64,000 nucleotides of DNA from Halorientalis persicus (GTDB lineage Archaea; Halobacteriota; Halobacteria; Halobacteriales; Haloarculaceae): positions 1 through 64,000 of the forward strand of contig NZ_FOCX01000015.1 in NCBI RefSeq assembly GCF_900110215.1. Direction: 5' to 3'. The notes beneath the pieces were generated by a model, which worked only from the letters and a program-made list of their open reading frames with translations, was not told the origin of the DNA and did no database searches. This document shows positions 1 through 64,000 of this stretch, piece after piece (the first letter of the stretch is position 1; the number at the start of each line of letters is the position of its first letter). The translations under genes were made by a program, and so were the position numbers.

Positions 1-261
1 CACGGTCTCGTCAACCGCAACGTGATCCGGACTGCATCCAGCTTCGGGCTGTAGATCTGCCTTGTGAACCCAATTATGCACGGTGGATCGCGCTCGCTCG
101 ACACCGAATATATCAAGAACCGAAACGGTATTCGAAAGAGAGAGTCCAGCAAGATGCAACTGAATACCGAGCTTCATCAGCAGTCGCGGTGTCGCCTCGC
201 GTTCAACAAACTCTAAGTCGATCTGGTCGATACTTCCGCCGAGGCGTGTGTTTTCGGGCAT
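1..261 (-). CDS. IS6-family transposase, N-terminal part (cut by window edge)
   Basis: The reverse strand reads 87 uninterrupted codons from an ATG at 261 to the window edge, beginning MPENTRLGG and including HLAGLSLSNTVSVLDIFGVE and VHNWVHKADLQP. These match the N-terminal helix-turn-helix part of haloarchaeal IS6/IS240-type transposases as I know them. The last residues, DHVAVDETV, are the start of the DDE domain, with the first catalytic Asp. The rest lies outside the window, so intactness cannot be judged. Confidence 0.85.
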   Translation of the reverse strand, partial: MPENTRLGGSIDQIDLEFVEREATPRLLMKLGIQLHLAGLSLSNTVSVLDIFGVERARSTVHNWVHKADLQPEAGCSPDHVAVDETV

Positions 262-307
262 AGGCACTCAGAAAACACATCGCCTCACTCTTCATCCTTA
301 TCTGAAC
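1..307 (-). mobile_element. End of an IS6-type insertion sequence
   Basis: The transposase start codon at 261 is followed outward by about 46 bases. On the element's strand these begin GTTCAGATAAGGATGAA (rc of 291-307), a likely terminal inverted repeat. The other end, the target duplication and the partner repeat are outside the window, so the boundary at about 307 is an inference from typical IS6 layout (short TIRs, one ORF close to the end). Confidence 0.6.
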
Positions 308-349
308 ACCGCCAGCCGAACGGGGCGAATATTTACGATCTCTGGACAG

Positions 350-946
350 TCAGGAGGGCGTCCCCGCTCGAAGCTCCTCGTACTGCTCGACGAACTGTGA
401 CTCACAGGAGGAACAGCAGAAGTGATACACTGTGCCGTCGAGTTCCGTCGTCTCTCCCTCGGTATCGACCGTGTTGCCACACTCGGCACACTCGGGGGCG
501 AACTCCGCGTCGGCCGTCGAGGGTGACCAGGCGGTGTCGGCGAGCAGATCCACGTCGTACCCGTCGATCGTCTCCATCTCGATTGCCTCGGCGAGCAGTC
601 CGCGTACGTCGCCGTCGGGGACCGTCGCGGTGACCACGACGCGCTCGTCGGCGGTGGTGAAGACGTGTTCGACCGGGTCCGACTCCGACAGCGCGCCGGC
701 GACCGTTTCGGCGTGCTCCGGCCGCACGCGCAGGTCGACCAGTACCGGAACACCCTCACGGAGGACAGATCGGTCGAGATCGACCGTGAACCGGCGGACG
801 ACGCCTATCTCCTGAAGCCGTTCGATCCGGTCGGATACCGCAGGCGGGGAGAGATCGACCGCCTCGGCGATGTCGCTGTACGGCCGGCGACCGTCCGAGA
901 GGAGGATATCGAGGATTTCTCGGTCCGTGTCGTCGAGTCCGCGCAT
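350..946 (-). CDS. Lrp/AsnC-type regulator with C-terminal TRASH metal-binding domain
   Basis: 198 aa. Residues about 1-60 form an AsnC-type helix-turn-helix (begins MRGLDDTDREILDILLSDGR; recognition region LSPPAVSDRIERL). Residues about 65-140 resemble the RAM/ligand domain. The C-terminus carries a TRASH-like zinc or copper site: CAECGNTV, then FCCSSCESQFV. Lrp proteins with TRASH domains are known in haloarchaea as copper-responsive regulators of copper ATPase genes. Such an ATPase lies at 12449 in this window, so it is a plausible target, though the two are 11 kb apart. The gene is monocistronic and diverges from the gene at 1086. The TRASH assignment is strong; the metal and target are inferred. 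Confidence 0.85.
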   Translation of the reverse strand: MRGLDDTDREILDILLSDGRRPYSDIAEAVDLSPPAVSDRIERLQEIGVVRRFTVDLDRSVLREGVPVLVDLRVRPEHAETVAGALSESDPVEHVFTTADERVVVTATVPDGDVRGLLAEAIEMETIDGYDVDLLADTAWSPSTADAEFAPECAECGNTVDTEGETTELDGTVYHFCCSSCESQFVEQYEELRAGTPS

Positions 947-1085
947 GGAGGCATTGCGACCGGCCCCGGCAAGTCAGTTTCGCCGCTGCATACCCACTCC
1001 GTGCTCGTCGGTATCGCAAACGTCACGCTCCGTTTACAGGACCAAGCGAAGGACTGAAACCCGAGAAACCGAACTAACACGGAAT

Positions 1086-1481
1086 ATGGAACGTGATCTC
1101 GTCGACGTGGTCTGGGACGCCCTCCACGAGCGGGTCGGTGACGACCTCCGCACCGTCGTCCAGTACGACGCCAGTTCCTCGGCGGTCAAGTTTCGGCCCG
1201 ACGTGCGAGAGCGGTACGATCTGGACGAGCGACAGCAGATCCTCGACGATGCCATCGTCCAGCAACTGAGTTTCTCCGATCAGGGATCGGTGTTCAAGAC
1301 CGGCGACCTGAAATCGTTCGTCCGGGTGTTCGACGAGGCCTGGGTGCTCACGTGGCGCGAACCGTCGAACGTGAAAGCGGGCTTTCTCGTCTCGATCCAG
1401 CGTGACGGCGAGATCGCCACGATGGAAGACGTGGAGTACTGTATCCAGTACCTCGACGAGGAAATCGAACCGCGACTCTGA
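1086..1481 (+). CDS. Conserved haloarchaeal protein, DUF7522-like
   Basis: 131 aa from the ATG at 1086 (begins MERDLVDVVWDALHERVGDD). The frame is open further upstream but would overlap the divergent Lrp gene, so the internal ATG is preferred. The protein is acidic and soluble, with no signal or membrane segment. It resembles the small haloarchaeal proteins grouped as DUF7522 as far as I recall. Function unknown; nothing in the neighbours fixes a role. Confidence 0.7.
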   Translation: MERDLVDVVWDALHERVGDDLRTVVQYDASSSAVKFRPDVRERYDLDERQQILDDAIVQQLSFSDQGSVFKTGDLKSFVRVFDEAWVLTWREPSNVKAGFLVSIQRDGEIATMEDVEYCIQYLDEEIEPRL

Positions 1482-1503
1482 GCGCGGTCGCCTGTCGCCC
1501 GCG

Positions 1504-2076
1504 TCACCGACCGAGCGTATAGAACTCCTCGTTGGGTCGCATATCCGCGAGGTGGGCCATCCGGTTCGAGAGGTTGTAGAAGGACACGACGTTGCCGATG
1601 TCCCAGATCGCTTCCTGGCTGAACCCGTACTCGCGGAGTCGCTGGAGGTCGTCGTCCTCGATTCGTGCTGGTTCCTCGGTGAGCTTGACCGCGAAATCGA
1701 GCATCGCCCGGTGGGTCTCGCTGATGTCCGCGGTGCGGTGGTTCGCCGTCAGTTGTTCCGCCAGCATGGGCGCGTCGGCGTAGATCCGACAGAGCGCCCC
1801 GTGGGCCACGATACAGTACAGGCAGTCGTTGACGCCCGAGACCGTGACGATCAGCATCTCGATCTCTTCGCGTTCCAGGGCCGTCTCCTCCAGCAAGGCG
1901 TCGTGGTACTGGATGAACGCCCGCGCCTGCTTCGGGCGATACCCCAGTGCCAGAAAGACGTTCGGCGTGAAGCCAGCCTGTTCTGTCTCCTCCTCGATGC
2001 GCTCCTGCAGGTCTTCGGGCAGGTCTTCCACGTCCGGCACTTCGAACCGCGTCATCGCTTCCTGTTCGGTTCCCAT
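1504..2076 (-). CDS. AhpD-like peroxidase-related protein (carboxymuconolactone decarboxylase fold)
   Basis: 190 aa. The core motif is NDCLYCIVAHGALCR at about residues 85-100: a CxxC pair followed by His, the redox site of AhpD-like alkylhydroperoxidases. The all-helical C-terminal half (DIGNVVSFYNLSNRMAHL) fits the uncharacterised peroxidase-related family. Likely a cytosolic thiol peroxidase or disulfide reductase; the substrate is unknown. An alternative start at Met8 (2055) cannot be excluded. Confidence 0.85.
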   Translation of the reverse strand: MGTEQEAMTRFEVPDVEDLPEDLQERIEEETEQAGFTPNVFLALGYRPKQARAFIQYHDALLEETALEREEIEMLIVTVSGVNDCLYCIVAHGALCRIYADAPMLAEQLTANHRTADISETHRAMLDFAVKLTEEPARIEDDDLQRLREYGFSQEAIWDIGNVVSFYNLSNRMAHLADMRPNEEFYTLGR

Positions 2077-2119
2077 GCCACCCCTCTCGGCTGGCGGGGG
2101 CTTCAGTGTTGGCCGCGAC

Positions 2120-2281
2120 TCACTCCTCGGGAGTGGCGTCGTCGCCGGTCACTGCGCCATCCCGCCAGCGGTAGAACAGCCACAGCAGGGCGTAGACCGT
2201 CACGCCACCAGCGAACAGGACGACCGGGATGACGAACGGCCCGACTCGACCCAATACGTCTCCGGCGACCGACGCGAGCAT
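2120..2281 (-). CDS. Small single-span membrane protein
   Basis: 53 aa: starts MLASVAGDVLGRV, has one hydrophobic stretch (residues about 13-36, FVIPVVLFAGGVTVYALLWL), a YRWRDG basic edge and an acidic tail ending TPEE. Stop is TGA at 2120-2122. Acidic tail plus one span is typical of haloarchaeal small membrane proteins. It diverges from the DUF457-type gene at 2335. Function unknown. Confidence 0.65.
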   Translation of the reverse strand: MLASVAGDVLGRVGPFVIPVVLFAGGVTVYALLWLFYRWRDGAVTGDDATPEE

Positions 2282-2334
2282 ACCCCGACTCCGGGCGGAA
2301 GCCGGTTAAGCCTCGCCATCGCGGCCGAAGGTTC

Positions 2335-2850
2335 ATGTCCGATCACGAGCAACCCGCGAGCGTGTACCGGGCAGGCCACCTCGGCGTCTCGCTGCTGGTC
2401 GTGCTCCCCGTCACCGTCGCGCTGGTGCTGGTGGGACGCACCGATCTGGCCGTCCTCGGGGAGCTGTGTGTGCTGTCGGTCGCCTCCCTGCCCGACGTGG
2501 ACCACGAGTTGCCGCTGGTCGCTCACCGCGGCGTGACCCACACGGCCTGGTTCGCACTGCTGGTCGGCATCGGGTTCGGCGCGGTCGGGTGGGTCCTCGG
2601 CGGTCGCCCGGCCACACCGGCCGCGCCCGAACTCGCCGCCGCAGGTGTCGTGTTCGGGGCGCTGGGAATCTGTGCGCACCTGCTTGGGGACGTGCTCACC
2701 CCCATGGGTATCACGCCGCTGTGGCCGCTCTCGGGTCGGACCGTGACGTTCGATCTCGTTCGTGCGAAGAACCCGATCGCGAACTACGGACTGCTCGGTC
2801 TCGGCGTGTTCGCCACAGTTTCGGCATTGCTGGTCGTCACACCTGTATGA
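2335..2850 (+). CDS. Membrane-bound metal-dependent hydrolase, YdjM/DUF457 type
   Basis: 171 aa with about four membrane spans. The family signature is visible: LPDVDHELPLVAHRGVTHT (residues about 50-68, Asp/His-rich, metal-binding), then HLLGDVLTPMGITPLWPLSG and a final FDLVRAKNPIAN. These are the hallmarks of the YdjM (LexA-regulated) / DUF457 membrane hydrolases. The reaction is not known. Single gene, convergent with the MTH865 gene. Confidence 0.85.
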   Translation: MSDHEQPASVYRAGHLGVSLLVVLPVTVALVLVGRTDLAVLGELCVLSVASLPDVDHELPLVAHRGVTHTAWFALLVGIGFGAVGWVLGGRPATPAAPELAAAGVVFGALGICAHLLGDVLTPMGITPLWPLSGRTVTFDLVRAKNPIANYGLLGLGVFATVSALLVVTPV

Positions 2851-2874
2851 GACGCCACGGCAGAGGTGCCCCGC

Positions 2875-3126
2875 TCAGATCAGGTCCTGCTTCTCCAGTT
2901 CGTTCACGATGTCGTCGACGAAGGCCTCGGCGCTGTCGTATGGGAAGTCTCCCCCGGAGAGCTTCGTGTTCAGTTCCATAGCCGTCATCGAGAAGTTCCC
3001 GGACTCGAACGTCGTCGACGGCCCGTTTGGCAGGGCTGGCACGAGATCCATCGGACTCGAGATCGGATAATCGGCCCCCCCGAACGCGTCGATCATCTGC
3101 TGGCGCAAATCCTCTTTGTCTGCCAT
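2875..3126 (-). CDS. MTH865-family protein
   Basis: 83 aa beginning MADKEDLRQQMIDAFGGADY. The pattern of FPI/YPISSPMDLVPALPNG followed by FESGNFSMTAMELNTKL matches the small EF-hand-like MTH865 family of archaea (about 80 aa). The frame stays open to 3312, but family length and a T-rich promoter-like stretch about 30 nt before 3126 favour this start. Function unknown. Confidence 0.8.
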   Translation of the reverse strand: MADKEDLRQQMIDAFGGADYPISSPMDLVPALPNGPSTTFESGNFSMTAMELNTKLSGGDFPYDSAEAFVDDIVNELEKQDLI

Positions 3127-3356
3127 GATCCACTCGAACGGTTCTCGAAGCGACTGTAAAAAAGATTGTGTCCAACGATACAGTCCGCTCAGCGTCGCTT
3201 CCGCCACGATTCGTGACTGCCCCGTCGACGACACGGCTGTGCGTGAGAGACCCATACATATTTTACCGTCCGGCGAGAGTTTGCTGTCACTATGCGTGTC
3301 AATTGTAAACACTGCGTGAGTTTTCGACCCGGCGCGACGACGGGTGATGTCTGAGT

Positions 3357-5057
3357 ATGGAGATCACAGTCGACGGCGAGACCGACGAGGACACCGCTCG
3401 CGTGATAGCCACCGCGGTCGCCGAACACCTCGGCCAGCCCGTCGAAATCGTCGATCCCGGCGGCGACCGGGTCGCGGCCGACGAGGAGGAGTGGACGGGC
3501 GGCGGCGACATCGTCACCGAGCGCGAACAGAAGCTCCGCGAGCAGATCGAGGACATCGTGTCCGGCGGGCCCGAACGGGGCCACGAGAAACTCGAAGACC
3601 TCGGGAAGGCGTTCGTCCGCGACCGGCTCGACCTGCTGTTCGACGAGATTACCTACGAGGACGGCACCTTCGCCCGCTTCACCGACGACGACGAACTCCC
3701 GGCCGACGGCCTGCTGACCGGCGTCGGCGAGATCGAGGGCCGCGAAGTATTCTTCACTGCCAACGATTACAGTGTGAAGGCCGGTTCGCTCGGCCAGATG
3801 GGCGTCGAGAAGGAGATCCGGCTCTCGGAACGGGCCGCCGAAGCCGGCGCACCGATCGTCCGGCTGATCGACTCGACGGGCGCGCGGCTCAACGCCGAGG
3901 AACGCGAGAAAGGCGACACGCACATGGATCGCTACCGCGGCGGGAAGATGTTCTACAACCAGTGTCTCCACTCCGGACAGGTCCCCCAGATCGGCGTCCT
4001 CTACGGGCCGAACATCGCCGGGTCGGCCTACACGCCCGTCTTCTGTGACTTCCTGATCATGGTCGAGGACATCTCCGGCATGGCCATCGCCTCGCCCCGG
4101 ATCGTCGAGGCGATGACCGGCGAGTCAGTCGACATGGCGGATCTTGGGGGCCCGCAGGTCCACGCCACCCAGTCCGGCAGCGCCGATCTCGTGGTCCCCG
4201 ACGAGGAGGCCGCCGCCGAGGCCGTCAAGGCCCTGCTCTCGTATCTCCCCCAGCAGTACGACGCACCGAACCCGACGCGAGAGCCGAAACCACCGGTCAA
4301 GAATCCGAAAGGGTTGGACGCGGTGATCCCCGACGAACCCAACGCGGCCTACGACGTACACGAGGTGATCGACCGCGTGGTCGACCGGGACTCCTGGTTC
4401 GAGACCAAACCCCAGTTCGCCCCGGAGATAGTCACCGGCTTCGCCCGCATGGGTGGGCGACCGGTCGGCATCGTCGCCAACCAGCCCAACCACGTCAGCG
4501 GAGCCATCTTCCCCGATTCGGCGGAGAAGGCGGCCGAATTCGTCTGGATCTGTGACGCCTACGAGATCCCGCTCGTGTACCTGTGTGACACGCCCGGGTT
4601 CATGGTCGGGTCGAAGGTCGAACGCGAGGGGATCCTCCAGCGCGGCCGGAAGTTCATCTACGCTACGTCGAACGCCCAGGTGCCCAAGTTCTGTGTCATC
4701 ACGCGAAAAGCCTACGGCGCGGGCATCTACGCCATGTGTGGCCCCGCGTTCGGTGCCGACGCGACGCTCGCGCTCCCGAGCGCCGAAATCTCCGTGATGG
4801 GACCGGATGCCGCCGTCCACGCCCTCTTTGGCGGCCAACTGGAGGAGATGGAGGGCGAGACCCGCGAGGCGTTCATCGACAGCGCCAAAGAGCAGTTCGA
4901 CGACTTCGTCGATCTGCGCGCTCAGGCCGCGAAGATGCAGGTCGACGAACTCCTGCCGGCGGGCGACCTCCGCGAGCAGTTGCTGGCTCGTCTGTCGGCC
5001 TTCAGGAACAAGCGCCGGGACGACCCCGACCGCCACCACGGGACGATCCTGTTCTAA
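3357..5057 (+). CDS. Acyl-CoA carboxylase, carboxyltransferase (beta) subunit
   Basis: 566 aa. Two crotonase-like carboxyltransferase halves are seen: N-terminal about residues 75-300 (LIDSTGARLNAEER, GPNIAGSAYTPVFCDFLIMV, SGMAIASPRIVEAMTG) and C-terminal about 330-545 (GIVANQPNHVSGAIFPDSAE, DTPGFMVG, RKAYGAGIYAMCG). They match propionyl/acetyl-CoA carboxylase beta subunits, which transfer CO2 from biotin to acyl-CoA. About 50 extra acidic residues precede the first domain. No biotin carboxylase gene is adjacent, so the partner must be elsewhere. The stop codon overlaps that of the convergent USP gene. Acyl specificity cannot be read from sequence. Confidence 0.9.
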   Translation: MEITVDGETDEDTARVIATAVAEHLGQPVEIVDPGGDRVAADEEEWTGGGDIVTEREQKLREQIEDIVSGGPERGHEKLEDLGKAFVRDRLDLLFDEITYEDGTFARFTDDDELPADGLLTGVGEIEGREVFFTANDYSVKAGSLGQMGVEKEIRLSERAAEAGAPIVRLIDSTGARLNAEEREKGDTHMDRYRGGKMFYNQCLHSGQVPQIGVLYGPNIAGSAYTPVFCDFLIMVEDISGMAIASPRIVEAMTGESVDMADLGGPQVHATQSGSADLVVPDEEAAAEAVKALLSYLPQQYDAPNPTREPKPPVKNPKGLDAVIPDEPNAAYDVHEVIDRVVDRDSWFETKPQFAPEIVTGFARMGGRPVGIVANQPNHVSGAIFPDSAEKAAEFVWICDAYEIPLVYLCDTPGFMVGSKVEREGILQRGRKFIYATSNAQVPKFCVITRKAYGAGIYAMCGPAFGADATLALPSAEISVMGPDAAVHALFGGQLEEMEGETREAFIDSAKEQFDDFVDLRAQAAKMQVDELLPAGDLREQLLARLSAFRNKRRDDPDRHHGTILF

Positions 5058-5815
5058 CCGTCCGTCTCGCCGTCTTCGCTCCTGTCGCGCCGAACGACCA
5101 GCACCGGCGCGACGGCACCCTCAGCGATCCGTTCGCTCGTGTCACCCAGCACCGTCGTCAGGAGTGTCTGTTTCCCTTCGCCCATGACGACGATGTCGAA
5201 CTCGTCGGTCCGGTCCACGATGGCCCGCGTGGGAAACTCCACGTCGTCGGATTCGGTACGGATCTGTTCGTCGGTTAGACCGCGGTCGCGCAAGGTCCGC
5301 TCGGACTGATCGAGGAGCGCGGTGGACTCGTCGACCGTGAGATCCCAGAGCGTGACCCGTTTGTCGTCGCCGTCGACGAGCGTCGCCACGAGGTCCGCCA
5401 GCCGGCCCACGTCGACGATGCCCCGAAGTGGGACCAGAATCTCCGAAATATCGCCCGCCGGGTTCGGCAGGAGGACGGCGGTCGCGTCGACTTCGTCGGC
5501 GACGCGGTCGATCGTCCGGTCCTCGTCGTGTGTGAACGCCACGCGCGTCTCGACGTCGGTGTGGGCATCACCGACCGCCGCCGCGATGTCGTCGACGGCC
5601 GCGCGCGCTCGCTCCTCGAACTGCATACTCGCCTGCTCGGTCGGCGTCTGCTCGGGGATGACGTGGTACCCCAGCAACACCAGTTCGGCCGGGGCGAGAA
5701 ACTCCACGAGCGTCTGCGGAATCGTCTGTCCTTCCAGTACTTCGACGGGCACGAGAACACGTGGTGGGTCACGGATCGCGAGGTCACCCGACGTGTCCGG
5801 TCGGTCGTCGCTCAT
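5054..5815 (-). CDS. Universal stress protein, tandem UspA-like
   Basis: 253 aa. N-terminal strand PPRVLVPVEVLEGQTIP and LVLLGYHVIPEQTPTEQA, then a region DEFDIVVMGEGKQTLLTTVLGDTSERIAEGAVAPVLVV whose final GxxGS-like turn and VLVV strand are typical of UspA. The start ATG overlaps the stop of the upstream APC transporter by 1 nt (TGATG), so the two are translationally coupled. USP partners of APC transporters are common in haloarchaea and probably regulate transport. It is a paralogue of the protein at 7634-8377. Confidence 0.85.
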   Translation of the reverse strand: MSDDRPDTSGDLAIRDPPRVLVPVEVLEGQTIPQTLVEFLAPAELVLLGYHVIPEQTPTEQASMQFEERARAAVDDIAAAVGDAHTDVETRVAFTHDEDRTIDRVADEVDATAVLLPNPAGDISEILVPLRGIVDVGRLADLVATLVDGDDKRVTLWDLTVDESTALLDQSERTLRDRGLTDEQIRTESDDVEFPTRAIVDRTDEFDIVVMGEGKQTLLTTVLGDTSERIAEGAVAPVLVVRRDRSEDGETDG

Positions 5816-7236
5816 CAGAGGGCCCCCTTGAGAGATACGTCACTGGCGTAGTACTTGTACCACACGCCGGACGCGATCATTATCGCGGCACCGACGCGAC
5901 GCGAAATCGGCTGCATGAACGCGATCATCACGAAACTCGCGAGCGCGCCGACGACCGCCACGAACGTCGCCGCCGGGACGCGGAACTCCGGATCGTACCA
6001 CCCCGGCTCGTCGCGACGGATCGCGAGCAACGCGACACAGATCAGGCCGTACATCACCAGGTGGAGAAAGGAGGCCACCTCCGCGAGTATCGCGACCTCG
6101 CCGGATGCGGTCAAGACGAGGATGGGACCGCCGGCCATCGCCAGCGCGACGTGTGGCGTCCCGTATTTCAGGTTCATCCGGCTCGCGAACTTCGGGATGA
6201 TGGCGTCTTTACTGACCGCGAAGACCGCCCGCGAGGTCGAGAGAATCGACGCGTTCGCGCTCGATATCGTCGCGAGCAGACCGGCGAGGAGGATCAGCAC
6301 TGCACCGGGGACGCCGAAAAAGGAGCGTGCCACCTCGACCATCGCGGTCTCTCCGAAGGTTGCCAACTGCGCGCTCCCGAAGGCGCTGGTCGCGACGAAG
6401 ATCGTCACGATGTACAGCAAGCCGACGGTGAGGACCGACCCGACCATCGCCAGCGGGAGGTTCCGCCCGGGATCTTTGATGTCACCGGCGATGGTCGCCA
6501 CCTGGGCGAATCCGAGATAGGACGTGAACACGAGCGCGGCCGTCGTGAACATCGGCAGCGGACCGAACGGCAGGAACGACTCGGGCGTACTCGGCTGGCC
6601 GACGACGCCGAGCGCGTCGAGCCCGCCGTAGGTCAGAAAGAGCACGAGAATCGTCAACAGCAGGCCGACGACGTAGTTCTGGAGCGTCGCGGCGTTTTCC
6701 GTCCCGAACAGGTTGAGGCCGGTCAGCAACACGCCGAAGACCAGTGCCAGCGGGACGACGACGCTCGCGCCACCCAGTCCGACACCGGCCTCCAGCAGGA
6801 CCGCCGCTGCGTAGTTACCGAACCCGACCAGGTAGAACGCGGTCGCGAACACCAGTCCGAGCCAGACGCTGAGGCCGACGACGGCACCCGGAAGCGCACC
6901 GAGGGCACGTGAGACGAAGTAGTACCCACCGCCGGACTTGGGCATCGCGGTCGCCAGTTCCGAGGCGGGCAGCGCGACCAGCAGGGCGACCACTGCACCG
7001 ATGGCGAACGAGCCAGCCGCGGCGGGCCCCGCTTCCCCCGCCGCGATACCGGGGAACACGAAGATACCCGCACCGATCATCGTCCCGATACCGACCGAGA
7101 GGCCGCCGACCAGCCCGATCGACCGCTCCAGTTCCGAGCCTTCCTCGGTCGTCGTCGTCTCGTCGTCCGTGTTCGTCGGCGTGGCGACCGTCTCCGGTGA
7201 CTCGCCGGCCCTGTTCGTGTGGTTGCTCCCGCTCAT
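5815..7236 (-). CDS. APC-superfamily amino-acid transporter
   Basis: 473 aa from the ATG at 7236 ([11 protein letters not shown]). About 12 membrane spans; the first carries the APC signature [20 protein letters not shown] followed by [12 protein letters not shown]. It ends in a cytosolic tail rather than a fused USP; instead a separate USP gene follows with 1-nt overlap. Substrate not inferable. A start 12 codons further upstream (7272) is possible, but 7236 gives the usual acidic N-terminus and has a TATA-like ATATG stretch about 15-25 nt before it. Confidence 0.9.
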
Positions 7237-7290
7237 AGTTCCCTGGTCATATCTCGAACTAGTGAGTGACAAGAACGTCCGCTGTAATCA

Positions 7291-7331
7291 GTTCAGGGGT
7301 CGCGTTCCCACGACGTGGGAACGCGCTGAAC
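7291..7331. promoter_or_regulatory. Large nested inverted repeat between divergent genes
   Basis: Perfect arms CGCGTTCCCAC (7301-7311) and GTGGGAACGCG (7315-7325) are separated by GAC, and are themselves flanked by GTTCAG (7291-7296) and CTGAAC (7326-7331). It lies midway between the divergent starts at 7236 and 7368. It can act as a DNA operator or an RNA hairpin; the position between two starts favours an operator. Confidence 0.6.
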
Positions 7332-7367
7332 GAACTTGGTGACTGGCTCGCGTACTTCACAGTAGCT

Positions 7368-7601
7368 ATGACACGACAGACGATTGCGGACCGCGCGGCG
7401 GTGTGGATCGGCCGTGTCGTCGGCTTCCTGGCAGTGGCGTACACGGCGCTCGGCGTGTGGGTCCTGCTCGGACGGCCGACCACACTTGGGACGAACGGCT
7501 ACCTCGTGGGATCGCTCGTCTCGATCCTGCTCTTGCTCACAGGCGGGTACGTGCTGAGTAAACAAGACCCGCGGCTGGGCGACGGCAGACGCTCGGCCTG
7601 A
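7368..7601 (+). CDS. Small membrane protein, two spans
   Basis: 77 aa from ATG 7368 (MTRQTIADRAAVWIGR). Two hydrophobic helices (about residues 15-36, VVGFLAVAYTALGVWVLL, and 46-66, GYLVGSLVSILLLLTGGYVL) and a charged tail. The open frame begins earlier at 7266, but that part would overlap the inverted repeat. Function unknown. Confidence 0.6.
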   Translation: MTRQTIADRAAVWIGRVVGFLAVAYTALGVWVLLGRPTTLGTNGYLVGSLVSILLLLTGGYVLSKQDPRLGDGRRSA

Positions 7602-7633
7602 TTCCGCCGGCCGAATCACCGCTTCTCGTTTTC

Positions 7634-8377
7634 TCACTCGCTGTCAGTTTCCTCAGTGTCGTCCGGGTCCCCGTGTTGGATCACGAGCACCGGACCCAGG
7701 AACTCGTTGGCGACCTGGTCTGCAGTCATCCCGAACAGGAACGTCGACACCGACGGATCGGATTCCCCCATGACGATCGTGTCGTAGTTGTCGGACGCAT
7801 CGACGATCGATTCCTGCGGAGAGCCGTCCCGCGAGACCTGCATATCGATCGTGTCGGGCGGGACACCCTCCTCGGAGAGTCGAGTCGCAACCCCCTCGAG
7901 TAGGGTCTCTACGTCCGCATCGATCTCGTCCGCTCCGGCGACGTGGTACAGCGTCACGTCGACGTCGACCGTCGCGAACAGCCCCGAAACCAGGCGGACG
8001 AATCGATCGATGCCGACGATCCCACGGATCGCGACGAGGACATTCTCCAGCGGTCTCGTCGCGTTCGGAATCAGTACCGCCAGACAATCGTGCTCCTCGG
8101 TCATCCGGTCGATCGTCGTCTGCCCATCGTGTGTGAACACGAGCTGGGACTCGACCGACGCCCCCGCGTGTTCCAATATCGCGGTAAAGTCCTCGAGACG
8201 GCGGGTGGCCTGGTCTTCGAACTGGTCACGCGCCTGATCGGTCGCGGTCTGGTCCGGCACGACGTGGTAGCCGAGCAGGACGACGTGTGCGTTCGTGAGG
8301 AGTTCGGGTACACCTTCTGGAATCGATTCCCCTTCGAGGACACGTACCGGGACCAGGATGCTAGGTCTGTCGGACAT
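7634..8377 (-). CDS. Universal stress protein, paralogue of the one at 5054
   Basis: 247 aa from MSDRPSILVPVRVLEGES. It shares with the 5054 protein the order VLVPV-VLEG, LLGYHVVPDQT, LVFTHDGQTTIDRM, a VLVAIRGIVG block, VMGESDPSV and a final VLVIQ strand. The shared VFTHD-TIDR and IRGIV blocks are unlike classic single UspA and define a haloarchaeal subfamily. A 6-bp inverted repeat (CCCGTC/GACGGG, about 8392-8409) lies just upstream of the start. Function inferred from the family only. Confidence 0.8.
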   Translation of the reverse strand: MSDRPSILVPVRVLEGESIPEGVPELLTNAHVVLLGYHVVPDQTATDQARDQFEDQATRRLEDFTAILEHAGASVESQLVFTHDGQTTIDRMTEEHDCLAVLIPNATRPLENVLVAIRGIVGIDRFVRLVSGLFATVDVDVTLYHVAGADEIDADVETLLEGVATRLSEEGVPPDTIDMQVSRDGSPQESIVDASDNYDTIVMGESDPSVSTFLFGMTADQVANEFLGPVLVIQHGDPDDTEETDSE

Positions 8378-8537
8378 TGTGTGAATTTCCCGTCGGGTCT
8401 GACGGGTCGATATACAGATTTTGGGGTGCACTGACAATAAAGCCAGTGTACCACCGCGTGATACAGCTATCCAGACGAGCACGAAGCCGACAATTCGCGG
8501 GCGATCCGACCGAGGGCAGACGAACGATACCGGCGTG

Positions 8538-8735
8538 TCAGGCGTCGGCTGCGTCCGGGCTCTGGCTGACTTCCGACCAGACCAGCACGAGCACGAACGT
8601 GACAACGCCCATGCCGAGCGAGACCGGCATCGGCAGGTCGACGCCGACGAAGGACAGCACGACCGGTAGCTCGATGAACAGTGGCACCATGAACGCGCCG
8701 ACGACCAGCAGGGCGGCCGGTGAGAGGCGACTCAT
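8538..8735 (-). CDS. Small membrane subunit at end of ba3 oxidase operon (CbaC-like)
   Basis: 65 aa, starts MSRLSPAALLVVGAFMVP; two hydrophobic helices and an acidic tail. Its ATG overlaps the oxidase subunit I stop by 4 nt (8732-8735), so it is the last gene of that operon. Size and position match the small CbaC-type proteins of haloarchaeal ba3 oxidases, but the sequence alone is not diagnostic. Confidence 0.6.
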   Translation of the reverse strand: MSRLSPAALLVVGAFMVPLFIELPVVLSFVGVDLPMPVSLGMGVVTFVLVLVWSEVSQSPDAADA

Positions 8736-10498
8736 GCGATCACCTCCAGCAGCGGCGCGATGACGGCCGGCGACGCTTCCTGACCGGCCGGGTAGAGGCC
8801 GGCACCCTGCACGATGCTGTACAGCGGGAGCGAGTAGGCGAGAATCACCAGCACGACGGCGATCAGCGCCCAGAGCTTGAGGTTGTCCAGGACCGTCGGC
8901 GACTGATCCGGCCCGGACAGCGCCGGCGGCAGTGCCGAGTCGAGATTGCGGGCGGGTTTGTTGTTCATCGCGGTGAGGCCGACGTTCATCAGGAACAACA
9001 GCGCAGAGACGAACAGCAGGACGCCGCCGAACGCCAGTTGCAGGCGGAGACTGCTGACCGAGCCGGCGACGGTCTCGAAGGTGACCTGCGGGTACTGGGG
9101 TTCGGCGGTCCGGCGCGGGATGCCCGCGAGGCCGCCACGGTGCATCGCCGCGGACATGAACACCATGCCGATGAACCAGAGGACGACCTGGAACAGCCCG
9201 ATGGGGCGACTGTAGAGTTTCCGACCGGTGATCCGGGGCACGAGCCAGTAGGAGGCGGCCATGAAGGTGAGCGCGACGGCCGTCCCGACGGTGAGGTGGA
9301 AGTGGCCCGGCACCCAGATGGTGTTGTGGACGAGGTAGTTGATGTTCATCCCAGCGTTGATCATACCGCTGAACCCGCCGGCGGCGAACATCAGACCGGC
9401 CAGCGCCATGCCGGTGAAGGCCGGATCACGCCACGGGAGCGCCTTGAGCCACCCGAAGTAGCCGGTGCCACCGCGCTGGCGCGCGCCGTGTTCGATGCTG
9501 GCCACGACGGTGAACGCGGTCAGCAGGCTCGGCAACAGCAGGAACATCGTGTTCGTCATCGCGATGAACTTGAACCCTTCCGCGATGCCGGGATCGACGT
9601 ACTGGTGGTGGATCCCGACTGGCGTCGAGAGGAGCAAGAAGAGCACGAACACGACCCGTGCGAGCGGATCGCTGAACAGGCGTCCACCGGCGATCTTCGG
9701 CAAGACCGTGTACCACAGCAGGTACGCGGGCATCAACCAGAAGTAGACGACGGGGTGGCCGAAGAACCAGAACAGCGTCCGCGTCAGCAGCGGGTTCGGC
9801 GCGGGCATGATCCCGAGCGACCACGGGATCAGGAAGACGACGACCTCGACGGCGACGCCCATGGTGGCGATAAACCACATGAGCATCGTCGTCAGGACCA
9901 TGAACGACTGGAGCGGGATGCGTTCGCCGGCGTTTTCACGCCGCCAGGCGAGGTACTGCCGGAACCAGTCGATGCCGGCGAGCCAGGTCCCGATGATGAA
10001 CACCGCGAGCCCGATGTAGAAGATCGGGTGTGCCTGCAGGGGCGCGTAGAACGTGAAGAGGACGTCCGCGCTGATGTCGGTACTCGGGATCAGTCCGGCC
10101 AGGATCGCGATTCCGGCCATCGCGGTCCCGACGGACATCGTCGCGACCCAGAACCAGGTGAATCGCTTGCTCACCGGCGGTCTGTCGAGACTCCGCGTGT
10201 TCGCCCAGGCGAACACGCCGGCGAGGAAGAAGATGGTGAACACGATCACCAGCAAGACGCCGTGGAGCGTCAACAGCGTGTAGTAGTCGGCTGAGTCGAC
10301 GAGCCGGGCGACGCCCGTCCGGTGGAGCGCCTGCAGGACGCCCATGAACGCGCCGATCCCGAAGGCGACGAACGCCGTCAGGAACAGGGAGCGCACGACC
10401 CGCGAGACGTGTGGGTACTGGATCAAAAAGGAGTTGTCCGGGAGCATCTCCCGGGCCGAATCCACGGTCTCGCCGGCCGTCTCACCGGGCGTGCTCAC
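8732..10498 (-). CDS. cbaA: ba3-type cytochrome c oxidase subunit I
   Basis: 588 aa, about 13 spans. Haem-copper oxidase motifs: early low-spin haem His in LTLHGVLLVI (about residue 80); FFGHPVVYFWLMPAYLLWY with the His-Tyr pair of the binuclear centre; HHQYVDPG carrying the two CuB histidines; HNTIWVPGHFHLTVGTA with the haem histidines. The motif set and length fit the B-type (ba3) family. Reduces O2 at low oxygen and pumps protons. Second gene from the 3' end of a four-gene operon, overlapping its neighbours by 4 nt on both sides. Confidence 0.93.
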   Translation of the reverse strand: MSTPGETAGETVDSAREMLPDNSFLIQYPHVSRVVRSLFLTAFVAFGIGAFMGVLQALHRTGVARLVDSADYYTLLTLHGVLLVIVFTIFFLAGVFAWANTRSLDRPPVSKRFTWFWVATMSVGTAMAGIAILAGLIPSTDISADVLFTFYAPLQAHPIFYIGLAVFIIGTWLAGIDWFRQYLAWRRENAGERIPLQSFMVLTTMLMWFIATMGVAVEVVVFLIPWSLGIMPAPNPLLTRTLFWFFGHPVVYFWLMPAYLLWYTVLPKIAGGRLFSDPLARVVFVLFLLLSTPVGIHHQYVDPGIAEGFKFIAMTNTMFLLLPSLLTAFTVVASIEHGARQRGGTGYFGWLKALPWRDPAFTGMALAGLMFAAGGFSGMINAGMNINYLVHNTIWVPGHFHLTVGTAVALTFMAASYWLVPRITGRKLYSRPIGLFQVVLWFIGMVFMSAAMHRGGLAGIPRRTAEPQYPQVTFETVAGSVSSLRLQLAFGGVLLFVSALLFLMNVGLTAMNNKPARNLDSALPPALSGPDQSPTVLDNLKLWALIAVVLVILAYSLPLYSIVQGAGLYPAGQEASPAVIAPLLEVIA

Positions 10499-11064
10499 GC
10501 GGATTCACCTCCGCTCGGCGTCGCCGTGGCGTTCGTCGTCTCGTTGCCACCGGTCTGTGTCTGCGTGTCGTCTTGCATCGTGAAGTTGGACGGTTCCGTG
10601 ACGGTCAACTCCGCGGCCATGCTGTGATGGCCGGCACCGCAGTACTCGTGACAGACGATTCCGTACTCGCCCGGTTCGTCGAATTCGACGGTGATCTTCG
10701 ACACTTCGCCAGGGATGACCATCGTGTTGGCGTTCGTGCCGACGATCTCGAACCCGTGAACCACGTCCCGGGAGGTCACGTAGAACGTGACTGTGCTATT
10801 CGCGGGCACCTCCATCGTCGAAGGCTGGAAGGCGAACTGGATGCCGACGACGTGGACCTCGTACTCGTTGGGTCCGACCTTCGTGACGCCGGGGTCGTCG
10901 AAGCCGCTCGTGTTCCCGAGTTCTTGCGGATTGACTTGCCCGCCCTCGTCGTTTACCATGGTGATCCCGGCACCCGCCGCCCCGTAGACGATCGTCGAGA
11001 TGAACCCGACGATCAACAGGAGCGACGCCCCGAGCCACAGTTTTTCGTAGTTGTGAACGTGCAT
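10495..11064 (-). CDS. cbaB: ba3-type oxidase subunit II (CuA)
   Basis: 189 aa. One N-terminal span (LLLIVGFISTIVYGAA), then a cupredoxin domain whose CuA site reads GIVCHEYCGAGHHSMAAEL: two Cys separated by three residues, then His and Met, plus an upstream His (DVVHGFE). It accepts electrons from a cytosolic-face carrier (a halocyanin or cytochrome c) at the outer membrane face. The Ser/Thr-rich tail is a haloarchaeal feature. Confidence 0.93.
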   Translation of the reverse strand: MHVHNYEKLWLGASLLLIVGFISTIVYGAAGAGITMVNDEGGQVNPQELGNTSGFDDPGVTKVGPNEYEVHVVGIQFAFQPSTMEVPANSTVTFYVTSRDVVHGFEIVGTNANTMVIPGEVSKITVEFDEPGEYGIVCHEYCGAGHHSMAAELTVTEPSNFTMQDDTQTQTGGNETTNATATPSGGESA

Positions 11065-11070
11065 CGCTAA

Positions 11071-11322
11071 TCACCCAATCACCGTCGCCCCGTTGCCGAG
11101 GAACTCGACGAAGTACATATACGTCCACATCAGGGCGAGGATGAGAAAGTACACCAGCAACAGCGCCAGCGTGCCCTTCGGATCGTACTCGTCCTGTGAG
11201 AGCGACTCTTCGATATCCGGATCCCTGACCAGCGTCCCGTCGGCGTAGGTCTCCTCGCCGACGACCGCGGAATCCGTCTCCGCCTCAGCCTCTGTCGCGG
11301 TCATGGAAGGGTGTACGGACAT
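11071..11322 (-). CDS. ba3 oxidase subunit IIa-like (CoxIIa) protein
   Basis: 83 aa from MSVHPSMTATEAEAETD (or 77 aa from the ATG at 11304). After about 45 acidic residues comes EYDPKGTLALLLVYFLILAL and EFLGNG, which resembles the single helix of Thermus ba3 subunit IIa (PKGALAVILV). Only 6 nt separates it from subunit II. It is the first gene of the oxidase operon. An open frame extends to 11376 but runs into the divergent promoter. Confidence 0.7.
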   Translation of the reverse strand: MSVHPSMTATEAEAETDSAVVGEETYADGTLVRDPDIEESLSQDEYDPKGTLALLLVYFLILALMWTYMYFVEFLGNGATVIG

Positions 11323-11346
11323 GTTCGTTAAATTCGATTCGGTGGT

Positions 11347-11363
11347 TTCCCACGGAGTGAGAA
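11347..11363. promoter_or_regulatory. Imperfect palindrome TTCCCAC-N3-GTGAGAA between oxidase operon and divergent gene
   Basis: Positions 11347-11353 and 11357-11363 pair except for one base and share the core TTCCCAC-N3-GTGRGAA with the larger repeat at 7301-7325. It lies between the starts at 11322 and 11404 and just upstream of the TATA-like CATTATA (11374-11380). A shared regulator is possible. Confidence 0.4.
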
Positions 11364-11403
11364 CACCGCCCAGCATTATACTGCGCGTCCTCCAATGGTC
11401 GGT

Positions 11404-11616
11404 ATGATCCAGGCATTCGACTCGTTGTCGCCACGAATCGTCATCGCGATCGCATTACTGGCGCTGGTGCCGGTGGTAACGTTTGGCCTCACGCTGTCGT
11501 TCTACGTGGCACTCGCCGTGACGGCCACGAACGTCGTGTTGATCACCACGAGTCTCTACCTGCTGTTCTCCCCGACCGAGGCCGAAGAACACGGGACCGA
11601 CGCGGCACACAGTTGA
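11404..11616 (+). CDS. Small two-helix membrane protein, ba3 oxidase-associated
   Basis: 70 aa from the second ATG at 11404 (MIQAFDSLSPRIVIA), chosen because the TATA-like CATTATA ends 24 nt before it; the first ATG at 11395 would give 73 aa. Two helices with TLSFYVALAVTATNVVLITT and a final LLFSPTEAEEHG. It resembles proteins annotated 'cytochrome-ba3 oxidase subunit' in haloarchaea, in line with its place beside the operon. Confidence 0.6.
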   Translation: MIQAFDSLSPRIVIAIALLALVPVVTFGLTLSFYVALAVTATNVVLITTSLYLLFSPTEAEEHGTDAAHS

Positions 11617-11639
11617 GTCGTGTGTCCCACCCCCGATAG

Positions 11640-12452
11640 ATGAGTGCGACGCTCCTCCAGCTGGCCGGTGTCTCCGCCGTCGAGGGCAACGTCGACCTGC
11701 TGGTGTTCGCCGTGATCGGCCTGCTGGCCGGCGCGCACTGTCTCGGAATGTGTGGCCCGCTGGTCACGCTGTACGCCGACCGGATGGACGCACGGACCGG
11801 CACCGACCGGAGCCGCCGGCTCACCACGTTCGCCGTCCGCCAGCACCTGCTGTTCAACCTCGGGCGAACGATCAGCTACGCCGCCATCGGCGCGCTCGCG
11901 GCCGCGGCCGGCGGACTGGTGTTCGCGTCGGTCGACGGACTGCCGGCCATCGCCAACCCCGTCCGGATCGTCGCCGGGTTGACCGTCGGCGCGGTCATCG
12001 TCGCGACGGGCATCAGATACCTGCTCGGCGGGACTGGCCATCTCGACCGGTTCACGCCCGCCGTCGTCACCCGGGGGTTCCAGCGGATCACCGGCTGGCT
12101 CACCGCACGCGTCGACCGGCTTGTCGGCGGCCCCAAGATCGTCGGCCTGGGTGCCGTCCACGGGATCCTCCCCTGTCCGATCCTCTATCCCGCCTACGTC
12201 TACGCGTTCGCGCTCGGCGATCCCGTCCGGGCCGCGCTGAGTCTCGGCGTCCTCGGGCTGGGGACGGTCCCGACGCTCTTTGCCTACGGGACGGTGCTGG
12301 GCACGCTCGGTGACGGCCACCGCCGGACCCTCCACCGACTGCTGGGCGGAGCCTTCATCCTCCTCGGGTACATTCCCCTCTCACACGGCCTGATGTTGCT
12401 CGGCGTCGGCGTGCCGATGTTGCCCGTGCCGTTCTACCAGCCCCTCGCATGA
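11640..12452 (+). CDS. TauE/SafE or DsbD-like membrane protein (oxidase copper/assembly)
   Basis: 270 aa, about six spans. The two signature blocks of this family are present: GLLAGAHCLGMCGPLVTLYA (residues about 22-42, two Cys) and GAVHGILPCPILYPAYVYAF (about 175-195, Cys-Pro). These conserved Cys/Pro residues are those of the DsbD-like/SafE fold, seen with cbb3/ba3 copper delivery (CcoGHIS-type loci). Followed with a 4-nt overlap by the copper ATPase, so the two are probably co-translated. Confidence 0.8.
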   Translation: MSATLLQLAGVSAVEGNVDLLVFAVIGLLAGAHCLGMCGPLVTLYADRMDARTGTDRSRRLTTFAVRQHLLFNLGRTISYAAIGALAAAAGGLVFASVDGLPAIANPVRIVAGLTVGAVIVATGIRYLLGGTGHLDRFTPAVVTRGFQRITGWLTARVDRLVGGPKIVGLGAVHGILPCPILYPAYVYAFALGDPVRAALSLGVLGLGTVPTLFAYGTVLGTLGDGHRRTLHRLLGGAFILLGYIPLSHGLMLLGVGVPMLPVPFYQPLA

Positions 12453-14773
12453 CCGACTGTACACTCTGTGACCGACCGACGCCGGACCCGCCGATCACCG
12501 ACGGCGACGGCGGGGCGTACTGCTGTCAGGGCTGTCTCTCGGTCGCGAACGCCCTCGACGACGTGGAGACGACCGAGGCGGACCTCGACGAGCGCCGGGG
12601 CCGCGAGGACGTCTCGGTCCCCGACGACGCCGAGACGGGCTATCTCGCCGTCGACGGGATGCACTGTGGCACCTGCGAGGCCTTCGTCGAGTCCCGCGCG
12701 GTCGACCAGTCGGGCGTCCACGACGCCGCCGCCAGCTACGCCACCGACACGATGCGGCTGGTCTACGACCCCGAGGAGACCCGGCCCGACGAACTCGCCG
12801 ATGCTGTCTCGGGCTACGGGTACGCGGCCCGGGACCGCGAGGTCGAGGCCGACAGCGAGGCCGACGAATCGGCCTGGGCGCTGGCGATCGGCGGTTTCTT
12901 CGGCATGATGGTGATGGGCTGGTACGCCCTGTTTCTCTACCCCACGTACTTCGGCTACGACGCGCCCTTTATCGACCTGAACAGCCTCGTCGGACTCTAC
13001 CTGTTCGGGAACGTCTGGCTGATGACGTCTCTCGTCCTCTTCTACACGGGGTGGCCGATCCTGCGGGGCGCGTACGTCAGTCTCCGGGCGGGCCACCCGA
13101 ACATGGACCTGCTGGTCGCGCTCGCGGCCACGGCTTCGTACAGCTACAGCACCGTCGCGATGGTGTTGGGCCGCACGCACCTCTACTTCGACGTGACGGT
13201 GGCCATCGTCCTCGTGGTCTCGCTTGGCAACTACTACGAGGGTCGGGTCAAGGACCGCGCGGTCGGCCTGCTCTCGGAGCTGACCGAGTCCAGGGTGACC
13301 GAGGCGCGCCGCCTGACCGCCAACGGGACGGAGACGGTGCCTGTCGAGGACCTGTCGGCTGGCGACCGCCTGCTGGTCAAGGCGGGCGAGCGCGTCCCCA
13401 CCGACGGCGAGGTCCTCGAGGGCTCGGCCGCGGTCGACGAGTCGCTGCTCAGCGGCGAACCGATGCCGGTCGACAAGCGCGTGGGCGACGAGGTGATCGG
13501 CGGGAGCGTCGTCACCGATTCGCCGCTGACGGTCGAGGTCGCGGCCGACGCCGAGAGCACCCTCGACCACATCGTCGAGTTGCTCTGGTCGATCCAGAGC
13601 GCCCGGCCGGGGATGCAGCGGCTGGCCGACCGACTGGCGACGGTGTTCGTGCCGACGGTGATCGCGCTCGGCACGCTGGCGGCCGCGGCCGTCCTCCTGA
13701 CCGGCGGGAGCGGCGTCTCGGCCCTGCTGATCGGGCTCACGGTGCTCATCGTCTCCTGTCCCTGTGCGCTGGGGCTGGCGACGCCGCTCGCGGTCGCCGC
13801 GGGCGTCCGCGAGGCCGCAGACGCCGGGATCGTCGTCGTCTCCGAAGCGGTGTTCGAGGCCGTCCCCGAGGTCGACGTGGTGGTCTTCGACAAGACGGGG
13901 ACGCTGACGACCGGCGAGATGCGTGTCGCCGAGGTCGTCGGCGACGATCCCGAGACCCTGCGCCGTCGCGCGGCCGCGGTCGAGTCCCGGGCGAACCACC
14001 CCGTCGCCACCGCGATTACCGATGCCGTCGAGAACCCGCCCGGCGCTGCCGACTTCGAGGGGCACGCCACCGGCGTCAGCGCCGTCGTGGACGGCGACCG
14101 CGTGACCGTCGGTCGGGCGGACCTGCTCCGATCCGAGGGCCTTGGAGTCCCGGACGAACTGGACCGGCGAGCCACCGAGGCGGCCGACGCCGGCCAGCGG
14201 CCGGTGTTCGTCGGCTGGGACGGACGGGCGCAGGGTCTGCTCCTGCTGGGCGAGCGCGAGCGGCCGGAGGCCGCCGAGGTCGTCGCAGACCTCTCGGCCG
14301 ATCACGAGGTGGTGGTGTTGACCGGCGACGAGAGCGGTGCGGTCGAACGGATCGAGGACCGCATCGACGCCGACGAAGTGTTCGCCGGCGTCCCGCCGGA
14401 GGCCAAAGCCGAGACCGTCGAGCGCCTGCGCGGGCGTGGCACCGTCGCCATGGTCGGCGACGGGAGCAACGACGGCCCCGCGTTGGCGGCCGCGGATCTC
14501 GGCATCGCGCTGGGGAGCGGGACCGACCTCGCCGCGGACGCCGCGGACGCCGTCTTGCTGGACGACGACCTGCGAAACGTGACCGCGCTGTTCGAGATCG
14601 CCAACGGGACACACGGACGCATCCGCCAGAACCTCGGCTGGGCGTTCCTCTACAACGCCGTCGCCATCCCCATCGCCGTCGCCGGCCTGTTGAACCCCCT
14701 GTTCGCCGCCGTCGCGATGACTGCCTCCAGTCTGCTGGTCGTCACGAACTCGTCGCGGTCGCTCCGCTCGTGA
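12449..14773 (+). CDS. Copper-transporting P-type ATPase (CcoI/FixI-like)
   Basis: 774 aa. N-terminal metal-binding region: CTLCDRPTP, then YCCQGCLSVANA (Cys-rich, PF12156-like), then an HMA domain with DGMHCGTCEAFV (about residues 70-82). Membrane helices follow, with the copper motif SCPCALGLA (CPC), phosphorylation site DKTGTLTTGE, TGDESGAVE hinge and GDGSNDGPALAAADLGIAL. It exports Cu(I), probably for oxidase assembly: FixI/CcoI proteins have this layout and this gene is in an oxidase locus. It is also the expected target of the Lrp-TRASH regulator at 350. Confidence 0.92.
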   Translation: MTDCTLCDRPTPDPPITDGDGGAYCCQGCLSVANALDDVETTEADLDERRGREDVSVPDDAETGYLAVDGMHCGTCEAFVESRAVDQSGVHDAAASYATDTMRLVYDPEETRPDELADAVSGYGYAARDREVEADSEADESAWALAIGGFFGMMVMGWYALFLYPTYFGYDAPFIDLNSLVGLYLFGNVWLMTSLVLFYTGWPILRGAYVSLRAGHPNMDLLVALAATASYSYSTVAMVLGRTHLYFDVTVAIVLVVSLGNYYEGRVKDRAVGLLSELTESRVTEARRLTANGTETVPVEDLSAGDRLLVKAGERVPTDGEVLEGSAAVDESLLSGEPMPVDKRVGDEVIGGSVVTDSPLTVEVAADAESTLDHIVELLWSIQSARPGMQRLADRLATVFVPTVIALGTLAAAAVLLTGGSGVSALLIGLTVLIVSCPCALGLATPLAVAAGVREAADAGIVVVSEAVFEAVPEVDVVVFDKTGTLTTGEMRVAEVVGDDPETLRRRAAAVESRANHPVATAITDAVENPPGAADFEGHATGVSAVVDGDRVTVGRADLLRSEGLGVPDELDRRATEAADAGQRPVFVGWDGRAQGLLLLGERERPEAAEVVADLSADHEVVVLTGDESGAVERIEDRIDADEVFAGVPPEAKAETVERLRGRGTVAMVGDGSNDGPALAAADLGIALGSGTDLAADAADAVLLDDDLRNVTALFEIANGTHGRIRQNLGWAFLYNAVAIPIAVAGLLNPLFAAVAMTASSLLVVTNSSRSLRS

Positions 14774-14814
14774 CATATTAGGACGTTTAATCCAACCTCG
14801 GGTGTGGGCGTAAA

Positions 14815-14822
14815 CAATTATA
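14815..14822 (+). promoter_or_regulatory. TATA-like box of the 63-aa zinc-finger gene
   Basis: The AATTATAT stretch ends 25 nt before the ATG at 14847, the spacing of a leaderless haloarchaeal promoter. The AAACAATTATAT tract is AT-rich against a GC-rich background. Confidence 0.5.
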
Positions 14823-14846
14823 TGCAACCCTGCCATTCGTGGTCGT

Positions 14847-15038
14847 ATGGGGGATACAGGTACACCAGTGCCGACCACGTGGAACAACCCGAACGTCTGT
14901 CCGTTCTGTGAGATGCAACTCGACTCGCCGGGTGCGGGTTTCATGGATCACCTGAAGTCCAATCCTGCCTGCGAGTCCGGCTTCGATCAGTGGCGCGGCA
15001 ACGTCGACAACGACATCCGCGGCGGCTGGTCCGGCTAA
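14847..15038 (+). CDS. Small Cys4/Cys3His zinc-finger-like protein (DUF7501-like)
   Basis: 63 aa, start MGDTGTPVPTTWNNPN. CPFC (about residues 19-22), then GFMDHLKSNPACESGFDQW: a CxxC, a His and a further Cys that could hold a zinc. The short length and the C-terminal WRGNVDNDIRGGW are conserved in haloarchaeal proteins of the DUF7501 type as I recall. Function unknown; it does not belong to the ATPase operon, as it has its own TATA box. Confidence 0.7.
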   Translation: MGDTGTPVPTTWNNPNVCPFCEMQLDSPGAGFMDHLKSNPACESGFDQWRGNVDNDIRGGWSG

Positions 15039-15110
15039 CTCGGTCACTTCTCGACGGTCACCCCTGTTCGGCCAGCCGTAGGCTCGGGCCGTACTGAGAA
15101 AACCGCCCGG

Positions 15111-15995
15111 TCAGTCGATACTCATGATCTCGCGCGCCTCGTCGGGCGTGGCGGGTTCACGACCCACGTCGCGGGCCATCCGCGCCGCCTTCTCGACGAG
15201 GTCGGCGTTGCTCTCGGCCATCTCGCCCTCGCTGACGTAGAAGTTGTCTTCGAGGCCGACCCGGACGTTCCCGCCCATCGACAGCGCCGCGCCGACGAGC
15301 CGCCACTGGTCCTCGCTGATTCCGATGACCTGCCAGGTGGCGTCGTCGGGAAGCTGGCGGACCTGGTGGGCCAGATTCTCTGCGGTCGCCGGAATACCAC
15401 CGAGGACGCCCATGATGAGACTGAAGTGGAGTGGGTGTTCGAGTTTGCCCTCGGTCAGGAGGGGGCGAGTGTTGCCGATGTGGCCCGTGTCGAAACACTC
15501 CAGTTCGGGTGTGACGCCGGCCTCGTTCATCGTCGTCAGCATCTCGCGAATCTCCGAGAAGGAGTTCTCGAACACCATGTCGAACACGTAGTCTTCCCGA
15601 GATTCGGAGTACTTCGCGTAGTTCATCGAACCCATGTTCAGAGCGGCCACCTCGGGCTGGGTCTCGCGGACGTACTCCGCGCGGCTCTCGACGGGTTCGT
15701 GGATCGCGCCCGTCGAGAAGTTGATCACGATGTCGGTGCGAGCCTGGACTTCGTCTTTGATCTCCTGGTAGCGCTCGGTCGAGTACGTCGGCGAGCCGTT
15801 GTCGGTGCGGGCGTGGATGTGCGCGACGGCCGCGCCCGCCTCGCGTGCCGCGGCGGCCTCCTCGGCGATCTCCTCGGCGGTGTACGGGATCGCCTCGCAC
15901 TGGTCGCGCGTCGTGAGCGCGCCCGTCAGCGCCGCCGAGATAACGACCTTCTCGGGGTCGTTGCCTTTCACGGAGTCGCGGTTGGCGTCGGTCAT
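15111..15995 (-). CDS. 3-keto-5-aminohexanoate cleavage enzyme family (BKACE, DUF849)
   Basis: 294 aa from MTDANRDSVKGND. The BKACE signatures are clear: VVISAALTGALTTRDQC, AAVAHIHARTDNGSPTY (metal-binding His-x-His), NFSTGAIH and GGNVRVGLEDNFYVSEGE. These zinc enzymes cleave beta-keto acids with acetyl-CoA; the substrate cannot be told. The start overlaps the stop of the enoyl-CoA hydratase gene by 4 nt, so they form one operon, and a beta-keto acid or acyl-CoA catabolic role fits. Confidence 0.88.
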   Translation of the reverse strand: MTDANRDSVKGNDPEKVVISAALTGALTTRDQCEAIPYTAEEIAEEAAAAREAGAAVAHIHARTDNGSPTYSTERYQEIKDEVQARTDIVINFSTGAIHEPVESRAEYVRETQPEVAALNMGSMNYAKYSESREDYVFDMVFENSFSEIREMLTTMNEAGVTPELECFDTGHIGNTRPLLTEGKLEHPLHFSLIMGVLGGIPATAENLAHQVRQLPDDATWQVIGISEDQWRLVGAALSMGGNVRVGLEDNFYVSEGEMAESNADLVEKAARMARDVGREPATPDEAREIMSID

Positions 15996-16798
15996 CCGCG
16001 CACCTCCCACTCGGGATCCTCGTCCATCAAGAAGGAGTTGATCCCCTCTTCGGTTGCGTCGCTCATCGCGACCACCGTGATGATCTCCTTGAGATAGGAG
16101 AGGGCCTCCTGGAAGCCCATGTCACGCTGTGCGTAGTAGGCCTCCTTGCCGACCTCGATGAGGACTGGGCTGTTGTTCACGAGTTGGTCGACGAGGTCGT
16201 CCAGCGCCGCCTCGAACTCGCCTTCGGGGGCCAGTTCGGTCACGAGCCCCATCTCGGCGGCCTCCTCTGCGGTGACGTGCTCCCCTGTAAAGAGGAGCTT
16301 CAGCCCGGCCTTCTGGTCGACCGAGCGCATGATCGGAGCCATCGCCTGGGCCGGGAACAGGCCCACGTTCACCTCGGGTGTGCCGAACTCGGCGTCGTCC
16401 CGCGCGACGACGAACTCACACGCCGACGCGAGGCCGAGTCCGCCCGCGAGACAGTAGCCCTCGACCGCCGCGACGGTGAGGACGCTGGCGTCGACCATCT
16501 CCTGGACGATGGCAGACAGCGAGGAGAACTGTTCGCGGTACGCCTCCGATCCCTGGCCGATGACGCCGGACATCTCCGAGAGGTCGCCACCCGAGCAGAA
16601 CGTGCCGCCCGCACCCCGGAGGACGAACACCCGTGCCTCGCTCTCGTCGGCGAACTGGATCGCATCCAGCAGTCCCAGGATCACCGGTTCGTTCAGCGAG
16701 TTGCGCTCCTCGGGTCGGTCGATGGTCGCCCGGACGACGAACCCGTCGTCGCTCACCGTTACGTCGAGGGCCTCGTTCGAGAGTTCCTGATCTTCCAT
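15992..16798 (-). CDS. Enoyl-CoA hydratase/isomerase family protein
   Basis: 268 aa. Crotonase fold motifs: VRATIDRPEERNSLNEPVIL, FVLRGAGGTFCSGGDLSEM (oxyanion-hole Gly-Gly), then AVEGYCLAGGLGLASACEFV and DDAEFGTPEVNVGLFP, with the catalytic Glu of the GTPE block. First gene of a two-gene operon with the BKACE gene. A leaderless start is supported by the AAATACTATTG tract about 30 nt upstream. It may be a hydratase, isomerase or other crotonase. Confidence 0.88.
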   Translation of the reverse strand: MEDQELSNEALDVTVSDDGFVVRATIDRPEERNSLNEPVILGLLDAIQFADESEARVFVLRGAGGTFCSGGDLSEMSGVIGQGSEAYREQFSSLSAIVQEMVDASVLTVAAVEGYCLAGGLGLASACEFVVARDDAEFGTPEVNVGLFPAQAMAPIMRSVDQKAGLKLLFTGEHVTAEEAAEMGLVTELAPEGEFEAALDDLVDQLVNNSPVLIEVGKEAYYAQRDMGFQEALSYLKEIITVVAMSDATEEGINSFLMDEDPEWEVRG

Positions 16799-16927
16799 GA
16801 GGTTTTGTATCGTGGCACACGCCGCCGCAATAGTATTTCGGACAGGGAGAAACCTACAAAGAGTTCATCGTTTCTAAAATATCCGGTCCGCCGTGATCGT
16901 AATAAACGGACAACGTGTGGGCTGTGT

Positions 16928-16934
16928 CTTTATG
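16928..16934 (+). promoter_or_regulatory. TATA-like box of the acyl-CoA dehydrogenase gene
   Basis: CTTTATG centred about 28 nt before the ATG at 16959. This spacing supports that codon as a leaderless start over the earlier one at 16893. Confidence 0.45.
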
Positions 16935-16958
16935 TGGGTCGTCCGCAAATGGCGTGGT

Positions 16959-18782
16959 ATGGTGGACACCCCCATCGACTACAGCCAGTACGAGGAGGGG
17001 AGACACGTCAACTACTGGGCACTCGACCCCGCGTTGCGGGCGGAAGTCGAGCGGACCTACGCCGACGCGGAGTTCGAGTGGGCCGAGCCCGAACTGTCGG
17101 ATCTCGGTGAGGTGACAGGCCACACCATCACGGACAACGCGGAGATTATCGACCGCGAGGGCCACGAGTTGCGGACCTACGACAAGCACGGCGAGATCCA
17201 GAATCACGTCCAGTATCACCCGCTCCAGCACGAGAACGACCAACTCGTCTACGACCGCGGCGTGACACACGACATCTTCCACGCGCCGCCGGGCCGGGAC
17301 GATCCGCTGGGCTTCCAGCACGTCCTGACCCAGCAGACGATTCTCTCCTTCGCCGACGGGGGCTTCGTCTGCCCGGTCTCGATGACGACTGGCGCGGCCA
17401 TCGTCCTGGAGAAGTACGTCGACGACGACCACCCCAACGCCGACCTGCTGGACGAGTACTTCCAGGGCCTCACCAGCAGGGACTACGACGACCACATCGA
17501 GGGCGCGATGTTCCTCACCGAGAAGCAGGGCGGCTCGGACGTGGGTGCCAACGAGACGACCGCCGAACCCACCGACGAAGAGGGCGTCTACGAACTCCAC
17601 GGCGAGAAGTGGTTCTGCTCGAACATCGACGCCGAAGGGACCCTCGCGCTGGCCCGCCGGCCCGACGCCCCCGACGGGACCGCCGGACTCTCGCTGTTTC
17701 TGGTGCCCCACACGAAGCGGGACGGCCAACTCAACGATCAACTCTACCGCCGGCTGAAGGACAAACTCGGCACCATCGCGGTCCCGACGGGTGAGGTCGA
17801 ATTCCGCGGTGCGGAGGCCTACCTCGTCGGCGAACCGGAAAACGGGTTCAAGCTGATGGCCGAGATGATGAACTTCGAGCGGCTGACCAACGCCACGGGC
17901 TCGGTCGGCGGGATGGGTCGGTGCCTCCTCGAATCGAAGGTCCAGGCCGCGACGCGGGACGCCTTCGGCGAGACCATTCAGGAGTACCCGCTGATGCGTC
18001 GGGACCTCGTGAATATGCAGACCGACTACGAGGCCGCGCTCGCCTTCACGTTCGAGGCCACGCGGCACTACGCCGACTACATGGCCAACGAGCAACGCCT
18101 CGACGAAGCACCCGAGGACCGCGACGACGACGCGGCGCGGGCGTTCAAGCTGATGCGCCTGCTCGTCCCCATCGCGAAGTACAAGACCGCCCGGATGGCC
18201 GTCGATACCGCCTCCTACGCCTGTGAGGTGCTGGGCGGGAACGGCTACGTCAACGGCTTCGCGACCGAGCGAATGCTCCGGGACTCACAGGTCCTCCCGA
18301 TCTGGGAGGGGACCTCCAACGTCCTCTCGCTGGACGTGTTGCGCGTGCTCAACCGCGAGGCCGCCCACGAGGAACTGTTCCCGCTGGTCGAGGACTGTCT
18401 CGACGCCGCCGAGCACCCACACCTCGACGACCTCGCGGGGACCGTCGCCGACGAGTTCGAGTCGATGCAGGCGGCGATGCTCTCGCTGGCCACCGAGGAC
18501 CAGGACTACGCCCAGCACGAGGCCAAACAGCTCGCCGACTACATCTTCGACGTGGTGACCGCCGCCCTGTTGATCGAGCGCGCCCAGGACGCCATCGACG
18601 AGCGCGACGACGCCCGGAAGGCGCTGGTCGCCGAGTGGTTCGTCGAGACCCGCTTCGAGAAGGGGGACGCCCGGGGCATCACCGACGGCGAGAAACTCCC
18701 GGACGATCACTTCGCGGAGATCGTCCAGCACGGATCACTCTCCCCGGATCAGTTGGCCGACACCGCGCCCGCGGACGACTGA
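16959..18782 (+). CDS. Acyl-CoA dehydrogenase, AidB-like long form
   Basis: 607 aa, longer than the ordinary 380-400 aa acyl-CoA dehydrogenases and like the AidB group, which has an N-terminal extension and a C-terminal helical region. Seen: EGAMFLTEKQGGSDVGANET (about residues 180-200), WFCSNIDAEGTLALARRPD, NFERLTNATGSVGGMGRCL, and AYEVLGGNGY-like YACEVLGGNGYVNGFATERM with PIWEGTSNVLSLDVLR. FAD-dependent oxidation of an acyl-CoA is expected. It is divergent from the hydratase/BKACE pair and probably part of the same pathway. Start chosen by TATA spacing. Confidence 0.85.
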   Translation: MVDTPIDYSQYEEGRHVNYWALDPALRAEVERTYADAEFEWAEPELSDLGEVTGHTITDNAEIIDREGHELRTYDKHGEIQNHVQYHPLQHENDQLVYDRGVTHDIFHAPPGRDDPLGFQHVLTQQTILSFADGGFVCPVSMTTGAAIVLEKYVDDDHPNADLLDEYFQGLTSRDYDDHIEGAMFLTEKQGGSDVGANETTAEPTDEEGVYELHGEKWFCSNIDAEGTLALARRPDAPDGTAGLSLFLVPHTKRDGQLNDQLYRRLKDKLGTIAVPTGEVEFRGAEAYLVGEPENGFKLMAEMMNFERLTNATGSVGGMGRCLLESKVQAATRDAFGETIQEYPLMRRDLVNMQTDYEAALAFTFEATRHYADYMANEQRLDEAPEDRDDDAARAFKLMRLLVPIAKYKTARMAVDTASYACEVLGGNGYVNGFATERMLRDSQVLPIWEGTSNVLSLDVLRVLNREAAHEELFPLVEDCLDAAEHPHLDDLAGTVADEFESMQAAMLSLATEDQDYAQHEAKQLADYIFDVVTAALLIERAQDAIDERDDARKALVAEWFVETRFEKGDARGITDGEKLPDDHFAEIVQHGSLSPDQLADTAPADD

Positions 18783-18835
18783 CGACCGGTCGGGACAGCG
18801 ATCGAAAAGAAGCGTCGGACGGCGTGAAGGCGGAT

Positions 18836-21319
18836 CTACTCGCCGTCGGGGTTGGGAACCACGGTCACGCTGGCGACGTGGTCGTTACCGTCGAGTTCCA
18901 TGATCGTGACGCCTTTCGTGTTGCGTCCGACCGTCGAGATGTCGGCCGCGTGGATGCGCATGATCTGACCGCTCTCGCTCATGATGATCAGGTGGTCTGC
19001 CTCCTCGACCGCTTTCACGTCCGTCACCAGTCCGTTGCGGCCATCCGTCTTGATGTCGATCAGCCCCTTCCCGTAGCGTGACTGCTGGCGGTACTCGTCT
19101 AGCAGGGTCCGCTTCCCGTAGCCGTTCTCGGTGACGGTCAACAGCGCACGGTCGTCCTCGCCACTCGTAGCGACCAGTCCGACCACGTGATCGTCGTCCT
19201 GGAGTTTGATCGCACCGACGCCGCGAGCGTTGCGGCCCATCTGCCGGGCTTCCGTCTCCGCGAACCGGATCGTCATGCCCTGTTCGGTCGCGAGCACGAG
19301 ATCCTGCTCGCCGTCGGTCACCTCCACGTCGACGAGTTCGTCGCCCTCCTCCAGCGAGGCGGCGATGATCCCCGTCGACCGGATGTTCTGGAAGTCGGTC
19401 GTACAGGTCCGCTTGACGTACCCGTTCCGGGTGACCATCGTGAGACACTTGTCGTCGGTGAACGCGTCGGTGTCCACGACGGCCGTAATCTCCTCGCCGT
19501 CGTCGATCCCCCCGATGACGTTCCGGATGTGGTTGCCACGGGCCGTCCGGCTCATCTCGGGTACCTGGTAGGTCTTCAGCCGGTAGACCTTGCCCTGGTT
19601 CGTAAAGCAGAGCAGGTAGTCGTGGCTGTTGGCGCGGAACACCTCGTTGACGCGGTCGCCCTCCTTGGGGTCCGCGCCGATGATGCCTTTCCCGCCCCGG
19701 CCCTGTGGCTCGAACTTCTCGACGGGCATCCGCTTGATGTAGTCGTCCTCGGTGATGACGACCACGCAGTCCTGTTCGGGGATGAGGTCCTCGTGGGTGA
19801 CCTCGCCGTCGTCCTCGACGATCTTGGTCCGGCGCTCGTCGCCGTACTCCTCGCGGATCTCCCGAAGTTCGTCTTTGATCACGTCCAGCAGTTCCTGCTG
19901 GTCGCCGAGGATCTCCTCCAGCCGCTCGATCCGCTGTTGAACCTCCTCGTACTCGGTTTCGATCTCGCCGACCTCCTCGGAGGTCAGGCTCCCGATCTGG
20001 ATGCGGACGATGTGGTCGGCCTGATCCTCGGAGAAGTCGTACTCCTCTCGGAGGGCATCCTTGGCGTCGTCGCGGGTGTCGGCGTCCCGGACGATTTCGA
20101 TCACGTCGTCGGCGTTTTTGACCGCTGTGAGGCGACCCTCGAGGATGTGGGCACGGTCCTCGGCCTCGTCGAGTTCGAACTGGCTCCGGCGGCGGACGAC
20201 CTCTTTCCGGTGGTCGACGTACTCGGCGAGGGTCTCCTTGAGCGTCAGCACGCGGGGCTGGCCGTCGACCAGCGCGAGGTTGATGACGCCGAAGGTCGAT
20301 TCGAGGTGGTGTTCGAGTAGCTGATTCTCTACCACGTCCGCGTTGGCGCCGCGCTTGAGGTCGACCACGACCCGGACGCCGTCGCGGTCGGACTCGTCGC
20401 GCAGGTCGCTGATCCCCTCGATCTTCCCCTCGTTGACGTTCTCCGCGATCCGCTCGACGACGCGGGCCTTGTTCTCCTGATAGGGCAACTCGGAGATGAC
20501 GATCCTGCCTTCCTCGTGGTCGACCTCGTACTCGGCGCGGACGGTGAGTCGACCACGACCGCTCTTGTACGCCTTGTGGATGTCGTTGCGGCCCACGATG
20601 TTCGCGCCCGTCGGGAAGTCCGGCCCCTTGATCGGCCCCGGACTCTCTTCTAAGTGGATCAGGTCCTCGATGTCGCAGTCGGGGTTGTCGATCAGGTGGA
20701 TCGTCGCGTCGATCACTTCCTCGAGGTTGTGGGGCGGAATCTTCGTCGACATCCCGACCGCGATTCCGGTCGACCCGTTGACCAGGAGGTTCGGGAACGC
20801 CGCCGGAAGGACCTCGGGTTCTTCGAGCCGGTCGTCGTAGTTGGACTGGAAGTCGACGGTGTCTTTCTCGATATCTTCCAGCAACTCCTCTGCGATGGGG
20901 CTCATCCGGGCCTCGGTGTACCGCATGGCCGCGGCGGGGTCACCGTCCATCGAGCCGAAGTTCCCCTGCCCGTCGATCAGCGGTTCGCGCATGGAGAACG
21001 TCTGGGCCATGTTGACGAGCGTGTCGTAGATGGCCTGGTCGCCGTGCGGGTGGTAGTCCCCCATGGTCTCCCCGACCACCGAGGAGGACTTGCGGTGACT
21101 GGAGCCGCTGGTGACGCCCATGGAGTGCATCGCGTAGAGGATGCGTCGATGGACGGGCTTGAGGCCGTCCCGCACGTCCGGCAGGGCGCGGCCGGCGATG
21201 ACGCTCATCGCGTAGTCGATGTAACTCTGCTCCATCTCGTCTTCGACCCGGACGCGCTCGACGTTGGCCGCGGGAGCCGCCGTCGCGTCGTCGGGCCCAT
21301 CTGGCAGTTCCGAACTCAT
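18836..21319 (-). CDS. gyrA: DNA gyrase subunit A
   Basis: 827 aa from [19 protein letters not shown]. The catalytic Tyr is in [11 protein letters not shown] at residue 134; the GDYHPHGD and [11 protein letters not shown] blocks belong to the quinolone region. The C-terminal beta-pinwheel carries QGRGGKGI, a GyrA-box variant (Q at its start), and repeated VGLVAT-type blades. With GyrB it introduces negative supercoils. One base separates it from the gyrB stop, so the two are an operon. An in-frame codon at 21391 is possible but overlaps gyrB. Confidence 0.97.
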
Positions 21320-21320
21320 G

Positions 21321-23333
<2,013 letters not shown>

Positions 23334-23470
23334 CTACCGTCTCTGACCAGTCGGTCGTCTGCCGACACCGGCGGAGTGAGACTCGCCTCCGAACTCGACC
23401 GAACGGTGCCGCTCACCCATGCCAACTGCTGCCGAACGGCCGTTCCACTTTCACCGAGCTGCCGTGCAAC

Positions 23471-23477
23471 ATTTAAC
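23471..23477 (+). promoter_or_regulatory. TATA-like box of top6B
   Basis: ATTTAAC 28-34 nt before the ATG at 23505, followed by the near-palindrome ACCCC-TCC-GGGGGT. The spacing indicates a leaderless or nearly leaderless transcript. Confidence 0.45.
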
Positions 23478-23504
23478 CCCTCCGGGGGTAGAAGGAGCCA
23501 GAGA

Positions 23505-25892
23505 ATGACCTCGTATCAGTCGACACTCGCCGAGGGGGAGGGGATCGCAGAGGAGCTGGCGGAGGCCCAGCGGTCCATCTCCATCGCCGAGTTCTTCGAG
23601 AAGAACCGTCAGATGCTCGGGTTCGACTCGGGTGCGCGGGCGCTGGTGACGGCCGTCAAGGAGGCCGTCGACAACGCCCTCGACGCGACCGAGGAATCCG
23701 GAATCCTCCCGGACATCTACGTCGAGATCCAGGAGAACGACGACTACTACCGTCTCATCGTCGAGGACAACGGTCCCGGGATCACCAAAGAGCAGATCCC
23801 CAAGATCTTCGGCAAACTACTCTATGGCTCCCGGTTTCACGCCCGCGAGCAGAACCGCGGCCAGCAGGGGATCGGGATCTCCGCCGCCGTGCTCTACTCC
23901 CAACTCACGAGCGGCAAACCCGCCAAGATCACCAGCCGCACCAAAGGCAGTGCCGACGCAAAATACTTCGAGTTGACCATCGACACGGACTCGAACGAAC
24001 CCGAGATCGAGGGCGAGGACACGACCTCGTGGGACCGGCCACACGGCACCCGCATCGAACTGGAGATGGAGGCGAACATGCGCGCCCGCAACCAGCTCCA
24101 CGACTACATCAAACACACCGCGGTCGTCAACCCCCACGCCCGCCTCGAACTCCGGGAACCACAGGAACACTTCAAGTTCGAGCGTGCGACCGACCAACTT
24201 CCGGAGGAGACCGAGGAGATCCGTCCCCACCCACACGGCGTCGAACTGGGGACCCTCCAGAAGATGCTCGACGCTACCGACTCCTATTCGGTGTCTGGCT
24301 TCCTGCAGGAGGAGTTCACCCGCGTCGGCGGCAAAACCTCGGACAAGGTGATCGACAACTTCCGGGACCGGCACTTCGGCCGCGAGATGGCCTGGAGCGC
24401 ACCCGCCACGCACGAGGATGCGGACATCGAAGCCGCCGTCTCCGAAGCCGTCGCGAACAAGGGGGCGGACGCCACTGCCGAGTTCGCCGAATCGGTCGCC
24501 GCCGAGATCGACGACGCCGGATCGGTCACCCACTCCCGAGTGCAGGGCATCGTCGAGACAGTCGCCGAGGGCGTCGAGGACGAGTACGGGACGACCTTCG
24601 GCTCGACGGTCCGTGAGAACGCCGTCGCGGCCGCCTGGGACGCCGTCACAGACGAGCGGACCGGCGACATCTACGCCCTGGTCGACGAGGCGACCACGGA
24701 CCGGAAAGACGACGCCCACGTCCAGGGGCTGGCCGAGCGGATCGCCGCCAAGTTCGAGGACGAGGAGAACCCACACGACCGACTCACCCGCGATCGGGTC
24801 GAAGACTACGTGGATCGGGCCGCCGACGCGACCGAGGAGTACGACGATGCCACCTTCGGCGAGACGGCCCGCGAGAAGGTCGTCGACGCGATCTGGGGGC
24901 GGATGGCCACGGTCCCCGACGACCCGCCGAACATCACGGCCATCGACGACGACCGTGACACAGCCAGCGAACTCCACGAGGCGATGCGCGAGACGGACAT
25001 CATCGCGCCGCCGACGGACTGTCTCTCGCCGATCTCGGACGAGCTGGTACTGGAAGGGCTCGAAAAGGAGTTCGACGCGGACTTCTACGCCGCATCGACG
25101 CGGGACGCCTCCGTCCACGGCGGCGATCCGTTCATCGTCGAGGCGGGCATCGCGTACGGCGGTGACCTCGAAGAGAGTTCCAGCGCCGACGTGATGCGCT
25201 TTGCCAACCGCGTGCCGCTGGTCTACCAGCGCGGGGCCTGTTCGATCACCGACGTGGTCAAGACGATCAACTGGCGCAACTACAAACTCGACCAGCCCGG
25301 CGGGAGCGGCATCCCGAACGGCCCGGCGGTCATCATGGTCCACGTCGCCTCCACGAACGTGCCCTTCACCAGCGAGTCCAAGGACGCGGTGGCGAACGTC
25401 CCCGAGATCGAAGACGAGGTCGAGCGGGCCATCCGCGAGGCCGCCCGCGACCTGAAGTCCTACCTCAAGAAGCGCCGGTCGATGGAGAAACGCCGGCGCA
25501 AGCAGGACAAACTCGCGACGATCCTCCCCGAGATGGCCGAGAAACTCGAGGAGGTGACGGGCAACGGCGAGTTGAACATCGACGACTCGCTGGCCCGGAT
25601 CATGAACAACGTCCTCGTCGACAGGGAACGCGATGGCGAGACGGTGCGACTGATCGTCGAGAACAACGACGACACCAACGCCACCCTGGAGATCACGGAC
25701 ATCGTGAGCGAGGACCCCGGGGAGGTCGAGGACGCGAACGTCGTCGAGATGGACGGCGAGTACTTCGTCAAGTGGACCCCGGAGGTCACGGCCGGGACCG
25801 AGGCGAGCATCGAGTACAGCGTCGACGGCGACGCGACCTTCGACGTGCAGGTCGAGGGTATCGAAGACGAGAAACTGACTATCAACGCCTGA
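23505..25892 (+). CDS. top6B: DNA topoisomerase VI subunit B
   Basis: 795 aa from [20 protein letters not shown]. The GHKL ATPase site: [37 protein letters not shown] and [18 protein letters not shown]-type block ([12 protein letters not shown]). Transducer domain and C-terminal Ig-like tail follow. It is about 170-250 residues longer than crenarchaeal or methanogen Top6B because of an acidic helical insertion at about residues 310-480. The gene is followed by top6A after one base. The start is supported by the TATA-like ATTTAA (23471). Forms an A2B2 type IIB topoisomerase. Confidence 0.95.
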
Positions 25893-25893
25893 T

Positions 25894-26997
25894 ATGAGCA
25901 CAGACAGCGAGACCCAGAGCGAAAGTGACGCACGCGAGCAGTTGATCGACCTGGCGGCCGAGTTCTACGACCAGTTCGCCGACGGCGAGGTCCCGACCAT
26001 GTCGATCCCGACCCGGACGAAGTCCAACATCGAGTACGACGAGGACATGGACGTGTGGGTGTACGGCGACCGGAAGAGTACCCGCAGCGCCAAGACCGTC
26101 AGCGGCGCACAGAAGTTGCTGAAAGCCACCTACGTCATCGACTTCCTGGCCCAGCAACTCGAAGAAGACCGCTCGTCCACTCTGCGTGAACTGTACTACC
26201 TCAGTGAGTCCTTCGACCACGAGGAAGCCCAGTTCAACAGTCAGGACGAGTCCAACCAGTTGATCGAGGATCTCGAAATCGTCTCGGACGTGCGCCGCGA
26301 GGAGTTCCATATGCGGCCCGAGGAGTCCGGGGCGACGGTGATGGGGCCGCTCCTGATCCGCGAGCAGACCCGACGCGGCGAACGCGAGATTCACTGCCAG
26401 GAGGACGTGGGCGAGGGCGGCTACCAGATCCCGAACGACCCCGACACCATCGAGTTCCTGGACAACGACGCCGACTTCGCGCTGTGCGTGGAGACCGGCG
26501 GGATGCGTGACCGGCTCGTCGAGAACGGGTTCGACGAGGAGCACAACTGCATCGTCGTCCACCTGAAGGGCCAGCCTGCACGGGCGACCCGGCGACTGAC
26601 CAAGCGGCTCCGGGACGAACTCGGTCTCCCGGTGACTGTCTTTACCGACGGTGACCCCTGGTCGTACCGCATCTACGGCTCGGTCGCGTACGGGTCGATC
26701 AAGTCCGCGCACCTCTCGGAGTACCTGGCGACGCCCGACGCGCAGTTCATCGGCATTCAACCTGCGGACATCGTGGAGTACGACCTCCCGACCGACCCCC
26801 TCTCGGACTCGGACGTGAACGCGCTGGAATCGGAACTGGAGGACCCCCGTTTCCAGACCGACTACTGGCGCGAACAGATCGAACTGCAACTCGATATCGA
26901 CAAGAAGGCAGAACAGCAGAGCCTGGCCTCGCGTGGGCTGGACTTCGTGACGGACACGTATCTGCCCGAGCGGCTGGACGCGATGGACGTCATCTGA
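25894..26997 (+). CDS. top6A: DNA topoisomerase VI subunit A (Spo11-like)
   Basis: 367 aa. The catalytic Tyr is in [12 protein letters not shown] (about residue 100), in the 5Y-CAP domain; the TOPRIM-like part contains [18 protein letters not shown] and [18 protein letters not shown]. Complete ends, usual length. One base after top6B, so translation is probably coupled. Cleaves both strands and forms the 5'-phosphotyrosyl link. Confidence 0.96.
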
Positions 26998-27084
26998 CCG
27001 GTCCGACCGCCGACTTTCTGTTTTCTGTCCGAGTCCTTGCCCGCCCACCACAACGTTAACCGCGCCGATGGCGTACTCCTGTGG

Positions 27085-27684
27085 ATGGCAGACAACAAAA
27101 GCGGCCGGGAGGACCAGGCCCAGAACGCCGACCGACGACAGCGTGAGCGCGCCATCGCCGAGGAACTGGAGCGACGGGACGAACCGGAACCGCCCGTCGA
27201 CCCATCCCAGCTCGCCTACTTCGAGACCGAACTGGATGCCGTCGAGTTCCCGGCGTCGGCCGACGATGTGGTTGCGACGCTGGGTGACCGCGAAATCGAG
27301 GCGAGCGACGGAACGTACGCGGTCGAAGAACTGCTGCCGGCGACCGACGTGGAGACCTTCGACTCTCCCGCGGAAGTACGCGAGCGGATCGAGCGGCCGA
27401 CCGTGGCCGCGACCATGAAGCACATCGTCGAGGCGAGCGAGACGCTCCCTCGGGAAACACTCGACAGCTCGCAGTGGGACGCCTACCAGAAGACGCTCCG
27501 AGAACTCGCCGCGATCGACGCTGACGACGACGACGAGGGCGTCCGCGTCATCGGCGACTGGATCGTCGACCAGATCGACGAGAAGGGGAAACTCCCCGGC
27601 TCACGCGCCGTCCGTCGTGAAGCCGCGAAGTTCTGCCGCTCGGAGGGCTACGAGATTCGAAACGACGAGTGGCTCGGGGTGTAG
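27085..27684 (+). CDS. DUF5789-type acidic haloarchaeal protein
   Basis: 199 aa from ATG 27085 (MADNKSGREDQAQN). The middle part (residues about 45-105: VEFPASADDVVATLGDREIE, AVEELLPATD) matches the DUF5789 pattern also seen in the 53322 gene: a FPA-D-x-hh-ALGDR core. The C-terminal part RAVRREAAKFCRSEGYEIR looks like a small helical DNA- or protein-binding tail. Cytosolic; role unknown. Confidence 0.7.
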   Translation: MADNKSGREDQAQNADRRQRERAIAEELERRDEPEPPVDPSQLAYFETELDAVEFPASADDVVATLGDREIEASDGTYAVEELLPATDVETFDSPAEVRERIERPTVAATMKHIVEASETLPRETLDSSQWDAYQKTLRELAAIDADDDDEGVRVIGDWIVDQIDEKGKLPGSRAVRREAAKFCRSEGYEIRNDEWLGV

Positions 27685-27690
27685 CGCAGG

Positions 27691-28443
27691 TCACTTCTCC
27701 GCCAGCGAAACCGGCACGCCCCGCTGTTCCAGGTCGTCTGCGAACGCCTCGGCGTCGGCCTCGATCGCCTCGAACGTATCGTAGTGGATCGGAACGACCA
27801 GTCCCGGATCCATCGCTTCGGCGAGGTCGGCCGCCGACTCCCGATCCATGGTGTAGGTCCCGCCGATGGGTACGAGCAACAGGTCCACGTCGAGTTCGGC
27901 GTGCCCGTCGAGCACGTCGGTATCGCCGGTCCAGAAAACCGTGGTGCCATCGAAATCCAGCAGGAAGCCACAGCCGGTCCCCTCGGGGTGGATCGGCGTT
28001 CCGTCCGGGCGTGTGTGAGGACCGTCTGGATGGTTGTAGGCGGCCGTCGTCCGGACGATCACGTCGTCGATCAGGTCGTCGAGTTCGTCGTCGACCCGGC
28101 GGGTGTCGTAGGGCAGGTCCCGGACCGGCGTCACGTCGCGGTCGGTCTCGCTGTGGTGGACCGCCTCGTGAACGAGGACGGTTGCGTCCTCGCGGGCGAC
28201 TCGCTCGATACCATCGCTGTCGTAGTGGTGGACGTGGCTGACACAGACCAGATCACCGTCGGACCACTGGTCCGACGAGCCCCCGCTCGCCTCTCTCGCG
28301 GGGATCCCACCCCGGGCGTCGTAGTCGTCCAGCACGCCGTACCGGCCGGGATCGAGGTAGACGACGGTCCCGTCGGGGGCTTCGATGCGGACGGTGGCGT
28401 AGCCGAGCCAGTCGACACGGAGGTCGTCGTAGTGGACGGTCAT
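27691..28443 (-). CDS. MBL-fold metal-dependent hydrolase (UlaG-like)
   Basis: 250 aa. Begins MTVHYDDLRVDWLGYATVRI; the metal motif VCVSHVHHYDSDGIERVA (HxHxxD variant), then VFWTGDTDVLDG, LLVPIGGTYTMDRESAADLA and PIHYDTF supply the further His/Asp ligands. This is the UlaG/L-ascorbate-6-P lactonase-type subgroup, used for many phosphodiester or lactone substrates. Substrate not inferable. Convergent with the 27085 gene. Confidence 0.85.
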   Translation of the reverse strand: MTVHYDDLRVDWLGYATVRIEAPDGTVVYLDPGRYGVLDDYDARGGIPAREASGGSSDQWSDGDLVCVSHVHHYDSDGIERVAREDATVLVHEAVHHSETDRDVTPVRDLPYDTRRVDDELDDLIDDVIVRTTAAYNHPDGPHTRPDGTPIHPEGTGCGFLLDFDGTTVFWTGDTDVLDGHAELDVDLLLVPIGGTYTMDRESAADLAEAMDPGLVVPIHYDTFEAIEADAEAFADDLEQRGVPVSLAEK

Positions 28444-28482
28444 GTCAGGGGGTTCGGGCGGTGGCCGAAAACCCGTATCGGT

Positions 28483-30138
28483 TCACTCGCCGCCGACCAG
28501 TCGCCTGACCCGCTCTAGCGTATCCGCGCTCTCGGGGTCTTTATCGTCGCGGACGCCGAGGTAGCGGGGGAAGCGAAGCGCGTAGCCCGAGGAGTACGTC
28601 GGCGAGGTCTGGATCTCCTCGTAGCCGACCTCGAAGACCACTGACGGCTCGATGTCGACGTCTTTCCCGTCCTCGGTCCGGATTTCCGGTTCCAGCAGGT
28701 CGGTCAACTCGGCCAGTTCCTCGTCGGTGATGCCCGTCGCCACCTTGCCGATGGTCTCCAGATCGTCGGGCCCGGCACGCACGGAGAGTTCGAAAGTTCC
28801 CAGGAACTCCGCGCGGCGACCCTCTCCCCACTCCGCGCCGGTGACGACGCAATCGAGCGTCTCCACGTCGGGTTTTCGCTTGAGCCACTCTTTGCCCCGC
28901 CGGCCCGGGGAGTACGTCGAATCGGGATCTTTCAGCATGATCCCCTCGTGGCCCGCGCCAAGCGCGTCGGCCTCGATGTCGGCGATGCGTTCGGGTTCGT
29001 CTGTGACGGTGAGCGCCGACACGCCCGAACCGAGAATTTCGGAGAGGCGGTCGTGCCGGTCGACGAGGGGTGTGCCGAGCAGGTCCTCGCCGTCAGCGTG
29101 GAGGCAGTCGAACGCCCACAGGCGGACTTCGACTTCCTCCCTGGCTTTCGCCACGTCGTGTTTCCGACGGAAGCGACGCAACACTTCCTGAAAGGGGAGC
29201 GGGTCACCCGCGTCGTCGACCGCCACGACCTCGCCGTCCAGAATCGCCGGGACGGCGAGATTCTCCTCGACGAACCCGACGACCTCCGGCAAGGGGTCGG
29301 TCACGTCCTCCATGTTCCGGGAGAACAGTGACACTTCGTCCCCGTCGTAGTGGACCTGAACGCGAGCGCCGTCGTACTTGGTCTCGACGGCGACGGACGC
29401 CCAGGCCTCGACCGCGTCGGTGACCGTCCCGGCCTGTGCGAGCATCGCCTGAACCGGCCGCCCGACTTCCAGATGCAGGTCGTCCAGTCCCGACTCGCCG
29501 TCGTCGCGAGCGACGGTGGCGACCAGGCCGTAATCGTTGGTCACCTGGAGCGCGCGCTCGACGGCCACGGTGGGGACGTCGAAGGCATCGGTGATGGCGT
29601 CCCTGACGGTTCCCTCGCCGACGCCGATGCGCATCTCCGAGAGGACGATCCGCGCGAGATAGCGCGCCTCTGCGGGCGCACAGCGATTGAACAGGCCAAA
29701 GAGGAGGTCGAGCTTTCGGTCCTGACTGCCCGGCCCGGCCGCCGCTGCGAGGTCGCGCAACTCGGATTCGACCTCGCCGACGGTCAGGCCTGCCTGGCCA
29801 CCGCCGTCGCCGAACGCGCCGAGTCCCTGCTGGCCGCCGAAGTCGTACTCGGCGGCCACGTCGCCCACATCGCCGACGGCCGCGACCCGGGACTCCACGT
29901 CGTCGGCCGAGACGTTGTGTCCCGCCGCGCGGGCGATGGCCTCGTAGCACAGATTCGGGCCGATATCGAGCGTCGTCGACCCGTGGGCGGGGAACACACG
30001 TCCCTGGACGAACCGGGCCACGGTGTCGAGATCGTCGGCGGCGTCCGCCAACAGATCCCGGACGAGCGTGACGGTCTCGAGATCGGCCGAGGTCGCCTCG
30101 ATTTCGTCGGCGCGCTCGGCGAACACGGCGAAGTCCAT
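28483..30138 (-). CDS. lig: ATP-dependent DNA ligase
   Basis: 551 aa from MDFAVFAERADEIEATSADL. The nucleotide-binding lysine motif is VETKYDGARVQVHYDG (about residue 245-250), followed by LFSRNMEDVTDPLPEVV and EGIMLKDPDSTYSPGRRGKEWLKRK split over motifs IV-V. N-terminal DNA-binding and C-terminal OB-fold regions are complete. It seals nicks in the replication and repair. Much longer upstream frames are shadows; this ATG gives the family length. Confidence 0.95.
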   Translation of the reverse strand: MDFAVFAERADEIEATSADLETVTLVRDLLADAADDLDTVARFVQGRVFPAHGSTTLDIGPNLCYEAIARAAGHNVSADDVESRVAAVGDVGDVAAEYDFGGQQGLGAFGDGGGQAGLTVGEVESELRDLAAAAGPGSQDRKLDLLFGLFNRCAPAEARYLARIVLSEMRIGVGEGTVRDAITDAFDVPTVAVERALQVTNDYGLVATVARDDGESGLDDLHLEVGRPVQAMLAQAGTVTDAVEAWASVAVETKYDGARVQVHYDGDEVSLFSRNMEDVTDPLPEVVGFVEENLAVPAILDGEVVAVDDAGDPLPFQEVLRRFRRKHDVAKAREEVEVRLWAFDCLHADGEDLLGTPLVDRHDRLSEILGSGVSALTVTDEPERIADIEADALGAGHEGIMLKDPDSTYSPGRRGKEWLKRKPDVETLDCVVTGAEWGEGRRAEFLGTFELSVRAGPDDLETIGKVATGITDEELAELTDLLEPEIRTEDGKDVDIEPSVVFEVGYEEIQTSPTYSSGYALRFPRYLGVRDDKDPESADTLERVRRLVGGE

Positions 30139-30260
30139 CGACACGCAGTAGCCGCGACCGGGTGTTAAAGCTCGCGGAGTCGCGGGATTCCGTGCGTCGA
30201 AAAGCAGCCGTTCTCGGTACTGCGGGCGGTCGGAGGGCGTCACCGGGCGGCTGTGGTGAC

Positions 30261-30437
30261 TTACTCTCCGTCGCTGGACTGGTCGTAGGCCGCGCCGAGT
30301 CGATCGACCATCCGGTGGACGGGCAGGGTGACGCCCAGGCGACTCGTCACGAACGCAACGGGCATGAGCGCGATGCCGACCATCAGGCTCAACTGGTACA
30401 GCACGAACAGCAGACCACTGTGCAGGCGGGTTTCCAT
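30261..30437 (-). CDS. Small membrane protein, 58 aa
   Basis: Starts METRLHSGLLFVLYQLSLM; one hydrophobic span from about residue 8 to 31, then VHRMVDRLGAAYDQ and an acidic end. A TTTATATA box on this strand (rc of 30468-30475) lies about 31 nt upstream. Function unknown. Confidence 0.6.
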   Translation of the reverse strand: METRLHSGLLFVLYQLSLMVGIALMPVAFVTSRLGVTLPVHRMVDRLGAAYDQSSDGE

Positions 30438-30467
30438 TGTCCTCGATTGTGTCTGGGCCCATAGGAG

Positions 30468-30475
30468 TATATAAA
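30468..30475 (-). promoter_or_regulatory. TTTATATA box upstream of the 58-aa gene
   Basis: On the minus strand the octamer is a consensus-like haloarchaeal TATA box about 31 nt before the ATG at 30437. The AT-rich zone 30462-30500 also holds other TATA-like stretches and the tandem repeat at 30491-30516. Confidence 0.5.
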
Positions 30476-30490
30476 TATTCTTTATACCTA

Positions 30491-30516
30491 TCTTTCATAA
30501 TGGTCTTTCATAACGG
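30491..30516. repeat. Tandem 13-mer repeat, two copies
   Basis: TCTTTCATAATGG (30491-30503) is followed directly by TCTTTCATAACGG (30504-30516), one base different. It lies upstream of the TTTATATA box at 30468-30475 and may be a tandem regulator site for the 58-aa membrane-protein gene. Confidence 0.5.
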
Positions 30517-30722
30517 ACAGTAGCGCTCCCGTCTTGCGGTTCGATTCTAGTTGGAAAATAGACAACCCGGAGCGGACCCTGCGGGCCGTCGGCGGTAAGG
30601 CGGAGATAATCGACGCCAGTCGGAGCCATAAGTTATGACCATTATCGAAGTCACGTGCGCAGTCGGTGCTCCGGCGCGAGCGAATCACAAGACACGTGGG
30701 GGTGGGGGACCCACGGGTAGGT

Positions 30723-31091
30723 ATGAACTATCTCGTAGCGATGGAAGCCGCCTGGTTGGTTCGAGACGTCGAGGACATCGACGACGCGATCGGCGTCGCG
30801 GTCAGCGAAGCGGGCAAGCGCCTCAACGATCAGGATATGGACTACGTCGAAGTCGACGTGGGTGCCACGGGCTGTCCCGCCTGTGGTGAACCGTTCGACT
30901 CCGCTTTCATCGCCGCCGACACCGCTCTCGTGGGCCTGGTGCTGGAGATGAAGGTCTTCAACGCCGAGAACACCGAACACGCCCAGCGGATCGCAAAGAG
31001 CGAGGTCGGCGGTGCCCTCCGTGACGTACCCCTCTCGGTCGTCGAGACCATCGAATTCGAGGAAGAGGAGGAAGTCGACGCCTCCGCTTAA
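30723..31091 (+). CDS. UPF0212 (DUF555) family protein
   Basis: 122 aa from [20 protein letters not shown]. The conserved [20 protein letters not shown] block (CxxC), and the C-terminal acidic end, match archaeal UPF0212 proteins. It has a putative zinc pair; the role is not known. The ATG at 30723 gives the usual length, although the frame is open from 30666. Confidence 0.88.
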
Positions 31092-31111
31092 CGACTGGGC
31101 AACCTTTTTGT

Positions 31112-31126
31112 ATTACCTCTGGTAAT
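31112..31126. promoter_or_regulatory. Inverted repeat ATTACC-TCT-GGTAAT, likely self-operator
   Basis: A perfect 6-bp inverted repeat (31112-31117, 31121-31126) just before the ATG at 31135 and directly after a T-rich box (CTTTTTGTATTA, 31104-31115). Overlap with the start of transcription would block the promoter, so it fits autorepression by the helix-turn-helix protein it precedes. Confidence 0.55.
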
Positions 31127-31134
31127 CGAGCCGT

Positions 31135-31677
31135 ATGGAACTACCGACCCCTGAGGATCTCCGGGAGCGTCGGAACGAACTGGATCTAACCCAGAGCGAG
31201 CTCGCGGAACGCGCGGACGTGTCCCAGCCGTTGATCGCTCGGATCGAGGGTGGGGATGTGGACCCGCGGCTCTCGACGCTGCGGCGGATCGTCAACGCCC
31301 TCGAAGAGGCCGAGGGCGGTATTCTGCGAGCGGGCGATCTGATGCACAGCCCGGTCTACGGCGTCGAACCCGACGACAGCGTGATGACCGCGATCGAAGT
31401 GATGAACCAGGAGGGGTACTCCCAGTTGCCCGTCGTCCGGGACGACTACCCCGTCGGCATCGTCGCCCACAGCGACATCCGACACTCCGACGAGGACGAC
31501 CCCGGCGAACTGCCGGTGGCCGACGTGATGCGTGAGTCGATCACCACCGTCACGAGAGACGCCACCGTCGACGAGGTCGATACCCACCTCGACCACCACG
31601 AGGCCGTCATCGTCATCGAAAACGCCGAGATGGTTGGCATCATCACCGACGCGGACGTGGCCGCTCACATCAGCTAA
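31135..31677 (+). CDS. XRE-type helix-turn-helix regulator with two CBS domains
   Basis: 180 aa. Residues about 1-60 are an XRE/Cro helix-turn-helix (LTQSELAERADVSQPLIARI). Residues about 65-178 are two CBS domains (DLMHSPVYGVEPDDSVMTAI; VADVMRESITTVTRD; ending in IITDADVAAHI). The CBS pair usually binds adenine nucleotides or SAM, so it probably senses a metabolite or energy state. Short inverted repeat at 31112-31126 is an attractive self-operator. Target genes unknown. Confidence 0.88.
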   Translation: MELPTPEDLRERRNELDLTQSELAERADVSQPLIARIEGGDVDPRLSTLRRIVNALEEAEGGILRAGDLMHSPVYGVEPDDSVMTAIEVMNQEGYSQLPVVRDDYPVGIVAHSDIRHSDEDDPGELPVADVMRESITTVTRDATVDEVDTHLDHHEAVIVIENAEMVGIITDADVAAHIS

Positions 31678-31699
31678 CCCGTCTCGTGAGTCATCCCGC

Positions 31700-31960
31700 T
31701 CATCGGTCCGGTGCCAGGGCGTCGGTCACGATCTGCCGTCTGTACCTCGCGACCTGATATCTGGTGAGTACGACCGACAACGCCATCGCCAGCAGCGCCA
31801 GGAACGTCCCGAACACGAGGGGCCCGTCGTTGAACAGCCCACTGGACACCTGCAGGAGTGCGAAGGCCGGTAAGCCGAACGTAAAGAGACAGGTCCGAAG
31901 CGGGAACGCACGCGCCATCGCGAGGAACGCGGCTCGCTCGTCGGTGAGATCATCAGTCAT
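31700..31960 (-). CDS. Small two-span membrane protein
   Basis: 86 aa from MTDDLTDERAAFLAMA. Two spans (LRTCLFTFGLPAFALLQVSS; LVFGTFLALLAMALSVVL) and a basic, cytosolic tail YQVARYRRQ. The frame is open to 31996, but the acidic start MTDD is typical. Function unknown. Confidence 0.6.
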   Translation of the reverse strand: MTDDLTDERAAFLAMARAFPLRTCLFTFGLPAFALLQVSSGLFNDGPLVFGTFLALLAMALSVVLTRYQVARYRRQIVTDALAPDR

Positions 31961-32094
31961 CTGTGTCGAGCAAGCGGGAAGGGCGCACATAGACACTTCG
32001 GATCCGCTGTCCTCGTAACTGACCGCAGGGAACGTACGAGGGCTCGTCGGTGATTCGCTCTGACAGCGATCCGCGCGCCGGCGGCGCGTGGATG

Positions 32095-33072
32095 CTACAA
32101 CTCCAGTCCGCGAATCGCGACCGCTTCCTCGCCGTCCTGCACTTCGCCGATGATCTGGCCGTCGGTTTCTGCCGCCAGCGCCTCGGCGTTCTCGGGGGCC
32201 AGCGCCGCCACGAAGCCAGTGCCCATGTTGAACGTGCGGTGCATCTCCTCGTCGGCTACGTCTCCCTCTTTCTGAACGAACTCGAAGACGGGCTGGGCCT
32301 CGAAGGAGTCGGTGATTTCGTAGCGGAAATCGCCCATCCGGGTGAGGTTCCCCCAGCCACCGCCGGTGACGTGGGCCGCCGCGTTGGTGTCGTGCTCCCG
32401 GAGCGGATCGAGCAGATCGGTGTAGATCCGGGTCGGTTCCAGCAGTTCCTCGGCGATGGAGCGATCCGGATTCGGCGGGAACGGATCTGTGTACTCGTGA
32501 TCTTTCGTCACGGCCTTGCGCGCCAGCGTCAGGCCGTTCGAGTGGATGCCGCTGGAGGGAAAGCCCACGAGTGCGTCCCCGGCCTCTGCTTCGCCGGGGA
32601 ACAGCGAACCCTTCTCGGCCAGCCCCGCACAGGTCCCGGCGATGTCGAGCCCCTTGACGACTTCGGGCATGACCGCTGTCTCGCCGCCGACGAGTTCGAC
32701 GCTCGCGCGGTCGGCACCCTCGGCCAGCCCGTCACCGATCTGTTCGCTCGTCTCGTCGTCGGGTTCCGCCACGGCGAGGTAGTCGACGAAGGCGACGGGG
32801 CGGACACCCGCGGCCACGAGGTCGTTGACGTTCATCGCGATGCAGTCGATACCGATGGTCGAGTAGTCGTCGATGGCCTCGGCCACGAGGAGTTTCGTGC
32901 CGACGCCGTCGGCCGCCAGCGCCAGGTAGCGGTCGCCGATGTCGAGCAGGCCCGCGAAGTCACCCTCGAAGCCCTCGGTCGCGCCGATCAGGGCGGCCGT
33001 CGCCGCCTCGCTGGCGTCGATGTCCACCCCGGCCTCGGCGTAGGTCATCCCGTCGTCAGCGTCGTCGGTCAT
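32095..33072 (-). CDS. purM: Phosphoribosylformylglycinamidine cyclo-ligase
   Basis: 325 aa from MTDDADDGMTYAEAGVDIDA. PurM signatures: ALAADGVGTKLLVAEA (ATP/Mg), IGIDCIAMNVNDLVAAGVRP and VGFPSSGIHSNGLTLAR, HVTGGGWGNLTRM. It catalyses the fifth step of purine synthesis, making AIR. The gene lies downstream of the S2P-like and TraB-like genes on the same strand, about 51 nt after, so possibly co-transcribed. Confidence 0.96.
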   Translation of the reverse strand: MTDDADDGMTYAEAGVDIDASEAATAALIGATEGFEGDFAGLLDIGDRYLALAADGVGTKLLVAEAIDDYSTIGIDCIAMNVNDLVAAGVRPVAFVDYLAVAEPDDETSEQIGDGLAEGADRASVELVGGETAVMPEVVKGLDIAGTCAGLAEKGSLFPGEAEAGDALVGFPSSGIHSNGLTLARKAVTKDHEYTDPFPPNPDRSIAEELLEPTRIYTDLLDPLREHDTNAAAHVTGGGWGNLTRMGDFRYEITDSFEAQPVFEFVQKEGDVADEEMHRTFNMGTGFVAALAPENAEALAAETDGQIIGEVQDGEEAVAIRGLEL

Positions 33073-33123
33073 ATCCGAGTTCGGGCCCGGCGCGCGCAAA
33101 AGCCCGTCGGTCGCCGACAGGCC

Positions 33124-33726
33124 TCAGAACAGCCCGAAACCGAACAGCGCCCAGAGGCCGAGGGCCAGCGAGGGGACGAATACGGCGACGAACACCGGCA
33201 GACTCCACTCTTTGACCGTGTTCCCGTCCAGCGGCCCGAACGGAATCATGTTGAACGCCGCGAGAAAGAGGTTGATCGTGAGCCCGAGACCGCCGATGGA
33301 CGCGAGAAAGCCGCTCCCGAAGAACGCGAGCGGCGCGAAAATCGCAGCCAGCACGAGGTTCGTCACCGGGCCGGCCAGTGCGATCAGACCGTTCTGCCGA
33401 AGCGTCGAGCGTCCCTGGTGGTAGACCGCGCCGGGTGCGGCGAAGAGAAAGCCGATCAGCGCACCCATGATCGCGACGAACAACATCCCGTAGTCCGCCC
33501 GGAACTCCGCGATCTTGCCGAACCGCATCGCGACGACCTTGTGAGCCAGTTCGTGCAGGAGGAAGGCCACGCCGACGGTCAGGAAGCTCAGGCCGAACGT
33601 CTGGATCGCCTGCGGGACCGAGAAGCCACTGAATCCGGGGAGCAAGAGGAGACTGAACGCAACACTCAACGCGACCCAGGCCGCCCCGAGATCCAGCAGT
33701 TCGCGGGTGGAAAAACGGATGTTCAC
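33124..33726 (-). CDS. Site-2-protease-family (M50) membrane metalloprotease
   Basis: 200 aa, five or six spans. Zinc site FLLHELAHKVVAMRFGK (HExxH equivalent, HELAH); the second ligand block is FGPLDGNTVKEW (NPDG/LDG type). A short compact form, as in archaeal S2P homologues without PDZ. The ATG overlaps the TraB-like stop by 4 nt, so the two are coupled. Probably acts on a membrane substrate; target unknown. Confidence 0.88.
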   Translation of the reverse strand: MNIRFSTRELLDLGAAWVALSVAFSLLLLPGFSGFSVPQAIQTFGLSFLTVGVAFLLHELAHKVVAMRFGKIAEFRADYGMLFVAIMGALIGFLFAAPGAVYHQGRSTLRQNGLIALAGPVTNLVLAAIFAPLAFFGSGFLASIGGLGLTINLFLAAFNMIPFGPLDGNTVKEWSLPVFVAVFVPSLALGLWALFGFGLF

Positions 33727-35255
33727 GCGACCAGCCCCCAGATCAGGCGGGCGCTGTTCTCGGCTCCCCGGGCCATCAGCTGGACGACCTCGCCGGTCGA
33801 GCCGATCTCGGCGAAGAAGTACGGCAGGAGGACGAAGCCAAAGAGCGCGCTGGCGATCATGCTCCCGATGTTGGTCATCGCGACGATCAGGATGAGTCGG
33901 AACAGCGGCACGTCGAGCATCCGGGCGAACAGGTCCCTGACGGGTGCCTGCTCGTCGTCGAGGATCTCGTTGAGCGTGTTGATGTCACCGATGTTGACCG
34001 AGGTGTACCGGAGTTCGACGTAGCCGGCGAACCAGCCCGGAGCCAGCAACGGGTTGAGACTGGTCAGCCAGGCGACAGCGCCGCCGACGGTCGCGCTCTG
34101 CCAGTGTGCGCCCGCGAGTTTCGCCAGCCCGAACGCGATGAGCCCGTTGATCAGGAACCACGAGCCGAAGATCTGGATCAACAGCCCGGTCGAGATACCC
34201 TCGACGCCGGTCGCGACGGCCATCACCAGCAGGGCGAAGATGACCAGGAAGCCGAGCGTGAACAGGTACCCGAACAGTTTGAACAGCGAGAACCGGCGGC
34301 CGGACTCGACGCCGATCAGCGACTCCATCGCCGGGAGTGTCTCGGGATGGTCGAGGTACTCCTCGATCCCTGCCCGGTGGCCCGCGCCGACGACCGCGAC
34401 GACGGAGTAGCCCGCGTCGCGCAACTCGACCAGGTTGTGCGCGATGTAGGCGTCGCGTTCGTCGATCAGCGCCTCCGCGCCGCCGGGCGAGAACCGGCGG
34501 AACTCCTCCATCATCGCCGAGACGACGTCCGTGTTCGTCATCTCGGACATATCCAGTTCCTCCAGGTCTTCCTCCTCGCTCGACCCCGTGAGCAGGAGCG
34601 CCAGCGGCATCCCGACGGCGAGAGTGATGGTGACCGCGATCGCCAGGCCGTCGAGGACGCCCACCAGTATGCCCGGGACGAACCCGACGCCACCCAGCAG
34701 GAGTGGGCCGACGAGCAGTTCCAGCGGGATCGCCAGGAAAACACCCAGCATGAAACCGAAGGTCATCCCGGCCACGATTGGGTCGGCGACGCCGGCCACC
34801 AGCCCGCCCAGTAACTTGATCTTCTCCAGCCCGGTGAGGCGGGCCCAGAACCGCTGGATGGTGGTCTGGATGTCCCGATCGACCAGCGCGACCCCGAGCC
34901 CGAACTCTTCGGCGGTGTCGACGGCGGCCATCATGTCCGCCCCGGGGTCGACGTCGAACTGGTCGCCGAGTCGGGCCTGGACGTAGGATAGCATCCAGTA
35001 GGCCAGGAACTGAAAGACCGTGTTCCCGCCGAGCAGGTCGCTCGGATCGAGGTCGTCGGGTGTTTCGCCCTTGAGTTGGCGATATCGCCCGTCGTCGAGT
35101 TCGACCGCGACCACATCTGGCTGTTCCTCCTCGATGGTCTCCTCGACCTCGCGGACGCTGTCTTCCGAGACGTGGGCGGTCCCCAGCACCGTCACGTGCC
35201 CCTCCCCCGACGGGGTCGACGGGTCCGACGGCGTCGGTGCCGACCGTTCGCTCAT
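33723..35255 (-). CDS. TraB/PrgY-family membrane protein
   Basis: 510 aa from MSERSAPTPSDPSTPSGEG. The N-terminal TIKI-like hydrolase domain starts HVTVLGTAHVSEDSVREVEE and DVVAVELDDGRYRQLKG, then EERDAYIAHNL-type DERDAYIAHNLVEL and VVAVVGAGHRAGIEEYL: the GxxH and ERN-like motifs of TraB. The C-terminal half has about seven spans. TraB proteins of bacteria break down pheromone peptides; here it is joined to a site-2 protease, so a membrane peptide-processing role fits. Confidence 0.88.
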   Translation of the reverse strand: MSERSAPTPSDPSTPSGEGHVTVLGTAHVSEDSVREVEETIEEEQPDVVAVELDDGRYRQLKGETPDDLDPSDLLGGNTVFQFLAYWMLSYVQARLGDQFDVDPGADMMAAVDTAEEFGLGVALVDRDIQTTIQRFWARLTGLEKIKLLGGLVAGVADPIVAGMTFGFMLGVFLAIPLELLVGPLLLGGVGFVPGILVGVLDGLAIAVTITLAVGMPLALLLTGSSEEEDLEELDMSEMTNTDVVSAMMEEFRRFSPGGAEALIDERDAYIAHNLVELRDAGYSVVAVVGAGHRAGIEEYLDHPETLPAMESLIGVESGRRFSLFKLFGYLFTLGFLVIFALLVMAVATGVEGISTGLLIQIFGSWFLINGLIAFGLAKLAGAHWQSATVGGAVAWLTSLNPLLAPGWFAGYVELRYTSVNIGDINTLNEILDDEQAPVRDLFARMLDVPLFRLILIVAMTNIGSMIASALFGFVLLPYFFAEIGSTGEVVQLMARGAENSARLIWGLVA

Positions 35256-35363
35256 TGCGCCGTCATAGACGACCCCCCGTCTTACGATTGTCGGGACGAC
35301 AGCGTCCGCCTCGCGAGCGACGGCTCGGAAGACTCTTTTCCCACGGACGGAAACCCCGGGCCA

Positions 35364-35819
35364 ATGCCGGATCTGATGGACACCTACATCGAGAATCGCA
35401 AGATGATCCAGCCCAACCACGCGAACAACCTCGACACCACCCACGGCGGGAACGTCCTGAAGTGGATGGACGAGGTGGGTGCGATGTCCGCGATTCGGTT
35501 CGCCGGCAGCGACGTACTGACCGCACGGATGGAACAGACCAACTTCCGTGGCCCCATCCCCGTCGGCGAGAACGCCCTCATCGAGAGCTACGTCTACGAG
35601 ACTGGGACGACGAGTATGCGCGTCCGGGTCCGGACCTTCCGCGAGGACCTCCGGACCGCCGAGACCGAACTGACCACCGAGTCCCACCTCGTGTACGTCG
35701 CCATCGACGAGGAGTTCGAACCCCGGAGCGTCCCGGAGTTGACCGTCGAAAGTGAGCGCGGCGAGAAACTGCTTGCGGCCGCCAGAGAGAGCGACGAGAA
35801 CCACGACCACGACGAGTGA
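35364..35819 (+). CDS. Acyl-CoA thioesterase, hotdog fold (YciA/ACOT type)
   Basis: 151 aa from MPDLMDTYIENRKMIQPNHA. The family motif NNLDTTHGGNVLKWMDEVGA (catalytic Asp/Asn region) and a hydrophobic barrel (FRGPIPVGENALIESYVYET) match hotdog acyl-CoA thioesterases. Soluble; hydrolyses acyl-CoA. The upstream context is the TraB-like gene on the other strand. The open frame begins earlier, but this ATG gives the family length. Confidence 0.85.
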   Translation: MPDLMDTYIENRKMIQPNHANNLDTTHGGNVLKWMDEVGAMSAIRFAGSDVLTARMEQTNFRGPIPVGENALIESYVYETGTTSMRVRVRTFREDLRTAETELTTESHLVYVAIDEEFEPRSVPELTVESERGEKLLAAARESDENHDHDE

Positions 35820-35882
35820 GTGTTCCGGGCCCCGCGACTGCCGAGGGCCGTCCTTTTGCGTCCCGGCGTCCTATCCCGGGTC

Positions 35883-36338
35883 ATGGGACTGGATGTGGAC
35901 ACCCCCGAGCCGCCGGAACTGGAAGCGTTCGACCCCAACGAGTACGAGGACGCCGAAGTCGTCGGCGACACGGACTTCCGCCGCGACGAGATCGAGGACT
36001 TCCTCCACGATGGGGCCTGGGACTGTGCGTTCGGTGAGTGGACCGACCACACCGATCTGGACACCGACGACTACGACATCGTGACCGACATCGGGCTGAT
36101 CGAGCGGTTCGACTTCTTCTGGGACTCCCACGCCGACCGCGTCGGGTACCACGCCCCGGGCCTCCCCGAGGACTGGAAACAACACGACCTCCACCCCGAT
36201 CTGGACTCGTGGGGCACCGTCTCCTCGATCAACGCCGAACTCACCGAACTCGGCCAGATCGTCTGTGACGTACTCAAAGACGACTACATCGACTGGGAGA
36301 CCGACTACGAACCGCCCGAAGACCTCCCCGACTTCTAG
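35883..36338 (+). CDS. Conserved acidic haloarchaeal protein
   Basis: 151 aa from MGLDVDTPEPPELEAFDPNE. Highly acidic, rich in Asp, with WDSHADRVGYHAPGLPEDWK and a WGTVSSINAELTELG segment. No membrane span and no motif I recognise. It resembles haloarchaeal hypothetical proteins of the same length; codon use is native. Confidence 0.65.
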   Translation: MGLDVDTPEPPELEAFDPNEYEDAEVVGDTDFRRDEIEDFLHDGAWDCAFGEWTDHTDLDTDDYDIVTDIGLIERFDFFWDSHADRVGYHAPGLPEDWKQHDLHPDLDSWGTVSSINAELTELGQIVCDVLKDDYIDWETDYEPPEDLPDF

Positions 36339-36389
36339 GGTCGGTGGCAGTCGGGACCTTCTTAATGGGTGACCCCCCTCCATTTAGAC

Positions 36390-36569
36390 ATGGCAGAGGT
36401 CATCCCGCCGACGGAACGGGTTTGCGAGCGCTGTGGCCGTCACGACCGCTGGGACGACGACCGCGACACCTGGGTCATCGTCACCGAGGGCGAAGGGAAA
36501 GCAGTCGGCAACCCCCACTGTCTCCACGAGTGGGATATCAACGGCGATTACAACCCCTTCGAGGGGTGA
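36390..36569 (+). CDS. HEWD-type small zinc-ribbon protein
   Basis: 59 aa from MAEVIPPTERVCERCGRHDR. CERCGRHDRWDDD gives a CxxC, and the end HEWDINGDYNPFEG is the signature of the haloarchaeal HEWD family. The CxxC and the His/Cys before HEWD (GNPHCLHEWD) could form a zinc site. It begins a cluster of small Cys-rich genes. Confidence 0.8.
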   Translation: MAEVIPPTERVCERCGRHDRWDDDRDTWVIVTEGEGKAVGNPHCLHEWDINGDYNPFEG

Positions 36570-36653
36570 CTACGTCCCGCGAAGCGGCCATATTCTCGTC
36601 AGTTACACACGCCGACCGGCAGGTTTTCACAGCGGGTCGTGGTACCTGGTACC

Positions 36654-36815
36654 ATGGCCATCGGTTGTAAACTCTGCAAGCGGCAACTTCCCGATACCAG
36701 TCACGACGCCACCTGTACCTGCGGGTGGTGGCTCGACGGGAACTGCAGCGAGAACCACCGGGAGTGGTGCCCCCATCACGGCGAAGACGGCTGGCTCGGG
36801 GCCGTCGAGATCTGA
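36654..36815 (+). CDS. Cys-rich microprotein, 53 aa
   Basis: ATG at 36654 to TGA at 36815. Residues: MAIGCKLCKRQLPDTSHDA, then CTCGWWLDGNC, then HREWCPHHGEDGW. Four CxxC-like Cys spacings and several His suggest a zinc-binding ribbon. Such proteins are abundant in haloarchaea. Function unknown; lies between HEWD and CutA genes. Confidence 0.7.
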   Translation: MAIGCKLCKRQLPDTSHDATCTCGWWLDGNCSENHREWCPHHGEDGWLGAVEI

Positions 36816-36856
36816 CCGTCGGAAGGCGTTTTTGCCTGCCGCCCGTTCCCCGAGCC

Positions 36857-37168
36857 ATGCCCACACTGTTCGTGACCGCGCCCCCCGAGGACGCGGCATC
36901 GATCGCCGAACGACTCGTCGAAGAACGGCGTGCCGCCTGTGTGAATCGGTTCCCCTGCCGGTCGACCTACCGGTGGGATGGCGAGGTCCACGACGAGGAC
37001 GAGGAGATCCTGCTGGTCAAGACCACCGAGAGCGGGTACGAGGACGCCAAAGAACGCATCGCCGAGTTACACCCCTACGATCTCCCTGCGATCGAGCGGT
37101 TCGACGACTCCGGCGTCTCCGCGGAGTTCGCCGATTGGCTCGACGACTGCGTCGCCCCGACGGAGTAA
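36857..37168 (+). CDS. cutA: CutA1 divalent-cation tolerance protein
   Basis: 103 aa from MPTLFVTAPPEDAASIAERL. The CutA pattern is plain: AERLVEERRAACVNRFPCRS, YRWDGEVHDEDEEILLVKTT and the HPYDLPAIERF block. Trimeric, small, cytosolic; linked to copper tolerance, though its exact function is unclear. Six nt lie between its stop and the convergent carbonic anhydrase-like gene. Confidence 0.93.
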   Translation: MPTLFVTAPPEDAASIAERLVEERRAACVNRFPCRSTYRWDGEVHDEDEEILLVKTTESGYEDAKERIAELHPYDLPAIERFDDSGVSAEFADWLDDCVAPTE

Positions 37169-37174
37169 CTCGAC

Positions 37175-37699
37175 TCAGTCCTCGTCGGGCACGTGCGCCT
37201 CGGCGATCGGTTCGTCGGTTTCCGCGTGTTCCCGAGCGATCTCGACGTACTGGTCGCCCGCGTACTGCCAGACCGAGTCCTCGACCTCCTTGACGACTTC
37301 CGCGGGCTGACCGGCGACCAGCACCGACTCGGGCACGTCGGTGTCTTCGGTGACGACGCTGTTGGCTCCGACCAGACTCTCGGCACCGATGGTCGATCGG
37401 TCGAGGACGATGGCCCCCATCCCGACCATCGCCCGCTCTCCGACCGTCGACGCGTGGACGATTGCGTTGTGTCCCACCGTCGCGTAGGGGCCGATCTCGA
37501 CGCCCTCGTGGAGCGTCGCGTTGTCCTGCACGTTCGCCCCTTCCCGGAGGACGATCTCGCCGTGATCGCCACGGAGAACGGTCCCCGGCCAGACGCTGGC
37601 CTCAGCTTCCAGCGTCACGTCTCCGATGACTGTCGCCGCCGGGTCGACGTACGCCGAGTCGGCGATCGTCGGTTCGACACCGTCGAATGCTCTGATCAT
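37175..37699 (-). CDS. Gamma-class carbonic anhydrase-family protein
   Basis: 174 aa from MIRAFDGVEPTIADSAYVDP. Left-handed beta-helix hexapeptides: VWPGTVLRGDHGEIVLREGA, NVQDNATLHEG, VGHNAIVHAS. The metal His residues lie in DNATLH and GHNAIVH, as in gamma carbonic anhydrases or related trimeric transferase-like proteins. Activity is uncertain, because many members lack it. Confidence 0.85.
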   Translation of the reverse strand: MIRAFDGVEPTIADSAYVDPAATVIGDVTLEAEASVWPGTVLRGDHGEIVLREGANVQDNATLHEGVEIGPYATVGHNAIVHASTVGERAMVGMGAIVLDRSTIGAESLVGANSVVTEDTDVPESVLVAGQPAEVVKEVEDSVWQYAGDQYVEIAREHAETDEPIAEAHVPDED

Positions 37700-37862
37700 C
37701 GTGCGTGCCGTCCGACTCCAGTGACAAAAACGACCCGGCTCGCACCCCGGTTCGACGCCCCTGGTCGACTCCGATGAGCCAGAGTTCGCTTCTGACGGGG
37801 TGGTTTTCAGATCTCGTAACTGGCGCGGAGGACTTATTCGGGACGTTCGACGAGTAGTGTCT

Positions 37863-38102
37863 ATGCCAGCGAACGGACGCGACATCGCGGTCTTCGTCGT
37901 CGGGCTCGCGGTGGCCGGTATGGCCCCGATTCTTGCGTTCCCGACGCTCGAATTCGCCCCGATGCTCGCGCAAGTCTCCACCCTCGCGGGTGGCGTCCCG
38001 ATCCACCACATCGGGGTCGTCGTCCTCGTCGCGCTCGTGGCGGCCGCCTGGGTCGACACTGGGCTCGGTGAACGGACGAACGACCGCGAACACTGGGATT
38101 GA
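37863..38102 (+). CDS. Small membrane protein, 79 aa
   Basis: MPANGRDIAVFVVGLAVAGM, then two hydrophobic spans (VFVVGLAVAGMAPILAF; HIGVVVLVALVAAAWV) and an acidic tail ending REHWD. The frame is open earlier but this ATG is preferred. Function unknown; convergent with aglB. Confidence 0.55.
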   Translation: MPANGRDIAVFVVGLAVAGMAPILAFPTLEFAPMLAQVSTLAGGVPIHHIGVVVLVALVAAAWVDTGLGERTNDREHWD

Positions 38103-38138
38103 CGACCGCCGACGAAGAGAAAAAAGTCGCCGGGGTTC

Positions 38139-41100
38139 TCAGGGCGTGACGATGCCAGCGCCGCCCGCGGGCTCGGCGATCATCGTTTGACTCTCAGAGT
38201 CGTTGGTCGACGTGTCGGTCGACCCGTCACTGGCGGTATCGTCGCCGGTCGTGTCGTCGCCGCTGGTTTCGTTGGTACCACTGTCACCGCTCGTTTCGTC
38301 GGTCGTCGACTCGTTACCGTCGGGCTGTGATTGGCCGAACTCTGTCCGCTCGAGGTCGACCTGCACGGGCGAGTCGTCTTCGCCGATGACTTTCCCCTCA
38401 CTCACGTGGGTCGTGGCGTTGTACATGTAGCTGGAGCCACTGCTCAGGTTCTGGTACACGTTGGTTCTGATGGTGTACGGTCCCGCGGCTTCGACGGCCA
38501 CGTCCGTGTAGCCCTGTTCGGTCCCCCAGTTCTCGTAGCCGGTCGTCGAGTACGGCACCGTCATCTCGAACTCGCCGTCCGGCCCCGTCTCGACACGCTG
38601 GGTGTACCGGAACGTCGCGTTGGCGGAGTTCAGCTCCATCGGGACGGAGGCGATCACCGTCCGGTTTTCGGGCCCAGTTCCCTCGATCGTCGCGCCGGGG
38701 ACGCGCTCGAAGACCTTCGTCCACGGTGGCGAGGGGCTCTGCGGTCCCAGCAGGATACTCTGGATGCCTCGGAGTTCGGTCCGTGTGGAGTTCCGGAACT
38801 CGTTGACGCCACCGGACAGCGAGGTCACCTCCCGCCGGAACCCACGCTGGTACGGACTCCCGGGCTGGAACGCGGACGTGTTCGAGTTGTAGACCAGCCG
38901 ATAGTGGTCCAGCGCCTCGACGGCTTCCGGCGGGTTCGGTCCGACTCCGCCGATCTGGGCCGTGCTGTCGTTCTCGGCGAACTCACGCGCCTCTCGCATC
39001 GAGTCGTATACCCGGTAGGGGTTCTGGTCTCCACGGGGCAGCACCTTGGCTTCCTGGCCCTGTCCCTGCTGGATCGTATCGTAGTTGAGGACCACCGGTC
39101 GCGGCTGGCGGGCGCTCCCGTGGAAGTGCCACAGGCGGTTGACCATGCTCTCGTAGTAGCGCTGGGTCTTGAGATTGTAGCCGACCCGGGGCTGCCCGGT
39201 ACTGACGTCGATTACGGGGCTGTAGTAGTCCGACGTCTCCGTGCTCTCGTTGAAGATGGTCGGCGCGAAGAACTTCCCGCGGGAGAGCCGCGAGTAGGTG
39301 TTGACCATCTTCCAGTCGATCATGACGTATCGCGTCTCGGCGTCGGCGTCGTCCTCGCTGACGTTCGCCAGCACGTCACCCGCCTGCTTCTCGGTGGGTG
39401 CGAGCAGGAAGTTCGCCGCTTCGGTCGCGCCCTGCTGGAACGGGTTGGCGGTCGGGATGCGCCCGCCGCGCTGTGTGATCCAGTGTCCGTAGTCCCACCA
39501 GGACATCACGCCGTATGCCCCGTCCGGGTAGTCGTAGTCGTCCTGTCTCGGGACCGTCTCCGTGAAGTCCATCGAATTGTTCGCGCCGCCGTAGGTCCCC
39601 GGAGTGGGCGTGTTGCTTTCCATCCAGTCGAGGCTATCCGTCCAGCCGACCACGCCGGGACTCGGGCCCGCTCCGCTCCCGCGCTCGATGACCGTACTCG
39701 AACCGGCCGTCATCGGCACGATCATCGGAGCGATCACCAGAATCAGCACCGCCATGATCGTCAGTACCTGGAACGTCTCGATCTCTTCGAGCGATCCGGT
39801 CGGGGACACGTACTTTGCGACCAGCGCGATGATGTAGGCGTTCAGCACGGCGATCGGGAGCGTGAGGTAATACCCGAACCGGACCTGGGTCATCGTCGCC
39901 AGCAACATAATCACCGTCCAGATCATCACGAAGACCGTCTCAGCCCGCTTTTCCGTGCCGCGAACGTGGCCGGCCAGCAGCGCGACCAGTCCCGCGAAGG
40001 CACCGAACCACGCCAGACCGTAGCTCCCGAACAGGCGCGGAAGCAGATCACCCAGCGGGACCGGCTGTGCCTCCCCGATAGTCTGTGCCTGCGCGCCGCC
40101 ACCCAGGCCGATGAATCGATCGGTGTTCTTGACGATGTAGCCGAACACATCGGGTACGATCACGGCCGCCAGCACCGCGGCCGCGGCGATAGCACCGAAC
40201 ACGATAGCCGGGTACGCCCGCCGGTCTATGTCGGCGTCGTCGACCGCCCGGGCCAGCCACGCCATGAACACGGCTCCGGCGGCCACAGCGAACGCGAGGA
40301 GCGGCTGCATGAACGAGAAGTCGACCCCGGTCACCTCGAACGTACTGAGCGGGATGAACGAGAGCAATCCGGTGACGACGAGCGCAATCACGCCAACGAA
40401 GGCAACGTGTTCCGGACTGCGACCGCGAAGATAGTCGAGATTCAGCTGGATCACGAGGAAGACGCCGAAGATACCGACCAACAGGAGTGCAGGTGGCCAC
40501 ACCCAGATGTACAGCGCCATGGCGACGCCGGCCAGTGTCGCCCAGCCGGCGGACGGCCGGAGCGCGTCCCACTCCCGGTTGACCACGAGTTCCCAGACCG
40601 GCATCTCGTCCTCGGCGACCGAGACGGCGATCATGATCGCGACAACGGCGACCATCTGGAACAGCGCCTCGGCGACCTGGTGGTCGGAAAACCCGACGAT
40701 ACTCCGGTTGAGGAAACTCCCCGAGGAAAGCGCCAGGATCAGGACGCTGACGAGGCCACCGAACCGGCCGCCCAACCGTTTGCCTGCGAAATACACCGGG
40801 ACCGCGACGAGCGTGCCCATAACCGCCGGCGCGACCAGCAGTGTCATCGCGACCGTCTGGTCGCTCGGATTGCCGAGCCCGACGATCAGCGCCGCCGTCG
40901 CGACCAGTTGGTCGAACAGTGTCCCGAACTGGCCCGAGGCTGTCCCGTACGGGAAGTACGTCCACGGGTCGAACGGCATCGTCCCCGGCCAGTTGTCCAC
41001 GACGTACTGGGTCTGTCTGTAGTGGTACCACGCGTCGTTTCCGGAGAAAAACACGTCTCCGTCCCTGACGAAGTTGCTCCAACTCCGCAGTCGGACCCAC

Positions 41101-41210
41101 AGCATGAATCCGAGCAACACGACTAGCGTCGGAATATGATACCAGTCTTGGACGTCTTCGAGGACGTTGCCGACATCGTAGTCCTCGAAGTACCCCCGGC
41201 GTTGACTCAT
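38139..41210 (-). CDS. aglB: Archaeal oligosaccharyltransferase AglB
   Basis: 1023 aa. About 13 membrane spans in the first 500 residues, with DVFFSGNDAWYHYRQT carrying the catalytic DxD-like region. The extracellular part has SWWDYGHWITQRGGR (WWDYG signature, about residue 570), then a large beta-rich domain. The C-terminus has a Ser/Thr/Asp/Glu-rich tail of about 60 residues. It transfers lipid-linked glycans onto Asn of N-x-S/T in S-layer proteins and pilins. Transcribed away from the other agl genes. TATA-like CTTATCC is about 30 nt upstream. Confidence 0.95.
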   Translation of the reverse strand: MSQRRGYFEDYDVGNVLEDVQDWYHIPTLVVLLGFMLWVRLRSWSNFVRDGDVFFSGNDAWYHYRQTQYVVDNWPGTMPFDPWTYFPYGTASGQFGTLFDQLVATAALIVGLGNPSDQTVAMTLLVAPAVMGTLVAVPVYFAGKRLGGRFGGLVSVLILALSSGSFLNRSIVGFSDHQVAEALFQMVAVVAIMIAVSVAEDEMPVWELVVNREWDALRPSAGWATLAGVAMALYIWVWPPALLLVGIFGVFLVIQLNLDYLRGRSPEHVAFVGVIALVVTGLLSFIPLSTFEVTGVDFSFMQPLLAFAVAAGAVFMAWLARAVDDADIDRRAYPAIVFGAIAAAAVLAAVIVPDVFGYIVKNTDRFIGLGGGAQAQTIGEAQPVPLGDLLPRLFGSYGLAWFGAFAGLVALLAGHVRGTEKRAETVFVMIWTVIMLLATMTQVRFGYYLTLPIAVLNAYIIALVAKYVSPTGSLEEIETFQVLTIMAVLILVIAPMIVPMTAGSSTVIERGSGAGPSPGVVGWTDSLDWMESNTPTPGTYGGANNSMDFTETVPRQDDYDYPDGAYGVMSWWDYGHWITQRGGRIPTANPFQQGATEAANFLLAPTEKQAGDVLANVSEDDADAETRYVMIDWKMVNTYSRLSRGKFFAPTIFNESTETSDYYSPVIDVSTGQPRVGYNLKTQRYYESMVNRLWHFHGSARQPRPVVLNYDTIQQGQGQEAKVLPRGDQNPYRVYDSMREAREFAENDSTAQIGGVGPNPPEAVEALDHYRLVYNSNTSAFQPGSPYQRGFRREVTSLSGGVNEFRNSTRTELRGIQSILLGPQSPSPPWTKVFERVPGATIEGTGPENRTVIASVPMELNSANATFRYTQRVETGPDGEFEMTVPYSTTGYENWGTEQGYTDVAVEAAGPYTIRTNVYQNLSSGSSYMYNATTHVSEGKVIGEDDSPVQVDLERTEFGQSQPDGNESTTDETSGDSGTNETSGDDTTGDDTASDGSTDTSTNDSESQTMIAEPAGGAGIVTP

Positions 41211-41433
41211 TGCCCGGGGTAAAAACGAACTGGGGGATAAGCTTTGTCAAATCGTCTTCTTCTCGCCCGCTGTACCGCGGTTCGGATACCGTTCCGAGAG
41301 CGGTTCTGTGCCCGTTATTCCGGACATTGGCCTTTCGAATCGAACCCCGACACCGACACAACACTCACGTGGGGCCACCTCGAAGGATTCGGAACCGCCG
41401 ACGTGTCCCCACCGACACGTCGGACCGACGACG

Positions 41434-41901
41434 ATGACCCGCCAGAACTCACTACGGACGGCCCGAGGCGACGAACGAGCCACCACGGTCTCCGATAGCA
41501 TGGCCGCCGGTTCGCTGGTCGTCCTGGCTGTGGTCCTCGCGGCCGGGCTCGGACTGGGCGTGCTCTACGCTCCCTCGGAGGGTGGAGGGAACACGACGCG
41601 CGCGAACTTCAGCTACCAGCACTTTTCGGATGATTCGGCCCTGATCGTGACGTTCACCAGGGGCGATTCGATCCAGGCCGGCGAGCTCGCCCTCGTCAGC
41701 GGGGAGGCAAACAGCACCTGGGCCGAAATCGCCAACATGACTGCGTCCAAGACACTCTCCGAGGGATCGACGATCCAGCTGTCCGCCAGTGGACGGTTCG
41801 GCAAAGCGATCACGTCGAGTACGCAGGTCAGGGTCCTCTACACCGGCGGGAACGAGACCCGCGTGCTGTCTCGCTGGCCGCCGAACGGTACTGCCGGATA
41901 G
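41434..41901 (+). CDS. Type IV pilin-like secreted protein
   Basis: 155 aa from MTRQNSLRTARGDERATTVS. A short charged N-terminus is followed by a hydrophobic stretch (SMAAGSLVVLAVVLAAGLGL) and a Gly/Asn-rich surface part with several N-x-S/T sequons (NTT, NFS, NST, NMT, NET). It resembles the class-III signal and helix of archaeal pilins; typical Arch_pilin consensus is only partly matched. It sits beside AglB and N-glycosyl genes, so glycosylation is likely. Confidence 0.6.
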   Translation: MTRQNSLRTARGDERATTVSDSMAAGSLVVLAVVLAAGLGLGVLYAPSEGGGNTTRANFSYQHFSDDSALIVTFTRGDSIQAGELALVSGEANSTWAEIANMTASKTLSEGSTIQLSASGRFGKAITSSTQVRVLYTGGNETRVLSRWPPNGTAG

Positions 41902-41936
41902 AAATACCTTTGTCGGGCGGGTGACGAGCCGTCTCT

Positions 41937-42857
41937 ATGCGGGTCTCGGTCGTTCTCTGTACCCACACGCTCGACCGCTACGACGCCTTCACCGAGGCCG
42001 CCCACAGCGTCCTCGAACAGACACACGGCGATACGGAACTGGTACTGGTCAGCGACGGCTCCGAACCCGTCTACGAACAGTTCCAGTCCGACTTCGGCGA
42101 CCGCGAGGACGTGATCACACACTGTAACGACGAGAACGTCGGCCTGCTGGAGAGTCGCAACAACGGGGCCGAGATCGCCACCGGCGACGTGGTCGCGTTC
42201 GTCGACGACGACGCCGTCGCCGAGGAAGACTGGGTCGCCCAGCTCGTCGAGGCCTACGAGTACCGGGACGCCCTCGCGGCCGGCGGGAAGATGACCCCCG
42301 AGTGGGTCGCCGGCCGCCCCACGTTCCTCCCGGAGGAGTTTTACTTCCTCGTCGGGGTCACCCAGCGCGGGTTCGCCGACGGCCCCGGCGAGGTCCGCAA
42401 CACCTTCGGCTCGAACATCTCCTTTCGCCGCGACGTGTTCCTCGAACTGGACGGGTTCGACACCGACATCGGGGGTCGCAAAGGCGACGAGAACCTCCAG
42501 GGCGGCGAGACCGAACTCTGTGCCCGCCTGCGCGAAGAGTACGACGCTGGGGTCTACTACAATCCCGACGCGCGCGTCGCGCACAAGGTCTTCGAGTACC
42601 GCACTGATCCGAAATGGTTGCTCGACCGCGCGTTCTGGCAGGGGTACTCCAAACGCGGGATGGAGGTGCTGGTTCCCGAGTCCACGGGCGAAGAGTACGA
42701 CTTCCTCGGCCAGTTGCTCGGGGAGTTCGTCCCCGACCGCGCGACGGATCTCGTCACCGCCCCGTCCCGCGAGAAGGCAGTCCAGTTCGTGATGCTGTTC
42801 GTGTTCACCGCCGCAGTCGGGGTCGGCTATCTGTACGGCGCGACGAAGTGGCGCTGA
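41937..42857 (+). CDS. aglG: Glycosyltransferase family 2, AglG-type
   Basis: 306 aa, a GT-A glycosyltransferase with a C-terminal membrane anchor. Starts MRVSVVLCTHTLDRYDAFTE; VVAFVDDDAVAEEDW is the DXD motif. GKMTPEWVAGRPTFLPEEFY, GSNISFRRDVFLELDGFDT and GGETELCARLREEY follow the pattern of Haloferax AglG (glucuronosyl transfer onto a dolichol phosphate glycan). The final 20 residues form one span. It probably adds a sugar of the N-linked glycan; the actual sugar needs biochemistry. Confidence 0.8.
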   Translation: MRVSVVLCTHTLDRYDAFTEAAHSVLEQTHGDTELVLVSDGSEPVYEQFQSDFGDREDVITHCNDENVGLLESRNNGAEIATGDVVAFVDDDAVAEEDWVAQLVEAYEYRDALAAGGKMTPEWVAGRPTFLPEEFYFLVGVTQRGFADGPGEVRNTFGSNISFRRDVFLELDGFDTDIGGRKGDENLQGGETELCARLREEYDAGVYYNPDARVAHKVFEYRTDPKWLLDRAFWQGYSKRGMEVLVPESTGEEYDFLGQLLGEFVPDRATDLVTAPSREKAVQFVMLFVFTAAVGVGYLYGATKWR

Positions 42858-42929
42858 GAGTCGGCGCCCCGACCCGAGTCCGGCGCGCCGTCGGTACGCT
42901 TAAGCGCTCGCCGTCGCTCGGCTCCGACA

Positions 42930-44117
42930 ATGACAGCCGGGGCGACCGACGGCGACGCCGGGGAGAGCGCTGGACCCACGACTCGCCTCGCGGACCTCGA
43001 CGTGGCAGTCGCACACTGGGGGATCAACGCCTGGGGCGGTGCCGAGTACCTCGTCACCCACCTCGCCGAAGCCCTCGACTGTGACCGGGTGTACACGCTC
43101 GGCGAACCGGACCCGGACGACCCCAACCCCTACGGCGACGTGCGGTTCGTCGACGTGACCCGGGACCTCTCCCCGGCCCCGCTCCGTCGCCTCCAGGCCG
43201 AGGCCGGCCGCGTCTTCGAGTACGCCCTCTGGGAAGACGTGGACTGGCGCGAGCACGGCGACCCGGACGTGCTGGTGACCTCCGGTGCAACCACGCGTGC
43301 GGTCATCACACCGGACGACACGCTCCACCTGAACTACTGTCACTCACCGCCACGGTGGTTCTACGATCTCTATCACGACCGGAAAGACTCGCTCGTGGGC
43401 CAGCTCGCACGCCCACTGGTGCGGTATCTGCGGATGCGCGACGCCACCGTCGACCCCCGCGTCGACGGCTACTTCGCCAACAGTCCGATCGTCGCCCGCC
43501 GCATCCGGAAGTTCTACGACCGTGACTCGGAGGTGCTGTATCCGCCCGTGGACCTCGCGGCCTACGAGAACCGCGGCGACGAGGGCTTCTACCTCCACCT
43601 CGGCCGACTCGACGAGGAGAAAGGCGTCCCCGCGGTCGTCGACGCCTTCGCGGGGAGCGATCACCGACTGGTGCTTGCCGGCGGCCGCGGTGACGTAGAC
43701 GATCGGGTGATGGACCGGATTCGCCGCGCCGACACCATCGACTACCGCGGGTTCGTCGACGAATCCGAGAAGTACGACCTGCTCGCGACCTGTCGCGCAC
43801 TGGTGTTCAACGGCCGCGGCGAGGACTTCGGGATCGTCCCCATCGAGGCCAACGCCAGCGGGAAGGCAGTGTTGACCCGCGACGAGGGGTTCCCCGCGCT
43901 CTTCGTCGACGACGGGGAGAACGGCTTCCAGCACGATGGGTCGGCAGAGGGGATCCTGGACGCCATCGAGCGGTTCGAACGGGACGGGATCACGGGGCAC
44001 CCACGGGAACGCGCCGACCGGTTCGACGTGTCGGCCTTCCGCGACAGACTGCGGGCGGGGATCGAGCGCCGCTACGACGAGTTCGGCCGCGTCGGCGCGG
44101 TCGGCAGTCGGGGTTAA
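42930..44117 (+). CDS. Glycosyltransferase family 4
   Basis: 395 aa. Rossmann start LDVAVAHWGINAWGGAEYLV; the GT-B donor site LHLGRLDEEKGVPAVVDAFA and YRGFVDESEKYDLLATCRAL, then NGRGEDFGIVPIEANASGKA (GPE(x)7E region) are typical. Cytosolic. Its own promoter is suggested by a CTTAAG tract about 30 nt before the ATG. Part of the glycan assembly genes; sugar unknown. Confidence 0.85.
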   Translation: MTAGATDGDAGESAGPTTRLADLDVAVAHWGINAWGGAEYLVTHLAEALDCDRVYTLGEPDPDDPNPYGDVRFVDVTRDLSPAPLRRLQAEAGRVFEYALWEDVDWREHGDPDVLVTSGATTRAVITPDDTLHLNYCHSPPRWFYDLYHDRKDSLVGQLARPLVRYLRMRDATVDPRVDGYFANSPIVARRIRKFYDRDSEVLYPPVDLAAYENRGDEGFYLHLGRLDEEKGVPAVVDAFAGSDHRLVLAGGRGDVDDRVMDRIRRADTIDYRGFVDESEKYDLLATCRALVFNGRGEDFGIVPIEANASGKAVLTRDEGFPALFVDDGENGFQHDGSAEGILDAIERFERDGITGHPRERADRFDVSAFRDRLRAGIERRYDEFGRVGAVGSRG

Positions 44118-44170
44118 TACAGGTGTGGTTCAGTCACATTTATAACCCGTCCCGGCCGAACCTCGGGTGA

Positions 44171-44713
44171 ATGACCGACGTCTCGGTAGTCATCCCGAGC
44201 ATCAAGGAGGACGTTCTCACGCTGGAGAGCGTGCCCGAGGGGGTGGACACGCAGGTCGTTCGGGAGGGGACGCTCAACGAGGCGCGCAACCTCGGCGTCG
44301 AACGTGCCGAACACGACCGGGTCCTCATTCTTGACGACGACATCTCGTTCGCCGAGTCGTTCTTCTGGAACCTGGCCGACCGGATCGAGCGCGGACTGCT
44401 GGTCGGACACCCGGACTGGGACTACGGCCTGGTCGCCGGACGAGTGATGGCGTTTCACCGCGCCGACTGGGAGAGGTTCGGTGGGTTCGACGAGTTCCTG
44501 AAATCGCACATGGGGGACACGGAGTTCGCCCTGAAGTTTGTCCACCGCGGGGACGGCGTCGCACACATCGACCCGGACAAGGTCGAACACGCCCCGCACG
44601 AGCGGTCGGTCACCACGTGGGATCGCGTCTGGCGGACCGCCTACATCGCCGCGAAGTACCCGCGGTCCGCGCCGAAGATCCTAACACGAACGATTACCGG
44701 AGTTAGTGAGTAA
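44171..44713 (+). CDS. Short GT2-like glycosyltransferase
   Basis: 180 aa, shorter than a usual GT2 (about 230-300). Starts MTDVSVVIPSIKEDVLTLES; contains NLGVERAEHDRVLILDDDIS with a DDD motif and a GGFDEFLKSHMGDTEFALKF acceptor-like block. No membrane segment. The stop overlaps the following sulfatase start by 1 nt, so they are coupled. Possibly a reduced enzyme with a small acceptor. Confidence 0.75.
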   Translation: MTDVSVVIPSIKEDVLTLESVPEGVDTQVVREGTLNEARNLGVERAEHDRVLILDDDISFAESFFWNLADRIERGLLVGHPDWDYGLVAGRVMAFHRADWERFGGFDEFLKSHMGDTEFALKFVHRGDGVAHIDPDKVEHAPHERSVTTWDRVWRTAYIAAKYPRSAPKILTRTITGVSE

Positions 44714-46149
44714 TGGCTGACACGAATGTACTTCTGGTAGTGATGGACAGTGTCCGTGCGCGAAACTGTAGTCTTCTGGGCCACCACAACGAGACGACGC
44801 CGAACCTGGACACCCTCGCCGACGAGGCGACGGTCTACACGCAAGCACGGTCCCCGGGTACCTGGAGTCTGCCCAGCCACACCTCGATGTTCACCGGCCT
44901 CCACGTCGAGGAGCACGGCATCCGCCGGGCCCACCACCGATTCACGGGACAGACGTTCTGGGACGAGATCCCCCACCGGACTGGCGTCTTCTCCGAGAAT
45001 ATGTGGATCACGGACATGGGCGTCGGGTTGGAGGACCCGTTCGACGCCATCCACGGCCAGCAGAACGTCCTCTTTCAGGAGGGACTGGACCCCGGCAACT
45101 TCGCGCTCTCGGAGGGTCAGGGCCAGTACGTGAAGTACCTCAAGCGCTGTCTCTCCCACGATTACCCGCTCAAGTCCGCACTGAACGGCCTGTACATCAA
45201 AGCGGCGTGGGATTTCCCCCAGCTATTGCCCGACGGCCACACGACGGGGACGCCCGCCGAGGTGTACACCGACCTGTTCACCGAGTGGATCGACGAACGC
45301 ACCGACGGCTGGGGCGCCTGCATCAACTACATGGACGCCCACCTGCCCTACGAGCCCGAGGCCGAGTTCGACGAGTGGGACGACGGCACCGCCCGCAAAC
45401 TCCAAGACGACTGCGGCGACCAGGTCTGGTCGTTCAACGGCGGCGAGAAGCCCGTCTGGCAGATGCGTGGCTTTGAGTCGCTGTACGACGGTGCCATCGC
45501 CCAGATTGACCACGAGGTCGGTCGACTCGTGGACGCGCTCAAAGCCCGAGGCGAGTGGGACGACACACTCCTGATCGTCACCGCCGACCACGGGGAAGGG
45601 TTCGGCGAACCCTCCGAGGTCCGGCCCGACGCCATCATCACCGGCCACGGGGCCGGCATCCACGAACTCCAGTTGCACGTCCCACTGCTCGTGAAGTTCC
45701 CCGGTCAGGAGACGGGCGCGACCCACGACGAACCGGTGTCGCTGACGGACACGCCCCACGTCGTGCGGGCCGCCCTCAACGGGGACTGGGAGACCGACGA
45801 GTACGTCACCGAGGGCCCGGTGCTGGCCTCCTCCCACGGCCTCGAAGAGCCCATGGAGGAACGCGCGAGCAAGTTGGTCGACGACCTCTGGCTGTACAAC
45901 GGTGATTACCGGGCACTCTACACCGACCGGGGTGACCACGTCGAGAAGCAGATCACGTGGCGTGACGACTACGAGTCCGTCGTCGACGTGTTCGACGCCC
46001 AAGTGAGCCGTGTATTCAGGGGCGAGTCGGCTCCGAACGTCCGCGAAGCCTTCACCGAGCTCGCCGACGCCGGCATCCGGGAATCCGCCGGCGACGTGGA
46101 CGTATCGGGCGCGACCGAACAGCGCCTTGAAGACCTCGGGTATATGTAG
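44713..46149 (+). CDS. Sulfatase-like alkaline-phosphatase-superfamily enzyme
   Basis: 478 aa. Metal Asp in VLLVVMDSVRARNCS; the nucleophile loop reads SLPSHTSMFTG, aligning with the sulfatase C/S-x-P-S-R motif with Ser instead of Cys and His instead of Arg. VTADHGEGFGEPS gives further metal ligands. The Arg-to-His change and Ser nucleophile mean either a Ser-type sulfatase or a phospho/phosphonate transferase or esterase. Found in a glycosylation island, so it may act on sulfated or phosphorylated glycans. Confidence 0.82.
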   Translation: MADTNVLLVVMDSVRARNCSLLGHHNETTPNLDTLADEATVYTQARSPGTWSLPSHTSMFTGLHVEEHGIRRAHHRFTGQTFWDEIPHRTGVFSENMWITDMGVGLEDPFDAIHGQQNVLFQEGLDPGNFALSEGQGQYVKYLKRCLSHDYPLKSALNGLYIKAAWDFPQLLPDGHTTGTPAEVYTDLFTEWIDERTDGWGACINYMDAHLPYEPEAEFDEWDDGTARKLQDDCGDQVWSFNGGEKPVWQMRGFESLYDGAIAQIDHEVGRLVDALKARGEWDDTLLIVTADHGEGFGEPSEVRPDAIITGHGAGIHELQLHVPLLVKFPGQETGATHDEPVSLTDTPHVVRAALNGDWETDEYVTEGPVLASSHGLEEPMEERASKLVDDLWLYNGDYRALYTDRGDHVEKQITWRDDYESVVDVFDAQVSRVFRGESAPNVREAFTELADAGIRESAGDVDVSGATEQRLEDLGYM

Positions 46150-46195
46150 CGGTCGGCCCTATGGTTTTTAATCTTGTCCGAGGAATGCCAATCGC

Positions 46196-47239
46196 ATGGA
46201 GGTAGCACTCGTCGGGACTCTCCCGGATGCCGACGCGACGGACCACCGTGGTCCCGAGCGGACTACAATTGGGCTGGGTGAAGCACTCTCATCTGTCGGG
46301 GTCGATGTGACGGTGGTTGCTGATGAAGGAGATCCAGCGAAGATCGGCGTTCCTGCTTACGTCCTCTGTGACGAGCAGTCTCCAGGGATCGGCCGAATGA
46401 TGCGATTCAACCACGAAATTCACAGCCGTAGCCTGCTTGATTCCGCGGATATCGTCCACACGTGGCGACCTCTGTACGAGGCCGACGTGATGTCCTGGCA
46501 CGGCATAGGGATGGAAGACGAGGTGGAAGCGGCGTTCCCAGGCACTTTCGATTGGAAGTGGCGACTCGGTGCGAAAATTCACCGTTGGGCGAAGACACTG
46601 ACTGCCCATCGGGCCGACTACTCGGTCGTGACAGCACCGGGGAATTGCGGATTCGCCGAAAAATACCGGGTGCCGGTCGACGATGTGATACCTGTCGGTG
46701 TCGAAAATAGATTCCGTCAAGCGGACAGTTATGACGACTCTGTGGATGTGCTCACGGTCTCCCGGATCGAACGGCGGAAACAGCCTCACTTCGTCGATCA
46801 ACACACACCTGATAGCTACGAAACGGCTGTTGTGGGAGGCGCTTCGGACCAGTCTTACGCAGGATCACTATCGGAACGGTGGGTTGGCAGAGTCAACGAT
46901 ACGGAATTGCTTTCCTACTATCGTTCCGCTGGCGTGTTTGTCCTGCCGTCGTACTTCGAGCCGTTCGGCCTGACGGCCGCGGAAGCGATGGCTGCCGAAA
47001 CGCCGTTGGTCGTCGCAGATACGACTGCGATCTCCGAGTGGGTTCGAGAGTACGACCTCGGTGCTGTCTACGAGTTCGACAACCCAGCGAGTTACCGCCA
47101 AGCGATCCAAACCGTCTTCGAAGACAGGGACCGCTACATTGAGAACGCTACAGCGTTCGTCGAAAACCGCCTCACATGGCGAACTATCGCCGAGGAGTAC
47201 GTGGATCTGTACCAGCAAATCGACGCAGACGTCACGTAA
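46196..47239 (+). CDS. Glycosyltransferase family 4, atypical codon use
   Basis: 347 aa. Starts MEVALVGTLPDADATDHRGP; donor site VLTVSRIERRKQPHF and SAGVFVLPSYFEPFGLTAAE, AETPLVVADTT. It has more A/T at third positions (e.g. gga, gtt, gcg/gaa mixtures, tct) than its neighbours, so it may have been acquired recently. A TATA-like TTTTTAATC lies about 30 nt upstream, so it has its own promoter. Confidence 0.8.
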   Translation: MEVALVGTLPDADATDHRGPERTTIGLGEALSSVGVDVTVVADEGDPAKIGVPAYVLCDEQSPGIGRMMRFNHEIHSRSLLDSADIVHTWRPLYEADVMSWHGIGMEDEVEAAFPGTFDWKWRLGAKIHRWAKTLTAHRADYSVVTAPGNCGFAEKYRVPVDDVIPVGVENRFRQADSYDDSVDVLTVSRIERRKQPHFVDQHTPDSYETAVVGGASDQSYAGSLSERWVGRVNDTELLSYYRSAGVFVLPSYFEPFGLTAAEAMAAETPLVVADTTAISEWVREYDLGAVYEFDNPASYRQAIQTVFEDRDRYIENATAFVENRLTWRTIAEEYVDLYQQIDADVT

Positions 47240-47310
47240 CCTAAGACAGAATCAGAGACGTGGCTGAAGTAGTCTTTGTCATTGGATGATAGACAAGTTG
47301 ATCATGACGG

Positions 47311-47318
47311 TTTTATAA
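47311..47318 (+). promoter_or_regulatory. TATA-like box of the alkaline-phosphatase-fold gene
   Basis: TTTTATAA ends 24 nt before the ATG at 47342. It supports that start over the upstream TTG at 47276. Confidence 0.5.
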
Positions 47319-47341
47319 GTTCGACTGTCTACGATCAGGAT

Positions 47342-48241
47342 ATGGTAATCGTCGTGTTGGCGCTGGACGCCGCCGACGTCCGTCACGCGGAGGACTTCGG
47401 CTGTGAGAACTTACTGTTAGACGAGCACACGAAGATGCAGTCGGTCGCTCACAGGCTCGAACATCCGCACACGGGCGAGGCCTGGCCCTCCATCGCCACC
47501 GGTCTCCACCCGACGGAACACGGCATGACGGGCCACGGGGAGTGGGACAGTCAGGCCCTGACGCTGCTCTCGCGGGTCGCACACACGCTGAACGTCAGCG
47601 GGAACATCCGGAGCCGGATTGGGGACGCCATCAAGCAGAACACGGGACAGGACTGGAGTTTGCAGATCGTCGACGAGCCGACCTTCCTCGACGGGGAGTA
47701 CCGGGCCATCCACAACTGGCCCGGCGCCTACCGCAACGAGGCGCTGCACTACATCTGGGGGCTGTTCGAGGAAGTCAAGGAGGATCGGATGTCCGAGGAG
47801 ACGCTCATCCGGGAGACCTACACCGAGGCCGCCAGCAAGTTCGGCTGGGTCCACGAGGCGATCACCCACGACATCGAGATCGCCGCGACGCACATCCACG
47901 TCATCGACGTACTCGGCCACATCTACTCGGACGACCGCGAGTCCTACCGACAGGTGTACGAGGACGTCGACGAGCGGGTCGGCGAGGTCCGGGACGCACT
48001 GGGCGAGGACGACGAACTCCTGATCCTGAGCGACCACGGCATGGAGACGACGTGGCTGGACGACGACGACCCCGGCACCCACTCCTGGCGGGCCATCGCC
48101 TCGACGACGGTCGGCTCCCCGCCCGAACACGCCCTCGACGTCAAGGCGTGGGTCGAGGAGCACGTCCAAGAGATCGACCCTGAGCGGACACGGGCCGACA
48201 TCCCGGAAGACCAGCTCCGCGAACTCGGCTACATCGACTGA
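47342..48241 (+). CDS. Alkaline-phosphatase-superfamily protein lacking the usual nucleophile
   Basis: 299 aa from the ATG at 47342, preferred because TTTTATAA lies 28 nt before it. Metal ligands: LALDAADVR at the start and ILSDHGMETTW, with a following HSWRA. The nucleophile loop reads GEAWPSIATGLHPTEHG, in which Ala takes the place of the usual Thr/Ser/Cys before W-P. It is close to the phosphodiesterase/sulfatase type of the fold. May be inactive or use another residue; role in glycan processing is a guess. Confidence 0.75.
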   Translation: MVIVVLALDAADVRHAEDFGCENLLLDEHTKMQSVAHRLEHPHTGEAWPSIATGLHPTEHGMTGHGEWDSQALTLLSRVAHTLNVSGNIRSRIGDAIKQNTGQDWSLQIVDEPTFLDGEYRAIHNWPGAYRNEALHYIWGLFEEVKEDRMSEETLIRETYTEAASKFGWVHEAITHDIEIAATHIHVIDVLGHIYSDDRESYRQVYEDVDERVGEVRDALGEDDELLILSDHGMETTWLDDDDPGTHSWRAIASTTVGSPPEHALDVKAWVEEHVQEIDPERTRADIPEDQLRELGYID

Positions 48242-48263
48242 ATGTTCCCCACCCTGTACGACG

Positions 48264-49715
48264 ATGAGTGACCGCTCGGACTTCGGCGAGCAGGTCGGAT
48301 TCGGGTTCGTTGGCCGGCTCCTGACCGCGGCCCTGGGCCTGGCCGGGACCGTCGTGGTCGCCCGGATGACCATCCCGGAAGTGTACGGGCTGTACTTTTT
48401 CATCTACGGCGTCGCCGACACGCTGAATAACCCCTTCGGCGGCTGGGTCGAGGGCTGTCGCAAACGCATCACCGAGAGCGAGGCCGAGGAGGGCGAGATC
48501 ATGGGCGCGTACGTCCTCGGTCTCGCGCTGTTCACCGTCTTCGGCGTCGCGGTGATCGCCATCGCCGGCGAGTTCGGGGCGCAGTACATCCCCGTGGACG
48601 GCCTCGGACAGCACTGGCCGGTGCTTGCCGCGCTGTTCGTTGGTCTGAACCTCACCCAGCAGACGGGGATGATCCTCAGCGTCCGGCCGAACTTCGGGTA
48701 CCACAGCTGGATCGACCTCCTCAAGACCGTCCTGAAGTACGTCGGCCAGATCGGCCTCGTCGTCCTCGGCTACGAGGCCGGCGGCCTCGTGCTGGGGACG
48801 GCGCTGGCGCTCGTCGTGGTCGCGCCGCTCCCATTCCGGCTGATCGGCGTCCGGCCACAACTGCCGACCCGCGCGACGGTCCGCCGGATCTGGACGTTTG
48901 CCAAGCCGAAATTCCCACAGAGTATGCTCAACACGATGATGGGGCGGATCGACACCATCCTGATCGGGGTCCTGGCAACCAGCGCGTTCGTCGGGTACTA
49001 CAACGTCGCCCTCCGCATCTCCGCGCCGGCCATCTTCGTCACGCAACTCATCTCGAACGGGGCCTACGGCGACATCAGCGACCTGCACAGCCGTGGGGAA
49101 GCGGTCGCGGAACGTCTGCGCCACTCCGCCTCCTACAGCAGCGTCCTGTCGGTTCCGCTGTTTTTCGGTGCGCTCATCCTCGGGCGGGAGATTCTGGTCA
49201 CCGCCTACGAGCCCAAGTACGCCGCGGCGGGTACCTTTCTGGTACTGATCGCGCTGTATCGCCTGCTCATCACGCAGGAGCAGGTCTTTGCCTCCGCCAT
49301 CAACGGCCTCGATATGCCCTACACCAGCTTCCGCATCTCGCTGGTGAAGTTTGTCACGAACGTCGCGGGCAGTGTCGGGCTGTTCTTCGTGATGGGCCCC
49401 ATCGGCGTCGTCGTGGGGTCGACCATCGCCCAGTTCGTCACGTACGCGCTGTCGGTCTACGCCGTCAAGGTGAAAGTACCGTCGCTCACGATCGTTCCTA
49501 AGCCCCTGCTCCACCAGTTCGTCGCTGGCGGCGTCATGGCGGCCGTGACTTGGGGGATTCGACAGGTGGTCCCGGTGCGATCCTGGGTGTACGTGGTCGC
49601 GCTGGTCGGGGCCGGTGCGGCGGTCTACGGGGCCGTCCTGCTTGCGGTCAGCGAACACCATCGGGCGACGTTGCGGAACGTCTTGGGCGGGCTCCTCGGG
49701 AAGGTCGTTCCCTGA
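48264..49715 (+). CDS. Polysaccharide flippase (Wzx/MATE-like)
   Basis: 483 aa, about 14 membrane helices, starts MSDRSDFGEQVGFGFVGRLL. Family features: TVVVARMTIPEVYGLYFFIY, an internal repeated helical pattern, and LLGLLVPV-type helices. It probably flips the lipid-linked glycan across the membrane to AglB. The ATG lies 23 nt after the preceding stop, so it is likely in the same operon. Confidence 0.88.
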   Translation: MSDRSDFGEQVGFGFVGRLLTAALGLAGTVVVARMTIPEVYGLYFFIYGVADTLNNPFGGWVEGCRKRITESEAEEGEIMGAYVLGLALFTVFGVAVIAIAGEFGAQYIPVDGLGQHWPVLAALFVGLNLTQQTGMILSVRPNFGYHSWIDLLKTVLKYVGQIGLVVLGYEAGGLVLGTALALVVVAPLPFRLIGVRPQLPTRATVRRIWTFAKPKFPQSMLNTMMGRIDTILIGVLATSAFVGYYNVALRISAPAIFVTQLISNGAYGDISDLHSRGEAVAERLRHSASYSSVLSVPLFFGALILGREILVTAYEPKYAAAGTFLVLIALYRLLITQEQVFASAINGLDMPYTSFRISLVKFVTNVAGSVGLFFVMGPIGVVVGSTIAQFVTYALSVYAVKVKVPSLTIVPKPLLHQFVAGGVMAAVTWGIRQVVPVRSWVYVVALVGAGAAVYGAVLLAVSEHHRATLRNVLGGLLGKVVP

Positions 49716-49781
49716 GAAGTCCGCGACCGGTCGCCGCGCTGAAGGGAAGGGACTAAATCGGGAGGTTAGCAACACTGCTCC

Positions 49782-51152
49782 ATGGCCCAGAACGTCGTCC
49801 TGGTGACGGTCGACTCGCTCCGGGCGGATCACGTGGGGAGTTACGGGTACGACCGGGACACGACGCCGGAACTCGACGCGTACGCTGAGGATGGGCACCG
49901 GTTCAGCGCCGCCTTCACACACGCCTGTGCTACCCGGCCGTCGTTCCCCGCGATCATGACATCCTCGCATCCGCTCATGTACGGGGGCTTCGAGCAACTC
50001 TCGGAGAACCGGACGCTCGTCTCGGAAGTCCTCTCCGAACAGGGGTACGCCACTGGGGGGTTCCACTCCAACCTCTACCTGAGCGCCGAATTCGGTTACG
50101 AACGCGGCTTCGACACGCTGTACGACTCGCGGGCCGACCCATCGCTGATGACCCGGCTCCGCCAGGCCGTCAAGGACAACCTCGACTCGGACGGGCTGGT
50201 CTACCGTGCCCTTGAAAAACTGTATCAGGGCACCGAGCGCGCCGCCGGCGTCGACGTGGGATCGTACTACGTCTCGGCGGAGGATATCACCGACCGGGCA
50301 CTGGAGTGGGCTGCCGATCAGGGCGACCGTCCGACCTTCCTCTGGGTCCACTACATGGATCCGCATCACCCCTACTCGCCGCCGGAGGCGTACCAGATCT
50401 ACTCCGACATCAGCCGCCGTGAGGGCGTCAAACTTCGCCCGAAGATGATGGAGAACGACGAGGACATCACCGACGAGGAACTCCAGACGCTGATCGACCT
50501 CTACGACGGCGAAATCCGCTACACGGACGCCCAAATCGGCCGGCTGCTCTCCTCGCTTGAGGATCAGTGGGACGACTGGATGGCTATCGTCACCGCTGAC
50601 CACGGCGAGGAGTTCCGCGATCACGGCGAGTTCTTCCACCAAAACCGCTTCTACGACGAGGTGATGCACGTCCCGCTGATCGTCTACGACGGTCGGTCGT
50701 CAGGCACCCACGACGAGATGGTCGGGCTCATGGATGTCGCGCCGACGGTAACCACTTTTGCCGGCGACGAGACACGCCCGGAGAACTGGTGGGGGTACCC
50801 GCTGAACCCGCTCCTAGAGGGCCGGCCCGAAGAGTGGGAGCGAGAGGGCGTCTGCGGCAGTTGGTACGACGTGCCGACGGAGACCGAGCGGTTCGCGTAC
50901 CGGACTGCCGACTGGAAATACATCAGGGATTACGTCCACGACGCCGAAGAACTGTACGATCTGCGAGCCGACCCGGACGAACGGTCAAATCTTCTCGACG
51001 GTGACGGCGCGGAACCCGATGTCCTCGACGAGATGCGGGTGGTCGTGGAAGACCTCGAAGCAGACATCGAATCGACCGACACCGACGTAGCATCCGTCGA
51101 GATGGACGACGAAATCAAAGAGCGACTCCGGAACCTTGGTTATCAGGAGTAG
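49782..51152 (+). CDS. Second sulfatase-like enzyme
   Basis: 456 aa. Metal ligand in VVLVTVDSLRADHVGSYGYD; the nucleophile loop TRPSFPAIMTSS has Thr in place of Cys and Phe in place of the Arg. VTADHGEEFRDHGEFFHQ gives the further His/Asp ligands. The C-terminus is complete. It is a paralogue in fold, not a close copy, of the 44713 enzyme. Probably a sulfatase- or phosphatase-like hydrolase acting on glycans; convergent and overlapping by 10 nt with the TrmB-like gene. Confidence 0.82.
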   Translation: MAQNVVLVTVDSLRADHVGSYGYDRDTTPELDAYAEDGHRFSAAFTHACATRPSFPAIMTSSHPLMYGGFEQLSENRTLVSEVLSEQGYATGGFHSNLYLSAEFGYERGFDTLYDSRADPSLMTRLRQAVKDNLDSDGLVYRALEKLYQGTERAAGVDVGSYYVSAEDITDRALEWAADQGDRPTFLWVHYMDPHHPYSPPEAYQIYSDISRREGVKLRPKMMENDEDITDEELQTLIDLYDGEIRYTDAQIGRLLSSLEDQWDDWMAIVTADHGEEFRDHGEFFHQNRFYDEVMHVPLIVYDGRSSGTHDEMVGLMDVAPTVTTFAGDETRPENWWGYPLNPLLEGRPEEWEREGVCGSWYDVPTETERFAYRTADWKYIRDYVHDAEELYDLRADPDERSNLLDGDGAEPDVLDEMRVVVEDLEADIESTDTDVASVEMDDEIKERLRNLGYQE

Positions 51153-52003
51153 TCGTCCAGCACTGGCGGCGGTTCGCTCTCGTGTTCCCAGACGAGTTCG
51201 AAATACCGCTGGAGCCCGGCGACGAACGACCCGTTGTCGGTCAGGGCGGCCTGTCGCATATGCAGGGGGACGTCTGTCTCCTCGACGAGGATGATGGCGC
51301 GCCCGGTCTCGTAGTCCATGCTCGGGTCGGCGACGGTGCCGCGCCAGGGGAGTTTCTCGCTGCTGAACCGCAGGTCGACCGAGGGGTATTCCGAACGTAT
51401 TTTCTCGACGATTTCTGCCTGAATCGGGCGGTTCTCCGCTTCCAGCAGGTCCGGGTGGAGGAAGAGCGCGTCCACGTCGATGCCGCGGTCGATGGCGTCC
51501 TCGAAGGCCGGCCGAACCGCGTCGAAGTACTCGAAGCTCTTGGTGATGATCCGGACTCGTTCGTCGGCCTCGTGGTAGAGCTGGCGGGTCTCGCGTTCGC
51601 TCGGCTGGCCCACGTCGACGACGTGGAACAGTTCCTCGGTCGGCGTGATGTCCTCGCTGGCTCGCTCGAAGCGGGGCTGAAACTCCGCGAGAAAGTCCTC
51701 GCGCACGTCCTCGAGTTCCTGGACGAACCCCTCGAACTCCTGGCGGCGGTTCTCCTCGGCCCGGTCGAGGATCTCTTCGGGGGATTTGGGCTGGTACTCC
51801 TTGGGTCGACCGGGGATGATCTTGATGAAGCCCCGATCCGACAGCGAGTCCAGCACGCCGTAGATGCGGGCCTTCGGGATCCCCGTCGCCTGCGCCAGAT
51901 TCGGGGCGGTCGTCCGTCCGAGCGTCAACAGCTCCTGCAACGCCGTCGCCTCGTACTCGGTCAGTCCGAGCCGATCCAGCAGGCCGACCGCTTCGTCGGT
52001 CAT
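51143..52003 (-). CDS. TrmB-family transcriptional regulator
   Basis: 286 aa from MTDEAVGLLDRLGLTEYEAT. N-terminal winged helix (PNLAQATGIPKARIYGVLDS) followed by a coiled-coil segment and a sugar-binding-like C-terminal domain (about 110-285). TrmB regulators in haloarchaea control sugar metabolism and surface glycan genes. Its position between the glycosylation genes and the operator at 52070-52092 suggests local control. A TTTTACAA TATA-like tract is about 28 nt before the start. Confidence 0.85.
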   Translation of the reverse strand: MTDEAVGLLDRLGLTEYEATALQELLTLGRTTAPNLAQATGIPKARIYGVLDSLSDRGFIKIIPGRPKEYQPKSPEEILDRAEENRRQEFEGFVQELEDVREDFLAEFQPRFERASEDITPTEELFHVVDVGQPSERETRQLYHEADERVRIITKSFEYFDAVRPAFEDAIDRGIDVDALFLHPDLLEAENRPIQAEIVEKIRSEYPSVDLRFSSEKLPWRGTVADPSMDYETGRAIILVEETDVPLHMRQAALTDNGSFVAGLQRYFELVWEHESEPPPVLDDYS

Positions 52004-52069
52004 ACCTCGGCCTGTCGCCGGCCGGCCTTGTAAAATCGCCGAAAGGTATTTGATGCTCGTCCCCAAAAC

Positions 52070-52092
52070 AGTTACTCACAGACTGAGTAACT
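52070..52092. promoter_or_regulatory. Perfect 9-bp inverted repeat abutting a start codon
   Basis: Arms AGTTACTCA (52070-52078) and TGAGTAACT (52084-52092), spacer CAGAC. The ATG of the 37-aa gene at 52093 begins immediately after. It lies 67 bp upstream of the TrmB start (52003), between the divergent pair. It may be the operator of that regulator or an RNA hairpin that hides the start codon. Confidence 0.6.
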
Positions 52093-52206
52093 ATGTCGAA
52101 CGACCGGCCACAACAGGACGCGGACGAGCATCTAGACGACGTGAGCGATGGATGTGGGTGTACCGAGATGTGGGAACACATGAGCGACCACCGCGACGAG
52201 GAGTGA
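52093..52206 (+). CDS. 37-aa conserved haloarchaeal microprotein
   Basis: ATG at 52093 to TGA at 52206: begins MSNDRPQQDADEHLDD, then DGCGCTEMWEHMSDHRDEE. The DG-C-C-TE-WEH signature matches a short haloarchaeal protein type I recall; two Cys could bind a metal. It lies between a TrmB regulator and aglJ. Function unknown. Confidence 0.65.
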   Translation: MSNDRPQQDADEHLDDVSDGCGCTEMWEHMSDHRDEE

Positions 52207-52281
52207 GGGACGTGCCGTCCCGCGTCGGTCCTGCGGTCGGGAACCGTACCTTTTTGCGCCCGCCGTAACGATTGAGCGACG

Positions 52282-53325
52282 ATGCCCGACCGCTCGGAGG
52301 TCTGTGTGCTGGTGCCGACGCTCAACGAGGCCGAGACTATCGGCACCGTCCTCGAATCGTTCTCCGAGCACGGCTTCGAGAACATCCTCGTGGTCGACGG
52401 CGACTCCACGGACGGCACGCGCGAGATCGCACGGGACCACGGTGCCAGAGTCATCGTCCAGTCGGGGACTGGAAAGGGACAGGCGGTCCGCGAGGCGCTC
52501 CGGCACATCGAGGCCCCCTACGTCCTGATGCTCGACGGTGACGCCACCTACCGCGCCGAGGACGCCGACGCGATGCTCGAACCGCTGCTGTCCGGGCGTG
52601 CCGAACACGTCATCGGTGACCGATTCGCCGACATGGAACCGGGCGCGATGTCCCGGCTCAACAGGACGGGAAACCGGATCATCAACCGGGCGTTCCGATG
52701 GATCCACGGCCGGGACCTCGAAGATATCCTGAGCGGCTACCGCGCGTTCACCCTCGAATCTGCCGAGCGACTCACACTCACCGAATCGGGCTTCGGGATC
52801 GAGACCGAGATGGCCGTCGAGTGTGTCAAACACGGCGTCCGGACCGAGGTCGTTCCGATCCGGTACGAGGCCCGGCCCGACGAATCCGAGACGAACCTCC
52901 ACCCGTTCAGGGACGGCGCGACGATCATCCTGACGCTGTATCAGATGGCCAAGACGAACAACCCGCTCTTTTACTTCGGGAGCGTCGGCGCGCTCAGTTC
53001 GCTCGTCGGGGTCGTTCTGGGCGGCTACGTCGCCTACGACTGGTTCGTCCCACCCCGCACGTCACACGAGGTGATCGCCATCGTCAGCGTCTTCTCGATC
53101 CTCGTCGGGATTCAGCTCCTGATCTTCGGCGTCCTCTCTGATATGATCGTGGCACTGAACCGTGAGCAGACCCGCCGACTCGAAGAACTGGCCGAGCAAC
53201 TCGGCGGTGACCGACCCGCCGCGACACCCGAGGAGTCCGCCGAAGCGGCATCGACGAACGGAGCGGCCGACGCGGACGGCGATCCGGAGGCCGACGAACT
53301 CGCGTCCGCCGGCGACCGCGACTAG
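52282..53325 (+). CDS. aglJ: S-layer glycoprotein N-glycosyltransferase AglJ
   Basis: 347 aa. GT2 start VCVLVPTLNEAETIGTVLES, with LVVDGDSTDGT and LMLDGDATYRAEDAD (DXD). Two C-terminal membrane spans (FYFGSVGALSSLVGVVLGGY; VIAIVSVFSILVGIQLLIF) and a charged tail. AglJ adds the first sugar to dolichol phosphate in haloarchaeal N-glycosylation. The tail of about 60 acidic residues is a haloarchaeal feature. Convergent with the following DUF5789 gene. Confidence 0.9.
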   Translation: MPDRSEVCVLVPTLNEAETIGTVLESFSEHGFENILVVDGDSTDGTREIARDHGARVIVQSGTGKGQAVREALRHIEAPYVLMLDGDATYRAEDADAMLEPLLSGRAEHVIGDRFADMEPGAMSRLNRTGNRIINRAFRWIHGRDLEDILSGYRAFTLESAERLTLTESGFGIETEMAVECVKHGVRTEVVPIRYEARPDESETNLHPFRDGATIILTLYQMAKTNNPLFYFGSVGALSSLVGVVLGGYVAYDWFVPPRTSHEVIAIVSVFSILVGIQLLIFGVLSDMIVALNREQTRRLEELAEQLGGDRPAATPEESAEAASTNGAADADGDPEADELASAGDRD

Positions 53326-53648
53326 AAGGGGACGAGCGCTCGCAACTGCATCAGGACACTCGAGGAGGCCGATTCCCGCATCTCCTCGAACACGGGGTGG
53401 AGTGCGTTCAGGAGTTCCTGTTCGGTCTCGAAGTACTCCTTGCCCGAGCGGTCGATGGCCTCGGCGATGGTGACCTTGTTCCCCGCCGCGTTGTAGGGGA
53501 TTTTGCGGTCGCCGAGCGCGGCGACGATGCTGTCTTTGTCCGCCGGGAACGCCACCCCTGCCTCCGAAAGCCGGGCGTCCAGCGCCGCGATGCCGAACTC
53601 GATGGCATCCGGTTCGTCGTCGTCCTGTTGTGGTGGCCGAACTCCCAT
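53322..53648 (-). CDS. DUF5789-type haloarchaeal protein (second copy)
   Basis: 108 aa, MGVRPPQQDDDEPDAIEFGI. The FPADKDSIVAALGDRKIPYN core is like that of the 27085 protein (FPASADDVVATLGDREIE), so the two are paralogues in one window. Its tail RESASSSVLMQLRALVPF differs. Soluble; role unknown. Confidence 0.7.
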   Translation of the reverse strand: MGVRPPQQDDDEPDAIEFGIAALDARLSEAGVAFPADKDSIVAALGDRKIPYNAAGNKVTIAEAIDRSGKEYFETEQELLNALHPVFEEMRESASSSVLMQLRALVPF

Positions 53649-53770
53649 CGGTGTCCACTTTCGCTTCCAGCCCCGAAAACCCTATCCCTCGTCACGCCAC
53701 GCACAGGACCGTTGACAGGTCGACCGCAGACAACACAACCCATATCCGGGCGGTCGACCTGCAAACCCAC

Positions 53771-53980
53771 ATGACAGACTACACTACCGTCTCGATCCCC
53801 CAGGACCTTGCCGACCGCGTCGAAGAGACCATCGAGGGCACCAGCTTCTCGAGTACGAGCGACCTCGTGCGATTCCTGCTCCGGAGTATCGTCATCCAGC
53901 ACGAGAAACGCGGCGAGCTCACCGAATCGGAGTTTCAGGAGATAACCGAACAGCTCCAGGACCTGGGCTATCTGGACTAG
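53771..53980 (+). CDS. CopG/ribbon-helix-helix protein
   Basis: 69 aa from MTDYTTVSIPQDLADRVEET. The N-terminal TVSIP strand and SSTSDLVRFLLRSIV helix match the RHH fold; a second helix ends in QDLGYLD. Probably a DNA-binding regulator or antitoxin. No toxin gene is adjacent; the overlap by 4 nt with the convergent 53977 gene may matter. Confidence 0.8.
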   Translation: MTDYTTVSIPQDLADRVEETIEGTSFSSTSDLVRFLLRSIVIQHEKRGELTESEFQEITEQLQDLGYLD

Positions 53981-54405
53981 GCGACCCGCTCTTCGGGCGG
54001 TTCGGCGTCGACGATCTCCACCTCTTTCCGTCGACCGCTCCGGTCGAACGCCGCCAGTGACTCCTCGTCCCACGGCGGCACCGCGACGAAGACGACCTCC
54101 GCGAGGTCGTCCCGCTCGGAGATCGAGAGGTCGCCGACGGGATGGGAGACGAACAGTCCCTGGGTCTGTCCCGGGGGCGTCCCGAGGTCCATCCCGAACA
54201 CTGCGCCGACGGAGCCACCGGCTTCCGGCATATAAAAATGCGTGAACACCGGCGTCTCCGGGGGCAGGTCGGTCCCGTCGAGTTCGCCCGCGGACAGCAC
54301 CGAGAGCCGGATCGTGACCGACTCCGGATCTCGATCGTCCCCGAGTCTGAGCAGCGTCTCGGCCAACCCCCGCGTGATGTAGACCACGATGGCAGTTCGT
54401 GGCAC
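53977..54405 (-). CDS. Conserved haloarchaeal protein, 142 aa
   Basis: Starts MPRTAIVVYITRGLAETLLR. Soluble, acidic, with strands such as TIRLSVLSAGELDG and EVVFVAVPPWDEE. No recognisable motif. Gene end overlaps the RHH gene by 4 nt (53977-53980). No function can be suggested. Confidence 0.6.
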   Translation of the reverse strand: MPRTAIVVYITRGLAETLLRLGDDRDPESVTIRLSVLSAGELDGTDLPPETPVFTHFYMPEAGGSVGAVFGMDLGTPPGQTQGLFVSHPVGDLSISERDDLAEVVFVAVPPWDEESLAAFDRSGRRKEVEIVDAEPPEERVA

Positions 54406-54548
54406 GGCGAGTTAATTGCATCGCCCATCGCCCCTGGGGCTCCACCAACCGCGGGCCGACGGCTCGACGGCGACACGGAACACGCTACCAATCGGCTGGA
54501 AGGTGGTGTCTCCCTGCCAACACGTTTTTCCCTGTCAAAGCGTAACAA

Positions 54549-54851
54549 ATGACAGTGATGCACGACCTGACCGCGTTCCAGCGCGACGTGCTGTACGTCC
54601 TGGCCGGACTCGACGAGGCGTACGGGTTGGCGATCAAGTCCGAACTGGAGGAGTACTACGAAGGTGAGGTCAACCACGGACGGCTCTACCCGAACCTCGA
54701 CGATCTGGTCGAGCGCGGCTACGTCGAGAAGGGACAGATCGACCGTCGGACCAACTCCTACGAACTGACCGACGCCGGCACGGACGCGCTGTCGGACCGC
54801 CGGGAGTGGGAGGATTCGTATCTCGACGACTTGGAAGTCGCGACAGCGTGA
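54549..54851 (+). CDS. PadR-type winged-helix regulator
   Basis: 100 aa. TAFQRDVLYVLAGLDEAYGL and EGEVNHGRLYPNLDDLVERGYVE (split here as GRLYPNLDDLVERGYVEKGQ) form the PadR winged helix. No second domain; dimerisation helix is the end EWEDSYLDDLEVATA. It resembles the short haloarchaeal PadR regulators. Target unknown. Confidence 0.85.
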   Translation: MTVMHDLTAFQRDVLYVLAGLDEAYGLAIKSELEEYYEGEVNHGRLYPNLDDLVERGYVEKGQIDRRTNSYELTDAGTDALSDRREWEDSYLDDLEVATA

Positions 54852-55532
54852 CTAGCCGAAGACGAATTCTTTGCCGATCTTCGCGTAGAGCGCGGGCGTC
54901 CGGGAGCGGGATCCCGACACGGCGTCGTGGAGCGCCTCGGCCGCGTCCTCGTGAACTCCCGTCCCGTGTCCGACCAGAACACGCTCCGGTGAGAACCGCT
55001 TGAGCTTGGTCGGCGGCTTGAGCCGCAGAGCCGGGTGCACGCCCAACCGCTCGGAGGCGGACAGGAAGTAACTCGCCGTCCCGACCGATTCGGGGACGAG
55101 CAACTCGTCGTGATCCTCGATGGCGACGGCCGCCTCCTGCCAGAACCGGTTGTCGATCAGTTTGTGTACGCCGACGCCGGTGTCTTCGAGTTCCACGTGG
55201 ACGCGTTCGACCGGCGCGTCGAGTTCCCCGGCCACGCCGTCCATCCACTCGGGGACGTAGACGGGCACGTCGTGGCGGTTCGCGACTGCGGCCGAATCCC
55301 GCTTGTGGCGATCCAGCAGGATCAGGACGCCAGCGACCTCGCCGAACTCGGCGAGGAGGTCGTCGAGGCCGTCCACGTCGACCGGATCGACGACGTACAC
55401 GTCCCCGTCGACCTCGAAGGCGTGGCTGGCCCGCTGCATCCGCTCGTTGGGGTAGGCCATCCACCCGACGCCGTGTTCGCGGCGGTCGATCTCGCGATAC
55501 TCCGTCGCTGGCCCCGAGCCTTTCATCGGCAT
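54852..55532 (-). CDS. MBL-fold-like conserved haloarchaeal protein
   Basis: 226 aa, HGVGWMAYPNERMQRASHAF at the start and VLILLDRHKRDSAAVANRHD in the middle. The DRHKRD block resembles a degenerate MBL HxHxD motif (one His fewer), and the ending VLVGHGTGVHEDAAEALHDA suits a lactamase-like fold. Metal binding is doubtful; the family is typical of haloarchaea. Starts at 55532 or 55526. Confidence 0.65.
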   Translation of the reverse strand: MPMKGSGPATEYREIDRREHGVGWMAYPNERMQRASHAFEVDGDVYVVDPVDVDGLDDLLAEFGEVAGVLILLDRHKRDSAAVANRHDVPVYVPEWMDGVAGELDAPVERVHVELEDTGVGVHKLIDNRFWQEAAVAIEDHDELLVPESVGTASYFLSASERLGVHPALRLKPPTKLKRFSPERVLVGHGTGVHEDAAEALHDAVSGSRSRTPALYAKIGKEFVFG

Positions 55533-55686
55533 ATACCCGGGATAGGGGTTCGGGGATCAAAAAGGACCGTAAACTGGCAACGAAACTCACGCCGTTGGCT
55601 ACCAATGTTAATCCGACGACGGTTCGTGTCTCGGACGGCCCGGTCCCGTTGCCCACCGTTAAGGTCGGACGTACCCAAGTGCGGGT

Positions 55687-56373
55687 ATGCTCGCGGATCT
55701 CCGCTGGCTCGCGCTGGAAGCAAAGTATCTCGACCGGGCCCGATCGTTCTACGAGTCGTTTCTGGATCTGGATGTCCGACACGAACAGGAGGGTGAAGTC
55801 GCGCTGGCCGCGGGCGATACCGATCTGCTCCTGCGCCGCCCGACCGCCGTCCCGCGTGGCGGTGTCCACACCCACTACGCCTTCTCGACGCCACCGGATG
55901 CCTACGACGGCTGGTGGGACCGGCTCTCGGAGTCGTTCGACCTCGTGGAACACCAGTTCGGGGACGCCAAATCGCTGTACTTCTACGACGTGGACGGCAA
56001 CTGTGTCGAGATCGGACAGCGGGATGAGGGCGACGTGGCCGACGGTATCACGGGCATCTTCGAGGTCGTCTTCGAGGTGGCCGACCTCGACCGCGCCGAA
56101 GCGTTCTACCGTGACCTCGGGATGGAACTGGTGGGTCGAGGCGACGACCGCAATCGGGTCCGACTGACAGCGGGGGCGTTCGACTTCGAGCTGTGGGAAC
56201 CCCAGCTTGGCCTCGCGGACGGGCGCGGGGGCGTCCACGTGGACGTGGGGCTCGGCGTCGAGGACCGCGAGGCGGTAGTCGAACCCGTGCGAGAGCAGGT
56301 GCAGTCGATCACAGAACTGGACGAGGGTATCCGACTCGAAGATCCCGACGGGCACTGGGTGACGCTAATCTGA
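55687..56373 (+). CDS. VOC-family (glyoxalase-like) protein with two domains
   Basis: 228 aa, starts MLADLRWLALEAKYLDRARS. Two tandem VOC modules (residues about 3-115 and 120-228); each carries DRARSFYESFL-type and DRAEAFYRDLGM motifs and ends in an acidic metal-ligand strand (YFYDVDGNCVEIGQ; DPDGHWVTLI). Probable metal-dependent dioxygenase or lyase. Substrate unknown. Confidence 0.88.
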   Translation: MLADLRWLALEAKYLDRARSFYESFLDLDVRHEQEGEVALAAGDTDLLLRRPTAVPRGGVHTHYAFSTPPDAYDGWWDRLSESFDLVEHQFGDAKSLYFYDVDGNCVEIGQRDEGDVADGITGIFEVVFEVADLDRAEAFYRDLGMELVGRGDDRNRVRLTAGAFDFELWEPQLGLADGRGGVHVDVGLGVEDREAVVEPVREQVQSITELDEGIRLEDPDGHWVTLI

Positions 56374-56394
56374 ACCCCCGAAGACGGTTCCGTG

Positions 56395-56415
56395 TGGCTT
56401 CACTGGCTGAAGCCA
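56395..56415. promoter_or_regulatory. Perfect operator-like palindrome TGGCTTCA-N5-TGAAGCCA
   Basis: Arms 56395-56402 and 56408-56415, spacer CTGGC. It sits about 26 bp upstream of the TATA-like ACATATC (56441-56447) of the winged-helix gene. A matching site (TGGCTTCA-N5-TGAAGTCG) lies at 58298-58318 before the CPBP protease gene. Confidence 0.6.
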
Positions 56416-56474
56416 GCCACAACGACGAGGCCGACACAACACATATCAGCGAGATAGGAGATGGATCACATATC

Positions 56475-56816
56475 GTGTCCGACGTGCGAGATCCCGAGGG
56501 GCTCGCGGATCTGCTCGGTGACGAGTGCGTGCGCACCATCCTCGTCGAGGCCAAAAAGGAGCCTCGCTCCGCGGCCGAACTCAGCGACTGCGCAGGCGTC
56601 TCGGAGCCGACGGTCTATCGCCGCCTCGAACGACTCCGCGAGTACGATCTGGTTACCGAAGAGATTCAGCCGGTCACCGACGGGAAAAATTACAAACTGT
56701 ACCGGACACGGCTCGACGGTATCGAACTCGATCTCGACGAGGATGGGTTCGAGATAACGATATCGCGCCGCGATCGGATGCGCGACCGCTTCGTGCAGTT
56801 CGTAGAGGGAACCTGA
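56475..56816 (+). CDS. Winged-helix regulator of the haloarchaeal HTH/DUF7521 pair
   Basis: 113 aa from a GTG at 56475 (VSDVRDPEGLADLLGD); no ATG is in frame nearby. The winged helix is CAGVSEPTVYRRLERLREYD and EIQPVTDGKNYKLY. Two nt separate it from the membrane gene at 56818, an arrangement repeated in many haloarchaea as wHTH plus DUF7521. The palindrome upstream (56395-56415) may be its own operator. Confidence 0.8.
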   Translation: MSDVRDPEGLADLLGDECVRTILVEAKKEPRSAAELSDCAGVSEPTVYRRLERLREYDLVTEEIQPVTDGKNYKLYRTRLDGIELDLDEDGFEITISRRDRMRDRFVQFVEGT

Positions 56817-56817
56817 T

Positions 56818-57135
56818 ATGCTCGATACACTGCTTCAATCGATCGACCTCGAAACGCTCCGAGTCGTCCGGCAGGCCAGCGAAGCGATCGTCGTTCTGTT
56901 CGGGGTGGCGATCAGCTACATCGCATACACCGCGTACCGGGACAACCAGAGCCGTCCCATGTTGTTCATCGCGATCGGGTTCGTTCTGGTGCTGTTCGTC
57001 CCGGGCGTTCTGGCGCTCTTGCTGTACGTCCTGCTGGACGTTCCCGCTCCGATCGTCAACAGTGCCAACCAGTTCGTCGAGATCGCCGGTCTGGGGCTGA
57101 TTCTGTACGGACTGTGGACGCCACGTCGGGACTGA
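56818..57135 (+). CDS. DUF7521-type membrane protein
   Basis: 105 aa with about three spans: ETLRVVRQASEAIVVLFGVA, PMLFIAIGFVLVLFVPGVLA and FVEIAGLGLILYGL. It follows the winged-helix gene by 2 nt. The pair looks like a regulator and membrane partner, possibly a one-component signal; no known function. Confidence 0.75.
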   Translation: MLDTLLQSIDLETLRVVRQASEAIVVLFGVAISYIAYTAYRDNQSRPMLFIAIGFVLVLFVPGVLALLLYVLLDVPAPIVNSANQFVEIAGLGLILYGLWTPRRD

Positions 57136-57236
57136 ACCAGTCCACCGGCGATCGGCGACGGCCTGCGAACGTCCAGATCGACGCACGTGCCGTGCTGTCC
57201 GTGCCGGGACGGTCCATCCCCGAGGGGACTCGCCGG

Positions 57237-58259
57237 TCAGTCCCGTGACTCCCAGGTTGCCAGGTTAGTCTGGAGACTGAGCCCACCACAGTGGTATCGG
57301 ACCCATGCCAGCGTCGCGGCGATGCCGACGACGACCGTCGCCGCGTTGACGGCCCCGGGAATCCCGACGATGGCGTTGGGACCAGTGAACGTGAGATCGA
57401 GAACGCTCGGGACCCGCTCGCTCTCGACCATCGTGAGCCCGAACAGGGTGTTGCCGGCGAAGTTGTAGGCGATATGGAGCCCGAGCGGTAACGCGAGGTC
57501 GCCGGTGACGACGTACGCGGTTCCGAGGAGCCCGCCGCCGATCAGGCTCCAGAACAGAAACGCCACCGGCGAGGTGACCTGACCGAAATGGACCACCGCG
57601 AACACCGCCGACGAGACGGCCCAGGCACCGATCAGGGCGGCCCGGTTCGATAGGTGACCGAGTCCCTCGGCGGCGTTGGGGATGAACAGGCCACGGAACA
57701 GCAGTTCCTCGGAGATTCCGACACAGACCCACGCGAGGGTCCACCCGAGGACGACCAGTGTGAACGGAAGCGTGGCGGCTCCGATGTTGACGAAGCCGGT
57801 CACCTCCACCCACCCGCCGGCGAGGAAGACGGTCAGCGCCAGACCGTGAATCCCGATACCGATCACCAGTCCCGCGAGGAGATGTTGGAGACTGTCGGAG
57901 CCGAATCCGATTCCGTACGCAGACACGGTGCGACGGTCGACGTATCGCGCCCAGACGAGCAGCAGGCCGACGACGAGGGCGGCCCGGAGCGAGTACATCA
58001 GAAGGCTCCCCGCGGTCATCCCGAACCGGGGACCGATCACGGAGGCGACGACCTGGGAGCCAACCAGAAAGACGAGAAGCGGTACTAAGACGCGCCAGAA
58101 CGCTCTGATCCGGCCCTGTCTTCGGTTGTAAAACGGTGCGAGCAGTGCCTTCCCCGCTCGCCGGACGGGACTGTCCCTCTCTTCGTCGGCCGAGTCGAGG
58201 GCCGAACGTGCAGTGTCGTCTTTCGTGTCAGCGGGGGAACTCTGATTCGACATCTCCAT
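57237..58259 (-). CDS. CPBP/CAAX-type intramembrane protease
   Basis: 340 aa, about eight spans. The CPBP motifs are GISEELLFRGLFIPNAAEG (EExxxR), SAVFAVVHFGQVTSP (FxxxH) and LPLGLHIAYNFAGN (HxxxN/D). These glutamate/His residues make the zinc or catalytic site. N-terminal acidic extension of about 35 residues. Probably processes membrane peptides or prenylated proteins; the target is unknown. An operator-like site lies about 39 nt upstream. Confidence 0.9.
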   Translation of the reverse strand: MEMSNQSSPADTKDDTARSALDSADEERDSPVRRAGKALLAPFYNRRQGRIRAFWRVLVPLLVFLVGSQVVASVIGPRFGMTAGSLLMYSLRAALVVGLLLVWARYVDRRTVSAYGIGFGSDSLQHLLAGLVIGIGIHGLALTVFLAGGWVEVTGFVNIGAATLPFTLVVLGWTLAWVCVGISEELLFRGLFIPNAAEGLGHLSNRAALIGAWAVSSAVFAVVHFGQVTSPVAFLFWSLIGGGLLGTAYVVTGDLALPLGLHIAYNFAGNTLFGLTMVESERVPSVLDLTFTGPNAIVGIPGAVNAATVVVGIAATLAWVRYHCGGLSLQTNLATWESRD

Positions 58260-58297
58260 TCGGAGGAAGGGGCCCTACACAAACGATATTGGCCGCC

Positions 58298-58318
58298 TGG
58301 CTTCAGACGCTGAAGTCG
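58298..58318. promoter_or_regulatory. Operator-like palindrome upstream of CPBP protease
   Basis: TGGCTTCA (58298-58305), spacer GACGC, TGAAGTCG (58311-58318). Six of the seven inner positions pair, and the sequence matches the perfect copy at 56395-56415. Distance to the protease start (58259) is about 39 nt, just upstream of the likely TATA box. Confidence 0.5.
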
Positions 58319-58469
58319 GGAACAACCGATACCGACTACCGGCCCTGGGCCTGAGCGATTTTCCGCCCGGTCACTACCCGAGTCCCGTTCCGAACGATCC
58401 ACGGATACGTCGCCTTCCCGCAATTCGGCGAGCCTGTCGGCTACGAGAGCGGGTCCCCGTCTCGATCCG

Positions 58470-58760
58470 TTACAACCGCTCCGTGTCGATGACGACCCCC
58501 GGCGGTGTCACGAGCAAAAAGTCCCGGAACCGCATCAGTTCGCCGCCCATCTCCGTCACGTCGCGGGCGAAGCCGGCGGCGAGTTCGTTCACGTTTCCCT
58601 TCACGCTCAGCACGAGTACGGCCCCGCCGTCGACCTCCGCGATCCACTCCTCGTCGGGCGTCGAGCCGTCGAGGATGCCGAGCACGATCCGGCTCCCCTC
58701 GCGCTCGTCGTCGTCCATCTGGTCCTCGACCGCCTGCAGGTCGAGGTCGAAGTCGCTCAT
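58470..58760 (-). CDS. DUF5779-like haloarchaeal protein
   Basis: 96 aa from MSDFDLDLQAVEDQMDDDER. Short conserved protein, with VLGILDGSTPDEEWIAEVDG and GGELMRFRDFLLVTPPGV. Acidic, no signal or membrane segment. It resembles DUF5779 members as I recall; function unknown. Confidence 0.75.
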   Translation of the reverse strand: MSDFDLDLQAVEDQMDDDEREGSRIVLGILDGSTPDEEWIAEVDGGAVLVLSVKGNVNELAAGFARDVTEMGGELMRFRDFLLVTPPGVVIDTERL

Positions 58761-58810
58761 ACCGGCCCCCTCGCACCGGCCCGGCAAAAACCCCTCGCAA
58801 CGTCAGACGA

Positions 58811-59473
58811 TCAGGTGAACAACCGGAACGGCCGACCGATGCGCTCGGGGAGGCTGCCGACCCGCTCGCGCGCCCGCCGCCGTTCGGTCCGGAGCGCGTC
58901 GGTGAGGCTCCGGTCGTCCAGCCGCGAGGTGTACCGTTCACCGTCGCGCTCGATCAGGTCGAGGTCACGGAGGGTCTCGACGGCGTCCTCGATCCGTGCC
59001 CGCGGGAGATCGAGCGCCTCGTCCAGTTCCGTGATGGACTTCGGACGCTCCTCGAGGGACCGACCCACGATGGACGCGTCGCCAAACCGATCCATCGCGT
59101 CGGGTGCGCCGGGCTCTGTCTGACCGGCCTCGGATCGGAAGTCGTAGACGCCGTCCAGCGCCAGCCACGCGCCGACGACGAGGAACGCTACCTTGAGAAC
59201 GTCGTTGCCACCGGTGAACGCGAGCGCGTACGCACCAAGTCCGATCAGTGCGAGACCGAGGGGTACCTTGCCCCAGCCGCGATTGATCCCGAAGCGTCGC
59301 CGGACGTGGGGCCAGACGGTCGCGGCCGTGATGCCGACGGCCGACCCGGCCATCGCGATCGGATCGAGGTCGAGCAGGTACCAGACTGCCACGAGGCCAG
59401 TGACCGTCCCGAGAAGTTCCAGCACGAGCGAGTACCGCCGGAGGAAGGCGATGGGTCGCGGTTCAGGGGACAT
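58811..59473 (-). CDS. Membrane protein with cytosolic winged-helix-like tail
   Basis: 220 aa. Four spans in the first 120 residues (SLVLELLGTVTGLVAVWYLL; IAMAGSAVGITAATVW; PLGLALIGLGAYALAF; VAFLVVGAWLALDGVY), then a soluble helical domain with SITELDEALDLPRARIEDAV, which looks like a winged helix. Possibly a membrane-anchored regulator. Divergent from leuA by about 130 nt. Confidence 0.7.
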   Translation of the reverse strand: MSPEPRPIAFLRRYSLVLELLGTVTGLVAVWYLLDLDPIAMAGSAVGITAATVWPHVRRRFGINRGWGKVPLGLALIGLGAYALAFTGGNDVLKVAFLVVGAWLALDGVYDFRSEAGQTEPGAPDAMDRFGDASIVGRSLEERPKSITELDEALDLPRARIEDAVETLRDLDLIERDGERYTSRLDDRSLTDALRTERRRARERVGSLPERIGRPFRLFT

Positions 59474-59524
59474 ATTCGACCCTGCGGACGCGAGTGTGAA
59501 AAATACTGTCTGAGAGTGGGAGGG

Positions 59525-59543
59525 CCACAGTCGCCGTCTGTGG
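59525..59543. promoter_or_regulatory. Inverted repeat CCACAG-N7-CTGTGG upstream of leuA
   Basis: Perfect arms 59525-59530 and 59538-59543, about 35 bp upstream of the leuA TATA box, in the gap between divergent genes. The position suits an activator or repressor of leuA, but nothing in the sequence names it. Confidence 0.45.
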
Positions 59544-59577
59544 TACTCGGACACACGACTCGGGCCGCACAGACAGC

Positions 59578-59585
59578 TTTATATA
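59578..59585 (+). promoter_or_regulatory. Strong TATA box of leuA (TTTATATA)
   Basis: Consensus-like box in AT-rich 59577-59590, centred 26 nt before the GTG at 59607 and 33 nt before the ATG at 59614. It implies that transcription starts at about 59605-59610, so the earlier GTG at 59592 is upstream of the transcript. Confidence 0.7.
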
Positions 59586-59606
59586 CGATACGTGGCTTTG
59601 GAACAA

Positions 59607-60836
59607 GTGCTACAATGTCCAACGATACAGAGGGCACGTCGGGATCCCCGGCGGATCGAGTTCTTCCAGGGCACACTGGATTCCACTTCTGAGATTACAG
59701 AAGCACGCATTTTCGACACCACGCTGCGCGACGGTGAGCAGTCGCCACGCACGTCGTTCTCGTACGACGACAAACGCGAGATAGCGGCCGTGCTGGACGA
59801 CATGGGCACCCACGTCATCGAGGCGGGGTTCCCGGTCAACTCGGACGCGGAGTTCGAGGCCGTTCGCGACATCGCCGAGTCCGCACAGAACAGCGAAGTC
59901 TGTGGGTTAGCGCGCGTGGTCGAAGAGGACGTCGAGGCTGCACTCGACAGCGGCGTCGACCTGGTACACGTGTTCGTGTCTACCAGCGACGTTCAGCTGC
60001 AAGACTCCATGCACGCCACTCGCGAGGAGGCCAAACAGGCCGCCGTCGAGAGCGTCGAGCGTGTCACGGAGGCCGGCGTCGAGTGTATGTTCTCGCCGAT
60101 GGACGCCACGCGAACGGACGAAGACTTCCTGATCGAAGCCGTGCAGGCCGCCGACGAGGCGGGTGCCAGCTGGGTCAACATCCCCGACACCGTGGGGGTC
60201 GCCACGCCCGGGCGGTTCTACGACATGGTCGAGAAGGTGGTCGACGCGATCGACGCGCGCGTGGACGTTCACACACACGACGACTTCGGGCTGGCAGCGG
60301 CGAACGCCCTGTCCGGCTTCGAAGCTGGCGCGAGCCAGTCGCAGGTGTCGGTCAACGGCATCGGTGAGCGAGCCGGCAACGCGGCCTACGAGGAGGTCGT
60401 GATGGCGCTGGAATCGCTGTACGATGTCCAGACGCACATCGACACGACCCGTATCACCGAGCTGTCGCGGCTCGTCGAGGACCGGTCGTCGATTCCGGTG
60501 CCGGCGAACAAGCCGGTGGTCGGTGAGAACGCCTTCTCCCACGAGAGCGGCATCCACGCCGCGGGCGTCATCGAGAACTCGGACACGTTCGAGCCGGGCG
60601 TGATGACGCCGGAGATGGTCGGGGCCGAGCGCGAACTCGTCCTCGGGAAACACACCGGCCAGCACTCCGTCCGGGAGCGGCTGGTCGACGCCGGGTTCGA
60701 CCCCACCGAAGAAGAAGTACGGGAGGTCACCCGTCGCGTCAAAGACTACGGGGCCGAGAAAAAGCGGGTCACGATGGACGTGCTGGAGAAATTCGCCCGC
60801 GAAGTCGGCGTCACCGAGGAGGAGGTCCGGGTCTAA
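59607..60836 (+). CDS. leuA: 2-isopropylmalate synthase
   Basis: 409 aa from the GTG at 59607. The frame's first GTG, 59592, is within the promoter. The HMGL/DRE-TIM barrel is evident: ARIFDTTLRDGEQSPRTSFS (motif FDTTLRDGEQ), ASWVNIPDTVGVATP, VHTHDDFGLAAANALSG (His-x-His metal) and GERAGNAAYEEVVMAL; then the LKHSGIHA-like SHESGIHAAGV. It condenses 2-oxoisovalerate with acetyl-CoA. It lacks the C-terminal regulatory domain of the longest forms (about 500 aa), but the core is complete. The exact start is uncertain; see the finding. Confidence 0.88.
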   Translation: MLQCPTIQRARRDPRRIEFFQGTLDSTSEITEARIFDTTLRDGEQSPRTSFSYDDKREIAAVLDDMGTHVIEAGFPVNSDAEFEAVRDIAESAQNSEVCGLARVVEEDVEAALDSGVDLVHVFVSTSDVQLQDSMHATREEAKQAAVESVERVTEAGVECMFSPMDATRTDEDFLIEAVQAADEAGASWVNIPDTVGVATPGRFYDMVEKVVDAIDARVDVHTHDDFGLAAANALSGFEAGASQSQVSVNGIGERAGNAAYEEVVMALESLYDVQTHIDTTRITELSRLVEDRSSIPVPANKPVVGENAFSHESGIHAAGVIENSDTFEPGVMTPEMVGAERELVLGKHTGQHSVRERLVDAGFDPTEEEVREVTRRVKDYGAEKKRVTMDVLEKFAREVGVTEEEVRV

Positions 60837-60899
60837 CATGGCCTCCCCTCGCGGTGTTCGCGTCCGCCAGCGGCTGGTAAAGGACGCGCCGACTCGGAA

Positions 60900-60907
60900 G
60901 AATTATG
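60900..60907 (+). promoter_or_regulatory. TATA-like box of the ilvB leader
   Basis: GAATTATG, centred about 32 nt upstream of the leader ATG at 60935. This puts the likely start of transcription at about 60928-60934, so the leader ORF would be nearly leaderless. Confidence 0.5.
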
Positions 60908-60934
60908 TCACTGGACGGGCCTACTCGGCATACG

Positions 60935-61018
60935 ATGACCGCGCGTGCTGGACCCGGGACCGCCCTGGCACCCAGCGGCGCGCTCGTGATTCTCGCGGGT
61001 ATCGTAGGGGCCCTATAG
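60935..61018 (+). CDS. Putative ilv leader peptide, rich in Leu/Val/Ile
   Basis: 27 codons: begins MTARAGPGTALAPS and ends GALVILAGIVGAL before TAG. Seven of the last 11 residues are Leu, Ile or Val, the products of the pathway encoded next. It starts directly after the predicted transcription start and ends within a hairpin. No known protein matches this size; the composition is the argument for a regulatory leader rather than a functional protein. Confidence 0.6.
   Translation: MTARAGPGTALAPSGALVILAGIVGAL
60961..60980 (+). promoter_or_regulatory. First stem in the ilv leader
   Basis: CGCCCTGG (60961-60968) can pair with CCAG-C-GGCG (60972-60980), CTGG/CCAG plus CGCC/GGCG with one bulge and a 3-base loop. 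It lies just before the Leu/Val/Ile codons, so a ribosome at those codons would cover or follow it. Confidence 0.4.
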
Positions 61019-61025
61019 CCCCTAC
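61004..61025 (+). promoter_or_regulatory. Hairpin containing the leader stop codon
   Basis: Arms GTAGGGGC (61004-61011) and GCCCCTAC (61018-61025), perfect, with loop CCTATA. The leader TAG (61016-61018) is in the loop and stem. A ribosome stalled on the Leu/Val/Ile codons would keep this stem from forming. No U-run follows, so it may not be a classical terminator. Confidence 0.6.
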
Positions 61026-61068
61026 ACACGATTTCACCCCGAATTCTGCAGCACAGTCGGTAGCCATC

Positions 61069-61074
61069 AGGAGG
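61069..61074 (+). promoter_or_regulatory. Strong Shine-Dalgarno AGGAGG of the second micro-ORF
   Basis: A full AGGAGG six bases before the ATG at 61081. Such a site is unusual in mostly leaderless haloarchaea and marks an internally initiated ORF. Confidence 0.6.
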
Positions 61075-61080
61075 CGACAT

Positions 61081-61122
61081 ATGCAACGACCACGCACACA
61101 ACGGACGGAGGAACGGACATGA
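61081..61122 (+). CDS. Second micro-ORF, coupled to ilvB
   Basis: 13 codons, MQRPRTQRTEERT, ending TGA at 61120-61122 and overlapping the ilvB ATG (61119-61121) as ATGA. Preceded by SD AGGAGG (61069-61074), and ilvB's own GGAGG (61107-61111) lies inside it. Most likely a translational-coupling element rather than a functional peptide. Confidence 0.55.
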   Translation: MQRPRTQRTEERT

Positions 61123-62912
61123 GCGATAGCGCACAGACACCACACGCGGACGAAGTCGAGACGGAAGCGACGGACGACCGACCGGAGGAACCCGAGGGCG
61201 AGAGCCACGTCGAACCCATAGAGACGGGCGCTGACGCGGTCGTCGCGGCCCTGAAATCGGCCGGCGTCGACTACCTGTTCGGCGTGCAGGGCGGGGCGAT
61301 CATGCCCGTCTACGACGCTCTCTACCAGGAGTCGGACATGACGCACGTCACGATGGCCCACGAACAGGGGGCCGTCCACGCCGCCGACGCCTACGGGATC
61401 GTCACGGGCGACCCCGGCGTCTGTATGGCCACTTCGGGCCCGGGCGCGACGAATCTGGTGACCGGCATCGCCGACGCCAGCATGGACTCGGACCCGCTGA
61501 TCGCGCTGACGGGCCAGGTCCCGACGGATCTGGTGGGCAACGACGCCTTCCAGGAGACCGACACCATCGGCGTCACCCAGCCGATAACCAAGTACAACCA
61601 CTTCGCCTCGGACGCCGACGAGGTCGGCGACGACGTGAGTACGGCCTTCGCACTGGCCGACGAGGGTCGGCAGGGGCCCACGCTCGTCGACCTGCCCAAG
61701 GACGTAACCCAGCCCGAGACCGACGTGGAACCGGGCAAGCCGGAGACGCCGGACACGTACAACCCGCCGGAGAAGGCAGACGAGGCCGCCGTCTCCGAGG
61801 CGGCCGACGTGATCGCCGACGCCGAGAAGCCGATCATCCTCGCGGGCGGCGGCGTCATCAAGGCCAACGCCAGCGACGAACTGCGGGCCTTCGCGAAGGA
61901 ACACGAGATCCCGGTCATGACGACGATGCCCGGGACGGGTGCCTTCGACCAGACCCACGAGCTGTCGATGGGCATCGCCGGGATGCACGGCACCGGCTAC
62001 GCCAACATGGCGATTACGCTGACCGACTGTATGCTCGCCATCGGGACGCGGTTCGACGACCGGCTGACCGGCGACGTGAAGACGTTCGCCCCGGACGCCG
62101 ATATCGTCCACGTCGACATCGATCCGGCCGAGATCAGCAAGAACGTCCAGGCCGACTACCCGCTGCTGGGCGACGCCAAGGCGGTGCTCGACCAGCTGGG
62201 CGACGCCATGACGGACTCGCCCGAGGCCGACGCCTGGCGTGAACAGTGCCAGACCTGGAAAGACGAGTACCCGCTGGACTACGAGATGCCGGAAGACCGG
62301 CCGCTCAAGCCCCAGTACATCGTCGAGCAGTTCGACGAGGCCATGCCCGAAGACACCATCGTCACGGCCGGTGTCGGCCAACACCAGATGTGGGCCTGGC
62401 AGTACTGGACCTGGACGGAGCCCCGGACGTGGGTTACCTCCCACGGGCTGGGGACGATGGGCTACGGCTTCCCCGCGGCCATCGGGGCGAAACTGGCCAA
62501 ACCCGACACGGAGGTCATCGCCTTCGAGGGCGACGGCTCGTTCCTGATGACGAGTCAGGAACTCTCCGTGGCGGTGCGGGAGAACCTCGACATTACCATC
62601 GTCGTCCTGAACAACGAGGCAGTCGGGATGGTCCGCCAGTGGCAAGACGGCTTCTACGAGGGGCGCCGGATGGCCTCGGAGTACCCGTGGGTACCCGAGT
62701 TCGACAAACTGGCGGAGGCCTACGGCGCACGCGGTTTCCGGCTGGAGGATTACGACGAGGTCGACGAGGTCATCGAGGCCGCACTGGACTACGACGGGCC
62801 GGCGGTCGTCGACGTGATCATCGACCCCGAAGAGAACGTGTATCCGATGGTGCCGAGTGGCGGTGACAACAGCCTGTTCGCGCTGTCGGAAGACCATCTG
62901 GACGAGATCTAA
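61119..62912 (+). CDS. ilvB: Acetolactate synthase, large subunit
   Basis: 597 aa, start MSDSAQTPHADEVETEATDD, about 40 acidic residues before the fold. The TPP site glutamate is in MAHEQGAVHAADAYG, the FAD region in AIGTRFDDRLTGDVKTFA, and the TPP/Mg motif is FEGDGSFLMTSQELSVAV ending in VVLNNEAVG. It condenses two pyruvates (or pyruvate and 2-oxobutyrate). The start is preceded by GGAGG (61107-61111) and by the coupled micro-ORF. The small subunit follows after 2 nt. Confidence 0.95.
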   Translation: MSDSAQTPHADEVETEATDDRPEEPEGESHVEPIETGADAVVAALKSAGVDYLFGVQGGAIMPVYDALYQESDMTHVTMAHEQGAVHAADAYGIVTGDPGVCMATSGPGATNLVTGIADASMDSDPLIALTGQVPTDLVGNDAFQETDTIGVTQPITKYNHFASDADEVGDDVSTAFALADEGRQGPTLVDLPKDVTQPETDVEPGKPETPDTYNPPEKADEAAVSEAADVIADAEKPIILAGGGVIKANASDELRAFAKEHEIPVMTTMPGTGAFDQTHELSMGIAGMHGTGYANMAITLTDCMLAIGTRFDDRLTGDVKTFAPDADIVHVDIDPAEISKNVQADYPLLGDAKAVLDQLGDAMTDSPEADAWREQCQTWKDEYPLDYEMPEDRPLKPQYIVEQFDEAMPEDTIVTAGVGQHQMWAWQYWTWTEPRTWVTSHGLGTMGYGFPAAIGAKLAKPDTEVIAFEGDGSFLMTSQELSVAVRENLDITIVVLNNEAVGMVRQWQDGFYEGRRMASEYPWVPEFDKLAEAYGARGFRLEDYDEVDEVIEAALDYDGPAVVDVIIDPEENVYPMVPSGGDNSLFALSEDHLDEI

Positions 62913-62914
62913 CG

Positions 62915-63562
62915 ATGACAGGAAAACTTCCAGGGCCGGGCCCGGGCGAGCGGATGCGACCCGAGGGTCGGCGTAACGAGGACGGTATTCGTATCGACCC
63001 CGAAGCGGAGGCGAAACACGAACCGCGTCGCGCGGTACTGTCGGCGCTGGTCGAACACAAGCCGGGTGTCCTGGCGGAGGTCTCCGGTCTGTTCAGCCGT
63101 CGGCAGTTCAATATAGAGAGTCTCACGGTTGGTACAACCGTCGACGAGAGCCGGGCGCGCATGACCATCGTCATCGAGGAGACACGACCCGGGATCCAGC
63201 AGGCCAAAAAGCAGCTGCGGAAACTGGTTCCCGTGGTTTCGGTGCGAGAGCTGGATCACGATTCGGTCCAGCGAGAACTGGTGATCGTGAAGGTCAACGG
63301 CGAGGAACCGGACAAGGTCCACGCCATCACGGAGATGTACGGCGGCGAGACCCTCGACGCGGGGCCCCGGACGATCACGGTCGAGATCACCGGCAACGAA
63401 CAGATGATCGACGACGCCATCGACGCGTACAAGCAGTTCGGCATCCGGGAAATCGTCCGGACCGGCTACGCGGCGCTGGCACGTGGCGAACAGCAGACGG
63501 CGGCAGTCGAACCGGAAGTGAAACTGACAGCGGACACAGAGGTGCCAGCAGACGATGACTGA
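62915..63562 (+). CDS. ilvN: Acetolactate synthase, small regulatory subunit
   Basis: 215 aa. ACT domain (residues about 40-115: [20 protein letters not shown] and [19 protein letters not shown]), then a C-terminal ALS_ss_C-like domain. It binds valine and feeds back on IlvB. The N-terminal tail ([20 protein letters not shown]) and acidic C-terminal tail are haloarchaeal additions. Overlaps ilvC by 8 nt. Confidence 0.93.
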
Positions 63563-64000
63563 CGAGTTTACCAACGAGATCTACTACGACGAAGACGCAG
63601 ACGTGTCGCACATCGAAGACAAGACCGTGGCCGTGCTGGGCTACGGCAGCCAGGGTCACGCCCACGCGCTGAACCTCCAGGACAGCGGCGTCGACGTGGT
63701 CGTCGGCCTCCGGGAGGGGTCGTCCTCGCGTGCGGCCGCCCAGGATGAAGGGCTCGAAGTGACGACGCCGGTCGACGCGGCGTCCCGGGGCGACATCGTG
63801 AAGATGCTCGTTCCCGACACCGTCCAGCCCGCGGTCTACGAGCAGATCCGGGACGAACTGGACGCCGGCGACACGCTCCAGTTCGCCCACGGGTTCAACA
63901 TCCACTACGGACAGATCGAACCGCCGGAGGACGTGGACGTGACGATGGTCGCGCCAAAGTCGCCCGGTCACCTCGTCCGCCGCAACTACGAGAAAGGAGA
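63555..64000 (+). CDS. ilvC: Ketol-acid reductoisomerase (partial, cut by window end)
   Basis: 148 codons are visible, starting [20 protein letters not shown]. The nucleotide-binding site is [20 protein letters not shown] (GxGxxG at about residue 27), with [11 protein letters not shown] and [20 protein letters not shown] following as in IlvC. It reduces and rearranges acetolactate. The start overlaps ilvN by 8 nt. Confidence 0.95.

Follow-up and report, generated by a model that had tools for sequence, protein, structure and literature searches.

Introduction

Control of an operon by a ribosome that stalls on an upstream leader peptide is a textbook bacterial mechanism. Among described systems, the nearest by function to the element reported here are the ilvBNC attenuators of Corynebacterium and Actinobacteria, in which a short conserved ORF and leader hairpins likewise precede genes for the same enzyme and the same end products (PMC10272879, PMC11857589). 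The trp, his, leu and ilvGMEDA attenuators of enterobacteria also set control codons for the pathway product beside RNA structure. In tnaC and erm, the position of the ribosome near the end or stop codon of the leader ORF controls downstream RNA, and the ligand is sensed via the nascent peptide. For Archaea, no leader-peptide attenuator was found in the literature searched, and the original prediction likewise knew of none established in haloarchaea; coverage of Haloferax volcanii ribosome profiling was incomplete, and a mention there is not excluded. Nor does ilvB feature among the uORFs tabulated in the start-site study of H. volcanii (PMC4983044).

Here we describe a leader ORF before ilvBNC that is conserved across nearly the whole class Halobacteria. 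Unlike the Corynebacterium system, to which no sequence relation has been shown, the haloarchaeal element is archaeal, has a predicted leaderless start, carries its stop codon in a hairpin loop, lacks a U-run terminator and has a second uORF overlapping ilvB. In contrast to the enterobacterial attenuators, no set of mutually exclusive hairpins was found in it, and whereas tnaC and erm sense a ligand via the nascent peptide, conservation here at the level of codons and hairpin argues for sensing of tRNA supply. That the element works like bacterial leader-peptide attenuation is inferred from sequence alone, and membership in any bacterial family is not claimed.

Results

The window is the whole 64,000-nt stretch of Halorientalis persicus DNA that was analyzed (contig NZ_FOCX01000015.1, positions 1 to 64,000). 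Its features around ilvB are as follows.

60900..60907, plus strand: TATA-like promoter element GAATTATG, recognized by sequence, 35 nt 5' of the uORF1 ATG
60935..61018, plus strand: uORF1, leader peptide MTARAGPGTALAPSGALVILAGIVGAL with stop TAG, predicted leaderless start
60941..60981, plus strand: H1, hairpin within uORF1, its 3' arm just 5' of the Leu/Ile/Val-rich codons
60983..61006, plus strand: proposed control codons overall, based on Leu/Ile/Val enrichment at codons -6 to -1 and the invariant GTA
60983-60994, plus strand: proposed control codons Leu-Val-Ile-Leu
61001-61006, plus strand: proposed control codons of the class-wide Ile-Val pair, ATC-GTA
61004..61025, plus strand: H2, hairpin GTAGGGGC-CCTATA-GCCCCTAC with the uORF1 stop codon in its loop, based on sequence, conservation and compensatory changes
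61023..61040, plus strand: C/A/T-rich tract 3' of the CCCC arm, part of the G-depleted tract of relatives
61081..61122, plus strand: uORF2, MQRPRTQRTEERT, its TGA overlapping the ilvB start (ATGA)
61118..61125, plus strand: start region of ilvB, CATGAGCG; the control-codon region holds a complementary stretch, CGCTCGTG, at 60981-60988
61119..62912, plus strand: ilvB, acetolactate synthase large subunit (TIGR00118, 715.7 bits)
62915..63562, plus strand: ilvN, acetolactate synthase small subunit (NF008864, TIGR00119)
63555..64000, plus strand: ilvC, ketol-acid reductoisomerase, truncated by the window end (TIGR00465)

As the original prediction had claimed, uORF1 begins with ATG at 60935 and runs for 27 codons to TAG at 61016-61018, details that held without exception. 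Its further claims, that seven of the final 11 residues are Leu, Ile or Val, that a perfect 8-bp hairpin (61004-61025) encloses the stop codon, and that the operon downstream is ilvBNC, also held; the H2 stem is formed by GTAGGGGC (61004-61011) and GCCCCTAC (61018-61025) around the CCTATA loop, and ilvB, ilvN and ilvC were identified with NCBIfam. The window IlvB is 96% identical to the IlvB of H. pallida and H. regularis. A near-leaderless transcript starting at the ORF, likewise predicted, is supported by the 35-nt distance from TATA-like element to ATG, which is that expected for a leaderless transcript; the start is inferred from this spacing and was not measured. An in-frame ATG at 60905 was rejected as the uORF1 start, lying as it does inside the TATA-like element, where it cannot start a leaderless mRNA. 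No match to a known riboswitch or leader family was obtained at gathering score in an Rfam search of the window, and no T-run terminator follows H2 there.

To define the spread of the element, 80 ilvB loci were fetched for a first comparison, and nearly all had a short upstream ORF ending in IVG plus one or two residues. A strict DNA pattern, ATYGTAGGGGN{1,9}GCCCC, was searched in 391 sampled Halobacteria genomes with the reversed pattern as control. It was present in 294, nearly always once per genome, and the control was almost empty. Variants occurred in 88 of the 97 remaining genomes: GTAGGGG...CCCC with another inner pair, Leu-Val, Met-Val or Val-Val for Ile-Val, or a compensated hairpin. 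Seven of the 97 lack the element (three genomes of one genus in family f4, one of f5 and three of f11) and two could not be judged, so the element is found in about 380 of the 391. The ilvB context was not checked for every strict match; 180 loci were placed before ilvB in the right orientation, and the element lies 5' of ilvB wherever checked, in most families sampled. Among about 310 genomes of the phylum outside the class, pattern matches were at chance level. All of this evidence is comparative. Because the leaders are related by descent, the counts cannot be read as independent trials; filtering at 86% similarity to reduce redundancy left 123 non-redundant leaders. The observation is far beyond chance.

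Two further pattern matches look like chance: one outside the class (genome G699), which has an in-frame stop and follows an unrelated coding end, and a second one in the H. persicus genome itself, which has no in-frame stop. No leader precedes ilvB at loci L132, L266 and L269 of one genus or at L139-L141 and L270 of families f5 and f11, where ilvB sits close behind another coding frame. Such leader-less Halobacteria loci are natural controls for the function of the element.

The leader is a reading-frame feature, as sequence comparison demonstrates, with translation itself inferred. Relatives carry TTTATTAT-like boxes mostly 33-36 nt 5' of the ATG, and in the 123 non-redundant leaders the start is the predicted leaderless ATG. 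In 114 of 133 leaders, the first ATG downstream of the TATA box shares the frame of the GTA-GGG codons; the others are mostly cases of a mis-picked TATA box or an overlapping ATGTGATG. Leader length varies from 14 to 38 codons, yet the frame is kept. In 117/123 non-redundant leaders the stop codon starts within the loop, 5' of the second arm of H2, and in 126 distinct leaders it is TAG (103), TGA (13) or TAA (10). Spacing between the GGGG and CCCC arms ranges from 5 to 9 nt (5 nt in 32/123, 8 nt in 77/123) and changes mostly by three nt. The register from IVG to the stop also varies, the peptide ending IVGV-stop, IVGA-stop or IVGAx-stop, with four extra residues in six Natrialbaceae-type loci.

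A leader-peptide attenuator is expected to have end-product codons at a set place in its ORF and an RNA structure that a ribosome on those codons can alter. The first expectation is met. Leu, Ile and Val make up 36% of the eight codons before the Ile-Val pair, versus 11% in leader codons 2-11 and, when the other two frames are read, 19% and 4%; at codons -6, -5, -4 and -2 the share is 42-56%. Invariance is at the codon level: Val is GTA in all 123 leaders, a codon that ilvB of these loci uses for just 0.7% of its Val positions. Ile is ATT in 89 and ATC in 30 (119/123 together), and ATT is 7% of Ile codons in ilvB. CTT is raised as well, to 30% of leader Leu codons versus 2.4% in ilvB. Rare or wobble-read codons at the sensing positions would fit a slow, supply-sensitive step.

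The second expectation is met by H2 (GTAGGGG...CCCC), which is predicted in 126/126 leaders and begins at the Val codon. Within the 123-member set its four G-C pairs never vary. At the innermost position 91% have a standard pair; C-G, U-G and U-A all occur, and this pair covaries by switching between C-G and U-A. Five genomes show compensatory double changes that keep both pairing and GTA and alter Gly-Ala. The loci, which fail the strict pattern, are L113 (arms GTACGGGC/GCCCGCAC, peptide IVRAR), L048 and L263 (arms GTAGGGCC/GGCCCTC and GGCCCTAC, peptides IVGPV and IVGPA), and L120 and L265 (arms GTACGGGCC/GGCCCAC, peptide RVRAA). Support for H1 is moderate: it folds in different clades with different arm sequences, and synonymous resamplings give poorer folds than the leaders themselves (mean z -1.07, with 34% of leaders reaching the 5% level or lower). 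We found no exclusive 1:2/2:3/3:4 set of hairpins, H1 and H2 being compatible, and region-by-region pairing revealed no conserved antiterminator. The only alternative structure seen is a helix between the control region and the ilvB start, in part of the class. A MAFFT alignment of 98 whole leaders contained too many gaps for RNAalifold to give a useful result.

The original prediction had named conservation of the Leu/Ile/Val run across related genomes as a test of its idea of peptide-leader attenuation of ilvBNC. The test was run and the idea passed, since the leader, its frame, the Leu/Ile/Val-rich end, the stop codon in a hairpin and the ilvB context are conserved across nearly the whole class; stalling and a response to branched-chain amino acids remain inferred. 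One correction is needed. The invariant part is the Ile-Val pair (ATY-GTA) with the hairpin, not the long Leu/Ile/Val run, which in its seven-residue form is lineage-specific. H1 and the second short ORF coupled to ilvB, which also belong to the unit, had been missed.

Downstream of H2, relatives have a G-poor tract of about 16 nt (3.6% G over +2 to +16). The U-run that a trp-type intrinsic-terminator attenuator requires is mostly missing, four or more T within 30 nt occurring in only 12/123 leaders; the absence of a U-run, also predicted, thus held in the window and mostly in relatives. The next start codon stands at a nearly fixed place, a median of 89 nt from the Ile codon (quartiles 83-100). 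Downstream of H2, the first ATG to appear has the overlap frame in 94 leaders and another frame in 12; in none does it share the ilvB frame. uORF2 overlaps ilvB by the four nucleotides ATGA in 94/123 non-redundant leaders, meeting the stop-start overlap expected of a termination-reinitiation pair, and in about half of the loci without uORF2 the ilvB ATG occupies that fixed place. uORF2 contains only 1.3-1.8% Leu, Ile and Val, and IlvB residues 2-26 contain 5% versus 18% in the rest of IlvB. The opening part of the output message thus demands few of the residues in short supply.

In H. volcanii, stop-start overlaps couple translation strictly (PMC6728339, PMC10666635), ATGA being the most frequent coupled form, and reinitiation is already lost when the gap is about 22 nt (PMC10666635). 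Ribosomes should therefore pass from uORF2 to ilvB and not from uORF1 to uORF2, since the distance of about 60-70 nt between the two uORFs exceeds the ~22-nt limit and rules out reinitiation. Unlike the overlapping genes of H. volcanii, the upstream partner here is an ORF of 3-45 residues, not a functional protein gene. A motif, GYAYCGNTTTC, lies about 30 nt 3' of H2, before the next start codon (e.g. L076, L062 and L057). No conserved pairing above control linked the uORF2 start or this motif to the control region, the tract or H1.

Discussion

The best explanation of these data, and a likely one, is that the element is a cis-acting, ribosome-mediated attenuator of ilvBNC responding to the supply of Ile and Val (and Leu). 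The ORF, its frame and codons, the hairpins, uORF2 and their conservation are shown by sequence; ribosome stalling, the direction in which it moves expression and the final step are inferred, with no experiment and no expression, 3'-end or ribosome data. In the proposed mechanism, the mRNA would begin at or just 5' of the uORF1 ATG, as inferred from promoter spacing, and be translated as a leaderless message. The ribosome would meet H1, followed by a short Leu/Ile/Val-rich run closing with the invariant Ile-Val at the foot of H2. When Ile-tRNA or Val-tRNA is scarce, it would wait on ATY-GTA, covering the 5' arm and holding H2 open, and the downstream message (uORF2, and ilvB via the ATGA overlap) would be made and translated. 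When both are plentiful, the ribosome would reach the stop codon in the H2 loop and leave, H2 would close, and expression would fall.

The original prediction held that the outcome may be translational rather than termination; the choice between transcription and translation is undecided. For the class as a whole we lean, by inference, toward transcription: premature termination or a hairpin-assisted pause just after H2 has roughly equal odds of being right or wrong, and ranks a little above a block to translation, which we consider the weaker prospect. mRNA processing is an improbable remainder. H2 and the G-poor tract could conceivably end or pause transcription, and one hairpin tested in H. 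volcanii gave 59% termination (PMC7237163). FttA prefers U-rich RNA (PMC11616081).

Several points count against an attenuator. The T stretch, the usual signal and main terminator motif in H. volcanii (PMC7237163), is absent after H2, and no conserved antiterminator emerged from region-by-region pairing. A ribosome stalled at the Leu/Ile/Val codons -6 to -4 would sit too far 5' to cover H2. Finally, the core GGGG/CCCC pairs hardly vary, and some other constraint may explain part of this invariance.

The rival that survives best, itself unlikely, is purely translational attenuation, in which the ilvB start is masked by pairing with the control-codon region and is freed only when a stalled ribosome occupies the control codons. 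In its favor, pairing excess between the two regions is 0.20 versus 0.04 in segment-shuffled controls, and own pairs are stronger than swapped pairs over 123 loci (p below 0.0002; p = 0.23 for a control ilvB segment). L122 and L114 carry a changed ilvB start (ATGACAG) matched by a changed control region (CTGTC), and in the window 8 bp are possible between 60981-60988 and 61118-61125. However, the pairing is strong only in Natrialbaceae-type and a few other loci, is near random elsewhere and is weak in the window; the covariation test is limited by the many ilvB genes that open with ATGAGCGA; and H2 and the G-poor tract are left unexplained.

Three other rivals are very unlikely. An arrest peptide, whose nascent IVGA end rather than codon supply would halt the ribosome and control ilvB, could account for the nearly invariant IVG at the very end of uORF1, but five genomes alter Gly or Ala when the hairpin alters, the register to the stop varies, and the invariance of GTA is one of codon. 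Alternatively, the palindrome GTAGGGG-CCCCTAC could be a repressor site 3' of the transcription start, the ORF being incidental. The full palindrome does occur in Halorientalis and several genera of other families, and an operator inside the transcribed region would suit a roadblock. Against this, half-site spacing varies from 5 to 9 nt, there is usually one site per genome, the leaderless-ATG frame and a loop stop codon in three forms are kept, and Leu/Ile/Val codons precede. An unregulated uORF that constantly lowers ilvB expression without sensing amino acids has precedent in uORFs reported in long 5'-UTRs of H. volcanii (PMC4983044), but leaves unexplained the Leu/Ile/Val enrichment at the ORF end alone, the rare Ile and Val codons at a fixed place, the conserved hairpin around the stop and the placement before the pathway making these amino acids.

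Returning to the ribosome-mediated attenuator, a bolder reading, which we hold only tentatively, is a class-wide archaeal attenuation independent of bacterial origin. It would combine a leaderless start, sensing by a rare Val codon, a stop-enclosing hairpin, a termination step that relies on an archaeal factor such as FttA (aCPSF1), or on pausing at a hairpin, rather than on a U-run, and a second uORF handing ribosomes to ilvB. If the attenuator is real, haloarchaea sense Ile, Leu and Val by a ribosome-operated switch known so far from bacteria, ribosome sensing extends to leaderless mRNAs without U-run terminators, and direct tests are possible in genetically tractable haloarchaeal species.

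A simple codon-count scan for similar leaders of trpE and hisG found none conserved within 1.5 kb in 29 genomes each. Predicted uORFs precede the tryptophan--tRNA ligase gene HVO_A0127 and pheS HVO_2948 in H. volcanii (PMC4983044 Table 2) and may be further candidates for haloarchaeal leader peptides. The neighboring leuA (59592-60836) poses a separate puzzle. Its start region (59577-59720) offers no convincing in-frame start codon; a leaderless ATG at about 59614, after TTTATATA, opens MSNDTEGTSGSPADRVLPGHTGFHF followed by a stop, in a frame other than that of leuA. The block GGCGGATCGAGTTCTTCCAGGGCACACTGGA at the leuA start is nearly invariant. In 63/66 relatives the leaderless ATG is in the same other frame, and 52/66 lack ATG, GTG or TTG in the LeuA frame after the predicted transcription start. 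A conserved programmed frameshift or non-AUG start is a possibility suggested by sequence alone. This start puzzle has been noted for Haloferax leuA2 HVO_1510 (PMC8305020), and here it spans many genera.
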